DNA of 64,000 nucleotides, taken from contig JAVJQK010000101.1 of assembly GCA_040218145.1 (NCBI GenBank), forward strand, positions 62,001 to 126,000. The letters are read 5' to 3'. Both the position numbers and the translations under genes were made by a program. This DNA is from Sandaracinaceae bacterium (GTDB lineage: Bacteria; Myxococcota_A; Polyangia; Polyangiales; Sandaracinaceae). The notes under the pieces were generated by a model. That model made no database searches. It saw nothing but the letters and a program-made list of their open reading frames with translations, and was not told where the DNA came from. Shown here piece after piece: positions 1-64,000 of the stretch (position 1 is the stretch's first letter; the number at the start of each line of letters is the position of its first letter).

Positions 1-1
1 C

Positions 2-991
2 GTCTGGTCTCTCGCCCTCGCCGCCTGCGCGAGCGCGCCGCCGCCGCCGCCCCCGACGCCCCCCGCGCCGCCACCCGCGCCCGTGGAGGCGCCGCCGCCC
101 GCGCCGCCCTCCCTCGAAGAGGACGAGACGCCGGACGGACCCGAGTGCGAGCGGAGCGAGGACTGCGAGGACGGGCAGCAGTGCCGGGGACCCGCCGGCT
201 GCGAGGCCGCGTTCGCGTGCGGGCCGGCGCGGGAGTGCGGCGCGGACACCGTCGCCTACTGCGGCTGCGACGCGATGACCTTCTACGCGCTCGAGAATTG
301 CCCGGGGCGGCCCTACCAGCACACCGGGCCGTGCGAGTCGCTCGGCGAGCTGGTGGACGTGTCGGAGGACACCGTCGAAGGCAGCCGCGTCTGCACGAGC
401 TCGGACGACTGCCCGCGCGGCTGGGTGTGCGCGGGCGTCGAGGGCTGCGCGACGTTCTGGACCTGCGTGCCGCGGCGGCGGATGCGGCCCCGCTGCGGTC
501 GGCGCACGGCGCGCTTCTGCAGCTGCGAGGGCGAGACCTTCGAGGCGAGCGAGACCTGCCCCGGGCGGCCGCTCGCGCACCGCGGCTACTGCTCGGGGGA
601 CGAGCCCGCGCCGGAGGCCGTCGTGGTCGCGCCCGAGCCGACGCCCGCGCCGCGACCCGCACCGCGCGCCGAGCCGACGCCCGCCCCGCGCCCCACACCG
701 CGACCCACACCGCCCCCCGAGCCGAGACCCGAGCCCGAGACGCGCCCCGCGCCGACGCCCGCCACGTGCACCTCCAACCGCGACTGTGAGCGCGGCGAGG
801 TCTGCCAGGGACCGCCGGGCTGCGGAGGCACGTGGACCTGCGGCCGACCGCCGGAGCGCTGCGTCGCCGACACCCAGCGCTTCTGCAGCTGCGACGGCGA
901 GACCTTCCGCGCCTCGATGACCTGCCCCGGTCGCCCCCACCAGCACCGCGGCTCGTGCCTCCCGTCCGAGGAGGGGCGCCCGGCGCGCTGA
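2..991 (+). CDS. Cys-rich surface lipoprotein, 5' end cut by window
   Basis: The reading frame is open to the window edge and begins inside a signal peptide: codons 2-28 read VWSLALAAC, a lipobox whose Cys is at 26-28, so the true start lies upstream. After a Pro/Ala-rich stretch come three copies of a module of about 63-67 residues at 146-334, 392-592 and 767-958, the last two separated by a Pro/Arg-rich linker. Each module has ten cysteines with nearly fixed spacing (five Cys each six apart, then a variable gap, then C-x7-C-x-C-x10-C-x10-C). The second half (CSCDGETF...CPGRP...G.C) resembles Kazal-type inhibitor modules. I infer a disulfide-rich lipoprotein exposed outside the cytoplasm. 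The function is unknown. Downstream genes begin 64 bp later and look unrelated. Confidence 0.8.
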   Translation, partial: VWSLALAACASAPPPPPPTPPAPPPAPVEAPPPAPPSLEEDETPDGPECERSEDCEDGQQCRGPAGCEAAFACGPARECGADTVAYCGCDAMTFYALENCPGRPYQHTGPCESLGELVDVSEDTVEGSRVCTSSDDCPRGWVCAGVEGCATFWTCVPRRRMRPRCGRRTARFCSCEGETFEASETCPGRPLAHRGYCSGDEPAPEAVVVAPEPTPAPRPAPRAEPTPAPRPTPRPTPPPEPRPEPETRPAPTPATCTSNRDCERGEVCQGPPGCGGTWTCGRPPERCVADTQRFCSCDGETFRASMTCPGRPHQHRGSCLPSEEGRPAR

Positions 992-1055
992 GCGCACCGC
1001 CTCCGAGCGGGGACAACAGGCATTTCGTGACGGGCTGCGGTAGGCTCCTCGGCCG

Positions 1056-3899
1056 ATGGGGGTGAGCCGAAAGCTCTTGCGAGAGATGCGCGAGGCGCCT
1101 TGGCGCTCGGTCGACGAGCTCAAGACGTTCGTGGCCAGCGTCGTCCCGGCCTCGCGTCGCGACGTGCAAGCGCTGATGGACGTCCTGCTCGATCCCGGCG
1201 TCGACGCGAACGGCCCCTTCCACAAGAACCGCTGCTCCGCGCTGAAGAACATCTGCCTCGCCTCGGCGGACCCAGCGCTCTTCGTGCCGCTCGCGCAGTC
1301 GCTCGAGAGGGCCGACCCGATGCTGCGGCGCGCCATCGCGGGCGTGCTCCCGAAGTGCAACGACGTCGAGCAGCACGGGCTGCTCTGCGTCGCGCTCGGC
1401 GCGAGAGACCCGGACGCGCGCGCGGTCGCCGGGAGCATGCTCGGCGCGCTGGCGGGCCCGAGCGCGCTGCGCGAGCTGACCAAGCTGGTGGCGGGCCCCA
1501 GCTTCGCCGGCCGCCGCGACGCGCTCGACCTGATGGTCCCCAAGGCCCGCCACCGCGCGCTCGATCTCGTCGACGCGGTGCTCCGGCACGGGAACACCCC
1601 CGACAAGCTGCACGCCATCTCGCTCGCGGCCGATCGAAACACCATGAGCGGCGGCCTGGAGCGCGCCATCCAGGTGGTCTTCGGCGCGATCGACGATCGC
1701 GATGGCCGCGTGGCGCAGGCCGCGTTCAAAGCGTTCGCGGCGCTGGCCGACGAAGATCGCTTCGTCGAGACCCTCGAGCCGCGGCTGAGCGAGAGCGACG
1801 TCAGCCCGGTGCTCGTCGAGGCGCTCGGCGAGGTCCGCAGCGCGCGCACGGCGGGGCTCCTCTCGGCGCGCCTCCGCCGAGGCCCCGTGCCCGTTCAGGT
1901 CGCCGCGATCCGCGCGCTGCAGAAGGTGGGGGGCGACGGCGCGATCGAGGGCCTCGTCGACGCGCTGCACCAGGAGGACCCCACCGTTCGCCGCACGGCG
2001 TCCGAGGCGCTGACGGAGCTCGCGCGGAGCGGCGAGCTGGACGTGGCGAAGCTGCTGCTTCGGCTGCTGGCGAGCCCGATGCCCCACGTGCGCCGGACGG
2101 CGGCCCAGCTCGCCCCGACCACGCGAGAGAGCTCCGACGATCTCACCCGTCAGCTCCTGCAGGCCCTGCGCGACGAGGACTGGTGGGTCCGGGAGCGCGT
2201 GCTCGACGCGATCGTCGAGATGGGCTTCGCGGCGCTCGCAGACGGTCTGGTCGAGCTGCTCGCCGACGGATCCCCGGTGATCCGTCGCTACGCGATCTAC
2301 GGCCTGCTCCGGTTGAAGGACCCGGCCACGCTCGGCGCGATCCTGCGCACCTCGGTCTCCGACGACGACTGGTGGGTCCGAGAGCAGGCCATCCTCGCCA
2401 CGGCCGAGTTCCAGGACGACCGCGCCGTGCCCTACCTCGAGATGCTGATCGAGGAGCGCCCCGACTTGCGCGTCGCGTGCCTGGAGGCGCTCGTCGCCCT
2501 CCGCGCCGAGCGCAGCTTGCTCGACCTCGCGGAGCTGACCTCCGACGAGAGCGCCACCGTGCGCCTGGCGATGCTGGACGCGCTGGCCCAGCTCGAACGC
2601 GGCCGTGAGGCGGCCTTCAACGTGCAAGCCTGCGTGCACGACGACGAGCCCTCCGTGGCGCAAGCGGCGCGGAAGCTGCTCGAGCGCTGGCAGGTCGCGT
2701 CCGAGAGCGACGACGCCTCGGTGGGGCTCCTCGATCGCCTGCTGGTCGCCGCCTCCCGCAAGGGCGCCGACGATCTGCTGATCAGCCCCGGCCGCCCGCC
2801 GTACGTGAAGCACCACGGGAGCGTCTCGCCCATCAGCAAGGGCACGCTGTCCCCGCTCGAGATGGAGCGCATGCTCATCCCCATCCTCAGCGAGGCGCAG
2901 CGAAACGAGCTCCAGCAGGGCGGCGACGTCGACCTCAGCTACGACGTCCCGGGCTTCGACCTGCGGTTCCGCATCAACGTCTTCCGGCAGCTGCCCGGGC
3001 TGAGCGCCGTCTTCCGGCGCATCCATCAACACGTGCCCATGCTCGACGAGCTGGGCCTCCCCGACGTCGTGAAGGGCTTCGCCGACTTCCCGAACGGGCT
3101 CGTGCTCGTGGGCGGCCCCACTGGGTCGGGAAAGTCGACGACGCTCGCCGCGCTGATCGACTACATCAACCGCCACCACGGCCGCCACATCGTCACGATC
3201 GAGGACCCGATCGAGGTGGTGCACGCGCAGCGCGAGAGCCTGATCAATCAGCGGGAGGTCGGGACGCACGCGCCCACGTTCGCCGCCGCGCTGCGGGCCA
3301 CCCTGCGGCAGGACCCGGACGTGATCCTCGTCGGCGAGCTGCGCGATCGAGAGACGATCGAGTTCGCGGTCAATGCGGCGGAGACCGGGCACCTCGTCTT
3401 CGCGACCGTGCACACCACGAGCGCCGCCACGAGCCTCGACCGCCTCGTCCACGCGTGCGAGGCGTCGCGGCAGCCGGTCATCCGCTCGATGGTGGCCGAG
3501 TCGCTGCGGGCCGTGCTCTGCCAGCAGCTGCTGCGGCGCGCGAACGGCGCCGAGGGGCGCGTCGTCGCGTGCGAGATCCTCCTCAACAACGACGCGGTCG
3601 CCAACCTCATCCGCAAGGACAAGGCGTTCCAGCTCCCCTCGGTCATGACCACCCACGCCGAGGTCGGCATGCAGCTCATGGACGACCACCTCAGCCGACT
3701 GGTCAGGGCAGATGAAGTCGACCACGAAGACGCGATGCTCAAAGCCCTCGACAAGGCGGCGTTCGCGGAGATGCTGGAGGCGCTGCGCCACGGCCAATCC
3801 GCCGACCGGCACAGCGTCGCGCCTCGCCCCCGCGTGACGGCCGCGCCTCCGCCGCGCTCCGGCGCGTACGACGCGGTGGGTGGCGGGGAGGGGACGTGA
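1056..3899 (+). CDS. HEAT-repeat protein fused to PilT-like secretion/retraction ATPase
   Basis: A 947-residue protein. Residues about 60-545 are alpha-helical HEAT-type repeats, with recurrent DDDWWVREQA/DEDWWVRERV motifs. Residues about 560-900 form a complete PilT/GspE-type hexameric ATPase: N-terminal domain, Walker A GGPTGSGKST at 686-695, Asp box TIEDPIE, Walker B ILVGELRD and His box TVHTTS. Canonical PilT is about 350 residues and has no HEAT region. Known PilT proteins power type IV pilus retraction at the inner membrane; here the HEAT domain would be a docking or regulatory scaffold (inference). The tail after residue 905 is low complexity. The start ATG fits the helical N-terminus, but no strong ribosome site is seen. 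It overlaps the next gene by GTGA, implying translational coupling. Confidence 0.9.
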   Translation: MGVSRKLLREMREAPWRSVDELKTFVASVVPASRRDVQALMDVLLDPGVDANGPFHKNRCSALKNICLASADPALFVPLAQSLERADPMLRRAIAGVLPKCNDVEQHGLLCVALGARDPDARAVAGSMLGALAGPSALRELTKLVAGPSFAGRRDALDLMVPKARHRALDLVDAVLRHGNTPDKLHAISLAADRNTMSGGLERAIQVVFGAIDDRDGRVAQAAFKAFAALADEDRFVETLEPRLSESDVSPVLVEALGEVRSARTAGLLSARLRRGPVPVQVAAIRALQKVGGDGAIEGLVDALHQEDPTVRRTASEALTELARSGELDVAKLLLRLLASPMPHVRRTAAQLAPTTRESSDDLTRQLLQALRDEDWWVRERVLDAIVEMGFAALADGLVELLADGSPVIRRYAIYGLLRLKDPATLGAILRTSVSDDDWWVREQAILATAEFQDDRAVPYLEMLIEERPDLRVACLEALVALRAERSLLDLAELTSDESATVRLAMLDALAQLERGREAAFNVQACVHDDEPSVAQAARKLLERWQVASESDDASVGLLDRLLVAASRKGADDLLISPGRPPYVKHHGSVSPISKGTLSPLEMERMLIPILSEAQRNELQQGGDVDLSYDVPGFDLRFRINVFRQLPGLSAVFRRIHQHVPMLDELGLPDVVKGFADFPNGLVLVGGPTGSGKSTTLAALIDYINRHHGRHIVTIEDPIEVVHAQRESLINQREVGTHAPTFAAALRATLRQDPDVILVGELRDRETIEFAVNAAETGHLVFATVHTTSAATSLDRLVHACEASRQPVIRSMVAESLRAVLCQQLLRRANGAEGRVVACEILLNNDAVANLIRKDKAFQLPSVMTTHAEVGMQLMDDHLSRLVRADEVDHEDAMLKALDKAAFAEMLEALRHGQSADRHSVAPRPRVTAAPPPRSGAYDAVGGGEGT

Positions 3900-4975
3900 G
3901 CGCGCGCCTCGACACGTTCCTCCGAATCGCCGCGGATCAGCAGGCCAGCGACCTTCACTTCCACGCGGGCAAGGTCCCGATGATCCGTCACCACGGCGAG
4001 CTCAGCAGCATGCCGTTCCGGGTCCTGAGCGCCCCGCAGGTCCGGACCTTCCTCGAGGAGATCCTCTCCCCCGCGCAGCGCGCCAAGCTGGACGCGGAGC
4101 AGCAGGTCGACTTCGCCTACGACCTCGACGGCGTGGGTCGCTTCCGGGCCAGCGTCTGTGAACAGAACGGCGGGCTGAGCGCCGTCTTTCGTGTGATCCC
4201 CGACGGCATCCCCAACCTCTCCGATCTCGAGCTGCCGGCGGCGGTCGCTGGCTTCACCCGCCACGCCAACGGCCTCGTGCTGATCACCGGGCCCACGGGC
4301 TCGGGCAAGACGACGACGCTCGCTGCGATGGTGGACCTCATCAACCGGACGTCGGGCCGACACGTCATCACGGTCGAGGACCCGATCGAGTTCGTGCACG
4401 AGCCCAAGCAGGGCCTCGTCACCCAGCGCGAGATCGGCCTGCACGCCGCGAGCTTCGCGTCCGCGCTCCGCTCGGCCCTCCGCGAGGCGCCCGACGTGCT
4501 CGTGGTCGGAGAGATGCGGGACTTCGAGACGATCTCGCTCGCGCTGACCGCGGCGGAGGCGGGCGTGCTCGTCTTCGCGACCCTTCACACCGGGTCCGCC
4601 GCCAAGGCGCTCGACCGGATGATGGGCGCCGCGCCGGCCGACCAGCAGGAGCAGGTGCGCGAGGTCTTGTCGGTGCTCCTCCGCGGCGTGCTCTCGCAGC
4701 GCCTGTGCCGGCTCGCCAACGGACAGGGGCGCGCCGCGGCGCCCGAGATCCTCTTGCAGTCGATCTCGATCAGTCACCTCATCCGGGAGCAGAAGGTGCA
4801 CCAGATCGACGCCTATCTGCGCGGAGGCGAGCACTCGGCGCACGGGATGGTCAGCCTCGAGCAGTCACTGGTGCGGCTCGTGCGCGAGGGCCGCATCACG
4901 CGGGCCGAGGCGCTCCTCCACGCCAACGACGCGGAGGCGGTGACCCTCGCGCTGACCAAGGCGGGGGCCGCGTGA
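3896..4975 (+). CDS. PilT-family ATPase
   Basis: A 359-residue protein of normal PilT length. Visible motifs are the N-terminal ASDLHFHAG segment, Walker A GPTGSGKT at 132-139, Asp box TVEDPIEFVH, Walker B VLVVGEMRD and His box ATLHTGSA. By family it is a cytoplasmic hexameric ATPase for type IV pilus retraction or a related machine. It starts with GTG inside the stop of the HEAT-PilT gene (GTGA) and ends in another GTGA overlap, so the three genes are probably made in linked amounts. Its ATPase core is close to that of the upstream gene, which suggests duplication followed by fusion of HEAT repeats to one copy. PilT, PilU or a paralogue specialised for another machine are all possible; no pilin or other pilus genes are nearby. 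Confidence 0.92.
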   Translation: MSARLDTFLRIAADQQASDLHFHAGKVPMIRHHGELSSMPFRVLSAPQVRTFLEEILSPAQRAKLDAEQQVDFAYDLDGVGRFRASVCEQNGGLSAVFRVIPDGIPNLSDLELPAAVAGFTRHANGLVLITGPTGSGKTTTLAAMVDLINRTSGRHVITVEDPIEFVHEPKQGLVTQREIGLHAASFASALRSALREAPDVLVVGEMRDFETISLALTAAEAGVLVFATLHTGSAAKALDRMMGAAPADQQEQVREVLSVLLRGVLSQRLCRLANGQGRAAAPEILLQSISISHLIREQKVHQIDAYLRGGEHSAHGMVSLEQSLVRLVREGRITRAEALLHANDAEAVTLALTKAGAA

Positions 4976-6522
4976 GCGGAGACAAGAAGGAGCGGGCGCG
5001 CGCTCGGCGGATCGACACCGGACGCGAGCTCGAGCGCCTCGGGCACGTGGACCACGCGGTCAAGGAGTACCTCCGCGCGAAGGTGCCGAGCGAGGCCGCG
5101 CGGGTGCTCGCCGCGAAGGGGCGGCTGAGAGAGGCGGGCCAGGCCCTCCTCGACGGCTTGAAGGTGACCGACCTGGACGTGGCCGGGCTCGCCGCCTCCG
5201 ATCGCGAGCTGCTCGGCCAGGCGGTGGTCTTCTTCCGACAGGGCAACGACGCGGCGCAGGCCGACGCGCTCGAGGGCGCGCTCGCCGCGACTGGCCCTCC
5301 ACCCGCGGACGCGACGCCCCGCGCGCTGGGCCTCCCTTCGCCCGCGCCGAGCTCGCGACCCGCGCCAGAACGACCGTCGGCAGCGCCGCAGCCCAAGTCG
5401 CTGTCCACCAACCCACGACCGTCGTCGTCGAGCCCGCCCGCGGTCCCGTCCAAGCTCGAGGTGCCGCGGATCTCTCACGCGCCCAAGGGCTCGTTCCGCC
5501 CTCCGGCTGGCGCGTCCGGCTCGTTCAGGGCCCCGTCGCGGGCGCCTTCGGGCTCTTTTCGTCCTCCGATGGGTGGCGAGAAGCCGTCGAGGCCGCCCGA
5601 GGCGGTGCGCGCGCCCCGGGCCGCACCTCTGCCGCGTGAAGCCGCCGCGCTCGCGCCGCCCGGCGCCGCGTCCGAGCGCACGCCGCCGCGAGAGTCGGCG
5701 AGGGTCTCGCGGCCGGCGCCGGCCCCGAGCGCTTCGAGGCCTGCCCCTTCCACTCCCGCGCCGTCGAGCCCCGCTCCGGAGGCTCGGGCCCAGCGGACGC
5801 CAGCCCCGAGCGCTCCCGAGCCCCGTGAGCCCGTCGCGACGCCGAAGGCAGCCGGGCACACCCTGTCCGCCTCGGGGGAGGCGGTGACCGAGTACGCCGG
5901 CTCGCGCGCGACCGGGTGGCGAGACGCGGGGAGCGAAGACCTCGACCGCTCCATCCAGGAGCACCTGGAGGCGGGGCGCAAGGGCGCGGCGGCCCGCATC
6001 GCGCGGGACGCGGGGCGCTACGAGCAGGCGCTCGAGTGGTTCCGGGAGCTCGACCTGCACATGCAGGCGGGCGCGTGCCTCCGCGCGCTCGACCGCACCG
6101 AGGAGGCGCTGGCGGAGCTGCTCCGAGAGGATCCGGCGGGCACCGCGTACCGCAAGTGCTGCTTCGAGCTCATCCCCGTCGCGAGCGAGCTCGACCGACT
6201 CGACTTCGACATCGATCGCTACCTCACCGCGTTCGTCGACGAGGGCCCCCGCGATCGGGACGAGATCCCGACCTACCTCCAGCTCGCCGCGCTGTTCGAG
6301 CGCACGAAGTTCCCCCGCGGCGCCATCCGCTGCCTCACGAAGGTGCTCGAAGCGCACCCCGACCACGAGGAGACGAGGGAGCGGTTGAAGGCGCTCGAGC
6401 GCGGGGACGCGCCGAAGGAGACACGATCTCGCGGGGCCAGCGCGACCGTGCGCGGGCTGCCGCCGCTGCCCACCCTGGACGAGCTGCGGGCGCTCGCGCG
6501 CGAGCACGCGCCGTCGGACTGA
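4972..6522 (+). CDS. Helical-repeat (TPR-like) protein with long disordered linker
   Basis: A 516-residue protein starting at the GTG that overlaps the preceding PilT stop; an upstream in-frame extension would run through the PilT gene and is rejected. Residues 1-95 contain helix pairs typical of TPR-like repeats (HVDHAVKEYLRAKVPSEAAR). Residues about 105-300 are Pro/Ser/Ala/Arg-rich and probably disordered. Residues about 310-480 are again helical repeats (GRYEQALEWFRELDLHMQAG, then FERTKFPRGAIRCLTKVLEA). I see no catalytic motif, signal peptide or membrane segment. Its place as third gene of the PilT operon suggests a cytoplasmic adaptor or regulator of the ATPases (inference). Confidence 0.8.
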   Translation: MSGDKKERARARRIDTGRELERLGHVDHAVKEYLRAKVPSEAARVLAAKGRLREAGQALLDGLKVTDLDVAGLAASDRELLGQAVVFFRQGNDAAQADALEGALAATGPPPADATPRALGLPSPAPSSRPAPERPSAAPQPKSLSTNPRPSSSSPPAVPSKLEVPRISHAPKGSFRPPAGASGSFRAPSRAPSGSFRPPMGGEKPSRPPEAVRAPRAAPLPREAAALAPPGAASERTPPRESARVSRPAPAPSASRPAPSTPAPSSPAPEARAQRTPAPSAPEPREPVATPKAAGHTLSASGEAVTEYAGSRATGWRDAGSEDLDRSIQEHLEAGRKGAAARIARDAGRYEQALEWFRELDLHMQAGACLRALDRTEEALAELLREDPAGTAYRKCCFELIPVASELDRLDFDIDRYLTAFVDEGPRDRDEIPTYLQLAALFERTKFPRGAIRCLTKVLEAHPDHEETRERLKALERGDAPKETRSRGASATVRGLPPLPTLDELRALAREHAPSD

Positions 6523-6555
6523 TCGGCTCCGACGAAGACTGCTACGGTCCGCGGC

Positions 6556-7278
6556 GTGGCGAAGCGTCGACGGCGCAAGCGACCCGCGGCGCGCGGGACT
6601 CGGGAGAGCGAGCCCGCGGCCCCGAATGGCCAGGGGGGACGGCGCTGGATGGCGCACGCGATCGCCGCGTTCGTGCTCTTCCACCTCTCTGCCAACTGCC
6701 TCGGCGCGCTGCCCAACGTGGGGCGCGGGCTGAACCGCGCCGTCTGGGCCGATCCGCGCGCGCGACGGGAGCTGACCATCTGGGCCGATCGGCTCGGCAT
6801 GGAGCGCCCCGCCCTCGAGGACCACCTCTACGCGGTCGGCGTGGGCTATCAAGAGACGCGCGACGCGCTCGAGCGCCCCTTCGCGCCCTACCTCGCGGCG
6901 GCCGGGCTGCGGCAGAGCTGGCTGATGTTCAACGCGGGCACCGAGCAGAGCTACCGCTTCGGCGTGCGCATGCGGCGCTGCGACGGACGGGACTGCGACT
7001 GGGAGCCGCTCTTCGTGCACGCCCACCCCGAGCACACCTGGCGCGCGAATCAGCTCGGCCACCCGCGCGTGCGCTCGATGATCGCGCGCTGGAGCTGGTC
7101 GAGCTTCCGGCCGAACTACGACCACGGCTGCCGCGCGATCGCGAACCTCGCCTTCGACGACTTCCCCGACGCGCGCGTGGTGCAGTGCCGCTTCGAGAGC
7201 ACGACCCTGCACTCGCCGACCACCCCCGAGCCGCCGCCCGCCCACTGGGAGCAGGCGATCACCGTGAGGCGCCCGTGA
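6556..7278 (+). CDS. Unknown membrane-anchored protein coupled to HTTM gene
   Basis: A 240-residue protein with a GTG start, a strongly basic N-terminus (KRRRRKRP), one probable membrane segment at about residues 32-52 (AHAIAAFVLFHLSANCLGAL) and a soluble domain of about 180 residues rich in Trp, His and Arg. I do not recognise the family. Its stop overlaps the GTG start of the following HTTM-domain gene (GTGA), so the two products are probably made together. By position it could be a partner subunit of the HTTM protein. It lies 33 bp after the PilT operon, so co-transcription with that operon is also possible. Confidence 0.7.
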   Translation: MAKRRRRKRPAARGTRESEPAAPNGQGGRRWMAHAIAAFVLFHLSANCLGALPNVGRGLNRAVWADPRARRELTIWADRLGMERPALEDHLYAVGVGYQETRDALERPFAPYLAAAGLRQSWLMFNAGTEQSYRFGVRMRRCDGRDCDWEPLFVHAHPEHTWRANQLGHPRVRSMIARWSWSSFRPNYDHGCRAIANLAFDDFPDARVVQCRFESTTLHSPTTPEPPPAHWEQAITVRRP

Positions 7279-8234
7279 AGGCCGCCTGGCATCGCTGGGC
7301 CCGATGGCTGACGGCCGAGGAGGACGGGCTCCCGCTCGCGCTCTGCCGCGTGATCTGCGCGGGCACGGTGGCGCTCCACATCGGCCGCTTCCTGCTCACG
7401 GGCGCGGCGGACGCGGCGCTCCTGCACGCCGACTACGGCGGCCTCAGCTACACCCACGGCTGGCTCGAGCCGGTCGGCGGGGCGACGATCGAGTCCCTGC
7501 GTCTCCTCTGCGCCGTCTGCGCGATCGCGGGGGCGAGCGCGGCGCTCGGGCTCTTCACCCGCCCGAGCCTCGCCGTCACGTGGATCAGCCTGCGCACGAT
7601 CATCAGCCTCAACCCGAGCGCGCACGGCTCCTACGACGCGCTGCTGGTCGACGTGCTCTTCGTGCTGATGCTCGCCGACTCGGGCAAGGCGCTCTCCCTC
7701 GACGCGCGCCTCCGCGGCAAGGGCGGCCCGGCGCAGCGCTGGGGCCGCTTCCTGCTCGTGTTCCAGCTCGGCCTGCTCTACATCGGCACCGGCATCACGA
7801 AGGTCTCCGCGAGCTGGGTGCCCGGCGGCGCGGCCGACGCGCTCTGGTACATCCTCCAGCAGCCGACGTGGGCCCGCTTCCCCGAGCTGCCGCTCTGGAC
7901 CTTCCCGCTCACGCAGGCCGCGACCACGATGACGTGGTTCTACGAGGTGTCGGGCCCGATCTTCTTCTTCGCGGCCGTGCTCGAAGACGTGGAGCCCGAG
8001 AAGCGCTGGCTGAAGCGGCTGAAGGCGTTCTTCGCGCGCACGCGCTTCGTCTACGTCTACCTCGCCTTCGGGCTGGCCATGCACGTGGGGATCGAGCTGA
8101 CGATGGAGGTCGGCCCGTTCTCGCTCGCCGCGCTCGCGCTCTACCCCGCGGCGCTCGGCCCAGCGCGGCTCCGCGCCATCGTGGGCTGGCTGCGCCGGCG
8201 GCCCGAGACGCCGGGAATCGAGCCCGCGGGCTGA
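7275..8234 (+). CDS. HTTM-domain integral membrane protein
   Basis: A 319-residue polytopic membrane protein starting at the GTG that overlaps the upstream stop. Hydrophobic segments recur along the chain, with the pattern FTRPSLAVTWISLRTIISLN, a long LLVDVLFVLMLADSG helix and LLYIGTGITKVS. This matches the HTTM (horizontally transferred transmembrane) family, related to the membrane part of vitamin K-dependent gamma-carboxylase. The family role in bacteria is mostly undefined. No carboxylase catalytic domain follows the membrane region, so a carboxylation role is not supported. Coupled translation with the preceding protein suggests a two-component membrane complex (inference). Confidence 0.82.
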   Translation: MKAAWHRWARWLTAEEDGLPLALCRVICAGTVALHIGRFLLTGAADAALLHADYGGLSYTHGWLEPVGGATIESLRLLCAVCAIAGASAALGLFTRPSLAVTWISLRTIISLNPSAHGSYDALLVDVLFVLMLADSGKALSLDARLRGKGGPAQRWGRFLLVFQLGLLYIGTGITKVSASWVPGGAADALWYILQQPTWARFPELPLWTFPLTQAATTMTWFYEVSGPIFFFAAVLEDVEPEKRWLKRLKAFFARTRFVYVYLAFGLAMHVGIELTMEVGPFSLAALALYPAALGPARLRAIVGWLRRRPETPGIEPAG

Positions 8235-8309
8235 GGGTTCGGGGCGGGACGGCGCCGGCCGTGATACGAGACTCCGCCGTGGCCACGCGCCACGACGAAA
8301 GGGACCCGC

Positions 8310-9401
8310 ATGCGATCGATCCTCCTCCTCTCCACCTGCGCCGCCCTCGCCGGCTGCGCGGGCCACTACCGTCCCCCGGGCGAGCGCGCCGAGACCGAAG
8401 CCGAGCCCGAGGAGGACGACGAGCGGCGCGCCGCGCGTGACGAGGACGACGAGGAGGAGGACGACGAAGACGACGACGACGGGCCGAGCGGCTCGGCGAC
8501 GATCGACGCCGCGCTGACCGGCGTGCGGCCCCTCTCGCTCGGCGATGCGACCACCGTGCCCGGGACCGGCGTGACGCTGCGGCCCCCGGCCGGCTCCGAC
8601 CCGATCCCGTTCGGCGGCGGCTTCGTCTCGCGCCGCAGCCGCGTGCAGCTGAGCGTGGTCGTCGCCCAGGGCGGCGAGGACCTGCTCGAGGCCATGCGCA
8701 CCGGCGGGGCCGGCGACGCGCCCGAGCCGGAGGACGAGGAGGACGTCACCATCGGCGGCGTGGACGGGCAGATCGGCCGCGACCGCGTGCGCACCCAGGC
8801 CGGCGTGCTCGAGCGCATGTGGCTGATGGCCCACGACGGCAACCGCGCGCTCGGCGTGATCGCGATGTACGAGGCGGACCGCGCGAGCGCGTACCGCAGC
8901 GGCATCCGCGAGTCGCTCCAGTCGGTCGAGTGGGATCGCGAGTTCGCGATCGACGCGGCGGCCGCGCTGGGCATCGCGCTCGGCCCCATCGAGGGCCTGG
9001 AGATGAGCCGCCGCTCCACCGCGAACGTCGTCTACCTCCAGCCGAGCGCGTCCTTCCCGCCCGAGCCGGGCGAGCCCGTGCTCACCGTCTCGCCGCTGCC
9101 CATGGCGGTCCCGCCCGACCAGGTCGCGCGCGCCTGCCCGCAGATCGCCGCGCGCCTCGTGCCCGCTCCCTCCGCCGACGTGCCGCTCGAGGGCACGATC
9201 GAGGGCCCGCTCCCCGGCTGCGAGCGTCTCGCGATGATGGACACCGAAGAGGGCGGTCGGGTCGCGACCTACGCCGGCCTGATCTTCCACGAGGGCGCGC
9301 CGCTCCTCGTCACCGCGAGCGTCGACGCCGACGACATCGACACCTGGCGGCCCCGCTTCGCCTCCGCCGCGCGCAGCGTCCGCATCCGCGAAGCGGAGTG
9401 A
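8310..9401 (+). CDS. Lipoprotein with acidic linker, function unknown
   Basis: A 363-residue protein with a clear lipoprotein signal peptide (MRSILLLSTCAALAGC, lipid-anchored Cys16). The next 40 residues are almost all Asp, Glu and Arg, an exposed acidic tether. The remainder is a mixed alpha/beta domain without recognisable motifs; a segment around residues 90-165 has the flavour of PsbP/DcrB-like surface lipoprotein domains, but I would not assign it. It ends three bases before the stop of the convergent PhnD-like gene, leaving no room for a conventional terminator between them. Confidence 0.75.
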   Translation: MRSILLLSTCAALAGCAGHYRPPGERAETEAEPEEDDERRAARDEDDEEEDDEDDDDGPSGSATIDAALTGVRPLSLGDATTVPGTGVTLRPPAGSDPIPFGGGFVSRRSRVQLSVVVAQGGEDLLEAMRTGGAGDAPEPEDEEDVTIGGVDGQIGRDRVRTQAGVLERMWLMAHDGNRALGVIAMYEADRASAYRSGIRESLQSVEWDREFAIDAAAALGIALGPIEGLEMSRRSTANVVYLQPSASFPPEPGEPVLTVSPLPMAVPPDQVARACPQIAARLVPAPSADVPLEGTIEGPLPGCERLAMMDTEEGGRVATYAGLIFHEGAPLLVTASVDADDIDTWRPRFASAARSVRIREAE

Positions 9402-9404
9402 GTC

Positions 9405-10184
9405 TCAGAGCATCGCGGCGCGCACCGCGTCGTAGTCGGCGGTGTGCGCGGCGATGAGCTTGTGGCCGCCGAAGAACTCGTCGAGGAGCTGCGCGTCGTC
9501 GCTCTCGTGCAAGGCCAGCAGCGCCTGGCGCACGTCGTCGAGGGCGTCGGGATCGAGCGCGCTCGAGGCGCAGATCACGTCGGGCGGGATGGGCGCGGTG
9601 ACGAGCAAGGCCCGCATGCCGTCGTGGCCCGCGTAGGGCTGCCAGCCGGCGAGCATCAGCGTCTCGCCGTCGTCGAGGGTCTGCGCGTGCGTCGCGCCGC
9701 AGTCGGCGTCGCCACGCATCACCGCGCGCACCACCGCGCCGTGTGAGCCCTCGAAGCGCTGCTCGCCGAACATGTCGTTCGGCTCGAGCCCCGCCTCTCG
9801 CAGCGCGAGCCGCGGGAACAGGTGGCCGGCGCAGCTGTCGCGGTCGACCCACGCCACCCGCTTGCCGGTCAGCGCGTCGGGCGTCTGCACGTCGGAGTCC
9901 TGCGGCACGAAGAGCACCCCGCGGTAGCCCGCGCCGCGCGAGCGCTCGACCGCGCACAGGAGCCGCACGGGGGACGCCTGCTCGGCGCGCACGAAGATCG
10001 CAGGCGGCAGCCACGCCAGCTCCGCGTCCCCGCGCCCCACCATCTCCGCCACCGACGCGTACGAGCGTGACGCGACCACCTGCACCGGCCGCTGCACCGC
10101 CTCGGCCAGGTGCAACGCCAGCTTCGTCCTCAGCTCCTCGCCGTCCTCGTCGAGGTGGACGGGCCCGGTCAGAAACCTCAGCAT
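9405..10184 (-). CDS. PhnD-like phosphonate/phosphite-type binding protein
   Basis: A 259-residue protein. The start is chosen at the ATG preceded by AAGGAGGAG about nine bases upstream; the longer open frame runs back through the divergent gene. The fold signature is that of ABC-transporter PhnD-like solute-binding proteins: ELAWLPPAIFV, a GYRGVLFVPQDSDVQT segment, LTGKRVAWVDRDS and GDADCGATHAQTL. The family normally binds phosphonates or related oxyanions in the periplasm. Here there is no signal peptide, and no permease or ATPase gene is adjacent, so the protein is probably cytoplasmic and may be a ligand sensor (inference). It is divergent from a thioesterase across 39 bp. Confidence 0.82.
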   Translation of the reverse strand: MLRFLTGPVHLDEDGEELRTKLALHLAEAVQRPVQVVASRSYASVAEMVGRGDAELAWLPPAIFVRAEQASPVRLLCAVERSRGAGYRGVLFVPQDSDVQTPDALTGKRVAWVDRDSCAGHLFPRLALREAGLEPNDMFGEQRFEGSHGAVVRAVMRGDADCGATHAQTLDDGETLMLAGWQPYAGHDGMRALLVTAPIPPDVICASSALDPDALDDVRQALLALHESDDAQLLDEFFGGHKLIAAHTADYDAVRAAML

Positions 10185-10223
10185 GCCTCGCGCTCCTCCT
10201 TGCGTCGTGCGAGCCTGCGCCGC

Positions 10224-10709
10224 ATGCGTGAAGGTACCACTCTGGACGGCTCTCTGTTCGGGGAGTCGCAGCCCTGCTTCGGCTGCGCGCCGGATCACCC
10301 GAGCGGCTTCCGGCTCTCGTTCACGCGCGAGGCAGACGCGGTGACCACCCGCTTCACCCCCACCGAGGCGCAGCAGGGGCCGCCCGGGATCATGCACGGC
10401 GGCCTGGTCATGGCGCTCGCGGACGAGATCGGCGCGTGGGCGATCATCGGCCTGCTCGAGCAGTTCGGCTTCACCGCGGAGATGAACGGGAAGCTGCACT
10501 CGCCCGTGCGCGTCGGCGAGGAGGTGATCGGCGTCGGGCGCATCGCCAAGCCGGGCACGCGCGTGGTCTCGGTCGAGGTGGAGCTTCGACAGGCGGACGT
10601 GCTTCGCTACACGAGCGCCCTGCGCTTCGTGATCCTCGACGAGGCCGGCGCCGAGCGCATCCTCGGCCAGCCGCTGCCCGAGGCCTGGCGCCGCTTCGGC
10701 CGCAAGTAG
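10224..10709 (+). CDS. Hotdog-fold thioesterase (PaaI-like)
   Basis: A 161-residue protein. The N-terminal CFGCAPDHPSGFRL motif and the GIMHGGLVMALADEIGAW core (HGG at 58-60) are typical of the 4HBT/PaaI-like thioesterase superfamily, which hydrolyses acyl-CoA thioesters in the cytoplasm. Length fits the family. The chosen ATG lies 39 bp from the divergent PhnD-like gene; an earlier in-frame start would place the N-terminus inside that gene. The acyl substrate cannot be read from sequence. It ends three bases short of the stop of the convergent GlxA-type regulator. Confidence 0.87.
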   Translation: MREGTTLDGSLFGESQPCFGCAPDHPSGFRLSFTREADAVTTRFTPTEAQQGPPGIMHGGLVMALADEIGAWAIIGLLEQFGFTAEMNGKLHSPVRVGEEVIGVGRIAKPGTRVVSVEVELRQADVLRYTSALRFVILDEAGAERILGQPLPEAWRRFGRK

Positions 10710-10712
10710 CTG

Positions 10713-11768
10713 TCACCTCGCGGGGGATACGCCGCGCCGGAAGCGCGCGGGGCTCACCCCGAGCTCCTTGGCGAAGGCGCGCCGGAAGGAGCGCTCGTCG
10801 TCGTAGCCGACGTCCGCCGCGATGGCCTCGATCGCGTCGCCGGTGGCCCGCAGGCGCGCCGCGGCGGTCTCGAGGCGGAGGCGCCGCTGGAAGCGCGCGG
10901 GAGGGAGCCCGGTCGCGGCCACGAAGCGTCGGCTCAGCGTGCGGGACGTGACGGCCAGCGAGCGCGCGAGCGCCGCCACGTCGACCGGCGCGCGCAGGTC
11001 CTCGCGCAGGATCGCCTCGGCGCGCGCCACCAGCTCGTCCCCGCGCGTGAGGTGCTCGATGACCACGAACGGCGCCTGCGATCGGCGCGCGTCGTCGACC
11101 ACGAGGTAGCGGGCGCACGCGTGCGCGAGCTCCGGGCTGACCAGCTCTCGCACGAGGTGCAGCGCCAGGTCGATCTGGGCCAGGGCGGCGCCCGCGGTGA
11201 TCGTGCGGCGCGAGCGCACCACCAGATCGTCCTCGAGCAGCTCGACCTCCGGGTAGCGGGCGCGGAAGAGCGGGGCGAGCCACCAGCTCGTGGTGGCGGA
11301 GTGACCGTCGAGCAGGCCGGCCTCCGCGAGCAGGAAGGTCGACGAGCAGCTCGCGCAGATCGTCGCCCCGCGGTCCTGGGCGTCGCGAAGCACCGCCCCG
11401 AGCGAGGTGGTGGACGGCTCGCGCAGATCCGCGAGCACGCGGTTCACGTCCGCCATCCCCGGCCCGAAGACCACCATCAGCGCGCCACGGCACGCGTCCG
11501 CGGCGCCTTCGACCGGGATCTCCGCCCCGCTCGAGGATACGACCGGCTCTCCGTCGACGGAGCGGGTCGAGATCTCGAAGAGCGGGCTCGGCCCTCCGAG
11601 CTGCGCGCTCAGCAGGTTCGCGGTGCTCAGCACGTCGCGCGTCACGGCGACGGCCGAGCCGAAGCAGCGGGTGCTCACCACCAGATCGACCGCGATCGGC
11701 AGCGCGTGTCCGTTCGCGCCCGGTCTCTGTCCGGCGCTCCCCTTATCGGCCCGCTCCAGGCTGGTCAT
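10713..11768 (-). CDS. GlxA-type AraC-family transcriptional regulator
   Basis: A 351-residue protein. Residues about 25-190 form a DJ-1/PfpI-like glutamine-amidotransferase-fold domain with the CASCSSTFLLAEAGLLDG element where catalytic relatives carry the nucleophile. Residues about 240-345 form an AraC double helix-turn-helix (VDVAALARSLAVTSRTLSRR, then ADVGYDDERSFRRAFAKELG). This order is that of GlxA/FtrA-like regulators, which sense small metabolites and activate neighbouring genes. It is divergent from an alpha/beta hydrolase, with only 29 bp between starts, so the hydrolase is the likely target (inference). Confidence 0.9.
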   Translation of the reverse strand: MTSLERADKGSAGQRPGANGHALPIAVDLVVSTRCFGSAVAVTRDVLSTANLLSAQLGGPSPLFEISTRSVDGEPVVSSSGAEIPVEGAADACRGALMVVFGPGMADVNRVLADLREPSTTSLGAVLRDAQDRGATICASCSSTFLLAEAGLLDGHSATTSWWLAPLFRARYPEVELLEDDLVVRSRRTITAGAALAQIDLALHLVRELVSPELAHACARYLVVDDARRSQAPFVVIEHLTRGDELVARAEAILREDLRAPVDVAALARSLAVTSRTLSRRFVAATGLPPARFQRRLRLETAAARLRATGDAIEAIAADVGYDDERSFRRAFAKELGVSPARFRRGVSPAR

Positions 11769-11797
11769 GTTCGGGCCTCCACCGAGGAAGGACTCCG

Positions 11798-12577
11798 ATG
11801 AGCGCTCCCATCGTCTTCGTACACGGCATGTTCATGACCGGCTCCTGCTGGGAGCCGATCGCGGCTCACTTCACGAGCCTCGGCCACCGATGCCTCACTC
11901 CGAGTTGGCCGTGCCGCGACGGCGAGCCCGAGGCCCTCCGCGCCGCGCCCGACCCGGGGCTGCGGGCGCTGACGCTCACCCATGTGGTCGACCACATGGC
12001 CGCGCAGGTCGAGGCGCTCGACGAGCCGCCCATCCTGGTCGGTCACTCCATGGGCGGACTCATCGTGCAGCTCCTCGCGCAGAGCGGGCTCGGCTCCCGC
12101 GTCGTGGCCATCGCGCCCGCGCCCCCCCACGGCGTGCGCAGCTTCGCCTTCTCGCACCTCAAGTCGAACTCGGCGCTGCTCTGGCCGTCGAGCGCGCCCG
12201 TGGTCCCGAGCTTCTCCTGGTTCCGCTACGCCTTCGCGAACCAGGGCTCGGAGGACGAGGCCCGCGCCCTCTACGACACGTACGCCGTGCCCGAGTCGCG
12301 GCTCGTCGGGCGCGGCCCGCTCGGGCCCGAGGGCAAGCTCGACCTCACGAACGCGAAGCAGCGGATGCTGTTCCTGTCGGGGAGCGCCGATCACATCATC
12401 CCTGCGCCGCTCGTGCAGAAGGTCGTGGACCGCCACCGCGCGGCGGGCGTGGACGTGAGCAACGAGGTGCTCGACGGCACGCATCTGATGATCCGCGACG
12501 AGCGCTGGAGCGAGGTCGCCGCCCACATCCAGCGCTGGCTCGACGCGGATCTCCCGGCGCACGCGTCGCGAGCCTGA
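11798..12577 (+). CDS. Alpha/beta hydrolase
   Basis: A 259-residue cytoplasmic hydrolase. The first strand and oxyanion region read IVFVHGMFMTGSCWEP. The nucleophile elbow is GHSMGG with Ser84, the acid is probably Asp198 in SGSADHIIP, and the base is His229 in DGTHLM. This is the full triad of the lipase/esterase-like alpha/beta hydrolase superfamily; the substrate is not predictable. A good ribosome site, GAGGAAGGA, precedes the ATG. The start lies 29 bp from the GlxA-type regulator on the other strand, which suggests that regulator controls it. Confidence 0.9.
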   Translation: MSAPIVFVHGMFMTGSCWEPIAAHFTSLGHRCLTPSWPCRDGEPEALRAAPDPGLRALTLTHVVDHMAAQVEALDEPPILVGHSMGGLIVQLLAQSGLGSRVVAIAPAPPHGVRSFAFSHLKSNSALLWPSSAPVVPSFSWFRYAFANQGSEDEARALYDTYAVPESRLVGRGPLGPEGKLDLTNAKQRMLFLSGSADHIIPAPLVQKVVDRHRAAGVDVSNEVLDGTHLMIRDERWSEVAAHIQRWLDADLPAHASRA

Positions 12578-12651
12578 AGCCAGGCACTCATCCACCGATG
12601 GAGGGTACGCGCTGGGCCAGACCGGGTCGACGCCCCCGGCTCACCGGACGA

Positions 12652-13506
12652 TCAGATCGCGTCGAAGCAGATCTCGACGCGGTTGACGATGAGCGCGTTC
12701 GACGGTGGGCCGGCCTCGATGCGCAGCAGGGTGCCCCCGTCTCCGGCGGGCAGGGCGGTCGTCGCGTTGGCCGGGTACCACTGGTAGGGCGCCGAGTTGG
12801 CGACCCCGCCGCGCGGTGACGCGCCCGAGCCGGAGAAGCTCGTCCACTCGAAGCTGCCGCTCGAGCCCGTCGAGTAGCTCCGGCCGTAGATGGCCAGGGT
12901 CGCGTTGCGGACCCGCGAGAGCATCGCGGTGCTCAGCTCCACGTCGATGAAGACCGTGCCCGACAGCTCGAGCCCGCCTTCGCCGAGGAACGGGTCGCGG
13001 AAGACGGGCGTGTATCCGATGGAGCGCGAGTAGGCGCCCACGCGCCAGCGTGAGGTGTCGGGCAGGGTGTTCGTCTCGTACACGACGTAGGCGCGTGAGC
13101 CCGAGCCCGAGCCGGCCCAGCGGAAGCGCAGCGCGTGGGTCCCGGTGGCGCCGGAGATGCACCCGCCGCTGACGCCCGAGTCGATGCCCGAGTCCACGCC
13201 CGAGTCGATGCCGGAGTCGATGCCCGAGTCCGTCCCCGAGTCGATGCCGGAGTCGACGCCCGAGTCCGTCCCCGAGTCGGTGCCCGAGTCCGTCCCCGCG
13301 TCCGCGCCGCCGCCATCGCCCACCGTGGCGTCGAGGCCGACCTGCGCGTCCATCGCGGTGGCCGCGTCGGAGCCGCCCCCGTCGAGGAGAGCGCCGTCAG
13401 GAGCCGCGCCGTCGAGCGCGCCCGCGTCGAAGCCCCCGCCCGCGTCGGCCGGGTCCGCGGTGCCGCAGGCGGAGAGGATCAGCGAAGCGCAGAAGAACCA
13501 CCTCAT
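12652..13506 (-). CDS. Lipoprotein with (X)DSG repeat linker and beta-rich domain
   Basis: A 284-residue protein with signal peptide and lipobox (LILSAC, Cys14). Residues 15-71 are Asp/Gly/Ala-rich. Residues 72-111 are ten tandem copies of a four-residue unit TDSG/IDSG/VDSG. The C-terminal 165 residues are Ser/Thr/Tyr-rich with alternating hydrophobics, consistent with a beta-sandwich on the outside of the cell. No enzyme motif is seen. The start chosen is the ATG directly before the signal peptide; the open frame upstream is non-coding read-through. It follows another D/A-rich lipoprotein on the same strand by 128 bp. Confidence 0.78.
   Translation of the reverse strand: MRWFFCASLILSACGTADPADAGGGFDAGALDGAAPDGALLDGGGSDAATAMDAQVGLDATVGDGGGADAGTDSGTDSGTDSGVDSGIDSGTDSGIDSGIDSGVDSGIDSGVSGGCISGATGTHALRFRWAGSGSGSRAYVVYETNTLPDTSRWRVGAYSRSIGYTPVFRDPFLGEGGLELSGTVFIDVELSTAMLSRVRNATLAIYGRSYSTGSSGSFEWTSFSGSGASPRGGVANSAPYQWYPANATTALPAGDGGTLLRIEAGPPSNALIVNRVEICFDAI
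13174..13293 (-). repeat. Ten tandem 12-bp coding repeats (XDSG)
   Basis: A 12-bp unit repeated ten times in the lipoprotein gene, each encoding X-Asp-Ser-Gly with X = Thr, Ile or Val. The Asp-Ser-Gly codons are nearly invariant while the first codon varies. Such in-frame repeats can change copy number by slippage without a frameshift, altering the length of the tether between the membrane anchor and the outer domain. Confidence 0.85.
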
Positions 13507-13634
13507 GATGCGGGAGCATACGCCGAACCCGCGCGTCGCTTCCTCCGCGCCAACGGTGGGCGCGTCGCCTCGAATGAACAGCATGGTCCCCGACGCGCGG
13601 TTCGAGTTTGACGAATGAATAGGATCGTCCCCGC

Positions 13635-14822
13635 TCACTCCATGGAGCAGGGAGCGCTGGTCTGGGTGTTGCCGCTCGTTCGGAGGCGGCGCGCGGAGGC
13701 GGAGGGGGGCGCGCAGCCGGTGGTGGAGTCGTCCTGGAAGTAGCGGAAGGTGGCGAGCGGCGCGCAGGCCCAGTCGCCGTCGAGCACGTTGTCCCGGAAC
13801 TGGTTGTTCCAGGACGGGCACTCGGGGTCGGGCTTGGTGCAGTCGGTCCGCGCGTCGTGGTCGCAGTACCAGTCGCTGTAGCCGGCGCTGGTACCGACGC
13901 GGATGAAGCGGTTGTCGGTGATGACGTTGTCGTTCGAGTAGTCGCGGACGCGGACCGGGTCGCCCGTGCTGCGCAGGAAGCGGTTGGCGCGGATCTCGTT
14001 CCGGTCGCTCATGTGGGCGACGTAGATGGCGTGGATGAGCCCGCCGCTCCGCGTGTTGATCACGTCGACGAAGTGGTTGTTGGCGATCTCGTTGTCGTCG
14101 CTGTTGACCAGGCGCACGCACGCGGTCGAAGGCTCCACCGACGCGTCGAAGACGTTGCCGATCCGCTCGAAGTAGCAGCCGTAGATGCGATTGCCGCCGT
14201 TGCTCGTCGCCTCCGCGTTGCGGCCACCTTCGAGGCTGATCGCGGTCTGGTAGTTGCGCACGTGCAGGTACCAGAAGTGCAGGTTCGTCTCCTCGCCGTC
14301 GGCGTGTCGCAGGCGGAAGAACGTGCCGCCAGGGCAGTCGCCGGCCGCGGAGCAGCCGTCGAACACCGGGCGGTCCATCCGATCGGCCGCGCGGAAGGTG
14401 ATGCGGTGGTCGGGCATGGTGAAGCGCCACGTCGTCTGCTGCTGCCGGTAGACGCCCGGCGCGATGTGCACCTCCACGTCGCAGCTCGGGGGATCGGCCT
14501 CGAGCAGCGCCTCCACACGCGCGAGGGTCGCGAGCGCCTCGGCTTGGGTGGCGCCGGAGCGGCCATCGTCGCCGCCGGGCGCGAGGTGATAGAGGCGCGG
14601 GCACGGCTCGGGCGGCGGGCCGGAGTCGTCTGCGCCCGCGTCCTGCGCGGCGTCCCGAGGGACCGCGGCGTCGGGCGGGGCCGCGGCGTCCGGAGCCGGC
14701 GTCGCGTCCACGCGGCGTCCGGCGTCGAGGTCCGAGCCGCGGCCGGCGTCGGGTTGGGGCTGGGCGGTCCCGCTGCAGGCGGCGACGGAGAGGCACGCGA
14801 GGGTGAGGGCGACGGAGCGCAT
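13635..14822 (-). CDS. Right-handed beta-helix lipoprotein
   Basis: A 395-residue protein with lipoprotein signal peptide (LSVAAC, Cys16) and a D/A/P-rich tether to about residue 70. The domain that follows has parallel beta-helix character: repeated N-x-I/F rungs such as NRIYGCYFERIGNVFDAS, DNEIANNHFVDVINT, NEIRANRFLRSTG and NVITDNRFIRVG. The segment HIAPGVYRQQQTTWRF resembles the start of pectate-lyase-like folds. Such proteins often bind or cleave polysaccharide outside the cell; no catalytic residues can be assigned. Four to six cysteines near the C-terminus may form disulfides. It is divergent from a porin-like gene. Confidence 0.82.
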   Translation of the reverse strand: MRSVALTLACLSVAACSGTAQPQPDAGRGSDLDAGRRVDATPAPDAAAPPDAAVPRDAAQDAGADDSGPPPEPCPRLYHLAPGGDDGRSGATQAEALATLARVEALLEADPPSCDVEVHIAPGVYRQQQTTWRFTMPDHRITFRAADRMDRPVFDGCSAAGDCPGGTFFRLRHADGEETNLHFWYLHVRNYQTAISLEGGRNAEATSNGGNRIYGCYFERIGNVFDASVEPSTACVRLVNSDDNEIANNHFVDVINTRSGGLIHAIYVAHMSDRNEIRANRFLRSTGDPVRVRDYSNDNVITDNRFIRVGTSAGYSDWYCDHDARTDCTKPDPECPSWNNQFRDNVLDGDWACAPLATFRYFQDDSTTGCAPPSASARRLRTSGNTQTSAPCSME

Positions 14823-14944
14823 CGGGGAGAGTGTACGCGAGACGTCACCGACGGGTCGCGCGGCGCCTCGGGCCTATGTGCTCGAGCGCGGCCGACTTGG
14901 CCGCGGCACGAGAGGCAGGAATCGTTCGAGGTCGGACACGTCTG

Positions 14945-16186
14945 ATGGGTTGGATGAACAGCGTCGCGCTCGGCGCAATGGCCTCCGTGTCGATCGCGGC
15001 GCTGGCGAGCCCCGGACTCGCCGCCGCGCAGACCTCCTCCGCGCCCGAGGCGGCCCCGGCGCCGCGCGTGACGTTCGATCGCGGCCAGGGCATGGAGATC
15101 GAGAGCGCGGACGGGCAGCACGCCGTGCGAATGTCGCTCCGAGGCCAGGGCCGCGCGACGGTGGAGGCCCCACACGCGCGCGAGCCCGCGGTCGGGTTCA
15201 CCATCCCGCGCGCGCGCTTGAACCTCTCCGGGCGCGTCTTCGGATACGAGAACCACTTCAAGGTCCAGCTCGCCTTCTCGCCCACCGATCTCGGCGTGCG
15301 CGACGGGCTGGTCACCCGCACGCCCCTGCTCGACTACGTGTTCGAGCTCCGCCACCTGCGGGACCTCATCCTCCGCGTGGGGCAATACAAGCTCCCGCTC
15401 AACCGCGAGCGGATCATGTCCTCGGGAGCGCTGTCCTTCGTCGACCGCTCCCTCGTCGACGCGGAGCTGGGGATGGACCGAGACCTGGCGGTCGAGGTGC
15501 GCTCGTCGGATCTCTTCGGCCTCGGCCGGCTGCGCTACCACCTCGGGATCGGGAGCGGCGAGGGCCGCGATGGCGGCGTGGGGACGAACGCGGGGCTGAC
15601 CTACTTCGGCCGCGTCGAGGTGCTCCCGCTCGGCTCGTTCCGCGACCACCAGGAGCCGGACCTCGCTCGCCACGCGCAGCCTCGGCTCAGCCTCGGCTTC
15701 GCGTTCGCGTTCGTCGACGACGCCGCGCGGAGCCAGGGGCTGCGAGGTGATCCCTTCTCCGACGGCGGCACCACCGACCAGCAGCTCTACTGCGCCGACC
15801 TGCTCTTCTTCGCGCGGGGCCTCAGCGCGCAGCTCGAGGTCCTCTACACCGACGGGCATCGGAGCCCGGGAGGCGCGCTGGACGAGGCGGGCGCGCCGCT
15901 CCCCGTCTCCCCGCCGCGCCGTGGCCTCGGCGCCCTCGCGCGGCTGGGCTGGCTGCTCCCGGACGTGCCGATCGAGCTCGGCGCCCGCTTCGCGATCACC
16001 CAGACCTTCGTCGCGCCCGAGGAGACAGCCCTCCCCGAGCGCCGGGAGGTGACCGGCGCGCTGAGCTGGTACGCGTCCGGACACGCGCTGAAGCTGCAGC
16101 TCGACGTCGGGCACCTCTGGACCGGCGACGGTCCGCTCGACGAGGGCACGACCCGCGTCCGACTGCAGCTCGACGCCACCCTCTGA
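14945..16186 (+). CDS. OprO/OprP-like outer-membrane porin
   Basis: About 413 residues with a cleavable signal peptide ending near GLAAAQ. Features of phosphate-selective porin O/P proteins are seen: an early FTIPRARLNLSGRVFGYENH strand pair, HLRDLILRVGQYKLPLNRER, repeated amphipathic strands and a final LQLDATL strand typical of barrel C-termini. It is predicted to form an outer-membrane channel; ion preference cannot be read. Two ATGs at 14945 and 14954 are equally plausible; more upstream starts give a basic leader without signal-peptide shape. Its stop and that of the convergent SDR lie in a small CTGAG/CTCAG hairpin. Confidence 0.8.
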   Translation: MGWMNSVALGAMASVSIAALASPGLAAAQTSSAPEAAPAPRVTFDRGQGMEIESADGQHAVRMSLRGQGRATVEAPHAREPAVGFTIPRARLNLSGRVFGYENHFKVQLAFSPTDLGVRDGLVTRTPLLDYVFELRHLRDLILRVGQYKLPLNRERIMSSGALSFVDRSLVDAELGMDRDLAVEVRSSDLFGLGRLRYHLGIGSGEGRDGGVGTNAGLTYFGRVEVLPLGSFRDHQEPDLARHAQPRLSLGFAFAFVDDAARSQGLRGDPFSDGGTTDQQLYCADLLFFARGLSAQLEVLYTDGHRSPGGALDEAGAPLPVSPPRRGLGALARLGWLLPDVPIELGARFAITQTFVAPEETALPERREVTGALSWYASGHALKLQLDVGHLWTGDGPLDEGTTRVRLQLDATL

Positions 16187-16194
16187 GCCGCGCC

Positions 16195-17016
16195 TCAGCG
16201 GCGGCGGTCGGCGAGCTTCTTCACGAGCGTCGTGTACTTCACGGGCATGGTGCGCTGGACCACGTCGATCAGCCGCGCGTCGGCGCCGATCAGGATGCGG
16301 GGCGCCTTGGCCGCCATGCCGTCCGCGATCACCTTGCCCGCTTCCTCCGCCGTGGTGCGCGCGAGGGCGTTCTCGAAGTGATCCGCCGCGTCATCCGCCG
16401 TCTCGAAGCCCTCGGTGGAGCGCCGGAAGCGGCCGCCGCGCGCGATGTTCGTCTTGATGCCGCCCGGGTGCACGCAGCTGACGCTCACGCCGCTCCCGTC
16501 GAGCTCCTGGCGGAGGCACTCGGTGAACCCGCGCACCGCGAACTTGGTCGCGTTGTAGGCGGCCTGGCTCGGCACCGCGATGATGCCGAACACGCTCGAG
16601 ACGTTGACGACCCAGCCGTCGCCGCGCTCGAGCAGGTGCGGGAGGAAGGCCTTCGTCCCGTAGACCACGCCCCAGAAGTTGATGCCGACGATCCACTCGA
16701 AGTCGTCGTAGTCGAGGTGCTCGATGGTGTCGGTGAGGCTCACGCCCGCGTTGTTGACGATGCCGTCGACCCGGCCGTGATCGGCCACGACCTTCTCGGC
16801 CCACGCGTAGACCGCCGCGCGGTCGGACACGTCGACCCGGTCGGTCGTGACCTGCCGCCCGGTCCGCTCCACCGCCGCCGCCGTCTCCGCGAGCCCGTCC
16901 TCGCTCACGTCGCACAGCGCGAGGTCCGCGCCCCGCTGCGCCAGATCGATCGCCAGCGCCCGGCCGATCCCAGACGCCGCCCCGGTGATGGCCACCACCC
17001 GCCCACGAAAGCTCAT
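16195..17016 (-). CDS. Short-chain dehydrogenase/reductase (classical SDR)
   Basis: A 273-residue cytoplasmic oxidoreductase. The cofactor motif TGAASGIG is at residues 11-18, NNAG at 88-91, catalytic Ser140/141, Tyr154 and Lys158 (YNATK). Asp36 after the second strand (ALCDVS) favours NAD(H) or mixed use over strict NADP(H). The C-terminal segment (PRILIGADARLIDVVQRTMP) is typical of SDRs acting on lipid-like or steroid-like substrates, but the substrate is unknown. The ATG at 17016 is preferred; a GTG six codons upstream is possible. Confidence 0.88.
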   Translation of the reverse strand: MSFRGRVVAITGAASGIGRALAIDLAQRGADLALCDVSEDGLAETAAAVERTGRQVTTDRVDVSDRAAVYAWAEKVVADHGRVDGIVNNAGVSLTDTIEHLDYDDFEWIVGINFWGVVYGTKAFLPHLLERGDGWVVNVSSVFGIIAVPSQAAYNATKFAVRGFTECLRQELDGSGVSVSCVHPGGIKTNIARGGRFRRSTEGFETADDAADHFENALARTTAEEAGKVIADGMAAKAPRILIGADARLIDVVQRTMPVKYTTLVKKLADRRR

Positions 17017-17160
17017 CGTCTTCGTTGATACCACGCGCGGCGCCGCGGCCCGGCTCGCATTCGAGGGCGGGGAGCGAGCCTTCGACGTGGGGCGGAGCGG
17101 CGCCGACGGCGCTCACCTGCTCGCGTTGCGATCGGCCCACCTTCGCCCCACAAAGCACGC

Positions 17161-18078
17161 ATGAGCTGGATGCCCGCCGACGATCCGAAGTGTCGCGAGG
17201 AGCGGTCCGACGTGGTGGCGCAGGTGGTCGAGCCCCGCGAGCGCGATCTCGGGGACGGCTTCGTCGTCCGCCGCGTGCTGCCCGCGCCCCGCCGCCGCAT
17301 GGTCGGGCCCTTCATCTTCTGGGACGAGATGGGGCCCGTGACCCTCGCGCCCGGGAGAGGCCTCGACGTGCGCCCGCACCCGCACATCGGGCTCGCCACG
17401 ATCACCTATCTCTTCGAGGGCGAGATCTTCCACCGCGACAGCCTGGGCAGCGCGATCGCCATCCGGCCGGGCGAGGTGAACTGGATGACCGCCGGGCGCG
17501 GGGTCACCCATTCGGAGCGCACCCGGGACGAGGTCCGCGCGGTCGAGAGCCGCGTGCACGGCATCCAGTCGTGGATCGCGCTGCCGGAGGCGCACGAGGA
17601 CGACGCGCCCTGGTTCGCGCACCACGGGGCGGACGAGATCCCCGAGGTGGAGCAGGACGGCGCGACCTTCCGCGTGATCGCGGGCGAGGTCTACGGCGTC
17701 GCCTCCCCGGTCCGCACGCTCTCGCCGATGTTCTTCGTGGACGCGACGATCCCCGCTGGCGCGCGTGTGCCGCTGCCGGAGGGACACGAGGAGCGCGCGG
17801 CGTACGTCGTCTCGGGCGCCCTGCGCGCCAACGGCGATCGCTTCGGCGCGGGCCGCATGCTCGTGTTCGAGGCGGGCGACGCGTCCATCGTGGCGGACGA
17901 GGACAGCCGCGTGATGCTGATCGGCGGCGCGCCGCTGGGCCAGCGCTTCATCGAGTGGAACTTCGTGGGCAGCACCCGCGAGCGCGTCGAGGCCGCGAAG
18001 CGCGACTGGCGCGAGGAGCGCACGGAGCGCTTCCCGCTGGTCCCGGGCGACGAGGCGGAGCGGATCCCCTTGCCGTGA
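17161..18078 (+). CDS. Pirin-family protein
   Basis: A 305-residue bicupin. The pirin signature HPHIGL supplies metal ligands His73 and His75, with His117 and Glu119 in GVTHSER completing the usual Fe site. The family includes quercetinase-like dioxygenases and redox-sensing transcription cofactors; which applies here is unclear. The C-terminal cupin lacks the metal-binding set, as usual. Its stop codon overlaps the GTG start of a HAD-family phosphatase (GTGA), so the two are translationally coupled. Confidence 0.92.
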
Positions 18079-18728
18079 CGATCGAAGCAGCCACCCTCGA
18101 CAGTGCCATTTTCGATATGGACGGCCTGCTCATCGACTCCGAGCCGCTCTGGCGCCGGGCCGAGGTGGAGGTCTTCGCCAGCGTCGGGCTCACCCTGACC
18201 GAGGCGATGTGCGAGGCCACGACCGGCCTGCGCATCGACGAGGTCGTCGCCCACTGGCACGCGCGCGCGCCGTGGGAGGGCGAGGCCATCGACGCGGTGG
18301 CGGCGCGAATCGTCGACCGCATGATCGGCCTGGTGACCGCGGAGGGCGTGGCGCAGCCCGGGGCGCACGCCGCCGTCGACGCCTGCGCCCGCGCTGGTCT
18401 GACCCTCGCCCTCGCCTCCAGCTCCCCCGACCGCCTCATCGACGCCACGCTCACGCGCCTCGGCCTGTCCGAGCGCTTCGCCGTGCGTCGCTCCGCCCAG
18501 CACGAGAGCCACGGCAAGCCGCACCCCGCCGTCTTCCTCCACACGGCCGAAGACCTCGGCGTCGCCCCCACCCGCTGCCTCGTCTTCGAGGACTCGCTCA
18601 ACGGCGTGCTCGCGGCCAAGGCGGCGCGCATGACCTGCGTCGCCGTGCCCGAGGTCGATGACCCCCGCTTCTGCATCGCCGACCTCGTCCTGCGCTCCCT
18701 CGAAGAAGTCGAGGGGACGCTAGGTTGA
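18075..18728 (+). CDS. HAD-superfamily sugar-phosphatase-like hydrolase
   Basis: A 217-residue protein with the HAD nucleophile motif [11 protein letters not shown] (Asp14, general acid Asp16), motif II ASSS, a Lys in HGKPHP and motif [12 protein letters not shown] helical cap follows motif I, as in beta-phosphoglucomutase/2-deoxyglucose-6-phosphatase-like enzymes (YniC/HxpB type). It probably dephosphorylates small sugar phosphates in the cytoplasm. It begins at GTG overlapping the pirin stop. Its last codons (GTLG and stop) are supplied by an inverted repeat at 18713-18768, so the original C-terminus may have been replaced when that element arrived. Confidence 0.9.
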
Positions 18729-18768
18729 CTTGTTGACTTGTTTGGCAACAAGTCAACCTAGCGTCCCC
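18713..18768. repeat. Perfect 23-bp inverted repeat at a convergent gene junction
   Basis: Arms at 18713-18735 and 18746-18768 are exact reverse complements, starting GGGGACGCTAGG and separated by a 10-bp loop. The left arm contains the stop TGA of the HAD gene, and the right arm (bottom strand) contains the stop TAG of the zinc-ribbon gene. The TTGACTTGTTGACTTG core is shared with the element at 56461-56516. It can fold as a long RNA hairpin in both directions and may work as a bidirectional terminator, but without a T-tract. It looks like a small REP/MITE-type insertion. Confidence 0.9.
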
Positions 18769-19501
18769 GAGCCGTCCGCACGCGGATCGTCTCGTCCGAG
18801 AAGGTCGCCTCGCGCTCGAGGCCTCGGTAGTCGTCGTCGGTGGACGCGTCGTCGACGGCGCCGAACAGCTCCACGCGGTCTCCGTCGGAGAGGCGCACGC
18901 GCGCGCCGTCGTCCACGCGGAGCGCGTCCACGGGGACGCGGATCCGTGCTCCCCCATCGCATGAGAGGTAGACGCGGCGGCGCCCGCCGTCGTCGTGCAC
19001 GCGCAAGGTTCCCACGTGCCCACCACGGTTCGCCCGGCGGAGGCGCGCCGCGAGGGCGGGGCCGCGCCGGGCGACCAGCGCCGCGAGCACCCCGCCGAGG
19101 GTCACCGCGAGCGCGGCGACGACCAGGGCGAGGAGCAGCGGCCAGCTGACGAAGGAGAACCGGTCCGTCATCTCGAAGCGCAGGAGCGCCAGCCAGACGA
19201 GCCCGATCGCCACGGGCGAGAGGGCGGCCATCGCGACGAGCGCCGCGCGCACCTCCCCGGCCCCCGAGCGCAGCTCCGCCTCGGCCGGCCGCACCGCCAC
19301 CGACGAGCGCTCGAGCACGAACGGCAGGTCACACCCATCGCAGACGCTCGGCGCGGACGACTCGTCGCCGCAGCCAGGGCACACGTACGGCGCAGCCGTG
19401 CGGCTCTCACCCTCGGCCACGCGGCGCCGCGGTCCGTTGGACTTCGACATGCGCGCCCGGTGCCGCGACCCGGCCTCCGCGATCTGCGTGTAGCTCCCCA
19501 T
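18758..19501 (-). CDS. Zinc-ribbon membrane protein
   Basis: A 247-residue protein. A double CxxC zinc ribbon (CPGCGDESSAPSVCDGCDLP) lies at about residues 41-60. Two membrane segments follow at about 84-107 and 118-145, then a beta-rich C-terminal domain (GTLRVHDDGGRRRVYLSCDG, RVELFGAVDDAS) resembling a small OB- or NfeD-like barrel. Function unknown. An ATG at 19450 would remove 17 residues and still keep the zinc ribbon. The last residues RTARGR and stop come from the inverted repeat. The TPR-like gene lies 48 bp upstream on the same strand, so the two may form an operon. Confidence 0.72.
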   Translation of the reverse strand: MGSYTQIAEAGSRHRARMSKSNGPRRRVAEGESRTAAPYVCPGCGDESSAPSVCDGCDLPFVLERSSVAVRPAEAELRSGAGEVRAALVAMAALSPVAIGLVWLALLRFEMTDRFSFVSWPLLLALVVAALAVTLGGVLAALVARRGPALAARLRRANRGGHVGTLRVHDDGGRRRVYLSCDGGARIRVPVDALRVDDGARVRLSDGDRVELFGAVDDASTDDDYRGLEREATFSDETIRVRTARGR

Positions 19502-19549
19502 GGGGATGGAACCCGCCGCTCCATCGCCGCATTCGCGTTTCCCGGGCCT

Positions 19550-20032
19550 CTACCAGAAGCGCCACCACGGCCGCGGCTTCAGGCTCTCGAGGTACGCCTG
19601 GAGCTCGGCTCGGGCCAGGTCCGCGTCGGGCGCCGTGCTCGCGGCCATCAGACGCAAGGCCCCCTCGGCCCGCTCCACCGCGCGCTCCTGGTGGCCGCGC
19701 AGCTGATCGCAGCGTGACAGCCCCCAGAGGGCCTTGCCCTCGAGCGCGTCGTAGCCCGTGGTCGCGGCCACGGTCTGCGCGCGCCGGAAGAGGGCCGCCG
19801 CCGACTCGGGGTCGTCGAGCGCGAGCGGCACCTCGGCCGCCTGGCAGAGGAGGCTCGCGAACACGACGTGCGCCTCGACCTCGGGGTGGGCATCGACGAG
19901 CTCGAACGCCTCGGAGATGCGGTCGGTCGCAGCCTCGACGTCGCCCTCGACGCCGAGGCGCGCCGCTTCGTCTCGCAGCGCGGCCACGCGGGTCAGGACT
20001 CGTTCGGGGGCTTCGGGGACCGACGTGTTCAT
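19550..20032 (-). CDS. Small TPR-like helical protein
   Basis: A 160-residue all-helical protein with at least three tetratricopeptide-like helix pairs (EAFELVDAHPEVEAHVVFAS, DPESAAALFRRAQTVAATTG, GHQERAVERAEGALRLMA). No signal peptide or enzyme motif is present, so it is probably a cytoplasmic scaffold. It is divergent from the large STAND regulator across 98 bp, and the TPR-like character of both suggests partnership. The zinc-ribbon membrane protein follows on the same strand. Confidence 0.68.
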   Translation of the reverse strand: MNTSVPEAPERVLTRVAALRDEAARLGVEGDVEAATDRISEAFELVDAHPEVEAHVVFASLLCQAAEVPLALDDPESAAALFRRAQTVAATTGYDALEGKALWGLSRCDQLRGHQERAVERAEGALRLMAASTAPDADLARAELQAYLESLKPRPWWRFW

Positions 20033-20130
20033 CGGCGGAAGCTCCCATGGACCCCGCGAACGCGCGATCGAACGGCGTTCAGGCGCCCCGCGCTTCGCTA
20101 CTGAACTCGGTTCGGTGGTAGATTGCGCGC

Positions 20131-22827
20131 GTGGTGCGCGATGTGAAGCTCCCTGTCCCTGCGACCGCCTTCATCGGGAGGCGCCGGCCGCTCCGGACCC
20201 TGCTCGATCTGTTCGAGCGGGGGGAGAGCCTCGTGACCGTCGTGGGCGCGGGCGGGATCGGCAAGACCCGTCTCTCCATCGAGGCGGGGCGGCGGCGAGC
20301 CGAGCGCGGCGACACGGTGCGCTTCTGCGATCTGACCGAGGCGCACGACGAGGAGGGCTTCGTCACCGCGGTCGCCCACTGCATCGGGGCGCGCGACGCG
20401 AGCGAGGACGAGGTGGTGACCACCCTCCGCCGGCTGCGGCGCGGGCTGCTCGTGCTCGACAACTTCGAGCAGCTGATGGAGCAGGCGAGCATGGTCGGCC
20501 GCTGGCGCGTGGAGTGCCCGGAGCTCCGGCTGCTCGTGACGTCGCGCGAGCTGCTGCGGCTCGAGGGCGAGGTGGTGCTGGAGCTCGGCCCGCTCGAGCT
20601 GACGGTGCCCGAAGACGAGGACCGCCCGAGCGAGGCGCTCCAGCTCTGGTCGGCCGCGCGGCAGCGCATGGATCCGAGCTACAGCGTGTCCACCGACGAC
20701 GAGAGCGCGCTGGTGGAGATCGTCTCGCGCCTGGACGGCATCCCGCTCGCGATCGAGCTGGCCGCGGCCCGCGCCAACCTGATGAGCACGCAGCAGCTCC
20801 GCGACCGGCTGAACCGCCGCTTCGATGTCCTGCGCGGCCGGGCCCGCGATCGCTCCGCGCGCCGCGCCACGATGGAGGGCGCGCTCGACTGGAGCTGGGA
20901 GCTGCTCGAGCCCTGGGAGCAGACCGCGCTCTCGCAGTGCTCGGTCTTCCGCGGCGGCTTCTCGCTCGACGGCGCCGAGGCCACCATCTCGCTCGGCGAC
21001 GACGCGCCGCCCGTGCTCGACGTGCTCCAGGCCCTGCGGGACAAGAGCCTGCTCCGCCGCGTGGACGACGCCCCCGGCCGGCTCACCACCTACGCGACCA
21101 TCCGCGACTACGGGGCGCGGCAGCTGCGGCGCGACGAGGACGACGCCCAGGCGACCGAGCGCCGTCACGGCCAGTTCTACGCCGCCCTCGGGCGCGCTCT
21201 GGTGGAGGCGAGCCTGGGCCTAAAGGGGGCCGACGCGCTCCTGGATCTCTCGGCCGACCTCGACAACTTCCTCGCCGTGGCCGAGCGCGCCGTCACCCGC
21301 GCCGAGCTGGACCCGCGCGAGCTGGACGACGCGCTCGACGCGATGGCCGCCACCGACGCGGTCTTCACCACCCGCGGCCCGACGGGCGGCAACGCGGAGC
21401 TGCTCGACGCGGTGATCGGCGCCTGCGACGGCCTCGACGTCTCCCCGTCGAAGCTCGCCCGCGCGCTCCGCGCCCGGGGCCTGGTCACCGCCGGCCGGGG
21501 GGAGATCGCGCGGAGCCGCGCCGACCTCGAGCGCGCGGTGGCCCTGACCCAAGACAGCCCCGGCGAGCACGGGCGCGCCCTGCTCGATCTCTCGTGGACG
21601 TATCTGCGCGAGCGCGATCTCCCCCAGGTCGAGGCGCTCTGCGGGGCCGCGCTCGAGGCGGCGCGCTCGGTGAAGGACCGGCAGCTCGAGGGCATGGCGC
21701 TCGGCGCGCTCGGCGCCCCGCCCAAGGAGCGCGGGGACGACGCCAAGGCAGCCAAGCTCTACCGCGAGGCGCTCTCGATCCACCGCGAGACCGGCAACCG
21801 CTGGTACGAGGGGCTCGCCCACACGCGGCTCGCCATCCTGCACCTGGAGCATGGTCTCATCCGTGAGGCGCGCGAGCACGCCCAGGAGGCGCTGACCGTG
21901 CACCGCGAGTTCGGGATCCGGGTGGCGGAGGCGCTGATGCTCCAGTGCCTGGGCGGCACCGCGCACGTGGAGGGCGACCTCGAGGAGGCGCGCGACTGCT
22001 ACGCGGAGAGCGCGGAGCTCTCGGCCCAGCTCGGTGACCAGCGCCTGCTCGGCACGGGCCTCGGCTACCGCGCGGTGGCGGAGCTGGAGCTGGGCGACCT
22101 CGAGGCGGCGCGCGAGCACCTCGAGGAGGCGTGCCGGACCAGCCGCCTGATCGGCGAGCACCGCCACGGCGCGCTCTTCCGGGCCTACGCCGGGGCCGTC
22201 GAGGCGCTCGCGGGGAGCCCCGAGGAGGCGCTCGAGCACCTGGACCGGGCGCGCGCGACCCTGGCCGAGCACGCCGATCTCAAGCTCGAGGCCAGCGTGG
22301 CCGTGCTCGGCGCGCTCGTGCCCGTGACCCGGGCCGCCCGGGGGGACGCCGACGCGCGCGAGGAGGCGGAGCGGCAGCTGAAGGACGCGCTCGCGGCCCG
22401 CGGCACGCTCACCTCCCCCGAGAAGAGCTCGGCCGACGTGCGCATCGCGCTCCGGATCGTGCGCCACGCCCTCGACGCGCTCGAGCAGGCCAGCGACAGC
22501 GAGAACGCGCTGCGGGTCGACCCGAGCGGCGCGTGGTTCGAGCCGCCGTCGGGTGAGCGCGTCGACTGCCGCCGCCGTCAGGCCCTGCGCCGCATCCTCG
22601 TCCGGCTCGCGCGCCAGCGCGTCCAGCAGCCGAGCGTGCCCATCGCGCCCGAGGCGCTGATCGGCGCGGGCTGGCCCGACGAGAAGATGAGCGCGGCGAG
22701 CGCCCAGAACCGCCTCTACGTGACCATCAACCGGCTCCGCCAGCTCGGGCTCGCCGAGACCCTGCAGCTCGTCGAAGGCGGCTACCGCCTCGACCCCGAC
22801 GTGCCGCTCGCGCTCGTCCCCGAGTGA
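20131..22827 (+). CDS. STAND ATPase regulator with TPR array and C-terminal winged helix
   Basis: An 898-residue protein with GTG start. Walker A GAGGIGKT is at 39-46, Walker B LLVLDNFEQL near residue 110 and the sensor-like LLVTSREL soon after. Residues about 250-330 form the winged-helix arm of STAND ATPases (WELLEPWEQTALSQCSVFRG). Residues about 350-780 are TPR repeats. The last 100 residues look like an OmpR-type winged helix: ALIGAGWPDEKM, then NRLYVTINRLRQLGL and GGYRLDP. STAND proteins oligomerise on ligand binding; here the output is probably DNA binding. The gene at 36788 is a paralogue with the same order. The TPR-like gene is divergent, 98 bp away. Confidence 0.85.
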   Translation: MVRDVKLPVPATAFIGRRRPLRTLLDLFERGESLVTVVGAGGIGKTRLSIEAGRRRAERGDTVRFCDLTEAHDEEGFVTAVAHCIGARDASEDEVVTTLRRLRRGLLVLDNFEQLMEQASMVGRWRVECPELRLLVTSRELLRLEGEVVLELGPLELTVPEDEDRPSEALQLWSAARQRMDPSYSVSTDDESALVEIVSRLDGIPLAIELAAARANLMSTQQLRDRLNRRFDVLRGRARDRSARRATMEGALDWSWELLEPWEQTALSQCSVFRGGFSLDGAEATISLGDDAPPVLDVLQALRDKSLLRRVDDAPGRLTTYATIRDYGARQLRRDEDDAQATERRHGQFYAALGRALVEASLGLKGADALLDLSADLDNFLAVAERAVTRAELDPRELDDALDAMAATDAVFTTRGPTGGNAELLDAVIGACDGLDVSPSKLARALRARGLVTAGRGEIARSRADLERAVALTQDSPGEHGRALLDLSWTYLRERDLPQVEALCGAALEAARSVKDRQLEGMALGALGAPPKERGDDAKAAKLYREALSIHRETGNRWYEGLAHTRLAILHLEHGLIREAREHAQEALTVHREFGIRVAEALMLQCLGGTAHVEGDLEEARDCYAESAELSAQLGDQRLLGTGLGYRAVAELELGDLEAAREHLEEACRTSRLIGEHRHGALFRAYAGAVEALAGSPEEALEHLDRARATLAEHADLKLEASVAVLGALVPVTRAARGDADAREEAERQLKDALAARGTLTSPEKSSADVRIALRIVRHALDALEQASDSENALRVDPSGAWFEPPSGERVDCRRRQALRRILVRLARQRVQQPSVPIAPEALIGAGWPDEKMSAASAQNRLYVTINRLRQLGLAETLQLVEGGYRLDPDVPLALVPE

Positions 22828-22852
22828 CGGCTGCTCCGGGCTCCGGACGGGG

Positions 22853-22995
22853 CTCGCGCAAAGGCGCAAGACGCGAAGGAGACGGGGCCTCACTCCCTCC
22901 CTTTGCCTCTGCGCCTTTGCGTCTTTGCGCGAAAACCTACGGAGCTCGGGTAGATGGCGCCGGCCGGCGAGCCTTTGCGTCTTTGCGCGAAAACC
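22853..22995. repeat. CGCAAAG/CTTTGCG interspersed repeat cluster
   Basis: This lies in the 350-bp gap after the STAND gene. Two identical 25-bp copies, beginning GCCTTTGCGTCTTTGCG, occupy 22913-22937 and 22971-22995, 58 bp apart. An imperfect inverted copy (CTCGCGCAAAGGCGCAAGAC...) lies at 22853-22879. The motif GCGCAAAGACGCAAAG recurs at 24798-24865. It is a low-GC signature compared with the genes around it. I see no coding region or terminator other than these repeats in the gap. Confidence 0.8.
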
Positions 22996-23177
22996 GCCGG
23001 TGAGTGACCAGACTCTGAACAGTCCGGGCGGGAGCTGGTGGACGGGCTGCGTGCCTCGTTTCGGGGGTCGCAGGGGTCCTGCGTGCGGATCCGCCCGTCA
23101 TCGCGGAGGCGAGTCCGCATCTCGAGGGGGTCGTGGTGCGGCTCTCAGGCGGCACGATGATTGCGCAACGAGGGGAC

Positions 23178-24440
23178 GTGAACCGACTGCGCACCCTCCT
23201 CGTCCTCTCGCTCCTCACCGCCTGCGCCGCGCCCTCGGGGGCCGGAGAAGAGGGCGGACACGGCGACCTCGAGATCATCTCCGAGGGGCTGACCGTTGGC
23301 GGCGCGGCCGGCGCGCGCTGCAGCACCACCAGCGTGGCGCCGCTCTCGGAGCAGCTCATCCAGGAGGTGCAGTGCCTCGAGCCCGGGCGCATGCGGCGCA
23401 TCGACGAGATCTCGGGGGTCTCTCTCTCGGACGCGACCTTCCCGTTCCTGCAGACGCCCGCCGCCGACGCGCTCGAGCGCGCCGTGCAGCGACGCGGCGG
23501 GCGGCGCATCTACCTGAACTCGGGCCTCCGCACCCTGCCCGCGCAGTACCTGCTCTACCAGTGGTACCGCCGCGGACGTTGCGGAATCAGCCTCGCGGCG
23601 CGACCCGGCCGTAGCAACCATGAGTCGGGCCTCGCGATCGACATCGACGACAACGGCTCGTGGCGGAGCGCGCTCGGAGCCGAGGGCTTCAACTGGCTCG
23701 GCTCGCGCGACCCGGTGCACTTCGACTTCGTGCGCGGCGGCACCGACCTGCGCCGCCTCTCGGTCCTCGCCTTCCAGCGCCTGTGGAACCGCAACCACCC
23801 CGAGGACCGCATCGCCGAGGACGGCGACTACGGCCCGCAGACCGAGTCGCGCCTCTCCCGCGCCCCGGCCGAGGGCTTCCGGGTCGGCGCGAGCTGCGGG
23901 GGCGAGCCGGAGGCGCCGACCGAGCCGATGGCCGTCGACTGGGAGCGGCGCTCCGACGGCACGTACGACTTCCGCGCCGAGGCGCCGGCCAGCATCTCCC
24001 GCGTGGTCTACGCCATCGACGGGTACGTGATCGGCCGCGCCAGCCGGGCCGAGGGCGACGACTTCCACATCCACTACGAGTTCAACTTCCACACCGACGA
24101 GCGGCTCGTGGAGGTCACCGGCTACGACGCCGCGGACCGCCCGGTCGGCCTCGGGCTCGGCCTCATCGACGTGACCGAGGACACCGCGGTCTTCATCAAG
24201 CAGATGGGCCCCGGGCTCTACGAGATCGGCCTCGAGCGCCCCCCGGAGGCGGTGGCCGCGATCGAGGTCCGCGCCGACGGGTTCCTGCTCCGTGACGGAG
24301 TGAGCGGCTCGAGCTGGAGCACGCGCCACGCGGTCCGCTCGAGCTTCGAGAGCCTGGGCGAGCGCCGCTTCGAGATCGCCACCTACAACGCCGATGGAAG
24401 TCACCGCGGCACCCTCCGCCGCACCTTCGTCCTGCGCTGA
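23178..24440 (+). CDS. M15-type D-Ala-D-Ala carboxypeptidase-like lipoprotein
   Basis: About 420 residues. The GTG at 23178 is preferred because it is directly preceded by GAGGGGAC and starts a clean signal peptide with lipobox LLTAC. Residues about 100-185 show the M15/VanY zinc peptidase pattern: SNHESGLAID (His148, Asp155) and DPVHFDF (His181), after a YLNSGLRTLPAQYLLYQWY segment. A peptidoglycan-binding-like motif (LAFQRLWNRNHPEDRI) follows. The C-terminal 180 residues are beta-rich repeats of unknown role. It probably trims or binds peptidoglycan at the outer membrane. ATG 23157 is an alternative start. Confidence 0.83.
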   Translation: MNRLRTLLVLSLLTACAAPSGAGEEGGHGDLEIISEGLTVGGAAGARCSTTSVAPLSEQLIQEVQCLEPGRMRRIDEISGVSLSDATFPFLQTPAADALERAVQRRGGRRIYLNSGLRTLPAQYLLYQWYRRGRCGISLAARPGRSNHESGLAIDIDDNGSWRSALGAEGFNWLGSRDPVHFDFVRGGTDLRRLSVLAFQRLWNRNHPEDRIAEDGDYGPQTESRLSRAPAEGFRVGASCGGEPEAPTEPMAVDWERRSDGTYDFRAEAPASISRVVYAIDGYVIGRASRAEGDDFHIHYEFNFHTDERLVEVTGYDAADRPVGLGLGLIDVTEDTAVFIKQMGPGLYEIGLERPPEAVAAIEVRADGFLLRDGVSGSSWSTRHAVRSSFESLGERRFEIATYNADGSHRGTLRRTFVLR

Positions 24441-24517
24441 CGCGCTCCACCGCTTCGCGAACGCGGCGGCGCGGCGGTGCGGGACGGCTTTGTCATTCGG
24501 GACTCGGATGGCCTGGG

Positions 24518-24543
24518 TTCTGACAGCGTATTTGGCGTCAGAA
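24518..24543. repeat. Short inverted repeat TTCTGAC/GTCAGAA
   Basis: Perfect 7-bp arms at 24518-24524 and 24537-24543 with a 12-nt spacer, 78 bp after the M15-like gene. It could be the transcription terminator for that gene or the left boundary of the 42-bp repeat array that begins 18 bp later. Confidence 0.45.
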
Positions 24544-24560
24544 CGCAAGCACACTGCGAA

Positions 24561-24728
24561 CGACGTACCTTTGAAGGTACAAAATCGCACCGACGCTGCG
24601 ATCGACGTACCTTCGAAGATACAAAAACGCACTGGCACTGCGATCGATGTACCTTCGAAGGTACAACATCGCACCAGCGCTGCGATCGACGTACCTTCAA
24701 AGGTACAAGACCGCACCAGCGCTGCGAT
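24561..24728. repeat. Four tandem 42-bp units, each with a 16-bp palindrome
   Basis: Exact 42-bp periodicity: units start at 24561, 24603, 24645 and 24687. Each opens CGAYGTACCTTYGAAGGTAC and closes with CACTGCGAT or CGCTGCGAT. Unit 3 contains the perfect palindrome GTACCTTCGAAGGTAC; the others differ at one or two bases. A partial unit end precedes (24541-24560) and a decayed copy follows (about 24729-24765). Because 42 is divisible by three, several frames stay open, but none has gene features. Composition is lower in GC than the surroundings. This is not a CRISPR: there are no unique spacers. Confidence 0.92.
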
Positions 24729-24797
24729 TCCAGAGCTTTGAAGCCACGCCAGCGCAGCGCGGCTGTGTTCTGGGAGGGCGGCACCCGAAAAATCGCA

Positions 24798-24865
24798 CTT
24801 TGCGCCTTCGCGTCTTTGCGCGAGTCCCATTTCCGAAGCTCGCGCAAAGACGCAAAGACGCAAAG
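24798..24865. repeat. Long inverted repeat of CTTTGCG-type sequence
   Basis: 27-bp arms at 24798-24824 and 24839-24865 (second arm starting CTCGCGCAAAGACGCAAAG) pair with two mismatches around a 14-nt loop. The same word family occurs at 22853-22995. A degenerate trace (CTCTGCGCCTTCGCGCGGA) continues at about 24909-24927. The region from 24441 to 24983 holds no gene that I can support; it is made of this repeat, the 42-bp array and flanking remnants. Confidence 0.85.
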
Positions 24866-24983
24866 GGGGTGGAGCCGGTACTCCGTGTGTGAATCGCAGA
24901 GCGCTCGTCTCTGCGCCTTCGCGCGGATCTCTCTTCCGAAGCTTCGTCTTACGCGCGCGGGATTCGGGGCTATCATCTCGCGC

Positions 24984-25523
24984 ATGAAGCTCGAAGAACG
25001 GCTCGGCAAGATCGCCACGGGGATGAGCGTCTCGGACGCCATCGACTCCTACATGGACGAGCTGGAGGCGAAGGGCACGCCCGTCTCGGACCCCGCGGCG
25101 GAGGCCGACGCGGAGCTGATGGCGATCGTCGAGGTCATGTTCCTCATGGCCGCCGTGGACGGTGAGGTCTCGGAGGAGGAGGTGCGCGAGCTGCGCGCGT
25201 CGCTCCAGGCCATCCGCGACATGAACGCGATGGGGGGCGGCTTCGAGCTGGACGCGGTCATGAAGGACCTGAGCGGCAAGCTCGCCGAGGAGGGCTGGAA
25301 GCAGCGCCTCGAGAAGGCCGCGGCTCGCATCCGCGCGCCCGAGGCCCGCTCGTTCGCCTTCCAGCTCGCGGCGAGCGTCGCCTTCGTCGACGACTTCGTG
25401 GCCCACGCCGAGGCGGCGGCCATCGACTCGCTCGCGCAGGCGTTCGGCTTCGAGAAGGAGGAGAGCCAGGACCTCCTCCGCGAGGTCCACGAGAACCTCT
25501 TCGCCGACCCCCGCCGCGCCTGA
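24984..25523 (+). CDS. TerB-like domain protein
   Basis: A 179-residue helical protein, starting at the ATG after the repeat zone. The segment LMAIVEVMFLMAAVDGEVSE with conserved acidic residues, and a second helical half (LAASVAFVDDFVAHAEAAAI), fit the TerB/DjlA-N superfamily found in tellurite-resistance and stress proteins, where acidic residues bind metal. Cytoplasmic; role unknown. Its TGA stop directly abuts the stop of the convergent FadR-type gene, forming TGATCA. Confidence 0.75.
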   Translation: MKLEERLGKIATGMSVSDAIDSYMDELEAKGTPVSDPAAEADAELMAIVEVMFLMAAVDGEVSEEEVRELRASLQAIRDMNAMGGGFELDAVMKDLSGKLAEEGWKQRLEKAAARIRAPEARSFAFQLAASVAFVDDFVAHAEAAAIDSLAQAFGFEKEESQDLLREVHENLFADPRRA

Positions 25524-26234
25524 TCAGCCCCCGAAGGCCTCGATGAGCTGGCGGTCGAGGCGGGTCAGCAGGCGCTGGGTCACCTGGCGCACCCGGCCCG
25601 CCTCGCGGCGCTCCATCAGGTCGATCAGCCGATCGTAGACGAGCAGGGTCTGCGTGGCGTTGGCCTGGTAGGCGAGCTCGAGCGCGCTCTGGCCGATCGC
25701 GCGAGAGACGGTGTTGTAGACGAGCTCGAAGGCGATGTTGTGGGTGGCTCGCACCACGAGCCGCGCGAAGGCGAGGTCCATCTCCATCAGCTCCCGCGGG
25801 CGGTCGACCACCTCGCGCTGCGCCTCGACGTGGGCGCGGAGGTTCGCGATCTCCTCGTCGGTCCCGCGCTCGGCTGCGAGCCCGAGGGCCTCGATCGCGA
25901 TGGCGCGCCGCAGCTCGAGCAGCTCACCGAGCACGCCGACGTCGAGCGCGCGTCCCTGCAGCGACAGCTCCGCGAGGTAGCCCAGCAGCTCGATCCCGCC
26001 GTGCTCGCGGTAGGGGAGCACGAGGTTGCCCGAGCCGTGCACGGCGCGCACGAGGCCTTCCCCCTCGAGGCGCGCGATGGCGGAGCGCAACGTCAGGCGG
26101 CTCACCCCGAGCTGGGTCGAGAGCTCGCGCTCCCCGGGCAGCCGCGTCCCCGCCTCGTGACGCCCGGTCAGGATGTCTTCGCGGATCTGATCGGCCGCTT
26201 CTTCGACGGCGCGCTTTCGCCCTTGGTCGGCCAT
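25524..26234 (-). CDS. FadR-type GntR-family transcriptional regulator
   Basis: A 236-residue protein. Residues about 8-75 form the GntR winged helix (GTRLPGERELSTQLGVSRLT, LRSAIARLEGEGLV, HGSGNLV). Residues about 85-235 are the all-helical FCD ligand-binding domain of FadR-like proteins. The start is the ATG before MADQGRKRAVEE; upstream frame extends into the divergent kinase gene. In the 190-bp divergent gap there is a perfect palindrome, GCACGC-A-GCGTGC at 26384-26396, and a longer TGTGGGG...CCCCACA pair; either could be its operator. Ligand unknown. Confidence 0.88.
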   Translation of the reverse strand: MADQGRKRAVEEAADQIREDILTGRHEAGTRLPGERELSTQLGVSRLTLRSAIARLEGEGLVRAVHGSGNLVLPYREHGGIELLGYLAELSLQGRALDVGVLGELLELRRAIAIEALGLAAERGTDEEIANLRAHVEAQREVVDRPRELMEMDLAFARLVVRATHNIAFELVYNTVSRAIGQSALELAYQANATQTLLVYDRLIDLMERREAGRVRQVTQRLLTRLDRQLIEAFGG

Positions 26235-26424
26235 GCGTCGCAGGGCGGTGATGACAGCCCCGCCCACCGCGCGCAACGCCCCGAGCACCGCTCCGGCCAC
26301 CACGCGGCAGGACCCGCGCCCGTGTGGGGTCGCCCCTACGAGTGGCGTCGATCCCCCCACAACCCCATCCGTTCGGCGTCGTGGCACGCAGCGTGCGGAG
26401 GCTACGGGCTGCGGAGAGTGAAAC

Positions 26425-29082
<2,658 letters not shown>

Positions 29083-29160
29083 ACTCGCGGGCAGGGGCAA
29101 AGGCACGCGTTCTTCATCCGACTGCTAAAGGCCGGCGCCAATCGACCGTTCGTCGGAGCG

Positions 29161-31053
<1,893 letters not shown>

Positions 31054-31115
31054 AGGTACTGGTTGTAACCGCCCGGCGCGCGACTCACCATTGATGTGGG
31101 GAGGCCAGGGGGGTC

Positions 31116-32762
31116 ATGGCCGCGGTGAATCGAGCCGATGCGCTCGAAGGGATCGTGCACACGATCTCGACACGCTTCGTCGGGACGAGCGACCTCGATC
31201 GCGCCATCGACGATACGCTCGCCGAGATCGGCCACGCGACGGGAGCCGACCGGGCGTATCTCTTCCTGCTGCGGCTCGACGACTCGACCCTGCTCGACAA
31301 CACACACGAGTGGTGTCGCGAGGGCGTCGAAGCGCAGATGGAGCAGCTCCAGCGGCTGCCGCGCGACCTCTTCCCCTGGTGGATGGGCGAGATGGAGCGC
31401 GGCGCGGCCATTCACATCGCGGCGCTCGACGACCTGCCCCCCGAAGCCGCGGCGGAGAAGGAGCTCTTCGAGGCGCAAGACATCCGATCTCTCGCCGCCT
31501 TCCCGGTCCAGATTCAAGACGGGCTGGGCGGCTTCATCGGGCTCGACGACGTCTCCGAGGCGGACCCCTGGACGGGGCGCGACATCGAGCTGCTCTACGT
31601 GGTCGCGCAGATCCTCGGCCGCGCGCTCTCGCTCGAGCGGCTGCGTCGGGAGCGCGATCGCATGGCGGGCGTCGCGCTCGCCGAGGCCAAGCGCATGGAG
31701 GCGATCGCGCTGCTCGCGAGCGGCGCCGCGCACGACCTGAACAACCTGCTGACGGTTGTGGAGAACTACGCCGATCTCCTCCAGAGCCAGCTCGTCGATC
31801 CCGCCCAGCGGCGCGACATCGGCGAGATCCTCGACGCGAGCCAGCACGCGTCCGACCTGACCCGGCTCCTGCTCGGCTTCGGCCGGCGCGCGGGAGGCCG
31901 GCCGGTCGCGGACACGCGGGACGCGCTCGACGCGGTGACGCGGCTCTTGCGTCGGGTGCTGCCCCCCGAGATCCAGCTGGAGGTGGACTGCGCCGACGAC
32001 CTGCCCAGCGTCGCGCTCGATCGAGGCTCGCTCGACCAGATCATCCTCAACCTCACGCTCAACGCGCGCGAGGCCATCGAGGGCCCGGGCGTGATCCGCT
32101 GGAGCTGCGCCGTCGTCTCGAGCGCGCCGGGCACGCAGCGCGCGGGGCCCTGGATCCGGGTCGCCATCGACGACGACGGGGAGGGCATGTCCGAGGAGAC
32201 GCTCGCGCGCGTCTTCGAGCCGCTCTTCACCACCAAGACGTCGGGGACGGGGCTCGGGCTGGCGATGGTGCGCGACATCGTCGATCGCAACCGGGGGCGC
32301 ATGGAGGTATCGAGCACGCTCGGCGCGGGGTCGACCTTCGCGGTGTACCTGCCGACGACCGTGGCCCGACCCGGACCCGAGCGGGCGGAGGCGAGCACGC
32401 CGCGCGCGCGGGGAGAGCGCGTGCTGCTCGTCGAAGACGACCGCTCGGTGAGGGTCGTGATCAGCCGCGTGCTCGAGGCGCACGGCTGGTCGGTGAGCGC
32501 GGTCGCGACCCTGCGCGAGGGGCTCGCCGCGCTCGAGGCCGACGGCTTCGACCTCGTGATGACGGACCTCGAGCTGCCCGACGGTGACGGGCTGCAGATG
32601 GCGGAGCGGGCGGGCGCCCGGAGCGTGCCCGTGGTGGTCGTGAGCGGGCACCGCTCGGACGGCTCGCTGCAGCGCCTCTCCGTCCATCGCGGCTACCGCG
32701 TGGTGCGCAAGCCGTTCCATCGCCGCGAGCTGCTCGCCGCCGCCCACGACGCGCTGCGTTGA
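31116..32762 (+). CDS. Soluble hybrid histidine kinase (GAF-HisKA-HATPase-REC)
   Basis: A 548-residue protein without membrane segments. Residues about 10-180 form a GAF domain (LAEIGHATGADRAYLFLL, GLGGFIGLDDV). The H box SGAAHDLNNLL has phospho-accepting His206. The ATPase motifs are NAREAIEG, DDGEGMSEE and GTGLGLAMV. The receiver has Asp484 (LVMTDLELPDGDG). GAF plus its own receiver suggests a cytosolic small-ligand sensor. The order mirrors the hybrid kinase upstream of the Ser/Thr kinase, minus membrane and PAS parts. Confidence 0.92.
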   Translation: MAAVNRADALEGIVHTISTRFVGTSDLDRAIDDTLAEIGHATGADRAYLFLLRLDDSTLLDNTHEWCREGVEAQMEQLQRLPRDLFPWWMGEMERGAAIHIAALDDLPPEAAAEKELFEAQDIRSLAAFPVQIQDGLGGFIGLDDVSEADPWTGRDIELLYVVAQILGRALSLERLRRERDRMAGVALAEAKRMEAIALLASGAAHDLNNLLTVVENYADLLQSQLVDPAQRRDIGEILDASQHASDLTRLLLGFGRRAGGRPVADTRDALDAVTRLLRRVLPPEIQLEVDCADDLPSVALDRGSLDQIILNLTLNAREAIEGPGVIRWSCAVVSSAPGTQRAGPWIRVAIDDDGEGMSEETLARVFEPLFTTKTSGTGLGLAMVRDIVDRNRGRMEVSSTLGAGSTFAVYLPTTVARPGPERAEASTPRARGERVLLVEDDRSVRVVISRVLEAHGWSVSAVATLREGLAALEADGFDLVMTDLELPDGDGLQMAERAGARSVPVVVVSGHRSDGSLQRLSVHRGYRVVRKPFHRRELLAAAHDALR

Positions 32763-32853
32763 ACATCGCCGCGCCGGGGTGTCGTGCCACGGCGCTCGGG
32801 GACGCAGGGTCGGGCCGTACGGGCTGGCGCGCGGCGTGCTGCGATCTGCTGTC

Positions 32854-33723
32854 ATGACGCGATCGCAGCCCGAGCCGCCGCTCCCGCCGCAGCCCATCGA
32901 GCCTCCGGGGGTCGAGAAGAAGATGCGCCCACGCCCCCGCTATCGAGCGGAGGGCTACCGCGGCGCGGACAAGCTCCTCGACCGCGTGGCCCTGGTGACC
33001 GGCGGCGACTCCGGGATCGGGCGCGCGGTCTGCGTGCTCTTCGCGCGAGAGGGGGCGGACGTCGCCTTCACCTACCTGCCGGTCGAGCAGGCGGACGCGG
33101 AGGAGACCGCGCGAGCCATCGAGGCAGAGGGCCGGCGCGCGCTCGCCATCCCCATGGACGTCCGCGACAAGGCGCAGTGCGCGGACGCGGTGGAGCGCAC
33201 GGTCGACACGCTCGGGCAGCTCGACATCCTGGTGAACAACGCCGCCTACCAGAACCATCTGGACTCGTTCGAGGAGCTCGACGAGGCGCAGTGGCAGCGG
33301 ACCTTCGAGACAAACATCTACGGCTACTTCCGCATGACGAAGGCGGCCTTGCCGCACCTGAAGGAGGGCAGCGCGATCCTCAACACCGGCTCGATCACGG
33401 GCCTCGAGGGCAGCCCCGGGCTCATCGACTACTCGGCGACGAAGGGCGCCATCCACGCGTTCACCAAGGCGCTGGCGCAGCACCTGGTGGAGCGGGGGAT
33501 CCGCGTCAACTGCGTCGCGCCCGGCCCGGTCTGGACGCCGCTGAACCCCGCCGAGCGCGACGACGACGAGGTGCGCGAGTTCGGAGGCGACACGCCGATG
33601 GGCCGGCCGGCCCAGCCGGAGGAGATCGCGCCCGCGTACGTCTACTTCGCCAGCGACGTCGACTCCCGCTACGTGACGGGCGAGGTCCTCACCCTGCTCG
33701 GCGGCGACACGCGCGCGGGATGA
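32854..33723 (+). CDS. SDR oxidoreductase, YhdF/GSP39-like
   Basis: A 289-residue protein with a Pro-rich N-terminal arm (PPLPPQPIEPPG) before the Rossmann domain, characteristic of the general-stress glucose/ribitol-dehydrogenase-like SDR group. Cofactor motif TGGDSGIG at 49-56, NNAA, catalytic Ser180, Tyr193 and Lys197 (YSATK), and GGDT near the C-terminus. It probably uses NADP(H) or NAD(H) on a sugar alcohol or similar compound. An upstream in-frame GTG would add 25 residues with no SDR homology, so the ATG is preferred. It ends four bases from the convergent barrel gene. Confidence 0.9.
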   Translation: MTRSQPEPPLPPQPIEPPGVEKKMRPRPRYRAEGYRGADKLLDRVALVTGGDSGIGRAVCVLFAREGADVAFTYLPVEQADAEETARAIEAEGRRALAIPMDVRDKAQCADAVERTVDTLGQLDILVNNAAYQNHLDSFEELDEAQWQRTFETNIYGYFRMTKAALPHLKEGSAILNTGSITGLEGSPGLIDYSATKGAIHAFTKALAQHLVERGIRVNCVAPGPVWTPLNPAERDDDEVREFGGDTPMGRPAQPEEIAPAYVYFASDVDSRYVTGEVLTLLGGDTRAG

Positions 33724-33727
33724 GACA

Positions 33728-34615
33728 TCAGAAGCTCACGCCGCCCCAGATCTGGAGCCGCAGGGTCAGGCCGTCACCCTCCCCGGGGCGGCGCGCGTCG
33801 AAGCCGCCGTCGGTGCACCCGGCGGCGCAGCCCTCGACCGGCTGCCGCCAGAGATGCGTCCAGCCGCCGGAGAGCTCGGCCCCGACCATGAAAGGCCCGC
33901 CGAGGCGGAGCGCCGCGCCGATCCCGAGCTCGGCGTAGATCCCGTCGAGGCGCGCCTCGGACTGCGCGGGCAGCGGATCGGAGAGGCCGAAGAAGAAGGC
34001 GTAGCCGACACCGAGCCGCACGGTCGGGATCACGGGGCCGAGCTGGGGCAGCGCGACCTGTGCGTCGAGGCCGAGGGTGCCCATGGTGAATCCGCCGTCG
34101 ACGGTGAGGGTGTGGCGGAGGCCGACGTTCACCGGGCCGATGCGCGGGCCGATCGTGAGGCCGAGGTTGAAGCCGGCGCCGCCGCGCTGTCCGTCGCGCA
34201 CGAGGTCCTGAGCTCCGAAGGCGTCGAGGCCCGTGTAGCCGCCGCCGAGCCAGAGGCTCGCGTGCACACCGAAGAGCCGCCCGCCCGGGGCGTAGTCGGC
34301 GGCCTCCATCCCCGCGGAGGTGAGCTGGACCTCTCGATCCGATTCCGGCCGCTCCGATCGTGGGCTCTCGTGCTCACCGCGCTGATCCGGCTCGTACCCT
34401 TCTTCGCCGCCGCCGCTGCCTCCGTCCACGCCGCGCTGGTCCGGCTCGTACTGCGGATCCGGCTCGGGCTGCGGGTCGGCCCCGCGCTGATCGGGCTCGT
34501 AGTCCTCGTCTCCCGTGGTCTCGGTCTCGACTCCGTCGGCCGGCTCGTCCTGCGCCCACGCCGCGGCGGGCGCGCAGCACACGAGCAGCAGGGCCAGCAG
34601 GAGGAGGCGGCGCAC
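33728..34615 (-). CDS. Outer-membrane beta-barrel-like protein with YEPDQRG repeats
   Basis: A 295-residue protein; the GTG chosen starts a signal peptide (RRLLLLALLLVCCAPAAAWA) cleaved before QDEPAD. Residues 39-80 hold three copies of YEPDQRG (39-45, 56-62, 74-80) in an acidic linker. The rest has barrel character: alternating Gly/aromatic strands (LFGVHASLWLGGGYTGLD, NVGLRHTLTVDGGFTMG, LRLQIWGGVSF) ending in Phe. It probably sits in the outer membrane. Two Cys near the C-terminus (GCAAGC) may bond. The VIT/VWA gene ends 87 bp upstream on the same strand, which hints at an operon. Confidence 0.75.
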   Translation of the reverse strand: MRRLLLLALLLVCCAPAAAWAQDEPADGVETETTGDEDYEPDQRGADPQPEPDPQYEPDQRGVDGGSGGGEEGYEPDQRGEHESPRSERPESDREVQLTSAGMEAADYAPGGRLFGVHASLWLGGGYTGLDAFGAQDLVRDGQRGGAGFNLGLTIGPRIGPVNVGLRHTLTVDGGFTMGTLGLDAQVALPQLGPVIPTVRLGVGYAFFFGLSDPLPAQSEARLDGIYAELGIGAALRLGGPFMVGAELSGGWTHLWRQPVEGCAAGCTDGGFDARRPGEGDGLTLRLQIWGGVSF

Positions 34616-34702
34616 GAAGCAGAGAGTATCCGAACGCGAGGAAGCCGCGCCCCCGGAGAGGGCGCGCGCTTCACGACGGGCTTCCTCGCGCGGCCGCATG
34701 GG

Positions 34703-36724
34703 TCAGCGCCGCCGCAGCCCCAGCCCGAGCAGGAGCGACGCGAGGAGCAGCGCGCCGAGCGGCAGGTCGCGCCGCGCGCCGACCGTGCACGAGGCGCAGC
34801 CGGCCGCGCCGCCTTCGAGCGCCGCGGGGCGAACGTCCCTGCTCGACTCCTCCATGTCCGCCTCCGCCCGCATCACGCTCTCCCCTCCCCCGGGGCCGCC
34901 TCCCGAGGTGCGCAGCGCCACCGCGTCCGCGTGCCGCGCCGCCGCCTGTCCTCGCTGCGCGCGCGCCGCGTCGAGCGTGCCCCGCGCCGCCGCCGTCACC
35001 TCGCGCTCGGGGATGGCCAGGAACGCCGTGTAGGGCGTGACGAAGTCGTAGGCGAGGGCGAGCGAGACCACCTCGTCGCGCAGCTCCGGCCGCTCGCCCT
35101 CGAGCTGGATCTCCTCGAGCAGGTGGTCGACGCGCCACACCGCCCAGCGGCGCCCGACCCAGGCGCGGCGCCCGCTGACCTCGGGCTGCGCGCTGGTGTG
35201 CATCTGCACCGGCTGGCCGCCGACCGTGCCGCGCACGACGAAGCGGAGCGCGCCCTCGCCGCCCCGGAACCGCCCCGCGATCACCAGCTCGTCGTCCACG
35301 AAGAGGTCGGGCAGCGTGCGCGGGTAGATCCGGCTCGCCGTCGCGCCCTCCACGTCGAGCGAGACGTCCACGAGCAGCGGGTGCGCGATCTGCGCGTAGA
35401 GGTGCCCCACCTGCGCCTCGATCTCGGTGGCGCGCGCGATGTGGGTGAACGTGCCGCGCTTGACCGCGGCGAGGCGCGAGAGCAGCGCGCGGTTGACGCC
35501 GTCGCCGACGCCGACGGTGAAGACGCGCACGTCGCGCCGATCGCGCTGCGCGACCTCGAGCGCGGTCCGCGCATCGGACTGCCCGTCGGTCAGGAAGATC
35601 ACGACCTGCGGCCGGCCGCGTGAGTCGCCCTGCGCGTCGATGGCGCGCCGGAGCGCGAAGCCGATGTCCGTGCCGCCCCCGGGCGAGAGCCGCGCGACGA
35701 ACTCGAGCGCGTCGGCGCGCACCGCCGCGTCCGCCGCGCGCGGCTGGTGAAAGAGCGGGTCGACGTCGTCGTCGAAGGCGATCACGTTGAGCCGGTCGGA
35801 CGCGCCGAGGCGACGGATCACGTCGGACGCCGCCTGGCGCGCGTTGACGATGGCCTGGCCCGCCATGCTGCCCGAGCGGTCGAGCACGAGGGTCACGTCC
35901 TTGGGCGCGACCCGGTCCGCGTAGCCCTCGGGCGCGGCGAGCGAGAGCACGAAGTAGCCGCTGTGGCCTTCGTCTCGGTGCACCCACACGCTCGGCGTCC
36001 AGGGCGCCTCCTCGATCGTGTATCGCAACACTAGCTGCCCTCGATGTGCGCCCGTCGCGCGGGCACGGATGCGCAGGCCGCCCTCGATCTGCTCCACGGC
36101 CAGCTCGTGCGTGGGGGAGCGCACCTCGCGCGCCCGCGGATCGCGCAGCAGGATCTCCACGCTGGCCGACGGCGAGGCGAGCGGGACGCGGTAGGTCACG
36201 TCTTCGCCCTGCCGCCGCAGCCACTCGCCGAACGTCGTCTCGACCCGCTTGTCCTCGCCCGGCTCGATGGGGAAGACACGGAAGGTCAGCTCGCCATCCG
36301 CCGTCTGCTCGAGGATGGCCGGGTCGCGCCGCACCGTCGTCACCGCGTCGTAGACCTGCCGCGCCGCCTGGCGCTCGAGGACCTCGCCTTCGATGCGCTC
36401 CTCGCCGATGTAGTAGGCGAAGCCCTGGACGCGCGCGTCGAGCGAGGGCCGGAGCAGGTAGCGCCCCTCGAGCCGCGCCCCGGTCTGGTTGCGGAAGACC
36501 TGCACCAGCTCCGTCGTGGCGTGCTGCCCGTCGATCACCGTGCGCATCCGCTCCTCGACCAGCGGCAGCGCCTCGAGCGCCTGGGCCGGCCGCTCGGGGT
36601 CGCGCACCTCGAGCTCCGCGCGGAGCCGGATCGTGAACGTCGCCGTCTGCGCCGACGCGCTCGGCGCGAACGCCGCCGCGCTCACCAGCGCCAAGAAGCC
36701 CCCCAGAGTCGCTGCAGTTCTCAT
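34703..36724 (-). CDS. VIT/VWA secreted protein with MYXO-CTERM-like tail
   Basis: A 673-residue protein. The ATG after GGAGG starts a signal peptide (AALVSA-type, cleaved near ASAQTATF). Residues about 35-170 form a vault-inter-alpha-trypsin (VIT) domain. A von Willebrand A domain follows with MIDAS DRSGSM at Asp282 and a GGGTDIG loop. The C-terminus has Cys-rich GCASCTV, then a hydrophobic stretch and LRRR, the pattern of MYXO-CTERM anchors, which are processed and sorted to the surface in myxobacteria. VWA domains bind ligands by metal; it probably mediates adhesion or complex assembly. Divergent from the second STAND regulator by 63 bp. Confidence 0.88.
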
Positions 36725-36787
36725 CCCCGCCTCCATGGGGAGAGACTGAAACCCCGCGATTGCACGGCCCAATTACAAAAGGTCACA

Positions 36788-39319
36788 ATGGCCGGCGTGG
36801 GCGCCGAGCACACCTCGTTCGTGGGCCGCGAGGCGGAGCTCGCGGCGCTCGACGACGCGGGCGAGGTCGTCGTCGTCACCGGTCCGGCCGGCGTCGGGAA
36901 GAGCCGGCTCGTCGGTCGCTGGGTCGAGTCGATGGGACGCGCGACGGCGCGGGCCGATCTGGGCGCGGCCCGAGATCTGGAGGACGCGCTCCGGCGCGTG
37001 GCCCGCGCGCTGAGCCTGCGCTTCGGCCCGGGCGACGGCGATCGGGTGGAGCGCGTGGTCGAGCGGGTGGGCGAGGTCCTGGCCTCGCGCGCGCCGATCG
37101 TGCTCTGGCTCGACGACGCCGACGCGGTCGTGCAGAGCCTCGGCGACGCCGTCACCGCCTGGCGCGAGCGCGGCGTGACCATCGCGCTCACCTCGCGCCG
37201 CGCGAAGCTCGAGGCGCCCCACCGCGCGGTCTCGCTCGCGCCCCTCGGCCGGCCGGAGGCGCTGGCGCTGTTGATCGATCGCGCGCGGCGCGTGCGGCCC
37301 GACTTCCAGCCCAGCGAGGCCCAGCGACGGAGCCTGGAGGCGCTCGTCGAGCGGGTCGACGCGATCCCTCTCGCGGTGGAGCTGATCGCGCCGCGGCTGA
37401 GGCTGCTCTCCCCCGCCCGGCTGCTCGCGCGCCTCGAGGCGGGGCGCACGGGGCCCGGGGACGCGCTCCGGGACGCGCTCGACCGCTCCTTCGAGCTGCT
37501 CTCACCCTGGGAGCGCGACGCGCTCGCGCAGTGCACGGTCTTCCGGGACGGCTTCGACGTGGAGGCGGCGGAGGCGGTGCTCGACCTCGGAGAGGGCGCG
37601 CCGGACGCGCTGACCCTGCTCGAGTCGCTGGTCGACCAGTCCCTGCTGCGCACCGAGAGCGTGCCGGAGCTCCCGGACGAGGTCCGCGTGCGCTTCTTCG
37701 GGGCGGTGCGCGAGCGCGCGGCGGAGACGCTCTCCGATCCCGCGCCGGTCGAGGGACGACACGTGGCCTACTTCGTCGAGGCGGCGGAGCGCTGGGACGC
37801 GGGCATCGAGAGCCCGGACGAGGTCGCGTGCACGGCGCACCTGGTAGTGGATCTCCCCAACCTGGAGGCGGCGCTCGAGCGCGCGGACGACGAGGCCGCC
37901 GCGCGCCTCGGGCTCGTGCTGCACGTGGCCTATCAGCGGCGCGGGCCCTTCTCGCGCCAGTCCGAGCTCGTCGCGCGGGTGCGCGCGCTGGCCGAGACGC
38001 TCTGCGACGATCGCCTGCTCGCCCGCGCGGAGCTGGCCGCGGCCCGGGTCGCGCGCTGGTCCCAGGAGCTCGACGCATCCGAGCGGGCGCTCGCGCGGGC
38101 GATGGACGCGGCCCGACGCTCGGGCGACGTCGAGACCGAGGCCGGCTGCGCCCGCAACCTCGCGGCGAACGCCTTCCGGGCCGGAGACGCGGAGGGCTTC
38201 GAGCGGCACCTGCGCCACGCGCTCGAGGCCGCGCGCCGGAGCGGCCGCCCCAGCGACGAGGTCAACGCGCTCAACGGGCTCGGCTGGCTCCACGCGGACC
38301 GGGGCGAGACGGACGAGGCGCGGCGCACGCTCGAGAGCGCGCTCGAGCTCGCCACGCGCACCCGGATCCCGGGCCTCGTCGCGCTGTGTCACGGCTCGCT
38401 GTCGGCCACGATGCTGCGCGCCGAGCGCTTCGAGGCGGCGGAGCGGCACGCCACGGCCGCGATCGAGGCCTACGAGAGCCTCGGCTATCTGCGGCAGTGG
38501 GCGCTCGAGCACCTGGTGCGCGCCGAGGCGCGGCTCTGGGCGGACGACCTGGCCGGCGCGCACGAGGACGCCGACGCGGCCCTCGAGCGCGCGCGCTTCC
38601 TGGGGCTGAAGGCGCCGCTCGCGCGCGCGCTGGGGATCCGGGGCAAGGTGGCGTTCTTCGAGCAGGACTTCGGCGCCGCGCGGGACGCGCTGGAGAGGGC
38701 CGCGAGCCAGCTCGCCGGCAGCCCCGAGGCGGCGCGGCTCTGGTCCTACGCCGGCGCCGCGCGCGCGATGATGGGTCACCCCGAGGCGGCGGAGGAGGCG
38801 TTCGCGCGGGGCGACGCGCTGGCCGGGCTCCTGCGCGGCTTCGCCCGGGTCGCGGCGGCCAAGGCGGCGGCGGCGCGCGGCGAGCCGGTGGACCTGAGCG
38901 ATCTCCCGAGCGCGGGGGAGGGGCTCGAGGAGCGCCGCGCGCTCGAGCTCCTGGCCAGCGTGGCCCGCGCCGTCGCGCCCGGCCGCGAGGTCTCGCAGGT
39001 CCGCATGGAGGTGGCGGACGGCGCGGGCTGGTTCCGGCTCGAGGGCGAAGGCGAGGGCGTGGACCTGACCCGCCGCCGCGCGCTCCGGGGCATCCTGCGC
39101 GCGCTCGTCGACCACAAGACCGACCCGAGCCGCGCGCCGCTCGGCCTGGACGAGGTGCTCGAGGCGGGCTGGCCGGGCGAGAAGATGTCCCCCGAGTCGG
39201 GCGCGCGCCGCGTCTACGTGACCATCAACCGCCTCCGCAAGCTCGGCCTGGGCGAGCTCCTGCTCACGACCGGCGACGGCTACGCGCTCGCGCCGCGGGT
39301 CGACGTGGTCCGCGTCTGA
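36788..39319 (+). CDS. STAND ATPase regulator paralogue with C-terminal winged helix
   Basis: An 843-residue protein. P-loop GPAGVGKS at 32-39, Walker B IVLWLDDAD near residue 105, the winged-helix arm FELLSPWERDALAQCTVFRD, TPR-like repeats from about 340 to 700, and a C-terminal domain (VLEAGWPGEKMSPESGARRV then YVTINRLRKLGL) matching that of the protein at 20131-22827. The first 600 bp of a longer open frame overlap the VWA gene and are excluded. The ATG lies 63 bp from that divergent gene, which is therefore a likely target (inference). A GC-rich stem-loop follows the stop. Confidence 0.86.
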   Translation: MAGVGAEHTSFVGREAELAALDDAGEVVVVTGPAGVGKSRLVGRWVESMGRATARADLGAARDLEDALRRVARALSLRFGPGDGDRVERVVERVGEVLASRAPIVLWLDDADAVVQSLGDAVTAWRERGVTIALTSRRAKLEAPHRAVSLAPLGRPEALALLIDRARRVRPDFQPSEAQRRSLEALVERVDAIPLAVELIAPRLRLLSPARLLARLEAGRTGPGDALRDALDRSFELLSPWERDALAQCTVFRDGFDVEAAEAVLDLGEGAPDALTLLESLVDQSLLRTESVPELPDEVRVRFFGAVRERAAETLSDPAPVEGRHVAYFVEAAERWDAGIESPDEVACTAHLVVDLPNLEAALERADDEAAARLGLVLHVAYQRRGPFSRQSELVARVRALAETLCDDRLLARAELAAARVARWSQELDASERALARAMDAARRSGDVETEAGCARNLAANAFRAGDAEGFERHLRHALEAARRSGRPSDEVNALNGLGWLHADRGETDEARRTLESALELATRTRIPGLVALCHGSLSATMLRAERFEAAERHATAAIEAYESLGYLRQWALEHLVRAEARLWADDLAGAHEDADAALERARFLGLKAPLARALGIRGKVAFFEQDFGAARDALERAASQLAGSPEAARLWSYAGAARAMMGHPEAAEEAFARGDALAGLLRGFARVAAAKAAAARGEPVDLSDLPSAGEGLEERRALELLASVARAVAPGREVSQVRMEVADGAGWFRLEGEGEGVDLTRRRALRGILRALVDHKTDPSRAPLGLDEVLEAGWPGEKMSPESGARRVYVTINRLRKLGLGELLLTTGDGYALAPRVDVVRV

Positions 39320-39323
39320 CGCG

Positions 39324-39357
39324 CGCCGTCGTGGCCAGGATCGCCTGGCGCGCGGCG
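39324..39357 (+). terminator. Possible transcription-end hairpin
   Basis: Stem GCCAGG (39334-39339) / CCTGGC (39344-39349) with loop ATCG, extended by CGCCG/CGGCG across a short internal loop, five bases after the stop of the STAND gene. There is no T-tract, so termination activity is uncertain. Confidence 0.35.
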
Positions 39358-39443
39358 ATCACGTACACCACCGCGGCGCGCCACGCGTCCCGGGAGTGAC
39401 CGCGAGTTTCACGCCGCAGCCGCGGGCGGGTTAGCCTCGGCGC

Positions 39444-40910
39444 GTGAACGGCGGGGAAGGCGTGGAGTGGACCGAGGGGGACCTGTCGATCTCCCTCGGG
39501 CGCGTGGCGACGGCGGCGCTCGGGGGAGACTCGCTCTACCTCGTGCGACACCGGGATCTCGCGAGCTGGAAGCTCGAGGGCGACGCCGCGGCGCCGTGGC
39601 ACGAGCCGGTCAGCGCGACGCGGCGCATGCAGCTCGACGAGCGCTACCTGCACGTGGCCGCCGATCCGCGCGGGGTCTTCTACGTGCTCCTCGCGGACGG
39701 GAGCGTCTGGCGGCGCGCGCCGGGCGAAGATCTCGAGGCGATCTCCGGGCCCGACGTGCGCGTCGCCGGCCACTACGCGCACCGCGTCGGCTTCGTGCAC
39801 GACGAGACGGCGAACCAGCTCGTCATCGCGGGGGGCGACAACCGCAACGACACCTGCGCGCTCGACCTGACCACGCGGACGCTCGTGCCGCTGCCCTACG
39901 GGCCCGGCCACGGCGTCGGGCAGACCGTGGCCACGCCGCACGGCGTGTATCGCCTGACGGAGGACGAGCTGTGGCTCCTGCGCGGGCGGGACTGGACGCT
40001 GGTCGAGCGCCACGAGCACGCCCGACGCGACCAGGGCGTCCTGCTCTTCTGGTCGCCCGGGGACGACGCGCTCTTCTTCGTCTCGGAGACGCTGTCCCAT
40101 CGCGAGCCCCCGCTCTGCGTGGAGCTCACCTCGGACGGCGCCAACCCGCCCATCACGCTGCAGGGCTCGTTCTCCTCGGCGCTCGAGATGCACGGGCACG
40201 TCGCGCAGGTGGAGCCGCGCGGCAAGCGGCTCGTGCAGACGGACCGGCTCGGGCTGCATCACCTGCCGCTCTCGTCGCTGCAGCTCGAGGGCGGGCCGCC
40301 GACGGCGCCGATCGCGCATCAGCGCTCGGTCGTGCGAACGCCGCCGAGCCACTGGTACCGGGAGGCGCTCGCGCTGCGTCAGCGAGACCTCGAGGCGCCC
40401 GACCTCGAGATCGGCGTGCGCGACGGCTGGATGCTCGCCGCGACCCTCCCCGTCAGCCCGCACCTCCCGCTCGCGAACGCGGGCTCGCTCGTCCTCTTCA
40501 GCCGCGAGGTCCCCTACGACTACGACCCGTGGGAGCTGGCCTTCACGAACGCCTTCGAGGCGCGGATCGTCGACGAGGTCTACCCCATGACCGCGGGCGG
40601 CATGCTGCTGGACGCCCGGCCCTACCGCGAGGTCGAGCCCATCTTCGCGAGCCGCGTGGACACCGCGCACGACGGCGCGGCGCACTACGCCCGTGGCTCG
40701 AAGATCGGCGGCTTCCCCGCCCTGGTCACGGGCACACGCGAGGACGCCGCGAACGCCTTCGTCTCGGACCTCCGCTGCGAGGACTGCGACGCTCGCCTGC
40801 GCTTCGCGGTCCAGCTCGCGTGGCCCGAGTGGGACCTGATCAGCGCGGTGCTCTACGTCTACGCCTGCCCCTTCGGTCACTCCGCGGCCGCGAAAGCACA
40901 GAACGTCTAG
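39444..40910 (+). CDS. Unknown protein, propeller-like N-part and DUF1963-like C-part
   Basis: A 488-residue soluble protein with GTG start. The first 270 residues alternate short strands and His/Gly/Asp loops (YAHRVGFVHDETANQLVIAG, GQTVATPHGVYRLTEDELWL), suggesting beta-propeller blades. The last 110 residues (SKIGGFPALVTG, CEDCDARLRFAVQL, LYVYACPFGHSA) resemble DUF1963/YwqG-like proteins, with a CxxC and a further Cys-His that may bind zinc. No signal peptide. The gap before it (39320-39443) holds only the hairpin described separately. Function unknown. Confidence 0.65.
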   Translation: MNGGEGVEWTEGDLSISLGRVATAALGGDSLYLVRHRDLASWKLEGDAAAPWHEPVSATRRMQLDERYLHVAADPRGVFYVLLADGSVWRRAPGEDLEAISGPDVRVAGHYAHRVGFVHDETANQLVIAGGDNRNDTCALDLTTRTLVPLPYGPGHGVGQTVATPHGVYRLTEDELWLLRGRDWTLVERHEHARRDQGVLLFWSPGDDALFFVSETLSHREPPLCVELTSDGANPPITLQGSFSSALEMHGHVAQVEPRGKRLVQTDRLGLHHLPLSSLQLEGGPPTAPIAHQRSVVRTPPSHWYREALALRQRDLEAPDLEIGVRDGWMLAATLPVSPHLPLANAGSLVLFSREVPYDYDPWELAFTNAFEARIVDEVYPMTAGGMLLDARPYREVEPIFASRVDTAHDGAAHYARGSKIGGFPALVTGTREDAANAFVSDLRCEDCDARLRFAVQLAWPEWDLISAVLYVYACPFGHSAAAKAQNV

Positions 40911-40955
40911 CCGTTCGCAGACCGTGGCCCGGTGCGCTCTGGTAGGCTCCCGGGG

Positions 40956-41363
40956 ATGAGCTCGGGCAGCGCGGCGCACCGCGGAATTCGGGTCGACTCG
41001 TCGCTCTGGCCGGTCGTCCACATGCAGGTCTTCGCGGACGTCACGGAGGCGGACGTCGACGTGGCCTACGACGAGCTGGAGTCGCTCGTGCCCCGGGGTC
41101 GCCACGTGCACCTGACCGACCTTCGGCACGTCAACCCGCTCACCATCCCGGCGACGCTCCGAAAGAAGTTCGCCGAGCGGGAGCGCCGGCTCGCCGAGGT
41201 CGCGGAGGGGGTCATCATGGCCGACGCGCGCGTCGTCGATCACCCGGTCGTGCGTGGGCTCCTCACCGCGTTCGAGTGGCTGGTGGGCGACGTCCCGTGG
41301 CCGGTCACGAACCACGCCTCCGAGCGAGCCGCCCTGGACTGGCTTCGCGAACGAGGCTTCTGA
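40956..41363 (+). CDS. Small STAS-like/SpoIIAA-like protein
   Basis: A 135-residue protein with alternating strands and helices: a first strand (SLWPVVHMQVF), a helix (TEADVDVAYDELESLV), HVHLTDLRHVNPL, a long charged helix (RKKFAERERRLAEVAEGVIM) and ASERAALDWLRERGF at the end. This order is like the SpoIIAA/STAS fold seen in many myxobacterial proteins. No catalytic residues are evident. Start is the ATG after a CGGGG. It is convergent with an SDR 21 bp away. Confidence 0.6.
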   Translation: MSSGSAAHRGIRVDSSLWPVVHMQVFADVTEADVDVAYDELESLVPRGRHVHLTDLRHVNPLTIPATLRKKFAERERRLAEVAEGVIMADARVVDHPVVRGLLTAFEWLVGDVPWPVTNHASERAALDWLRERGF

Positions 41364-41384
41364 GCTGCGCGACGCGGCCGTCCG

Positions 41385-42332
41385 TTACGGGCGCGCTTCG
41401 TTCTCGGCCGGCGCCTCGTCGAAGCCGCGCACGATCTCCTCGGTGCGGTCCCAGAGCTTCTCGGCCAGCTCGAGGTCCCGGCCGTGCCGTGAGGACTTGG
41501 CCACGTTGCAATCCGAGAAGTACTCGCCGTTGATCTCCGCCGCCGCGGGGTGAGCGGCCACGTAGCACTGGGTCGCCGCGCCCTGCGGGATGCTCTTGAA
41601 GGCGAGCGCGGACAGGACGGGCATGAGCGCGCGGGCCACGCCGGGGAGGTGACGGCCGAGGTTGGTGTCGATCACGCCGGGATGGAGCGCGTTCGCGGTC
41701 TTGCGCGTGCCCTCGAAGCGCTTGGCCAGCGAGCGGGCGAAGAGCAGGTTGGCCAGCTTGGACTGCCCGTACGCCTTGTTCGGCGTGTAGCCCTGCTCGA
41801 AGGTCAGATCGTCGAGCTGGATGCCGCCCGGCGGCGCCCAGTTGTGGGCCGCGCTCGAGAGCATCACCACGCGCCCGTCGTCGGTGAGCTGATCGAGCAG
41901 GCCCGTCACGAGCATGAAGTGGCCGACGTGGTTGGTGAGGAACTGCAGCTCCTGGCCGTGGGCCAGGGTCCGCTCGGGCAGCGCCATGATGCCCGCGTTG
42001 CAGAGGAGCACGTCGATGGGTCCGTGCGCGGAGGCCGTCTCCACGCAGGCCCTGACCGAGGCGGGCTCCGACAGCTCGCACGCGAGCGGGACCGCGTCTT
42101 TCCCCAGCGACGCCAGGGCGTCTCGCGCCTTGGCGAGCGTGCGCGCCGCGCCGAGGATCCGCGCCCCGCGCATGTGCAGCACCCGCGCCGTCTCCGCCCC
42201 AAGCCCGGAGTTGATCCCCGTGATCAGGACCGTCTTGCCGCTCAGGTCCACCCCATCGGTGACCTCTTCGGCCGTGGACGCGTAGCCGAACCCGCTGGGG
42301 CCGGCGCTCTTGAACCATGCGTAGAGCGACAT
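41385..42332 (-). CDS. SDR oxidoreductase, retinol-dehydrogenase-like
   Basis: A 315-residue protein. TGINSGLG at 38-45 is the cofactor motif, CNAG at 111-114, Ser159/160, Tyr188 and Lys192 (YGQSK). The GLNSxxG-type pattern with the SSAAH and NLLFARSLAKR elements is typical of the RDH/WWOX-like SDR group that reduces hydrophobic aldehydes or ketones, usually with NADP(H). The N-terminal 30 residues (LYAWFKSAGPSGFGYAS) are like those of bacterial members. It lies 50 bp downstream of the gene at 42383-42994 on the same strand. Confidence 0.9.
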   Translation of the reverse strand: MSLYAWFKSAGPSGFGYASTAEEVTDGVDLSGKTVLITGINSGLGAETARVLHMRGARILGAARTLAKARDALASLGKDAVPLACELSEPASVRACVETASAHGPIDVLLCNAGIMALPERTLAHGQELQFLTNHVGHFMLVTGLLDQLTDDGRVVMLSSAAHNWAPPGGIQLDDLTFEQGYTPNKAYGQSKLANLLFARSLAKRFEGTRKTANALHPGVIDTNLGRHLPGVARALMPVLSALAFKSIPQGAATQCYVAAHPAAAEINGEYFSDCNVAKSSRHGRDLELAEKLWDRTEEIVRGFDEAPAENEARP

Positions 42333-42382
42333 GGCATCGACCTGGGGCGAGTCGACGGCGACCGCCAGTCCTAGAGCACATC

Positions 42383-42994
42383 TCAAGCCCAGCTGATCTG
42401 ATAGGCGAGCTTGTCGGGGGTGCAGCGCTCCGGCAGCTGGCGCACGTAGGCGACGCGGCAGAACATCTCGATCAGCGCGTGCAGCACGCCGCGCATGCCG
42501 TGCTGGATGTAGTCGTAGCGAGCGACGGGCCAGGCGTAGGCCTCGAGGCGCGCCTCTTTCGGGCCCAGCTTGTAGAGCGCGATGTTCCCCCCGATCCAGA
42601 TGCGCCGCCAGAGCCGCGGGGTTCGCTCCAGCACCGCCCACGGGCTCGCGCCCGCGCTCTTGGCCGCGCGCACGACGACGCTGAGGATGGTGGCGTGCAG
42701 ACGATCGGACACCTCGCGTCCGATGTCGTAGAGCTCCGTCGCGCTGAGGCCCAGCCGATCGCACGCCGTGTAGTGGGCGTGCGCGACGTCGATGGGCAGC
42801 CACATACCCGCGACGTGCATCTCGATCACGTCTCGGTGCTCGGGCGGCACGTGCCGCAGATATCGATCCCAGAGCTCGCGCTCCTTGAGGGCGCGGACAC
42901 TGGACGAGAGCCAGGTGCTCCTGAACTCCGAGGCGAGGGCCGTGGCTGCCGTGGCGGCGACGAGCGCCTCCTCGGTGGGGTGGGGGTACTGCAT
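42383..42994 (-). CDS. Unknown helical protein, possibly DUF2378-like
   Basis: A 203-residue, mostly helical protein with notable aromatic and His residues: WDRYLRHVPPEHRDVIEMHV, MWLPIDVAHAHYTACDRLG, LHATILSVVVRAAKSAG, LWRRIWIGGNIALYKLGPKE. The general layout recalls the myxobacterial DUF2378/TIGR02265 proteins, but I cannot confirm it by eye. No signal peptide or obvious metal site. It is first in a likely two-gene operon with an SDR, and divergent from a zinc-ribbon protein by 92 bp. Confidence 0.6.
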   Translation of the reverse strand: MQYPHPTEEALVAATAATALASEFRSTWLSSSVRALKERELWDRYLRHVPPEHRDVIEMHVAGMWLPIDVAHAHYTACDRLGLSATELYDIGREVSDRLHATILSVVVRAAKSAGASPWAVLERTPRLWRRIWIGGNIALYKLGPKEARLEAYAWPVARYDYIQHGMRGVLHALIEMFCRVAYVRQLPERCTPDKLAYQISWA

Positions 42995-43086
42995 GAGAGG
43001 GCGACGTACGGCAGGCCCGGCCGGGCATGAAGACGATCTGACCGGACATTCCGCCGCCTGACGCGAACGGCCAAGGAACCGCGCGC

Positions 43087-43638
43087 GTGTCGGGTCGGAG
43101 GGGCGTGAGCTTCCACATCCCCGAGCCGTGCGAAGAGCGCTGGGAAGACATGGCCCCCCGCGGGGAGGGCCGCTTCTGCGAGCGCTGTCAGCACACCGTC
43201 GTCGACCTGTCGAAGATGAGCCGCGCCCAGGCGGAGAGCCGGATGCGCCGCGTGACCGGCGACTACCTGTGCGTGCAGCTCGCGGTGGACGAGGACGACG
43301 CGCCGCTCTTTCGGCCCGCGCCCTCGCGCGCCCCGCACTGGGCCGGCGGCCTCGTGCTGCTGAGCGCGCTGAGCGCGGCGGGCTGCGCCGAGGGGGACGC
43401 GCCCGAGATGACCGAGACGATCGAGCCGTGTGAGCTGCCCGACCCGGGACCGGCGATGCAGCCGGTGGTGACCCAGCCCGCGCCGGAGGCGGTCCCGGAG
43501 GCGGTGGCGATGCCCAGCGACGCGGGCGCGGGCGCCCTCTCAGCGGCCGAGCGAGAAGCGCTCGAGGCCCGGAAGCACGCCATCCAGACCCCGCCCATCC
43601 GCATGGTGCGGGGCCGGATGCCGCGCCACCGGTTCTGA
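43087..43638 (+). CDS. Zinc-ribbon N-domain protein with membrane segment and lipobox-like Cys (copy 1)
   Basis: A 183-residue protein, GTG start. The N-terminal domain has PCEERW...GRFCERC..TVVDLS with Cys15, Cys31, Cys34 and Cys62, a pattern I know from Bacteroidetes proteins of the type PCHEDW..M.P...GRFC..C...VIDF, thought to bind metal. Then comes a basic stretch (SRAPHW), a hydrophobic segment (86-99) and an AAGC ending at Cys100, like a lipobox placed 100 residues in. The tail of 83 residues is Pro/Glu-rich. Topology would put the zinc domain in the cytosol and the tail outside. A full paralogue of identical length lies at 48535-49086. Its stop abuts the DoxX gene stop (TGATCA). Confidence 0.78.
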   Translation: MSGRRGVSFHIPEPCEERWEDMAPRGEGRFCERCQHTVVDLSKMSRAQAESRMRRVTGDYLCVQLAVDEDDAPLFRPAPSRAPHWAGGLVLLSALSAAGCAEGDAPEMTETIEPCELPDPGPAMQPVVTQPAPEAVPEAVAMPSDAGAGALSAAEREALEARKHAIQTPPIRMVRGRMPRHRF

Positions 43639-44052
43639 TCAGGCGGAGGCGAGCGAGCCCGTCCGATCGACGCCGCGGGGCGTGATCGGCGCCTTCTTCC
43701 AGCGGCCCCAGGCGACGAAGAGGCTGAGCGTCATGAGCACGGCCGGCGCGCCGAGCCCGGCGATCTCGCCGCGCACGAGGTGCAACACCAGCGCGAGCAG
43801 CATCACCAGGCCCAGGCTGGCCGCCGCGAGGGGCGTCAGGCCTGGCTTGATGCGGGTCGCCGCGGGCAGGATCAGCCCGATCGCGCCGAGCACCTCCGCG
43901 CCGCCCGCCAGACGCGCCATCCACGGGAAGTCGGCCGCGAAGGCCATCCCGCTCGCCACCAGCTCGTCGATGGGCGTGGCCAGCTTCATCGCGCCCGCCA
44001 TGCCGAACGCGGCGGCGAGGAGCACCTGCAGGATCCAGAGCGTGATCTTCAT
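43639..44052 (-). CDS. DoxX-family membrane protein
   Basis: A 137-residue inner-membrane protein with four hydrophobic segments: ILQVLLAAAFGMAGAMKLAT (first, with the GxxK pattern), LAGGAEVLGAIGLILPA, GLTPLAAASLGLVMLLALVL and LGAPAVLMTLSLFVAW. Length and the AGAMKL motif fit the DoxX/DoxX-like family, often linked to respiration or oxidative stress. Start ATG is preceded by AAGGAGAG. It is divergent from a LysR-type regulator; the intervening operator-like sites suggest the regulator controls it. Confidence 0.87.
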   Translation of the reverse strand: MKITLWILQVLLAAAFGMAGAMKLATPIDELVASGMAFAADFPWMARLAGGAEVLGAIGLILPAATRIKPGLTPLAAASLGLVMLLALVLHLVRGEIAGLGAPAVLMTLSLFVAWGRWKKAPITPRGVDRTGSLASA

Positions 44053-44084
44053 CGTCGTCTCTCCTTGGAGAGCGAAGTCTAGGA

Positions 44085-44142
44085 GGTTCCCTAGGCGCAA
44101 CCATCGGGCGCCCTTGCAACCCATGGTTGCCCTGGTGCAACC
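44085..44142. promoter_or_regulatory. Twin operator sites between DoxX and LysR genes
   Basis: Two 18-bp sites of form GGTTSC-N6-GCAACC lie exactly 40 bp apart: 44085-44102 (GGTTCC...GCAACC) and 44125-44142 (GGTTGC...GCAACC). A further palindrome GCAACCCATGGTTGC at 44116-44130 adds a half site between them. Repeated dyads at four helical turns in a divergent LysR gap are the expected layout of recognition and activation sites. The downstream site ends eight bases before the GTG start, so the regulator probably represses its own gene (inference). Confidence 0.75.
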
Positions 44143-44149
44143 TAAAGGC

Positions 44150-45055
44150 GTGAACCTGGTGGATCTCGACGCGTTCGTCCGGGTGGTGGAGACGGGCAGC
44201 CTGACCGGCGCGGCCGAGCAGCTCGGGGTCCCGAAGTCCACCGTCAGCCGCCGGGTGGCCCGGCTCGAGGACGCGCTGGGGCTGCCGCTGCTGACGCGCT
44301 CGGCCCGCAGCGTGACCGTGACCGAAGATGGGCTGCGGCTGCACGCCCGCTCCGCGCCCGCCCTGCGTCAGCTCGCGGAGGTCGAGCGCGAGCTGGACGA
44401 CCGGGCCGAGACGCCGACCGGCGTGCTGCGGCTCACCACGCCCCAGGACCTCGGCCACTCCACCGGCTTCGCGCGCCTGCTCACCGACTTCCGGGAGCGC
44501 TTCCCGGAGGTGATCGTGGAGGTCGAGCTGACCAACCGGGTGCTCGATCTCGCGGCCGAGGGGTTCGACCTCGCGCTCCGGCCGAACGCGCCGAGCGTGG
44601 GAGGCGGCGGCCTGGTGGGCCGGCGGATCGCGACGCACGGCGCGGGCCTCTACGCGAGCCCGGCGTACCTCGCGCGCCGCGGGCGCCCCGAGCTGCCGGG
44701 CTCCCTCGCCGGCCACGATCTCGTGCACCACCGGGTGCTGCCGCGCGACCGCGTGGTGCTGCGAAGGGACGACGACACCGAGGTCGAGCTGGCCGCGAAG
44801 AGCGTGATGATCTGCAACGACTTCTGGCTCGTCGCGGCGGCCGCGGTGCAAGGCGGAGGCGTGGCCGTGATCCCCGAGATGATGGCCGAGCCCCACGTGG
44901 AGCGCGGTGAGCTCGAGCGCCTCTTCCCCGCCCTGTCGGCGATGCGTGGCTCACTCTGGGTGGTGTGGCCCGAGGGTCGCCACCTCGCCCCTCGCGTGCG
45001 CGCGTTCGTCGACCACATCGTCGACCGATCCGGGCGCCCGGAGCTCTGGCGGTAA
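44150..45055 (+). CDS. LysR-family transcriptional regulator
   Basis: A 301-residue protein. Helix-turn-helix at the N-terminus (TGSLTGAAEQLGVPKSTVSR) and a periplasmic-binding-like effector domain in two lobes (VLRLTTPQDLGHS to the end). The GTG at 44150 (NLVDLDAFVRVVETG) gives the usual LysR start and leaves the operator dyad free; the ATG at 44123 would lie in the operator. It most resembles the group of LysR regulators divergent from small oxidoreductase or DoxX genes. The effector is unknown. Confidence 0.92.
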   Translation: MNLVDLDAFVRVVETGSLTGAAEQLGVPKSTVSRRVARLEDALGLPLLTRSARSVTVTEDGLRLHARSAPALRQLAEVERELDDRAETPTGVLRLTTPQDLGHSTGFARLLTDFRERFPEVIVEVELTNRVLDLAAEGFDLALRPNAPSVGGGGLVGRRIATHGAGLYASPAYLARRGRPELPGSLAGHDLVHHRVLPRDRVVLRRDDDTEVELAAKSVMICNDFWLVAAAAVQGGGVAVIPEMMAEPHVERGELERLFPALSAMRGSLWVVWPEGRHLAPRVRAFVDHIVDRSGRPELWR

Positions 45056-45108
45056 CTTTTCTCTCTCGATCGCGTCAGTCGCGCGTGCGCACGTTCGTCC
45101 GGGGGCTC

Positions 45109-47547
45109 ATGACGCACGCTCTCCTCTCCCGGACAGGCGGCCAGGCGGCGCTCTTCGCGCCCGATGAGACCCAGGCCTATCGCACCCTCGTCGGCATCGC
45201 GGGGCGCCACCTGCGGCCGCTCCCCCCGGGGTTCCTCGCGCGGCACGTGCTCCGTCTCTACGGCGCGGACGGGTGGCCGCTCCAGCGCGCGGCGTTCGAG
45301 GTCACGCTGCGCTATCGCGCGCAGGCGTCCTCGCTCGAGGTGTGCGCGCGCCCCGAGACCGCGCTCGGTGTGTACACGCTCCGCGATCGTTCGGGACCCT
45401 CGCCGTGGCGCACCCACCTCGGCTCGCTCGAGCCGCTCGACGCGTGCTGCGACTGTCCGGCGTTTCTGAAGAACGGCCTGGGGCTCTGCGCGCACGTCGT
45501 CGCGGTGCTGCTCGACCTCGCCGGAGAGAACACGGAGGCCGGGGCCTGGGAGCGGGCCTGCGCCGCGGCTCCGCTCCGCCACGCGCTGGAATGGGATCCG
45601 GTGAGGCCCATCGTCGGAGACGCGCCCTGGTGGGCTCGGCTGCGGTTTCGTGGCGCGGGGCGAGGACCGCGCTTCGTTCGCGCCTGGGTTCGCGACGCCG
45701 ACGGGACGCGCGCGCCCTCGGCGGACCGGCCGGCCGACTGGCTGCCGCTCGCGCGACGCTTCGTCGAGCGCCACCCGGGTCGCGTCTCCCCGTCGGCGGC
45801 CGCGCTGATCGAGCGGCTCACACCTCGCGCGAGCGATCCACCGCTCGATCTCGACGCGGCCCTCGCGTCGCTCCATCGCCCGCTCTACGACTATCAGCGC
45901 GAGAGCCTCACCCGGCTCCTCGACACGGGACGGCTGCTGCTCGCCGACGACATGGGGCTCGGCAAGACGGCCCAGGCGATCGCCGCGTGTCACGTGCTGC
46001 GACGGAGCGGCCGGGTGCGGCGGGGTCTCCTGATCGTCCCCGCGCCGCTCAAGTCACAGTGGCAGCGCGAATGGCTCTCCTTCAGCGACGCGCCGGTGAC
46101 GGTCGTCAGCGGTCCGCCTCCTGCCCGCCGCGCCCTGTACGACGCCACGGACGAGGGCTTCCTGATCGTCAACTTCGAGCTCCTGCGTCGCGACGCGGCG
46201 AGCCTGCGGGAGTGGGCGCCCGACCTGGTCGTGATCGACGAGGCGCAGCGCATCAAGAACGCCGCCACCCTGACCGCGCGCACGGTCAAGACCTTCGCGC
46301 CGCGCTACCGATTGGCGCTCACCGGCACGCCGCTCGAGAACCGCCTGCCGGAGCTCGGCTCGATCATGGAGTGGGTCGACGAGCGCGCGCTCGCGCCGAC
46401 GTGGCGCATCCCCGTCGTGCACGGCGGCGTCGGCTGCGCGACGCGCCTGCAGTCCCTCCGGAGTCGGATCGCGCACTGCTTCCTGCGGCGGCGCCGCGCG
46501 GAGATCCTGGACCAGCTCCCTGCGCGCACCGACACGACGGTGCCCGTGGAGATGACCCGCCGGCAGCTCGTCCTGCACCGCGCGCTCGACTCGCGCGTCG
46601 CGCGCCTGATCAACGAAGCCAAGAAGCGTCGGCTGAAGCCGGAGGAGCAGCTGCTGCTCATGTCATTGCTGACGCGGCAGCGGGTCATCGCGAACGGCGT
46701 GGCGCAGAAGGAGTTCGAGGAGCGCTGGGTGCGGCTGAAAGACCTGGCGCCCACCAAGGAGGCGCTCGCGAGCACGGACTCGCCCAAGCTCGAGGCCCTG
46801 CGTGAGCTGGTACGGAGCCTCGTCATCGACCAGGGCCGCACGATCGTGGTGTTCAGCCAGTGGCGGCGCATGCTGAAGCTCGCGTGGTGGGCCACGCAGG
46901 CCCAGCTCGAGCCCGAGGGCCTGCGCTCGGTCTTCTTCACCGGAGCCGAGTCGCTGAAGGCCCGGGACCGGAGCGTGGTGGAGCTGCACGACGACCCCCG
47001 GACGCGCGTGCTCTTCTCCAGCGACGCCGGGGGCGTGGGCCTGAACCTCCAGCGCGCGGCGACGGCCTGCGTGAACCTCGAGCTGCCCTGGAACCCGGCC
47101 GTGCTGGAGCAGCGCGTCGCCCGCATCCACCGGCTCGGTCAGACCCGGCCGATCGACGTCTACAACCTCGTCGCGCACGACTCGATCGAGGGGCGCATCG
47201 CGGGCCTCGTGGACGCCAAGCGCGCGCTCTTCGACGGCCTGTTCGACACGGACGAGGACCACGTGATCGTCGACGACGCGAGCCTCGTACAGCGCCTCTC
47301 CGCGCTCTGGGAGCCGGTGGCGGAGGAGCCCCTCGAGGACGGCTCCGCGGCGCTCCCCGCGGAAGCGCCGACTCCAGCGCCGCCCGCCCCCGAACCGAGC
47401 GGCCCGCGTGTGCAGCAGCTCTTCGAGCGCGTCCGCGTCACCGCGCGCGAGGACGGCGGACTCGTCATCGACGCGCCCCCCGACGCAGCGGAGGACCTCG
47501 CGGCGCTCTTCCGCGGCATGGCCGCCACCCTGAAGCGCGCCGGCTGA
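45109..47547 (+). CDS. SWIM zinc-finger SNF2-family helicase-like ATPase
   Basis: An 812-residue protein. SWIM zinc finger: Cys114-x-Cys116-x10-Cys127-x-His129. SNF2 ATPase: Walker A DDMGLGKT at 280-287, DEAQ box (VVIDEAQRIKN), TGTPLEN, and C-terminal motifs ENRL, GGVGLNLQRA and QRVARIHRLGQ, so both RecA lobes are complete. Bacterial SWIM-SNF2 proteins are translocases thought to remodel nucleoprotein; some belong to defence loci, but no methylase or other defence gene is nearby. The tail after residue 730 is Pro/Ala-rich. The ATG follows GGGGG; an earlier start overlaps the LysR gene. Confidence 0.92.
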   Translation: MTHALLSRTGGQAALFAPDETQAYRTLVGIAGRHLRPLPPGFLARHVLRLYGADGWPLQRAAFEVTLRYRAQASSLEVCARPETALGVYTLRDRSGPSPWRTHLGSLEPLDACCDCPAFLKNGLGLCAHVVAVLLDLAGENTEAGAWERACAAAPLRHALEWDPVRPIVGDAPWWARLRFRGAGRGPRFVRAWVRDADGTRAPSADRPADWLPLARRFVERHPGRVSPSAAALIERLTPRASDPPLDLDAALASLHRPLYDYQRESLTRLLDTGRLLLADDMGLGKTAQAIAACHVLRRSGRVRRGLLIVPAPLKSQWQREWLSFSDAPVTVVSGPPPARRALYDATDEGFLIVNFELLRRDAASLREWAPDLVVIDEAQRIKNAATLTARTVKTFAPRYRLALTGTPLENRLPELGSIMEWVDERALAPTWRIPVVHGGVGCATRLQSLRSRIAHCFLRRRRAEILDQLPARTDTTVPVEMTRRQLVLHRALDSRVARLINEAKKRRLKPEEQLLLMSLLTRQRVIANGVAQKEFEERWVRLKDLAPTKEALASTDSPKLEALRELVRSLVIDQGRTIVVFSQWRRMLKLAWWATQAQLEPEGLRSVFFTGAESLKARDRSVVELHDDPRTRVLFSSDAGGVGLNLQRAATACVNLELPWNPAVLEQRVARIHRLGQTRPIDVYNLVAHDSIEGRIAGLVDAKRALFDGLFDTDEDHVIVDDASLVQRLSALWEPVAEEPLEDGSAALPAEAPTPAPPAPEPSGPRVQQLFERVRVTAREDGGLVIDAPPDAAEDLAALFRGMAATLKRAG

Positions 47548-47561
47548 TGGGGAGCGCTCGC

Positions 47562-48443
47562 TCAGGCGCGCGCGGCGGCGTCCTGCGGCTCGGCGCTCGG
47601 CGCCTCTTCGTCCAGCGCGAGCTGGTCGACGCTGTGGTCGTAGATGCGGCTCCAGATCGCGAGCGAGAGCTTCGGCGAGACGCGCTCGAGCAGCCAGGCC
47701 GCCTTCCACCAGCGCGGCACGATGATGTAGGGCTCGTTCTTCGCTACGTCCTTCAGCACCTCGCGCGCGAACACCGCGGGGTCCATCGGGCGGAGCTTCT
47801 CCCAGAGCTCGAGCATCTTCGCCTCGCTCGGCTTCGGGCCCGCGTGGCGGCCGTACTCTCCGCCCGTCAGGATCGGCGTCCGGATCGCGCCGGGGCAGAG
47901 AGACGAGACGCGGACGCCGTGGCGCGCGCCCTCGATGCGGAGCGCCTTGCTCAGGCCCACCACCGCGTGCTTGCTCGCGAGGTAGCTCGCCGCGTTCCCC
48001 GCGGGCAGCAGGCCGGCCATCGACGCGGTGTTGATGATGTGCCCGCGGCCCTGGGCGCGCATGATCGGGTAGACGGCTTGCACGCCGTAGGCGACGCCGC
48101 GCACGTTCACGTCGAGCACGTCGTCCCAGTCGGCCACGGCGTAGCGCTCCGCCGGCCCGCCGATGCCGATCCCCGCGTTGTTGAACAGGTAGTCGACCCG
48201 CCCGTGCTCGGCGTGCACGTCCCGCGCGAGCGCCGCGAAGGCCTCCGCGTCGCGCACGTCCAGCTCCGCCGCGCTCGCCCGCTGGCCTCGCTCGCGGATC
48301 GACTCTGCCCGCTCACGCGCCCGCTCGAGCTGCCGGTCCGCCAGCACGACGTGCGCGCCGCGCTCCGCCAGCGCCTCGCCCAGCGCCGCGCCGATCCCCG
48401 AAGCGCCCCCCGTGATCAGGACTACCGTCTTGTGAAATCCCAT
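47562..48443 (-). CDS. SDR oxidoreductase (classical)
   Basis: A 293-residue protein. TGGASGIG at 11-18, NNAG at 88-91, Ser141, Tyr154 and Lys158 (YLASK). The long C-terminal part (WWKAAWLLERVSPKLSLAIW) suggests membrane association or a hydrophobic substrate, as in lipid- or steroid-like SDRs. GGGAGG upstream of the ATG is a good ribosome site. It ends 14 bases from the SNF2 gene stop. This is one of four SDR genes within 32 kb. Confidence 0.9.
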   Translation of the reverse strand: MGFHKTVVLITGGASGIGAALGEALAERGAHVVLADRQLERARERAESIRERGQRASAAELDVRDAEAFAALARDVHAEHGRVDYLFNNAGIGIGGPAERYAVADWDDVLDVNVRGVAYGVQAVYPIMRAQGRGHIINTASMAGLLPAGNAASYLASKHAVVGLSKALRIEGARHGVRVSSLCPGAIRTPILTGGEYGRHAGPKPSEAKMLELWEKLRPMDPAVFAREVLKDVAKNEPYIIVPRWWKAAWLLERVSPKLSLAIWSRIYDHSVDQLALDEEAPSAEPQDAAARA

Positions 48444-48534
48444 GTCCGCTCCCTCCCCGCGACAGAGCGTAGTACGTCGGGGCGCCCGGTGGCACTCGTG
48501 GGAACAACCAAGGTCGCCCGCCCTCAGAGGTCTC

Positions 48535-49086
48535 ATGCCCATGGAATTCCGCGTCGCCGAGCCCTGCGAGGAGCCCTGGAGCGAGATGGAGCCGCGCGGC
48601 GAGGGCCGTCACTGCGCCCGCTGCGCCAGGACCGTCGTCGACCTCTCCACCATGACGCGCGCCCAGGCCGAGAGCCGCGTCCGCCGCGCCACGGGCGAGC
48701 GCCTCTGCGTGCGGCTCGGCATGAGCGAGCAGGGCGAGGCGGTCTTCCTCCCGCCCCGCAGCCGCGCCCCGCGCTGGGCGGGCGGCGTCGTGCTCGCGAG
48801 CGCCCTCGCCGCCGGTTGCAACCCGGGCGCCGCGCCGCCCGAGGAGGCGCCCATCGCCATGGAGGCCCCCGAGCCCTGCGACCTCGGCCCGCCCATGCAG
48901 CCGGTCGGTGAAGCCGACGCCGGGGCCACCGTCCCCGACGGCCCCACCGAGACCCGCGCCGTGCTCGCCGAGATCGAGGACGACGGCGCCACCCCCAACG
49001 CCGAGCAACGTCGCTTGACCACGGAGAAGCACCGCCCGCCCGTCCATCACATGATGGCCGGCATGATGATCATGCCGAACAACTGA
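48535..49086 (+). CDS. Zinc-ribbon N-domain protein with membrane segment and lipobox-like Cys (copy 2)
   Basis: A 183-residue paralogue of the protein at 43087-43638. Conserved parts: PCEEPW..M.PRGEGRHCARC..TVVDLSTMTRAQAES with Cys11, Cys27, Cys30, Cys58, then SRAPRWAGG, a hydrophobic segment and LAAGC with Cys95. Both share an EPC(D/E)L..P.MQPV motif in the outer tail and end in His/Met-rich sequence (HHMMAGMMIMPNN here). The Met/His tail could bind copper or another soft metal (inference). The ATG follows AGAGG; a second ATG lies two codons on. Divergent from an SDR by 91 bp. Confidence 0.78.
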   Translation: MPMEFRVAEPCEEPWSEMEPRGEGRHCARCARTVVDLSTMTRAQAESRVRRATGERLCVRLGMSEQGEAVFLPPRSRAPRWAGGVVLASALAAGCNPGAAPPEEAPIAMEAPEPCDLGPPMQPVGEADAGATVPDGPTETRAVLAEIEDDGATPNAEQRRLTTEKHRPPVHHMMAGMMIMPNN

Positions 49087-49090
49087 GGCC

Positions 49091-50869
49091 TCAGCGTAGG
49101 CGTGCGAGCCCGCCGCGGGTGGCCACCCACACGCCCCCGCGGTCGGGCAGCACGTCGGTGACGTCGTCGCTCGGGAGGCCGTCGGCGCGGGTGAGGTGGG
49201 TGAAGGCGCCGGGGCGGCCGATGACGAGGCCGCGCTCCAGGGTGCCGATGTAGACGCGGTCTCCGCGGCGGCGGATGGCGTGCGGGTTGACCCAGCCGCT
49301 CGGTAGACCCGCTTGTCCTTCGCGCACGATGCGGAAGCCGTCGCCGTCCCCGATGGCGAGGCCGCCGTGATAGGTGCCGGCCATCACGCCGTCGCCCCAG
49401 GGCACGACCGCGGTGACCCAGTCGACGGGGAGGTCGCCGCTCGAGACGGTGTGGCGGGTGAAGCGCTCGGTGTCGGGGTCGAAGCGGTAGAGGCCGTGCA
49501 GGCTGCCGACCCAGACGCGGCCGCGGCGGTCGGTGGTGACCGCGTGGAGCTGCGCGACCGGGAAGGTCGGATCCCCGGTCCAGCAGCGCCAGCGCGAGGC
49601 GCGGTAGCGGCAGAGCTCGCGGCTGGTGGTCACCCAGAGCGCGCCGCCGTCGACGTGCATCGCGGTGGTGTGGATCCAGCTCGGGCCGTCGGGATCCTCG
49701 ACCCGAGAGAAGACCCGGCCGTCGTGCCAGTAGAGCCCGCGGTCGGTGGCGATCCAGAGCCGCTCGTGTGCGCCGCGGCCGGTGACGGCGAGATCGTTGA
49801 TGCGGCGGTCGACGGTCCAGCGCTCGTGCGCGCTCGTCGCCGCCTCGAACTGGCCGCCGCGCATGCGGGCGAGGCCGTCGCCGAAGGTGCCGACCCACAA
49901 CGTGCCGAAGGCGCGGGCGAGCGCGGTGACGTCGCCGCTCGGGAGGCCGCCGCTGGTGATCGCGGTCGCGCTCCGACCCCCCGCGCTCCGCCCGGACACA
50001 CGGTGCACGCCGCCCGCGTGCGCGACCAGGGCCTCGTCGCCGTCGACGAGGGCCGCGTGGGCGCGGTCGAAGCGCCCGACGCGGCGGGGCCGGTCACCGT
50101 CGGCGCGGTAGAGGCCGCGCCCGAACGTCGCGAGCCAGACGGTCTCCCCATGCAGCGCCACGTCGCGCACGTCGCGCACCGGGAGGCGAGCCGCGAGGGC
50201 GGTGACGGGGTGCGACGCGTCCACGGTGCCGTCCGAGGCCACGACGCCGACGCCCGCGATGGTCGCGACGAAGACGCTGTCACCGTGCATCTCGAGGCGC
50301 CACGTGTAGTCGCTCGGCAGCCCGTCGCGCTGGCGCACGCGGCCCACCACGCGCCCGCTCGCGCTCACCCGGAGCACACCGACGCCGTGCGACGCCACCC
50401 AGAGCTCGTCGCCCACCACCGCGAGATCGGTCAGCCGGACGTAGGCGTGCGCCCGCCCGAGCGAGACCTCGGTGAGCTCTTCGCCGTCGACGCGGAAGAG
50501 CCCGCCGCCGTGGCTCGCGAGCCAGACGTGTCCGCCGAGCTCGACCGCGCGGCGCACCCGGCGCGCGTCGTGGGTGGCGACCACGTTCAGCTCCGCGTCG
50601 AGCACCGCGGTGCCCTCGACCGCGCCCACCCAGAGCTGATCACCGACGACGCTGACCGAGCGGAGCCGCGCGCCGGGCAGCCCCGCGGTCAGCACCTGCT
50701 CGACGTGGTCATCGCGCAGCACGAGCAGGCCGCCCTCGGTCGCGACGAAGAAGCGGTCTCCGTAGCGGGCCACGTCGCGCGCGTCCGCGCTCGCGGTGAT
50801 CACCTCCTGCACCTCCTGCGCGTGCGCGGGCGCGGCGAAGAGCAGGGCCAGCGTGAAGAGCGCGCGCAT
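49091..50869 (-). CDS. Secreted Reg_prop beta-propeller protein
   Basis: A 592-residue protein with signal peptide (RALFTLALLFAAPAHA, cleaved before QEVQEV). The chain is built of repeated blades with the W-x-A/G-T-x-G-G/GLPS-x-x-V pattern of two-component-regulator propeller repeats (WVGTFGDGLARM, WIATDRGLYWHD, WVGSLHGLYRFD, GLPSDDVTDV), enough for two propellers. In hybrid kinases such repeats bind extracellular ligands; here no kinase follows. Its ATG overlaps the stop of the large PQQ-VIT-VWA gene (TGATG), so the two are made together and probably function together outside the cell. Confidence 0.88.
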   Translation of the reverse strand: MRALFTLALLFAAPAHAQEVQEVITASADARDVARYGDRFFVATEGGLLVLRDDHVEQVLTAGLPGARLRSVSVVGDQLWVGAVEGTAVLDAELNVVATHDARRVRRAVELGGHVWLASHGGGLFRVDGEELTEVSLGRAHAYVRLTDLAVVGDELWVASHGVGVLRVSASGRVVGRVRQRDGLPSDYTWRLEMHGDSVFVATIAGVGVVASDGTVDASHPVTALAARLPVRDVRDVALHGETVWLATFGRGLYRADGDRPRRVGRFDRAHAALVDGDEALVAHAGGVHRVSGRSAGGRSATAITSGGLPSGDVTALARAFGTLWVGTFGDGLARMRGGQFEAATSAHERWTVDRRINDLAVTGRGAHERLWIATDRGLYWHDGRVFSRVEDPDGPSWIHTTAMHVDGGALWVTTSRELCRYRASRWRCWTGDPTFPVAQLHAVTTDRRGRVWVGSLHGLYRFDPDTERFTRHTVSSGDLPVDWVTAVVPWGDGVMAGTYHGGLAIGDGDGFRIVREGQAGLPSGWVNPHAIRRRGDRVYIGTLERGLVIGRPGAFTHLTRADGLPSDDVTDVLPDRGGVWVATRGGLARLR

Positions 50870-53800
50870 CACTGCACCTCCAGCCGGAGCGGCTGGTGCG
50901 TGACGTTGGCGGCCATGTCGACCACGACCACGTCGAGCTCGAGCGTGCCCTCCGCGTCGGCGGGGATCGTCCAGGTGCCCTCCCAGCCGTTCGGGCCCGC
51001 GCGCTCGAGGTCGATGACTTCGCCGCTCGGGGTTCGCGCCTCGACTCGACGCGCGTCGCTGAGCAAGAGCGCGCGCTCCTCGGTCAGCTCGCCCGGGCGG
51101 CGGCCGACCTGCGCGAGATCCGCCTCGGTGATCACCTGCTCGGCGCGCAGCGTGATCGTCTCGCCCGGCCGGACCTCTCCGTCGACCTCGAGGTGCACCT
51201 GCGCCGCGGTCTCGTCCACCGTGTACCAGAGCCGGAGGTGCTCGAGCCGGCCGTCGGCGTGGGTGATCAGCACCTCGATCGGGTAGGTGCCCTCGTCGGC
51301 GTCGCGCGGGATGAGGAAGCGCGCGGTCCACATGCCGAGCTCATGCTCGAAGCCCGCCTCGAGGCTCTCGCCGAAGGGAAGGATCACGGTCACCTGGCGC
51401 GCGTCCTCGGGGGCCGGGATGCGGATCTCGGGGTCTCCCGGCAGCGCGCGCGCGGGGCTGACCGTGGCCCGCGCCTCGGGCTCCGGCTCGTCTTCGTCTT
51501 CCTCTTCCACGATCTCCTCCACCGCCACGAAGCTCGTCCACGGCGTGACGATGTGGTGGGCGAGGCCGAGCTGCGTGACCTCGGCGATCAGCGTCGGATC
51601 GTCCCGGAGGAAGAGGCGGTTCATGCGGTCGTGCACCGCGGCGCGCGCCCAGAGCGAGGCCTGCGACGCGTGCGGGCCCTCGGGCGTGGGGGCGTCGGGC
51701 AGGGTGACGGGGAAGCTCCGCTCGAAGCGTCGGCCGTTGACCGTGCCGCGGACCCGCACGGTGGCTCGCAGGGTGGCCTCGCCGCCGCCCGAGAAGCGGC
51801 CGCGGACCTCGAGCGGTTTGCCGGCGAAGAGATCGGGCAACCGCCGCGGGTAGACGTCGCGCACCGCGAGCCCGCCCCAGTCGACCTCGACGTCGGTGAA
51901 GAGCGGCCGGTCGATGTGCGCGACGAAGCGCTCCGCGGCCTCGCTCGGATCCTCGGCCAGCCCGACGTGCACCGCGCGGCCTCGCCCGATCTCCGCCGCG
52001 CGCTCGGTGAGGAAGCGGTTCACGCTCCCGCCGACGCCGAACGCGTAGACGCGGTGCTCGCCCAGCTCGGTCGCGATCGCGCGCAGGACGTCGGCCTCGT
52101 TCCCGATGTAGCCGTCCGTGACGAGCACGACGATCGGCACCCGATCCGCGCTCGTCTCGGACGCGAGCGCGCGGGTGATGGCGGGGACCATCTCGGTCGC
52201 GCCGGCCGCGCGGAGCTCGTCCAGGAAGGCATTCGCGCGGGTGACGGAGTCGTCGCTGCGCGCCTGCATCGAGAGCTGGCGCACCTGGTCGCTGAAGCCG
52301 ATGACGTCGAAGCGATCCTCGGGGCGCAGGCCCTCGATCACCGCCGCGACCATCGCGCGGGCGTGCGCGAGCGGGCGGCCGTGCATGGAGCTCGAGGTGT
52401 CGACCACGAAGGTCACGTCTCGCGGCATGATCTGCGCGTCGGTGGGCGAGGCGGGCGGCTGGACGAGCAGGGTGAAGAAGCCCTCGTCCTCCTCGCGGTG
52501 GGCCAGCATCGTCGCCTGCGGCGTCTCGCCCTCGAGCGCGTAGCGGAGCGTGAAGTCGCGCGTGCGCGCCTCGCCTTCGGCCTCGAGGTGCACGCTCGCG
52601 TGGTCGCCCTCGCGCTCGATCGCCGGCTCGTGGCTGGGCGAGCTCACCGCGGCGAGCGGCAGGCCCGGCGCGAGCGAGACCCGCATCGTCAGCGGCGGCT
52701 GCTCGTCGACGAAGGCGCTCGTCGCGCTGACCGCGGTCTCGTTCCCCTCGGCGTCGTCGGCCGGATCGTAGCGGCGCGGCGCGACCATCGGGAACGTCAA
52801 CTCGTATTGCCCGTCTTCGTAGGGGAGCACCTGCACGTAGCGGAGGCGCACGTCGACGCGGTCGCCGGGCTGGAGGTTCGCCACGCGCTGGGCGAAGAGG
52901 TTCGGGCGCTGCTGCTCGAGGAGCGCGGCGCGCCGGCCCTCGCTGCGCGCGGCCTCGTAGGTCTGGCGTGCCTCGCGGCGCTCGCGGATCACGCCGCGCA
53001 CCACGCGGTCACCGATGCGCATCTCCATGCGATCGACCGCCGCGTCATCGGGGAGCGGGAAGAGGTAGACCGCCTCGATCGGCTCGGGGCCGTCGTTCTC
53101 GAAGCGCTGGGTGACGAAGACCTCGGCCACACGCCCGCTGATCCGCGCCTCGACCTCGGTGCCCCGGAGCGGCAGCTCGCGCTCCACGTCGACGCCCTCC
53201 TCCTCGACCGGCGTCTCTTCGTCTTCGACGGGATCGCGGCTCAGGGCGACGGCGCGCATCGATCCGCGGCCCGGCCGCTCGAGGCTTGCGAGGAGGTGCG
53301 GGTCGACCGCGCCCGCCGTCTCCACGAGCCCCGCGTGCCGCGCGTTGCCGCCCCACATGTGCCAGCCGTCGAGCATCGCGTCGCCGAGCTCGAGCCCGAC
53401 CACGTTGCCCGCGCCGGTCGCGAAGTAGACCCAGCCCTGGGCGACGATCGGCTGGAAGACCACGGGCTCGCCGACGTCGTAGGCCCAGACCGTCATGCCC
53501 GTGTCGATGTCGGTCGCGACGAGCTGGCCGTCGACGGTGCCGAAGACGAGCAGGCCGCCCACGACCGCGGGCGGGCTGAGGGCCTGGGCGTCTTCGGCCT
53601 GCGCGTACTGGCGGCGCCACACCGTCTCGGCGGTCTCCATGTCGCGCGCGAGGACCTCACCCGCGATGGAGAAGTAGGCGCGGCCGTCGGCGACCGCGGG
53701 GGAGCTGCCCTGGAAGGCCCAGCCGCTCGCCACGTTCCGGAGGCCGAGGTGCTCGCCGTGCGGGACGTTGCCCCACGCGCCCGCGGTGGCGGAGGCGAGC

Positions 53801-54831
53801 TGGCGGTCGCGGCTGTCGCCCGCGAGGTAGCGCGCGGCGAAGTGCTCGCTCTCGTGGAGGCGGTGGCCATTGCCCGCGCTCAGGACCAGCATCGACTCGC
53901 GCGGGCTCGCGGCGCTCCCGCTCCGGCGCGCGACCAGCACGTTGTCACGGTCGACCCAGACCGCGCTCGACGCGCCGACGTCGCGTCGCCACTGGACGCG
54001 ACCCGTGCGCGCGTGGAGGCGGTGCGCGGTGCCGTCCATGGTCGCGAAGAAGACCGAGTCGCCGACCACCTGCGGCGCCTGGATCACGTCGGCGGGGATC
54101 GTCGTGTCCCAGACCGGCTCGCCGTCGCTCAATCGGAACGCGCCGAAGCGGTGGCCGCCATCCTTGGGGTAGGCGCTGAAGACGAGGCCGTTCGCGGCCG
54201 CGGGCTGGCTCATCAGGGGGTCACCGAGCCAGCGGCTCCAGGCGAGCTCACCGGTCTGCGCGTCGGCCACGAAGATGGTGCAGCTCTCGGTGTTGTAGAT
54301 CACCTTGTCGTCTTCGATGATCGCGGCCGTCGGGCCTCCGTCCGGGGCGGGCATCGACCAGGCGAGCTCGCCGCTGTAAGCGTCGAACGCGTAGAAGCGG
54401 TGCGACGCGAAGCCGCCGCCGAGGAACACCTTGCCGTCGTGGAAGGCGGGCGAGGTGAGCAGCTCCGCGCGCGGCATCGCCGTGACCCAGCCGCGCCGCC
54501 CCTGCCCGAAGTTGAACTCCGCGGACGCGCCGCGCGGCGGGTGAGGCATGCGGAGCGGGCGCACCTGCATGCGCTGGCCGATGGCGTCGCCCTCCGGCTC
54601 CACCACGCCCTCGAGCGCGTCCTCCATCAGGCCGGCCCGGTCCACGTTCTCGCGCGCGGGCGCCTCGCCGAGGTCGACCATCTTCCCGGTAGGCGACGCG
54701 ATCTCCGCCCGGATGGTCGCCCTCGGCGGCGCGCCCCCGCTCGGGCAGCCGGGGATGAGCAGCGCTCCTCCCGCCAGCAGCCAGAACGCACGAAACCCTC
54801 TCGATCCGACGTCGCTCGTCGATCCACGCAT
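50869..54831 (-). CDS. Giant PQQ-propeller/VIT/VWA lipoprotein
   Basis: A 1320-residue protein. Lipoprotein signal peptide with LIPGC near residue 28. Residues about 105-520 are PQQ-type propeller blades (FYAFDAYSGELAWSMPAPDG, GTVDGQLVATDIDTGMTVWA). Residues about 550-695 form a VIT domain (VTQRFENDGPEPIEAVYLFP). A VWA domain follows with MIDAS DTSSSM at Asp811 and VLVTDGYIGN. The last 170 residues are beta-sandwich-like. PQQ propellers bind proteins or cofactors; no quinoprotein residues can be assigned. An Asp/Glu-rich linker lies near 1130. A good GGAGGGG ribosome site precedes the ATG. The next gene overlaps its stop. Confidence 0.9.
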   Translation of the reverse strand: MRGSTSDVGSRGFRAFWLLAGGALLIPGCPSGGAPPRATIRAEIASPTGKMVDLGEAPARENVDRAGLMEDALEGVVEPEGDAIGQRMQVRPLRMPHPPRGASAEFNFGQGRRGWVTAMPRAELLTSPAFHDGKVFLGGGFASHRFYAFDAYSGELAWSMPAPDGGPTAAIIEDDKVIYNTESCTIFVADAQTGELAWSRWLGDPLMSQPAAANGLVFSAYPKDGGHRFGAFRLSDGEPVWDTTIPADVIQAPQVVGDSVFFATMDGTAHRLHARTGRVQWRRDVGASSAVWVDRDNVLVARRSGSAASPRESMLVLSAGNGHRLHESEHFAARYLAGDSRDRQLASATAGAWGNVPHGEHLGLRNVASGWAFQGSSPAVADGRAYFSIAGEVLARDMETAETVWRRQYAQAEDAQALSPPAVVGGLLVFGTVDGQLVATDIDTGMTVWAYDVGEPVVFQPIVAQGWVYFATGAGNVVGLELGDAMLDGWHMWGGNARHAGLVETAGAVDPHLLASLERPGRGSMRAVALSRDPVEDEETPVEEEGVDVERELPLRGTEVEARISGRVAEVFVTQRFENDGPEPIEAVYLFPLPDDAAVDRMEMRIGDRVVRGVIRERREARQTYEAARSEGRRAALLEQQRPNLFAQRVANLQPGDRVDVRLRYVQVLPYEDGQYELTFPMVAPRRYDPADDAEGNETAVSATSAFVDEQPPLTMRVSLAPGLPLAAVSSPSHEPAIEREGDHASVHLEAEGEARTRDFTLRYALEGETPQATMLAHREEDEGFFTLLVQPPASPTDAQIMPRDVTFVVDTSSSMHGRPLAHARAMVAAVIEGLRPEDRFDVIGFSDQVRQLSMQARSDDSVTRANAFLDELRAAGATEMVPAITRALASETSADRVPIVVLVTDGYIGNEADVLRAIATELGEHRVYAFGVGGSVNRFLTERAAEIGRGRAVHVGLAEDPSEAAERFVAHIDRPLFTDVEVDWGGLAVRDVYPRRLPDLFAGKPLEVRGRFSGGGEATLRATVRVRGTVNGRRFERSFPVTLPDAPTPEGPHASQASLWARAAVHDRMNRLFLRDDPTLIAEVTQLGLAHHIVTPWTSFVAVEEIVEEEDEDEPEPEARATVSPARALPGDPEIRIPAPEDARQVTVILPFGESLEAGFEHELGMWTARFLIPRDADEGTYPIEVLITHADGRLEHLRLWYTVDETAAQVHLEVDGEVRPGETITLRAEQVITEADLAQVGRRPGELTEERALLLSDARRVEARTPSGEVIDLERAGPNGWEGTWTIPADAEGTLELDVVVVDMAANVTHQPLRLEVQ

Positions 54832-54927
54832 GACACCCCTCCGCTTCTTCCGAGAGAGCGGCTCCGCAGATCACGTGCCACCCGGCTCGCGACCGCGGGT
54901 TGGCGCTATCGCGTCCAGGGCCGTGTC

Positions 54928-55485
54928 TCAGCGAACCCGGCGGCCGTGTTTATCCGAACGCGATCCCGTCTGCGGCGGCTCGCGAGGCGTGAAGTTGATT
55001 GGAGCCACGACGACCCCGCAGTCGCCCGGCCCGCGGCCCCGCGTCAACGGCGGCATGGAGAGCGCCGCGCCCACCTCGATCAGACACACCTTCAGCGCGG
55101 GCGGGAGGTCCTCCGAGATCGACGCGCGGATCACGTCCCCGCTCATGCCGAGTCGCAGCCGAAGGCGGACGCTGACGCGCAGCGACGGGTCGGTGCGGAG
55201 GGCGCTCTCGTAGCAGTCCCGGAGATCGTCGCGCGCGGTCCCGAAAGCAGCCCTCGCCGCGGTCGCGTCCACGTGGGCCATGCAGCCCCTGAGCGGCTCG
55301 GGCTCCGAGCGCGCTGGTTGGGCGGGCACAGCCGGCTGGACGCGCGGAGACTCGTCGGCGACGGGTTCGACCATGTCCGCGGGTCGGGGCTCGGCCGCGC
55401 CGCACCCGGCCAGGAATAGCAGCGCTGCGCTCGCGCGGCCGGAGCGGGCCAGCCAGGTCACGAGGTAGGTCAGCAAGGTGTGCAT
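54928..55485 (-). CDS. Lipoprotein, possible AgmX/TonB-like C-terminal domain
   Basis: A 185-residue protein with a long signal region and lipobox FLAGC (Cys28), then a Pro/Glu-rich tether to residue 66. The C-terminal domain has the layout C-x..-DLRDCYESALRTDP..VSVRLRLRLGMSGDV...VCLIEVGAALSMPP, which resembles the small C-terminal domain of AgmX/PglI and TonB-like proteins common in myxobacteria, with paired cysteines. It may contact peptidoglycan or an outer-membrane partner. It lies 96 bp upstream of the PQQ-VIT-VWA gene on the same strand. Confidence 0.72.
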   Translation of the reverse strand: MHTLLTYLVTWLARSGRASAALLFLAGCGAAEPRPADMVEPVADESPRVQPAVPAQPARSEPEPLRGCMAHVDATAARAAFGTARDDLRDCYESALRTDPSLRVSVRLRLRLGMSGDVIRASISEDLPPALKVCLIEVGAALSMPPLTRGRGPGDCGVVVAPINFTPREPPQTGSRSDKHGRRVR

Positions 55486-55624
55486 GCGACGAGGCTGCCA
55501 CAGTGCCGGAGGACGAGCGAACCCGAGGTGCCGCGGACCGCAGCTTCGGCCACCACGCCGCCGTCACGAGGTCGGCTCGGCGAGCCGAGCACCGCAAACT
55601 TTGGGTACCACGACCGAACAACCG

Positions 55625-55660
55625 AACACCGTCCCCTAGACCTGGGGTGGGGATGTCTCA
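55625..55660. repeat. Dispersed ACCGTCCCC/GGGGT element at the end of the MOSC gene
   Basis: AACACCGTCCCC at 55625-55636, a 12-nt segment TAGACCTGGGGT, and GGGGATGTCTCA at 55649-55660, which includes the MOSC stop. The first 29 bases differ from the element at 56481-56509 at only two positions. Upstream (55486-55624) the gap holds an AT-richer stretch with a CGAACAACCGAACACC tail and no gene. Confidence 0.75.
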
Positions 55661-56323
55661 GGGGCGGGTCGTGCCAGTGTGCGGGGCTGCGCTGCGCGGG
55701 CGTGAGACCACCACGACCCGGTCTCCGAGCGCGCATTCGCCGTCCTCGATCACGCGGAGGTAGAGCCCGCGGAGGCGCCTCGAGCGGAAGTGGGAGGCCA
55801 TGTTCAGCCGCATCGGCGCCAGGCCGAAGCGCTGCGCCAACTTCTTACATCCGTTGTGGGCCTTGGGAGTGACCTCGAGGAGCGCCTCGCCCAGACGAAG
55901 GCGCGAGCCGACGGGGAGGTTCTCGGCGGAGAGGTCGAGCGACAGGAAGAGGTTGTCTCCGTGCAGCTCGAGCGGTTGACCGTTCGCGATCACGCGCGCG
56001 TGGTCCGCCTGCATCGTCGCCAGCTGCGCCTCGGGCCCGTACTTGGTCTGGAGCGCGAAGCGATCGCCCGGCATGCCGCCCGCGATCGTGAGCGTCACGC
56101 GCTCGTGCAGCACCCTCCCGAAGTCGGGCGTGCGCGCGACCAGCAGGTCCAGGGTGCCCTCGTCCTTCGGCGCCGGCGCGAGCGCGGCGAGGCGTGACTC
56201 GAGCGCCTCCGCGCTCAGATGGGCGGCGCGTGTCCCGCGCAGTCCGTCGAAGCGCAGGGTGTCCGTGTCGAACTCCTGCGGGACTTCACCGAGGAGCGCC
56301 TGCTTGGTCGGCTGGGAGGACAT
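55658..56323 (-). CDS. MOSC-domain protein
   Basis: A 221-residue cytoplasmic protein. The middle carries the MOSC pattern: PGDRFALQTKYGPEAQLATM, LSLDLSAENLPVGSRLRLGE and the signature HNGCKKLAQRFG with the conserved Cys. MOSC domains bind molybdenum-cofactor-linked sulfur and occur in mARC/YiiM-like enzymes that reduce N-hydroxylated compounds. The ATG after the ribosome-site-like GGAGG is the preferred start, 30 codons into a longer open frame. The C-terminus (SAAPHTGTTRP) was probably altered by the repeat element there. Confidence 0.85.
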   Translation of the reverse strand: MSSQPTKQALLGEVPQEFDTDTLRFDGLRGTRAAHLSAEALESRLAALAPAPKDEGTLDLLVARTPDFGRVLHERVTLTIAGGMPGDRFALQTKYGPEAQLATMQADHARVIANGQPLELHGDNLFLSLDLSAENLPVGSRLRLGEALLEVTPKAHNGCKKLAQRFGLAPMRLNMASHFRSRRLRGLYLRVIEDGECALGDRVVVVSRPRSAAPHTGTTRP

Positions 56324-56460
56324 CGTGCCTCGACGCAGTAGCACACGAGTCGCCCCCCCCGGTCGCACCATCGAGAAAGGCGGCGCGACTCGTTGGCTTG
56401 GCACACTCGACACGTGCGCACCAGCGGTGGCCCGCCGAGGACGACAGAGGCATGATAACC

Positions 56461-56516
56461 TGACAACAAGTCAACAAGTAAACACCGTCCCCTGGTCCTG
56501 GGGTGGGGACAGTGTT
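56461..56516. repeat. Dispersed repeat with TTGTTGACTTGTTG tail
   Basis: Read on the minus strand it runs GGGGACGGTGTTTACTTG.. then TTGACTTGTTGTCA. Arms AACACCGTCCCC (56481-56492) and GGGGACAGTGTT (56505-56516) pair with one mismatch around TGGTCCTGGGGT. The TTGTTGACTTG core is shared with the inverted repeat at 18713-18768, and the hairpin part with the element at 55625-55660. It fills part of the 196-bp gap between the MOSC and oxygenase genes; the rest of the gap (56324-56460) holds nothing I can name. Confidence 0.82.
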
Positions 56517-56519
56517 GGG

Positions 56520-57086
56520 TCAGCGGAGGAGCTGGATGGGGGTGGAGGCTTCGTAGAGGGCGTCGGTGCGGAGGGCGTACTTGGTGCCGCGGCGGACTTC
56601 GCAGCCTTCGTGGCGGATCTTGTGCTGGAAGATCGCGGCCAGGCCGGGAGCGGGGACGACGGTCTGCTCGACCTGCTCCATGAACCGGGTCTCGCCGCCC
56701 TCGAAGTCGTCGTTGAAGTAGACGAGCACGGTCAGGAGGGTGATGCGAGTCTCGCTGGGCTGATACCAGTGATCCATGTGGGGCTCGAAGCGCTGGCCCT
56801 CGCGGTAGCGGTAGTAGCGGAGGCGCTCGTTGAGGCCGACGAGGGTCAGCTCGCCGATGCGCTCCGGGAGGTGCGCGCGGAGGCGACCGAAGAGGTCGGC
56901 CGTCGTCTCCGGGTCGTCGCGCATGACGCGGTCCTGGTTGCGGTACATGGGGTTGTTGGTGGCCAGGCTCGGCGAGGCGGCGGCGATGTCCTCGCAGATG
57001 CGCGCGCACTCGGACTCCGAGTAGATGCCGGCCGCGGTCCAGAGGAGCGGGGTGTCTTCGAAGCGCATCGGGACGGAGGTCGACAT
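56520..57086 (-). CDS. 2-oxoglutarate/Fe(II) oxygenase, prolyl-4-hydroxylase type
   Basis: A 188-residue protein. Iron ligands His103 and Asp105 (EPHMDHW) and His159 (RHEG), co-substrate anchor Lys169 (GTKYALRTD), and the family signature LVYFNDDFEGGETRF. By family it hydroxylates a protein prolyl or similar residue with 2-oxoglutarate and O2 in the cytoplasm. The ATG chosen is 22 bp from the divergent DUF2071-like gene; an upstream start would overlap it. The TGA stop begins four bases after the hairpin arm of the repeat. Confidence 0.9.
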   Translation of the reverse strand: MSTSVPMRFEDTPLLWTAAGIYSESECARICEDIAAASPSLATNNPMYRNQDRVMRDDPETTADLFGRLRAHLPERIGELTLVGLNERLRYYRYREGQRFEPHMDHWYQPSETRITLLTVLVYFNDDFEGGETRFMEQVEQTVVPAPGLAAIFQHKIRHEGCEVRRGTKYALRTDALYEASTPIQLLR

Positions 57087-57108
57087 CGAGCCAGTGTACG
57101 CTCCGCGC

Positions 57109-57825
57109 GTGGATCGCATCGCGCCGACGCGCCGCCCCGAGGGAAAGAACGCTGGGACGCAGCTGTGGCGAGAGCTGCTCTTTCTGCACTGGAAGGTGCC
57201 GGTCGAGGCGCTGCGGCCGCTCGTGCCGGCGCGGCTCTCGCTCGATCTCTGGGAGGGCGAGGCCTACGTGGGCGTGGTCCCGTTCCTGATGCGCGAGATC
57301 GCGCCGTCGTGGTGGCCGAAGGCGCTCGGGTTCGACTTCCTGGAGTGCAACCTGCGCACGTATGTGCACCTCGATGGAGAGGGGCCCGGCGTGTACTTCT
57401 TCTCGCTCGAGGCCTCGAGCTGGCTGGCGGTGCAGGCGGCGCGCGTCGGATGGGGGCTGCCCTATCACCACGCGCGCATGAGCACGTCGACGGTCGAGGA
57501 CGTCGTCGCCTACGAGACGGTGCGGCGCGGCGACGGCGCGAAGCACGCGGTGAAGTACCGCGTGGGCGAGGCGCTCGGACCGTCCGAGCCCGGCTCGCTC
57601 GAGCACTTCTTCCTCGAGCGCTACCTGCTCTACTCCGAGAAGGGCGGTCAGCTCGTGAAGGGACAGGTGCATCACCCTCCCTACCCCGCCCAGCGCGCGA
57701 CGGTGCTCGAGGTCGAGGACTCGCTCATCGCCGCCGCGGGGCTGCCCGCGGTGGAGGGGCCGCCCGCGCTCGTGCACTACGCGGCGGGCGTCGACGTCGA
57801 GGTCTTCAGCCCCTATTCGGTCTGA
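57109..57825 (+). CDS. DUF2071 (YqjF-like) protein
   Basis: A 238-residue protein, GTG start. It matches the YqjF/DUF2071 layout: WRELLFLHWKVPVEALRPLV, LDLWEGEAYVGVVPFLMREI, FLECNLRTYVH and GVYFFSLEASSWLAVQAARV, then LEHFFLERYLLYSEK. The fold is an acetoacetate-decarboxylase-like beta cone; no catalytic Lys can be assigned, and function is unknown. Its end overlaps the convergent lipoprotein gene by 13 bp. Confidence 0.88.
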   Translation: MDRIAPTRRPEGKNAGTQLWRELLFLHWKVPVEALRPLVPARLSLDLWEGEAYVGVVPFLMREIAPSWWPKALGFDFLECNLRTYVHLDGEGPGVYFFSLEASSWLAVQAARVGWGLPYHHARMSTSTVEDVVAYETVRRGDGAKHAVKYRVGEALGPSEPGSLEHFFLERYLLYSEKGGQLVKGQVHHPPYPAQRATVLEVEDSLIAAAGLPAVEGPPALVHYAAGVDVEVFSPYSV

Positions 57826-58289
57826 TCCGGCGCGTCGACGTGGATGTAGAGATCGACGAGGCCGGAACGCGGGAGGCGCAGCATGCGCTCGCGGACGAGG
57901 GCGTCGGCGAAGAACGAGCGGACCGCGGTCTCCCCGCCGCCTCCGCGGCTGCGGATCTCGCAGTCGCCTTCCTGATCGGTGAGGCAGCCCGTCTCGGTGC
58001 CCGCGCGGGGCGCCACCGCGACGCGCACGCCAGGACGGGCGCGGCCGGCGCGGTCGCGCGCGTGCACCCTCAACCGCAGGTCCCGCTCCGCGCCGTCATC
58101 GTGGACCTCCCCGTCTGCAGCGCCCGGGTTCGCCTCGGCGGGCTCGGGCGCCGTCGCGACTTCGAGGGCAGCAGACCGCTCCGAGCTGTCCTCGATGGGC
58201 TCGGCGCGCAGGGTCACGGGGACGGGGTCCGAAGCGCAGGAAGCGCTGGTCAGCGCGGCCACGAAGCACAGGCGGGCGAGCTCGTTCAC
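57813..58289 (-). CDS. Small lipoprotein
   Basis: A 158-residue protein, GTG start, with signal peptide ending ALTSASC (Cys18). Residues 19-70 are a Glu/Ala/Pro-rich tether. The rest is a small beta-rich domain (LRLRVHARDRAGRARPGVRV, TETGCLTDQEGDCEIRS) that looks like a carboxypeptidase-regulatory/Ig-like fold with one disulfide. Function unknown. Confidence 0.7.
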   Translation of the reverse strand: MNELARLCFVAALTSASCASDPVPVTLRAEPIEDSSERSAALEVATAPEPAEANPGAADGEVHDDGAERDLRLRVHARDRAGRARPGVRVAVAPRAGTETGCLTDQEGDCEIRSRGGGGETAVRSFFADALVRERMLRLPRSGLVDLYIHVDAPDQTE

Positions 58290-58359
58290 GCCGACATCGA
58301 CGCACCGAGCGCCAGGCCGATTCAGAGCGGCGCGCCAGGACGCGTGCTACGACCGCGGC

Positions 58360-58725
58360 ATGTCGAACCCGCAGCACAGTCGCGACAAGGGCCAGCTCTT
58401 CGAGAACAAGGACAAGCGCAAGCCGAGCCAGCCCGACCTCCGCGGCAACTGCGCGATCGACGGCGCGCCGTACGAGATGCAGGCGTGGCGCCGGGAAGAG
58501 CGCCTCTCGATCTCGCTCGCGCCCCCGCGCGGCGACTCCAACACCTACCCGCCGGAGTCGTTCCGCGGGATGCTCGATCCGGCCAAGGCTGGCCGCGGCC
58601 AGGACGGCCCGGCGCCCAGCTGGACCGGCGAGGTGGTCGGGGACGACGCGACCTACGCCATCCAGGCGTTCGAGAAGCAGGGCAAGAGCGGCGCGTACCT
58701 CGCGCTCTTCTTCACCGCCGCCTGA
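58360..58725 (+). CDS. Small hypothetical protein
   Basis: A 121-residue soluble protein with a very charged N-terminus (SRDKGQLFENKDKRKPSQPD) then a short beta-rich part (YEMQAWRREERLSISLAPPR, YAIQAFEKQGKSGAYLALFF). I do not recognise the family. It may bind nucleic acid through its basic arm (inference). It lies 19 bp upstream of the SUMF1-fold lipoprotein on the same strand. Confidence 0.6.
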   Translation: MSNPQHSRDKGQLFENKDKRKPSQPDLRGNCAIDGAPYEMQAWRREERLSISLAPPRGDSNTYPPESFRGMLDPAKAGRGQDGPAPSWTGEVVGDDATYAIQAFEKQGKSGAYLALFFTAA

Positions 58726-58744
58726 CCTGCTCTATGCTGAGCGG

Positions 58745-59776
58745 GTGCGCCCGCTCTTCGCTTCGCTCTGTCTGCTCGCGGCGTGCGGCAGCCCCGCCGC
58801 GCTCCCGGACGGAGGGCTCGACGCGACGGTCGATCCGACCCGCGACGCCCTACCCCCGAGCCTCGACGGAACATCCCCCGACGCGCAGACGGCGCACCTC
58901 GACGGCGGGAGCCCGTGCGTCGTCTCGGGCACGCCCGGGACGTGTCTGCACGTCGACGACTGCACGGGAGGCCGCGTCTCCACGCCCGGCTTCTGCCCCG
59001 GCCCGGCCGAGATCCAGTGCTGCACCGCGACCCCGGACGGCGGGGACGCCGGGGACGGAGGCGACGGCGGCCCGTCTTGCGATCCCGAAGTGATGCCCAC
59101 GCCCAACGAGGGGCTCGTGGAGGAGCCGGGCGCGCCCGGTTGCCCGGCCGGCATGACCCGCGTGGCGGACTTCTGCGTCGACCGCTTCGAGGCGAGCCTC
59201 GTGCTCGTCGACGACCGCGGGCCGATCGGCTCCTGGTCTCCGTTCCACAACCCGGGCGCCCGGCGCGTGCGCGCGCTGTCGATGCGCGAGGCGATCCCGC
59301 AGGGCTACATCACGGGGGTGCAGGCCGAGGCGGCGTGCCTCGAAGCGGGGAAGCGACTTTGCACCGACGCGGAGTGGCTGCGCGCGTGCCGCGGCGCGGA
59401 GGAGCGCACCTATCCCTACGGGACCGCGCGCATGAGCGGCGAGTGCAACGACGCGCGGGCGCGCCACCCCGCGGTGGAGCGGTTCGGCACGAGCGACGAC
59501 TGGATCTGGTCCCGCCTGGACGACGCGTGCATCAACCAGCTCCCCGACTCACTCGCCCCCACGGGCAGCCACCCGGGCTGCGTCACGCCCGAAGGCGTGA
59601 TGGACATGATGGGCAACCTGCACGAGTGGACGGCCGACCCGGCGGGCACCTTCCGCGGCGGCTTCTACGTCGACACGGTGCGCAACGGCGATGGCTGCCT
59701 CTATCGAACGACCGCCCACGACCGCGGCCACTGGGACTACTCGACCGGGTTCCGCTGCTGCGCCGACCCAGGCTGA
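58745..59776 (+). CDS. SUMF1-fold (FGE-sulfatase-like) lipoprotein
   Basis: A 343-residue protein, GTG start, lipobox CLLAAC (Cys14). D/G-rich tether with six Cys, then from about residue 130 the formylglycine-generating-enzyme fold: FCVDRFEAS, AEAACLEAGKRLCTDAEWLR, ERTYPYG, MDMMGNLHEW, FRGGFYV and the ending GFRCCADP. In true FGE two Cys form the active site; here the cysteines in NGDGCLYRTTAH and GFRCC do not clearly match, so it may be a non-enzymatic surface version, as in many myxobacterial proteins. It overlaps the convergent Bpt gene by 40 bp. Confidence 0.87.
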   Translation: MRPLFASLCLLAACGSPAALPDGGLDATVDPTRDALPPSLDGTSPDAQTAHLDGGSPCVVSGTPGTCLHVDDCTGGRVSTPGFCPGPAEIQCCTATPDGGDAGDGGDGGPSCDPEVMPTPNEGLVEEPGAPGCPAGMTRVADFCVDRFEASLVLVDDRGPIGSWSPFHNPGARRVRALSMREAIPQGYITGVQAEAACLEAGKRLCTDAEWLRACRGAEERTYPYGTARMSGECNDARARHPAVERFGTSDDWIWSRLDDACINQLPDSLAPTGSHPGCVTPEGVMDMMGNLHEWTADPAGTFRGGFYVDTVRNGDGCLYRTTAHDRGHWDYSTGFRCCADPG

Positions 59777-60510
59777 CGCTCGAACGCCTGCCAGGTCCCG
59801 TCGATGAGGCGCTCGTGCGGGCGGAAGCGCGCCTTGTAGCTCATGTGCGCGTTCTCGGCGATGTAGAGGCCGAGGTAGAGGTAGGTGTAGCCCCACTCCC
59901 GCGCGATGCGCAGCTGCTCGAGGATCGACCACGTGCCGAGGCTGAGCGAGGCGTACGAGGGATCCCAGAAGCAGTAGACGGCCGACAACGCGTCGTGACC
60001 ACGATCGGTGATGGCCACGCCGACGAGCTCGTCCCCGTCGAAGTAGCGCATCTCGAAGCTCGGCGCGCAGCGCTCCACGAGGAAGCCCTCGTAGCCCTTG
60101 AGATCGAGCGGCTCGCTCGACGCGCCGAGGAGCGAGCGCTCGCGCTTGTGTCGCTCGTAGAGCTCGAGCCGCCGCATGTCGGCGACCGGCGGCCCGATCT
60201 GGACACGCAGGCGACGGCGCGCCTTGTTGACGACGCGACGATGGTTCTTGCTGAACGTGAAGCGCTGGACCGGGATGCGGATCGCCTCGCAGGCGGCGCA
60301 GGTGGGGCAGCTCGGCCGGTAGAGGAAGGCGCCGTGGCGGCGATCCCCCGCGGCGAGCCGTCCGTCGAGCTCCTCCGGACGCAGCGCGCGGGACGGCATG
60401 CGCATCGGCAGACGCGCGTCCCGCCCCTCGAGATAGGGGCAGGGGTGCGGCGAGTCGTAGACGACGAGCTCCGGCGGGAGCCCGGGTGACCAGCGCGGCT
60501 GCACCCCCAC
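59737..60510 (-). CDS. bpt: Bpt-type leucyl/arginyl-tRNA-protein transferase
   Basis: A 257-residue protein, GTG start. N-terminal Cys cluster SCPTCAACEAIRIPV, then FTFSKNHRRVVNKARR and the GNAT-like C-terminal half (FDGDELVGVAITDRGHDALS, AVYCFWDPSYASLSLGTWS, YLYLGLYIAE, MSYKARFRPHE). These are the hallmarks of bacterial Bpt/ATE enzymes, which transfer Leu (or Arg) from tRNA to N-terminal Asp/Glu and mark proteins for ClpSAP. A secreted protein gene sits 25 bp upstream on the same strand. The 3' end overlaps the SUMF1-fold gene by 40 bp. Confidence 0.9.
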   Translation of the reverse strand: MGVQPRWSPGLPPELVVYDSPHPCPYLEGRDARLPMRMPSRALRPEELDGRLAAGDRRHGAFLYRPSCPTCAACEAIRIPVQRFTFSKNHRRVVNKARRRLRVQIGPPVADMRRLELYERHKRERSLLGASSEPLDLKGYEGFLVERCAPSFEMRYFDGDELVGVAITDRGHDALSAVYCFWDPSYASLSLGTWSILEQLRIAREWGYTYLYLGLYIAENAHMSYKARFRPHERLIDGTWQAFERQPGSAQQRNPVE

Positions 60511-60535
60511 AGCATGCCGGCAAATCGCGCGGTGT

Positions 60536-60985
60536 CTACTCCGCGATCGTCAGCTCGGTGCTGGAGATCTCGACGCCCTCTTCGGTGCGCACGACGACGC
60601 GGTAACGACCCGGCGCCTGACGCGCCACGAACCTTGCTACCGTCCGGTACCGCGGGCGAGCCGGGATGTCGAGCAACACGCCGGAGCGCGCCGGGCCGTC
60701 GACGCGCTCGAGCGACACGCGCACGCGGGTCTCCGCGCGGGTCGGGTTCTGCACCTGCACGACGGCGTAAATCCGGCCGTCGGCGTGGGTGAAGCTGGTG
60801 GTCGGCGTCTGCACGCGGCCGCGCTCGAGCGCGCTGCCCAGCTGGACCTCGGACACGCTCAGCTCGGTCGACGCCTCCTCCTGCGCGGCCGCCAGCGGCG
60901 GCGAGGCTCCGAACGACGCCGCACAGAGCGGCAGCGCGAGGATGGTGGCGGTGGTCAGCGCGTGGCGAATCTTCGAAGCGATCAT
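60536..60985 (-). CDS. Small secreted beta-sandwich protein
   Basis: A 149-residue protein with a signal peptide (cleaved near PLAAAQ). The mature part is one beta-sandwich domain: YAVVQVQNPTRAETRVRVSL, RTVARFVARQAPGRYRVVVR and VEISSTELTIAE, in the style of Ig-like or DUF2914-like domains. No Cys or enzyme motif. It ends 25 bp upstream of Bpt on the same strand; the pairing is probably positional and not functional. Confidence 0.7.
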   Translation of the reverse strand: MIASKIRHALTTATILALPLCAASFGASPPLAAAQEEASTELSVSEVQLGSALERGRVQTPTTSFTHADGRIYAVVQVQNPTRAETRVRVSLERVDGPARSGVLLDIPARPRYRTVARFVARQAPGRYRVVVRTEEGVEISSTELTIAE

Positions 60986-61168
60986 GGGCCCTCCCTTTCG
61001 ATGGCGAGGGACATGGAGTCACGACGCGTGCCAACCCCGGCTCACGCTGCGCGCGCCCGCTCCCGCCCCCCGGCGTGTGCAGCCTCCCACGATATCGCGT
61101 CCGCGAGGTGACGGAGTCGAAGCAGAAGATGGATTCCAACCGCCCTTGTCGAATATGCTGTGACACGA

Positions 61169-62080
61169 ATGGGATCCCCCTTCGACGAGGAAGAGGAAGA
61201 GGGCACCGCGATCATCGACGCGAAGGCGTTTCGCGAGGCGGTGTCTCCGAGTCGGCTCCATCCGGTCATCGTGCTCGTCGCGGGGGCCGACGCGGGCCGT
61301 CTGGTCCGGCTCGACGGCGAGGTGAACGTCGGCCGGAGCGCCCGGTGCGAGCTGCGGGTCAACGGCGACGGCGTCTCGCGCAAGCACGCCCGGATCTTCA
61401 TGCGCGGGGGCCAGACCTTCGTGGAGGACCTCGGCTCGACCAACGGCACCCTGCTCAACGGGCAGAAGGTCGAAGGGCAGGCGCCTCTGTCCGACGGCGA
61501 CAAGATCCAGGTGGGGGCGGAGATCCTGCTGAAGTTCAGCCTCCAGGACGAGGTCGACCAGGAGCTCCAGCAGCACCTCTACCAGGCCGCGGTCCGCGAC
61601 CCGCTCACCTCCGCCTACAACCGCCGCGCGCTGATGGATCGGCTCGAGTCGGACCTCGCCCACGCGAAGCGACACGGCACCGACGTCGTCCTGATGCTGC
61701 TCGACCTCGACCACTTCAAGCAGGTCAACGACACGCACGGCCACCCCATCGGGGACGAGGTCCTGCGCCGCACGGCGGACGCGGTGCGCGCGGTGATCCG
61801 CAAGGAGGACTTCTTCGCTCGCTACGGCGGCGAGGAGTTCGCGCTCCTCTGCCGGAGCACGGCGATGTACCAGGGCCTGCAGCTGGCCGAGCGCGTGCGC
61901 GAGACCATCGCCGCCATCGAGGTCCCCCTCGAGGAGGGCGGCACGCTCAAGGTCACAACCAGCGTCGGCATCGCGCAGTTCGAGCCCGATCACGATCCCG
62001 ACGCGCTGATCCGCGCCGCCGACGACGCCCTCTACAAGGCGAAAGAGGGCGGCCGCAACCAGGTCGTCGCGGCCGACTGA
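61169..62080 (+). CDS. FHA-GGDEF diguanylate cyclase
   Basis: About 303 residues. FHA domain at about 35-112 with the pThr-binding motifs GRSARCELRV, VSRKHARI and LGSTNGTLLNG. GGDEF domain from about 135 to 300 with active-site GGEEF at 220-224 and the inhibitory I-site RKED exactly five residues ahead, so it makes c-di-GMP and is product-inhibited by family rules. FHA means it is probably switched by a Ser/Thr kinase, such as the kinase-HDOD at 29161 in this window (inference). GTG 61160 is an alternative start. Confidence 0.92.
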   Translation: MGSPFDEEEEEGTAIIDAKAFREAVSPSRLHPVIVLVAGADAGRLVRLDGEVNVGRSARCELRVNGDGVSRKHARIFMRGGQTFVEDLGSTNGTLLNGQKVEGQAPLSDGDKIQVGAEILLKFSLQDEVDQELQQHLYQAAVRDPLTSAYNRRALMDRLESDLAHAKRHGTDVVLMLLDLDHFKQVNDTHGHPIGDEVLRRTADAVRAVIRKEDFFARYGGEEFALLCRSTAMYQGLQLAERVRETIAAIEVPLEEGGTLKVTTSVGIAQFEPDHDPDALIRAADDALYKAKEGGRNQVVAAD

Positions 62081-62086
62081 ATCTGC

Positions 62087-64000
62087 TCAGCGCAGGATGC
62101 AGGCGTTTCGGGGCGGGCCACCGCCGCCGACCCGCGCGCAGCGCTCCGCCGCCGGACAGTCCGCGTCCGAGCTGCACGAGATCTCGCAGTGCCGCGCCGC
62201 CGTGAACGAGGCCGGGTAGAGCTGACTCCCCTCGGTGCGCGTCGTACGCCGCCGCACCGCGCAGCTCGGGTAGTCGATCTCGGCCACGCTGACCCAGTCG
62301 TCGGTCTCCCCCAGCGTCACCCCGGTGTACGTGGCCACGAGCGCGCCGTCACAGAAGATGCGGACCGTTCCGTCGGTGGCGCCGCTGCCAGGAGCGCCGC
62401 CCATGCCGAGCGAACGATCGCAGAAGTAGTGGGCTCCGACCGTGTACGTGCCAGGGGCCGGGTTCCGGTCGACCGTGATGTTCTCGGGGCCGTATCCGTC
62501 GGTGTCGTCGATGTCCAGGGTCGGGTTGCCGTCCACGCCGACCGGGCCCCAGTCCGGGGCGCGGTTCGCGAAGTAGCAGTCGTCCGCGGTCCACCAGCCG
62601 TTCGGGTGGGAGCGCGTCACGTTCAGGAGGTGCGCGTCGACGTCACCGTAGGCCGTGCTCCAGCTGATCTCGACGTGGATGGCGCCGGGCGGGTTCGACG
62701 TGACGTTCACGCTGCAGCACGCGCGCTCCCCCTCGTCGTCGGTGACGCACAGCTGCACGACGTACGCGCCGGAGGCGTCCAGGTAGAAGTTGGTCGAGGC
62801 GCTGCTCGGCGAGGACGGCGTCGAGATCGAGCCCGGCGGCCGCGACGTCACGGTCCACGCGTAGCTGACCGGGCCGCCATCGGGGTCCGAGCCGCTCCCC
62901 GCCAGCGCGATCGTGTCCAGCACGTCCGCGCTCACGTCCCCCGGACACGTCACCACCGGGGGCGCCGTCGGGCACACCCCCATCTCGTCGGTGGCGCCGT
63001 CGCAGTCGTCGTCCCGCATGTTGCAGACCTCGGGGCTGGGCCCGGTGGCCCCCGCGCAGCCGCCCCAGCTGCCGCTCGCGTCGCAGGTCTGGCTGCCGGC
63101 CACACACTCCCCCGCGTCGGTCCCGCACGGGCGGGTTGTGCCGGTGGTGCATCCACACATCTCGTCGACGGTGCCGTCGCAGTCCTCGTCGAGCGCTCCG
63201 TCGCAGACCTCGCTCCCGGGCGCGACGCCCCCGGTGCACGCCCCGAAGCTGCCGCTCGCGCAGGACTGCGTCCCCGGACGGCACACACCCGTGCTGCTCC
63301 CGCAGGCGCGCGTCACCCCCTCGTCGACGCGGCCGTCGCAGTCGTCGTCGACCCCGTCGCAGGCCTCGAGCGCGGGGACCGTCTCGCCGCCGCACGAGGT
63401 CCAGCTGCCCGCGTCGCAGCGCTGCGTCCCGGGCATGCAGGCCCCCACGGAGGAGCCGCACGCCCGCGTCAGGGCCTCGTCGGTCGAGCCGTCGCAGTCG
63501 TCGTCGAGCCCGTTGCAGAGCTCGGCCACGGGGCCGCGGCCGCCCGCGCATCCCTCGAAGGCGCCGCCCACGCAGGCCTCGGACCCCCGACTGCACTCGC
63601 CGACATCCGTCCCACAGACCCGGACGATGCCCTCGTCGGTGACGCCATCACAGTCGTCGTCCGCGCCGTTGCAGGCCTCCGCGACGGGCCCCGACGCGCC
63701 GACGCAGGCGCCGAGTCGACCGGCCACGCACTCCTGCGTCCCGGGACGACAGGCGCCGACCGCGCTCCCGCACGCGGCGGGGGGCGCGGCCGGATCGCAG
63801 TCGCAGCCTTCGTTGGCCGCGCCGTCACAGCTCTCGTCCTCTCCCTCGGCGTCGCAGAGCTCGTCGGCCGGGAGCACGTCGCCCACACAGGGTCCCCAGA
63901 GGCCGAACTCGAGGCCGTCCATGCACTCCATCGTGCCGGGGCTGCACGCGCCCACCCCTCGCGCGGAGGCCGGCCCGCGGAAGCAGCTCGCGGTCTCTCC
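62087..64000 (-). CDS. MopE-type DDDCDG repeat surface protein, 5' end cut by window
   Basis: The frame is open to the window edge (637 residues visible) and continues with Cys/Gly-rich sequence at 63956-64000, so the start lies outside. At least five tandem repeats of about 45 residues carry NGxDDDCDGxxDE plus CGxxxGxCxxGxxxC; the acidic CDG motif is that of MopE-type metal-binding repeats (calcium or copper in relatives). A PKD-like domain (DTIALAGSGSDPDGGPVSYA) and a C-terminal domain with DWGPVGVDGNPTLDIDDTDG follow. It is probably a secreted, disulfide-rich calcium-binding surface protein. Confidence 0.85.
   Translation of the reverse strand, partial: GETASCFRGPASARGVGACSPGTMECMDGLEFGLWGPCVGDVLPADELCDAEGEDESCDGAANEGCDCDPAAPPAACGSAVGACRPGTQECVAGRLGACVGASGPVAEACNGADDDCDGVTDEGIVRVCGTDVGECSRGSEACVGGAFEGCAGGRGPVAELCNGLDDDCDGSTDEALTRACGSSVGACMPGTQRCDAGSWTSCGGETVPALEACDGVDDDCDGRVDEGVTRACGSSTGVCRPGTQSCASGSFGACTGGVAPGSEVCDGALDEDCDGTVDEMCGCTTGTTRPCGTDAGECVAGSQTCDASGSWGGCAGATGPSPEVCNMRDDDCDGATDEMGVCPTAPPVVTCPGDVSADVLDTIALAGSGSDPDGGPVSYAWTVTSRPPGSISTPSSPSSASTNFYLDASGAYVVQLCVTDDEGERACCSVNVTSNPPGAIHVEISWSTAYGDVDAHLLNVTRSHPNGWWTADDCYFANRAPDWGPVGVDGNPTLDIDDTDGYGPENITVDRNPAPGTYTVGAHYFCDRSLGMGGAPGSGATDGTVRIFCDGALVATYTGVTLGETDDWVSVAEIDYPSCAVRRRTTRTEGSQLYPASFTAARHCEISCSSDADCPAAERCARVGGGGPPRNACILR

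Follow-up and report, generated by a model that had tools for sequence, protein, structure and literature searches.

The conserved unit identified here consists of a VIT-VWA protein with a C-terminal Ig-like pair and of a Reg_prop double propeller; in many myxobacteria, as well as in some other bacteria, the two genes overlap or form a fusion. The two products probably represent a two-part recognition device. The features of the pair in the window, that is the whole stretch of 64,000 nucleotides of Sandaracinaceae bacterium DNA that was analysed, are listed in Table 1. No paper describing a bacterial VIT-VWA protein joined with Reg_prop, or describing a partner for the widespread bacterial VIT-VWA proteins, was found in the open-access literature; for one subgroup of these proteins, a specific partner, a candidate domain for docking and naturally occurring fusions are now provided, and its function therefore becomes testable by a simple pull-down. 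The pair could also reveal how gliding, predatory bacteria that form multicellular groups arrive at an integrin-like combination of a metal-dependent head with a propeller.

Table 1. Features of the VIT-VWA and Reg_prop gene pair (window coordinates).
Feature	Position	Strand	Basis
Exported lipoprotein gene, 1320 aa: PQQ propeller, VIT, VWA, C-terminal Ig-like pair	50869..54831	-	ORF, Pfam
Signal peptide and lipobox LLIPGC, Cys29	54745..54831	-	Direct sequence reading
PQQ_2 / BamB-like beta-propeller, residues about 112-501	53329..54498	-	Pfam PQQ_2, 4e-30
ITIH-like core, residues 549-1106	51514..53187	-	AlphaFold2 model vs ITIH1 (6fpy)
C-terminal Ig-like pair, residues 1126-1320 (~195 aa)	50872..51456	-	Conservation, co-occurrence with Reg_prop
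GGAGG, likely ribosome-binding site of the Reg_prop gene, within the VIT-VWA gene	50877..50881	-	Direct sequence reading
Stop/start overlap GTGATG (GTGA or TGATG)	50867..50872	-	Direct sequence reading
Exported Reg_prop double propeller gene, 592 aa, about 14 blades	49091..50869	-	Pfam, AlphaFold2

Domain organization of the VIT-VWA lipoprotein

The initial annotation had placed a PQQ propeller, a VIT and a VWA domain on one 1320-residue lipoprotein, and the open reading frame, the Pfam matches and the lipobox cysteine bear this out. The VIT domain was matched at residues 556-665 (7e-36) and VWA_3/VWA at residues 805-953 (6e-15), with an intact MIDAS in the window VWA (D811, S813, S815, T879 and D906), the residues of which are conserved in nearly all of 59 members. 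For the PQQ propeller, the matches in the PDB were BamB chains. The protein shares about 55-62% identity with its orthologues, some of which (such as L049, L051 and L054) have N-termini resembling its lipobox N-terminus, and the lipid anchor is not universal among its relatives.

AlphaFold2 models were obtained as single chains, each protein alone. In the model of residues 541-1320 (pLDDT 82.6, pTM 0.65), the core aligned with ITIH1 with a Z of 27.2 over 505 residues and an rmsd of 3.9. The ITIH C-terminal domain was absent from the Pfam matches of both the whole protein and its C-terminal piece, where weak matches can be filtered, and Ig-like matches were observed instead; direct reading shows an Ig-like domain at the C-terminal end (...DMAANVTHQPLRLEVQ). 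On the same strand, an ORF of 185 aa with a lipobox-like start precedes the gene by about 97 bp (window 54928-55485, minus strand); Pfam gave no match for it. A second VIT-VWA protein of 689 aa is also encoded in the window (34703-36772, minus strand), with no Ig pair or Reg_prop neighbour in the stretch examined, and the window genome (11 Mb, 148 contigs) contains ten VIT domains.

The Reg_prop partner and the gene junction

Reg_prop was the sole Pfam family found in the 592-aa protein (1e-11), the model of which (pLDDT 89.4, pTM 0.85) contains about 55 strands, and its signal peptide, directly read, is MRALFTLALLFAAPAHA. Export is expected for both proteins, given the lipobox Cys29 of the first and the signal peptide of the second. 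The junction of the two genes reads GGAGGTGCAGTGATGCGC, where the stop TGA and the start ATG share one A in the order GGAGG-TGCAGTG-ATG, and an alternative GTG start three bases before the ATG is possible for the Reg_prop gene. The TGATG overlap with a gene for a secreted two-propeller protein, as originally proposed, was confirmed at this junction, and the AlphaFold2 model agrees with the two propellers. The Sandaracinaceae MAG MED-G138 has a Reg_prop gene 97% identical to that of the window. When the window's own genome was searched with the Reg_prop family alone, no match was returned, the window gene itself included, because the 24-position repeat model is too short.

Distribution and arrangement of the pair

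A first survey covered 56 genomes, comprising the window's own and its relatives, in which each protein was searched separately. The Reg_prop protein was detected in ten of them, each with an adjoining VIT-VWA protein matching the query C-terminus, including one pair split over two contigs (G015), whose end is adjacent and which is counted among the ten. The 4-base stop/start overlap was observed in all ten loci, in the window as one of the two possible starts. Across the phylum, 377 genomes were searched with independent profiles for the C-terminal domain (A2) and the Reg_prop protein (A1), which were found in 51 and 37 genomes, respectively; 32 genomes contained both, where 5 would be expected (Fisher p about 6e-28). 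Because paired genes served to build both profiles, part of this co-occurrence is inherent in the design, and the adjacency is the stronger evidence. The five genomes with a Reg_prop match and no Ig-pair match (G383, G288, G290, G160 and G228) are accounted for by contigs that are cut, by large proteins with multiple propellers or, in one case, by an orphan. Outside Myxococcota, a scan of named genomes revealed further loci in Elusimicrobia and Vicinamibacteria MAGs.

After duplicate removal, 63 loci with the C-terminal Ig pair were retained. The Reg_prop gene lies immediately downstream on the same strand in 52, and 44 of these 52 pairs exhibit a 4-bp RTGA overlap; both parts are contained in a single ORF at five loci from at least three lineages (L140, L176, L177, L178 and L213), and the gene order is swapped at one (L180). 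Frameshift artefacts are an unlikely source of the fusions, as L140, L177 and L178 have no signal peptide between the parts. Five loci are without Reg_prop, two of them on contigs cut at the end, while L200, L205 and L206 have the Ig pair and downstream sequence yet no Reg_prop, indicating that the partner can be lost or replaced. With Reg_prop adjoining or fused in 58 of the 63 non-duplicate loci, and likewise in the window, the gene is kept next to the VIT-VWA gene, a conservation on which the initial annotation had made its proposal depend. The recurrence of this overlap and this neighbour throughout the phylum excludes chance. A Reg_prop neighbour was displayed by none of 33 VIT-VWA loci that lack the Ig pair, most of them with only 1.5 kb of flank; among the 33 are seven PQQ-VIT-VWA paralogues inspected with wider flanks, two of which belong to the window's genome.

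Differential conservation was observed for the domains of the VIT-VWA protein, with VIT matched by Pfam in 44 of 46 members, VWA_3 in 42 and PQQ_2 in only 4, indicating that the PQQ propeller is an addition of one clade. The domain order PQQ-VIT-VWA is not single and occurs in at least 16 proteins. The earlier view of PQQ-VIT-VWA plus Reg_prop as one unit therefore stands for VIT-VWA with Reg_prop, but not for the PQQ propeller, which was rejected as a core component given its low frequency and the PQQ-VIT-VWA paralogues that have no Reg_prop. Seven such paralogues (L059, L060, L061, L062, L063, L064 and L065) share a short conserved tail, C..AR..DG.ID...L..CL, unlike the Reg_prop-linked protein.

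A larger conserved operon was likewise rejected, as no other flanking gene recurs across lineages and only the two genes do. Various genes were nevertheless observed beside the pair in particular lineages or genomes, such as a gene with TPR repeats and DUF2135 directly upstream (L058:6199-7710, L177 and L193:2866-3942), DUF2135 being linked with bacterial alpha-2-macroglobulin operons; a gene for a second VWA protein (VWA_4) directly upstream in other lineages (L140:6000-7196, L178 and L196); an FG-GAP repeat protein, of the repeat type of integrin alpha propellers, which in one genome begins where the Reg_prop gene ends (L056:11405-13474, plus strand); and Ser/Thr kinase-like genes with a zinc-ribbon-like N-terminus, recognised by sequence only, which stand beside the pair (L134:5223-6959) or replace the Reg_prop gene (L205:3696-5615).

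The C-terminal Ig-like pair

The conserved domain at residues 1126-1320, which was missing from the initial annotation, yields only weak Ig-like matches in Pfam. Across 59 aligned relatives, the motif P1131-G-D-P1134 (PGDP) and the residues R1171, F1172 and D1206 are invariant. A PDB sequence search with the Ig pair returned generic Ig domains only, and this region of the model was hardly covered by the structural search. Intact members have the Ig pair as their final domain ahead of the stop codon, and in the fusions it continues into the propeller. Heavy chains of the ITIH type have an Asp-Pro processing site, and the Asp-Pro of PGDP was considered as such a site; the idea gained no support, since the Pfam matches in that region are Ig-like and the literature yielded no paper on it.

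The pairwise distances of 43 pairs were utilized to assess the co-evolution of the two proteins, as the initial annotation had suggested, and to see which part of the VIT-VWA protein follows the partner. The Reg_prop distance correlates best with that of the Ig pair (0.87), and the partial correlations, controlling for the other parts, are 0.63 for the Ig pair, 0.29 for VIT and -0.06 for VWA; correlations among related proteins carry species-tree signal, and only their ranking was used because shared ancestry inflates all figures. By this ranking, the divergence of Reg_prop tracks the Ig pair, not VIT or VWA.

Proposed function of the pair

The proposal of binding scaffolds with no enzyme domain agrees with the Pfam results for this exported, translationally coupled and conserved pair. 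A physical complex of the two proteins is well supported by the gene coupling and the fusions, and docking through the Ig pair is proposed with moderate confidence. Glycan binding by the Reg_prop propeller (a fold analogy at about 15% identity), ligand binding by the MIDAS of the VWA, and a cell-surface role in adhesion or recognition, as suggested by analogy of fold and family, are put forward less firmly. On balance, we lean towards an exported heteromeric complex, in which an integrin-beta-like MIDAS head of the ITIH type is docked via the Ig pair to a probably glycan-binding double propeller. The stop/start overlap would allow the two chains to be made together and to assemble promptly, with a single chain taking their place in several lineages; after export, the Ig pair would join the two chains, the VIT domain and the hybrid beta-sandwiches would carry the VWA, whose intact MIDAS would bind a ligand via a divalent metal, and the BT4663/PorZ-like double propeller would recognise a glycan. 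In the window lineage, the lipid and the extra BamB-like propeller may anchor or extend the complex.

The strongest rival, possible though doubtful, is a periplasmic envelope-assembly or scaffold complex, whose propellers would help to assemble or attach outer-membrane proteins or polysaccharide with no adhesion outside. The BamB-like nature of the PQQ module, the delivery of LPS to a sortase by PorZ, a close fold relative of the Reg_prop partner, and the TPR-DUF2135 or second VWA gene immediately upstream in other lineages are consistent with such a role; however, the BamB-like module is absent in most members, the genome has no PF04203 sortase, and the MIDAS and the ITIH fold indicate ligand binding. 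Rather unlikely is a sensor, where Reg_prop would sense a glycan and the VIT-VWA lipoprotein would relay the signal to a kinase of the inner membrane whose gene lies elsewhere. The Reg_prop relatives are sensor domains of HTCS, and a few loci have a neighbouring kinase gene (L055 by Pfam, L134 and L205 by sequence); however, most loci share no recurrent kinase neighbour, a kinase gene was not detected adjacent to the window pair, and Pfam finds a signalling domain in neither protein. Operons can also group the genes of one pathway with no contact between the products, and mere co-transcription might keep the gene order of two proteins that act separately; this is very improbable, given that at least three lineages have fusions, that the overlap is exact, that no other neighbour is conserved and that the association is specific to the Ig pair.

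Comparison with known systems

The 1320-aa protein belongs to the broad VIT-VWA family and lies outside TIGR03788 and PilY1, while the 592-aa Reg_prop protein is neither PorZ nor an HTCS. The marine proteobacterial sortase target family of NCBIfam (TIGR03788) matches the VIT-VWA core at residues 558-1129 with 461.4 bits, but this is below the cut-off of 551.65, and the C-terminus shows no LPXTG-type signal, membrane segment or basic tail. No match to the sortase family PF04203 was observed in the whole window genome, while control genomes do match. A sortase-anchored surface protein was rejected on these three grounds of score, sorting signal and sortase. The PilY1 tip adhesins of type IV pili combine a VWA domain with a PQQ-type propeller. 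A VWA variant of PilY1 occurs in Myxococcus (PMC9109919), whereas the 1320-aa protein is without the T4P_PilY1 domain (PF05567), and the PilY1-type match of the genome is at another locus.

The model of the Reg_prop protein matches BT4663 and PorZ (5m11), and the sequence profile finds the same two. BT4663 (PDB 4a2l), a heparin/heparan sulphate sensor with the Reg_prop propellers of the Bacteroides hybrid two-component periplasmic domains, is the best sequence-profile match (E 6.6e-44), but the 592-aa protein has no further domain, membrane segment, or kinase or regulator on its chain. PorZ of the T9SS is similar in being exported and in having two seven-bladed propellers (TM 0.66 by query length), whereas the 592-aa protein stops after propeller 2 with no T9SS C-terminal domain and scores 16.9 bits against the PorZ equivalog NF052228, the cut-off of which is 260. 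PorZ binds the A-LPS glycan and also PorU, more strongly with A-LPS present (PMC8545088).

Inter-alpha-trypsin inhibitor heavy chain 1 (ITIH1), a human matrix protein, shares the hybrid-sandwich arrangement of VIT and a MIDAS-bearing VWA, but has neither the Reg_prop partner nor the C-terminal bacterial Ig pair. Its structure was described by its authors as integrin-like, with Mg-dependent binding through the MIDAS (PMC7170535). A distant parallel is offered by a Dictyostelium VWA/VIT protein that works with a WD40-repeat F-box protein (PMC10539598). By analogy, the integrin alpha/beta heads also join a MIDAS VWA with a hybrid domain to a beta-propeller chain, although the propeller here is Reg_prop, not FG-GAP, and its association follows the Ig pair instead of the VWA. 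The pair might even be a counterpart of the integrin head that is independent and bacterial, where a MIDAS VWA/hybrid chain and a beta-propeller chain, docked via an unnamed Ig-like domain, would form a metal-dependent adhesion receptor reading protein and glycan; we consider this unlikely.
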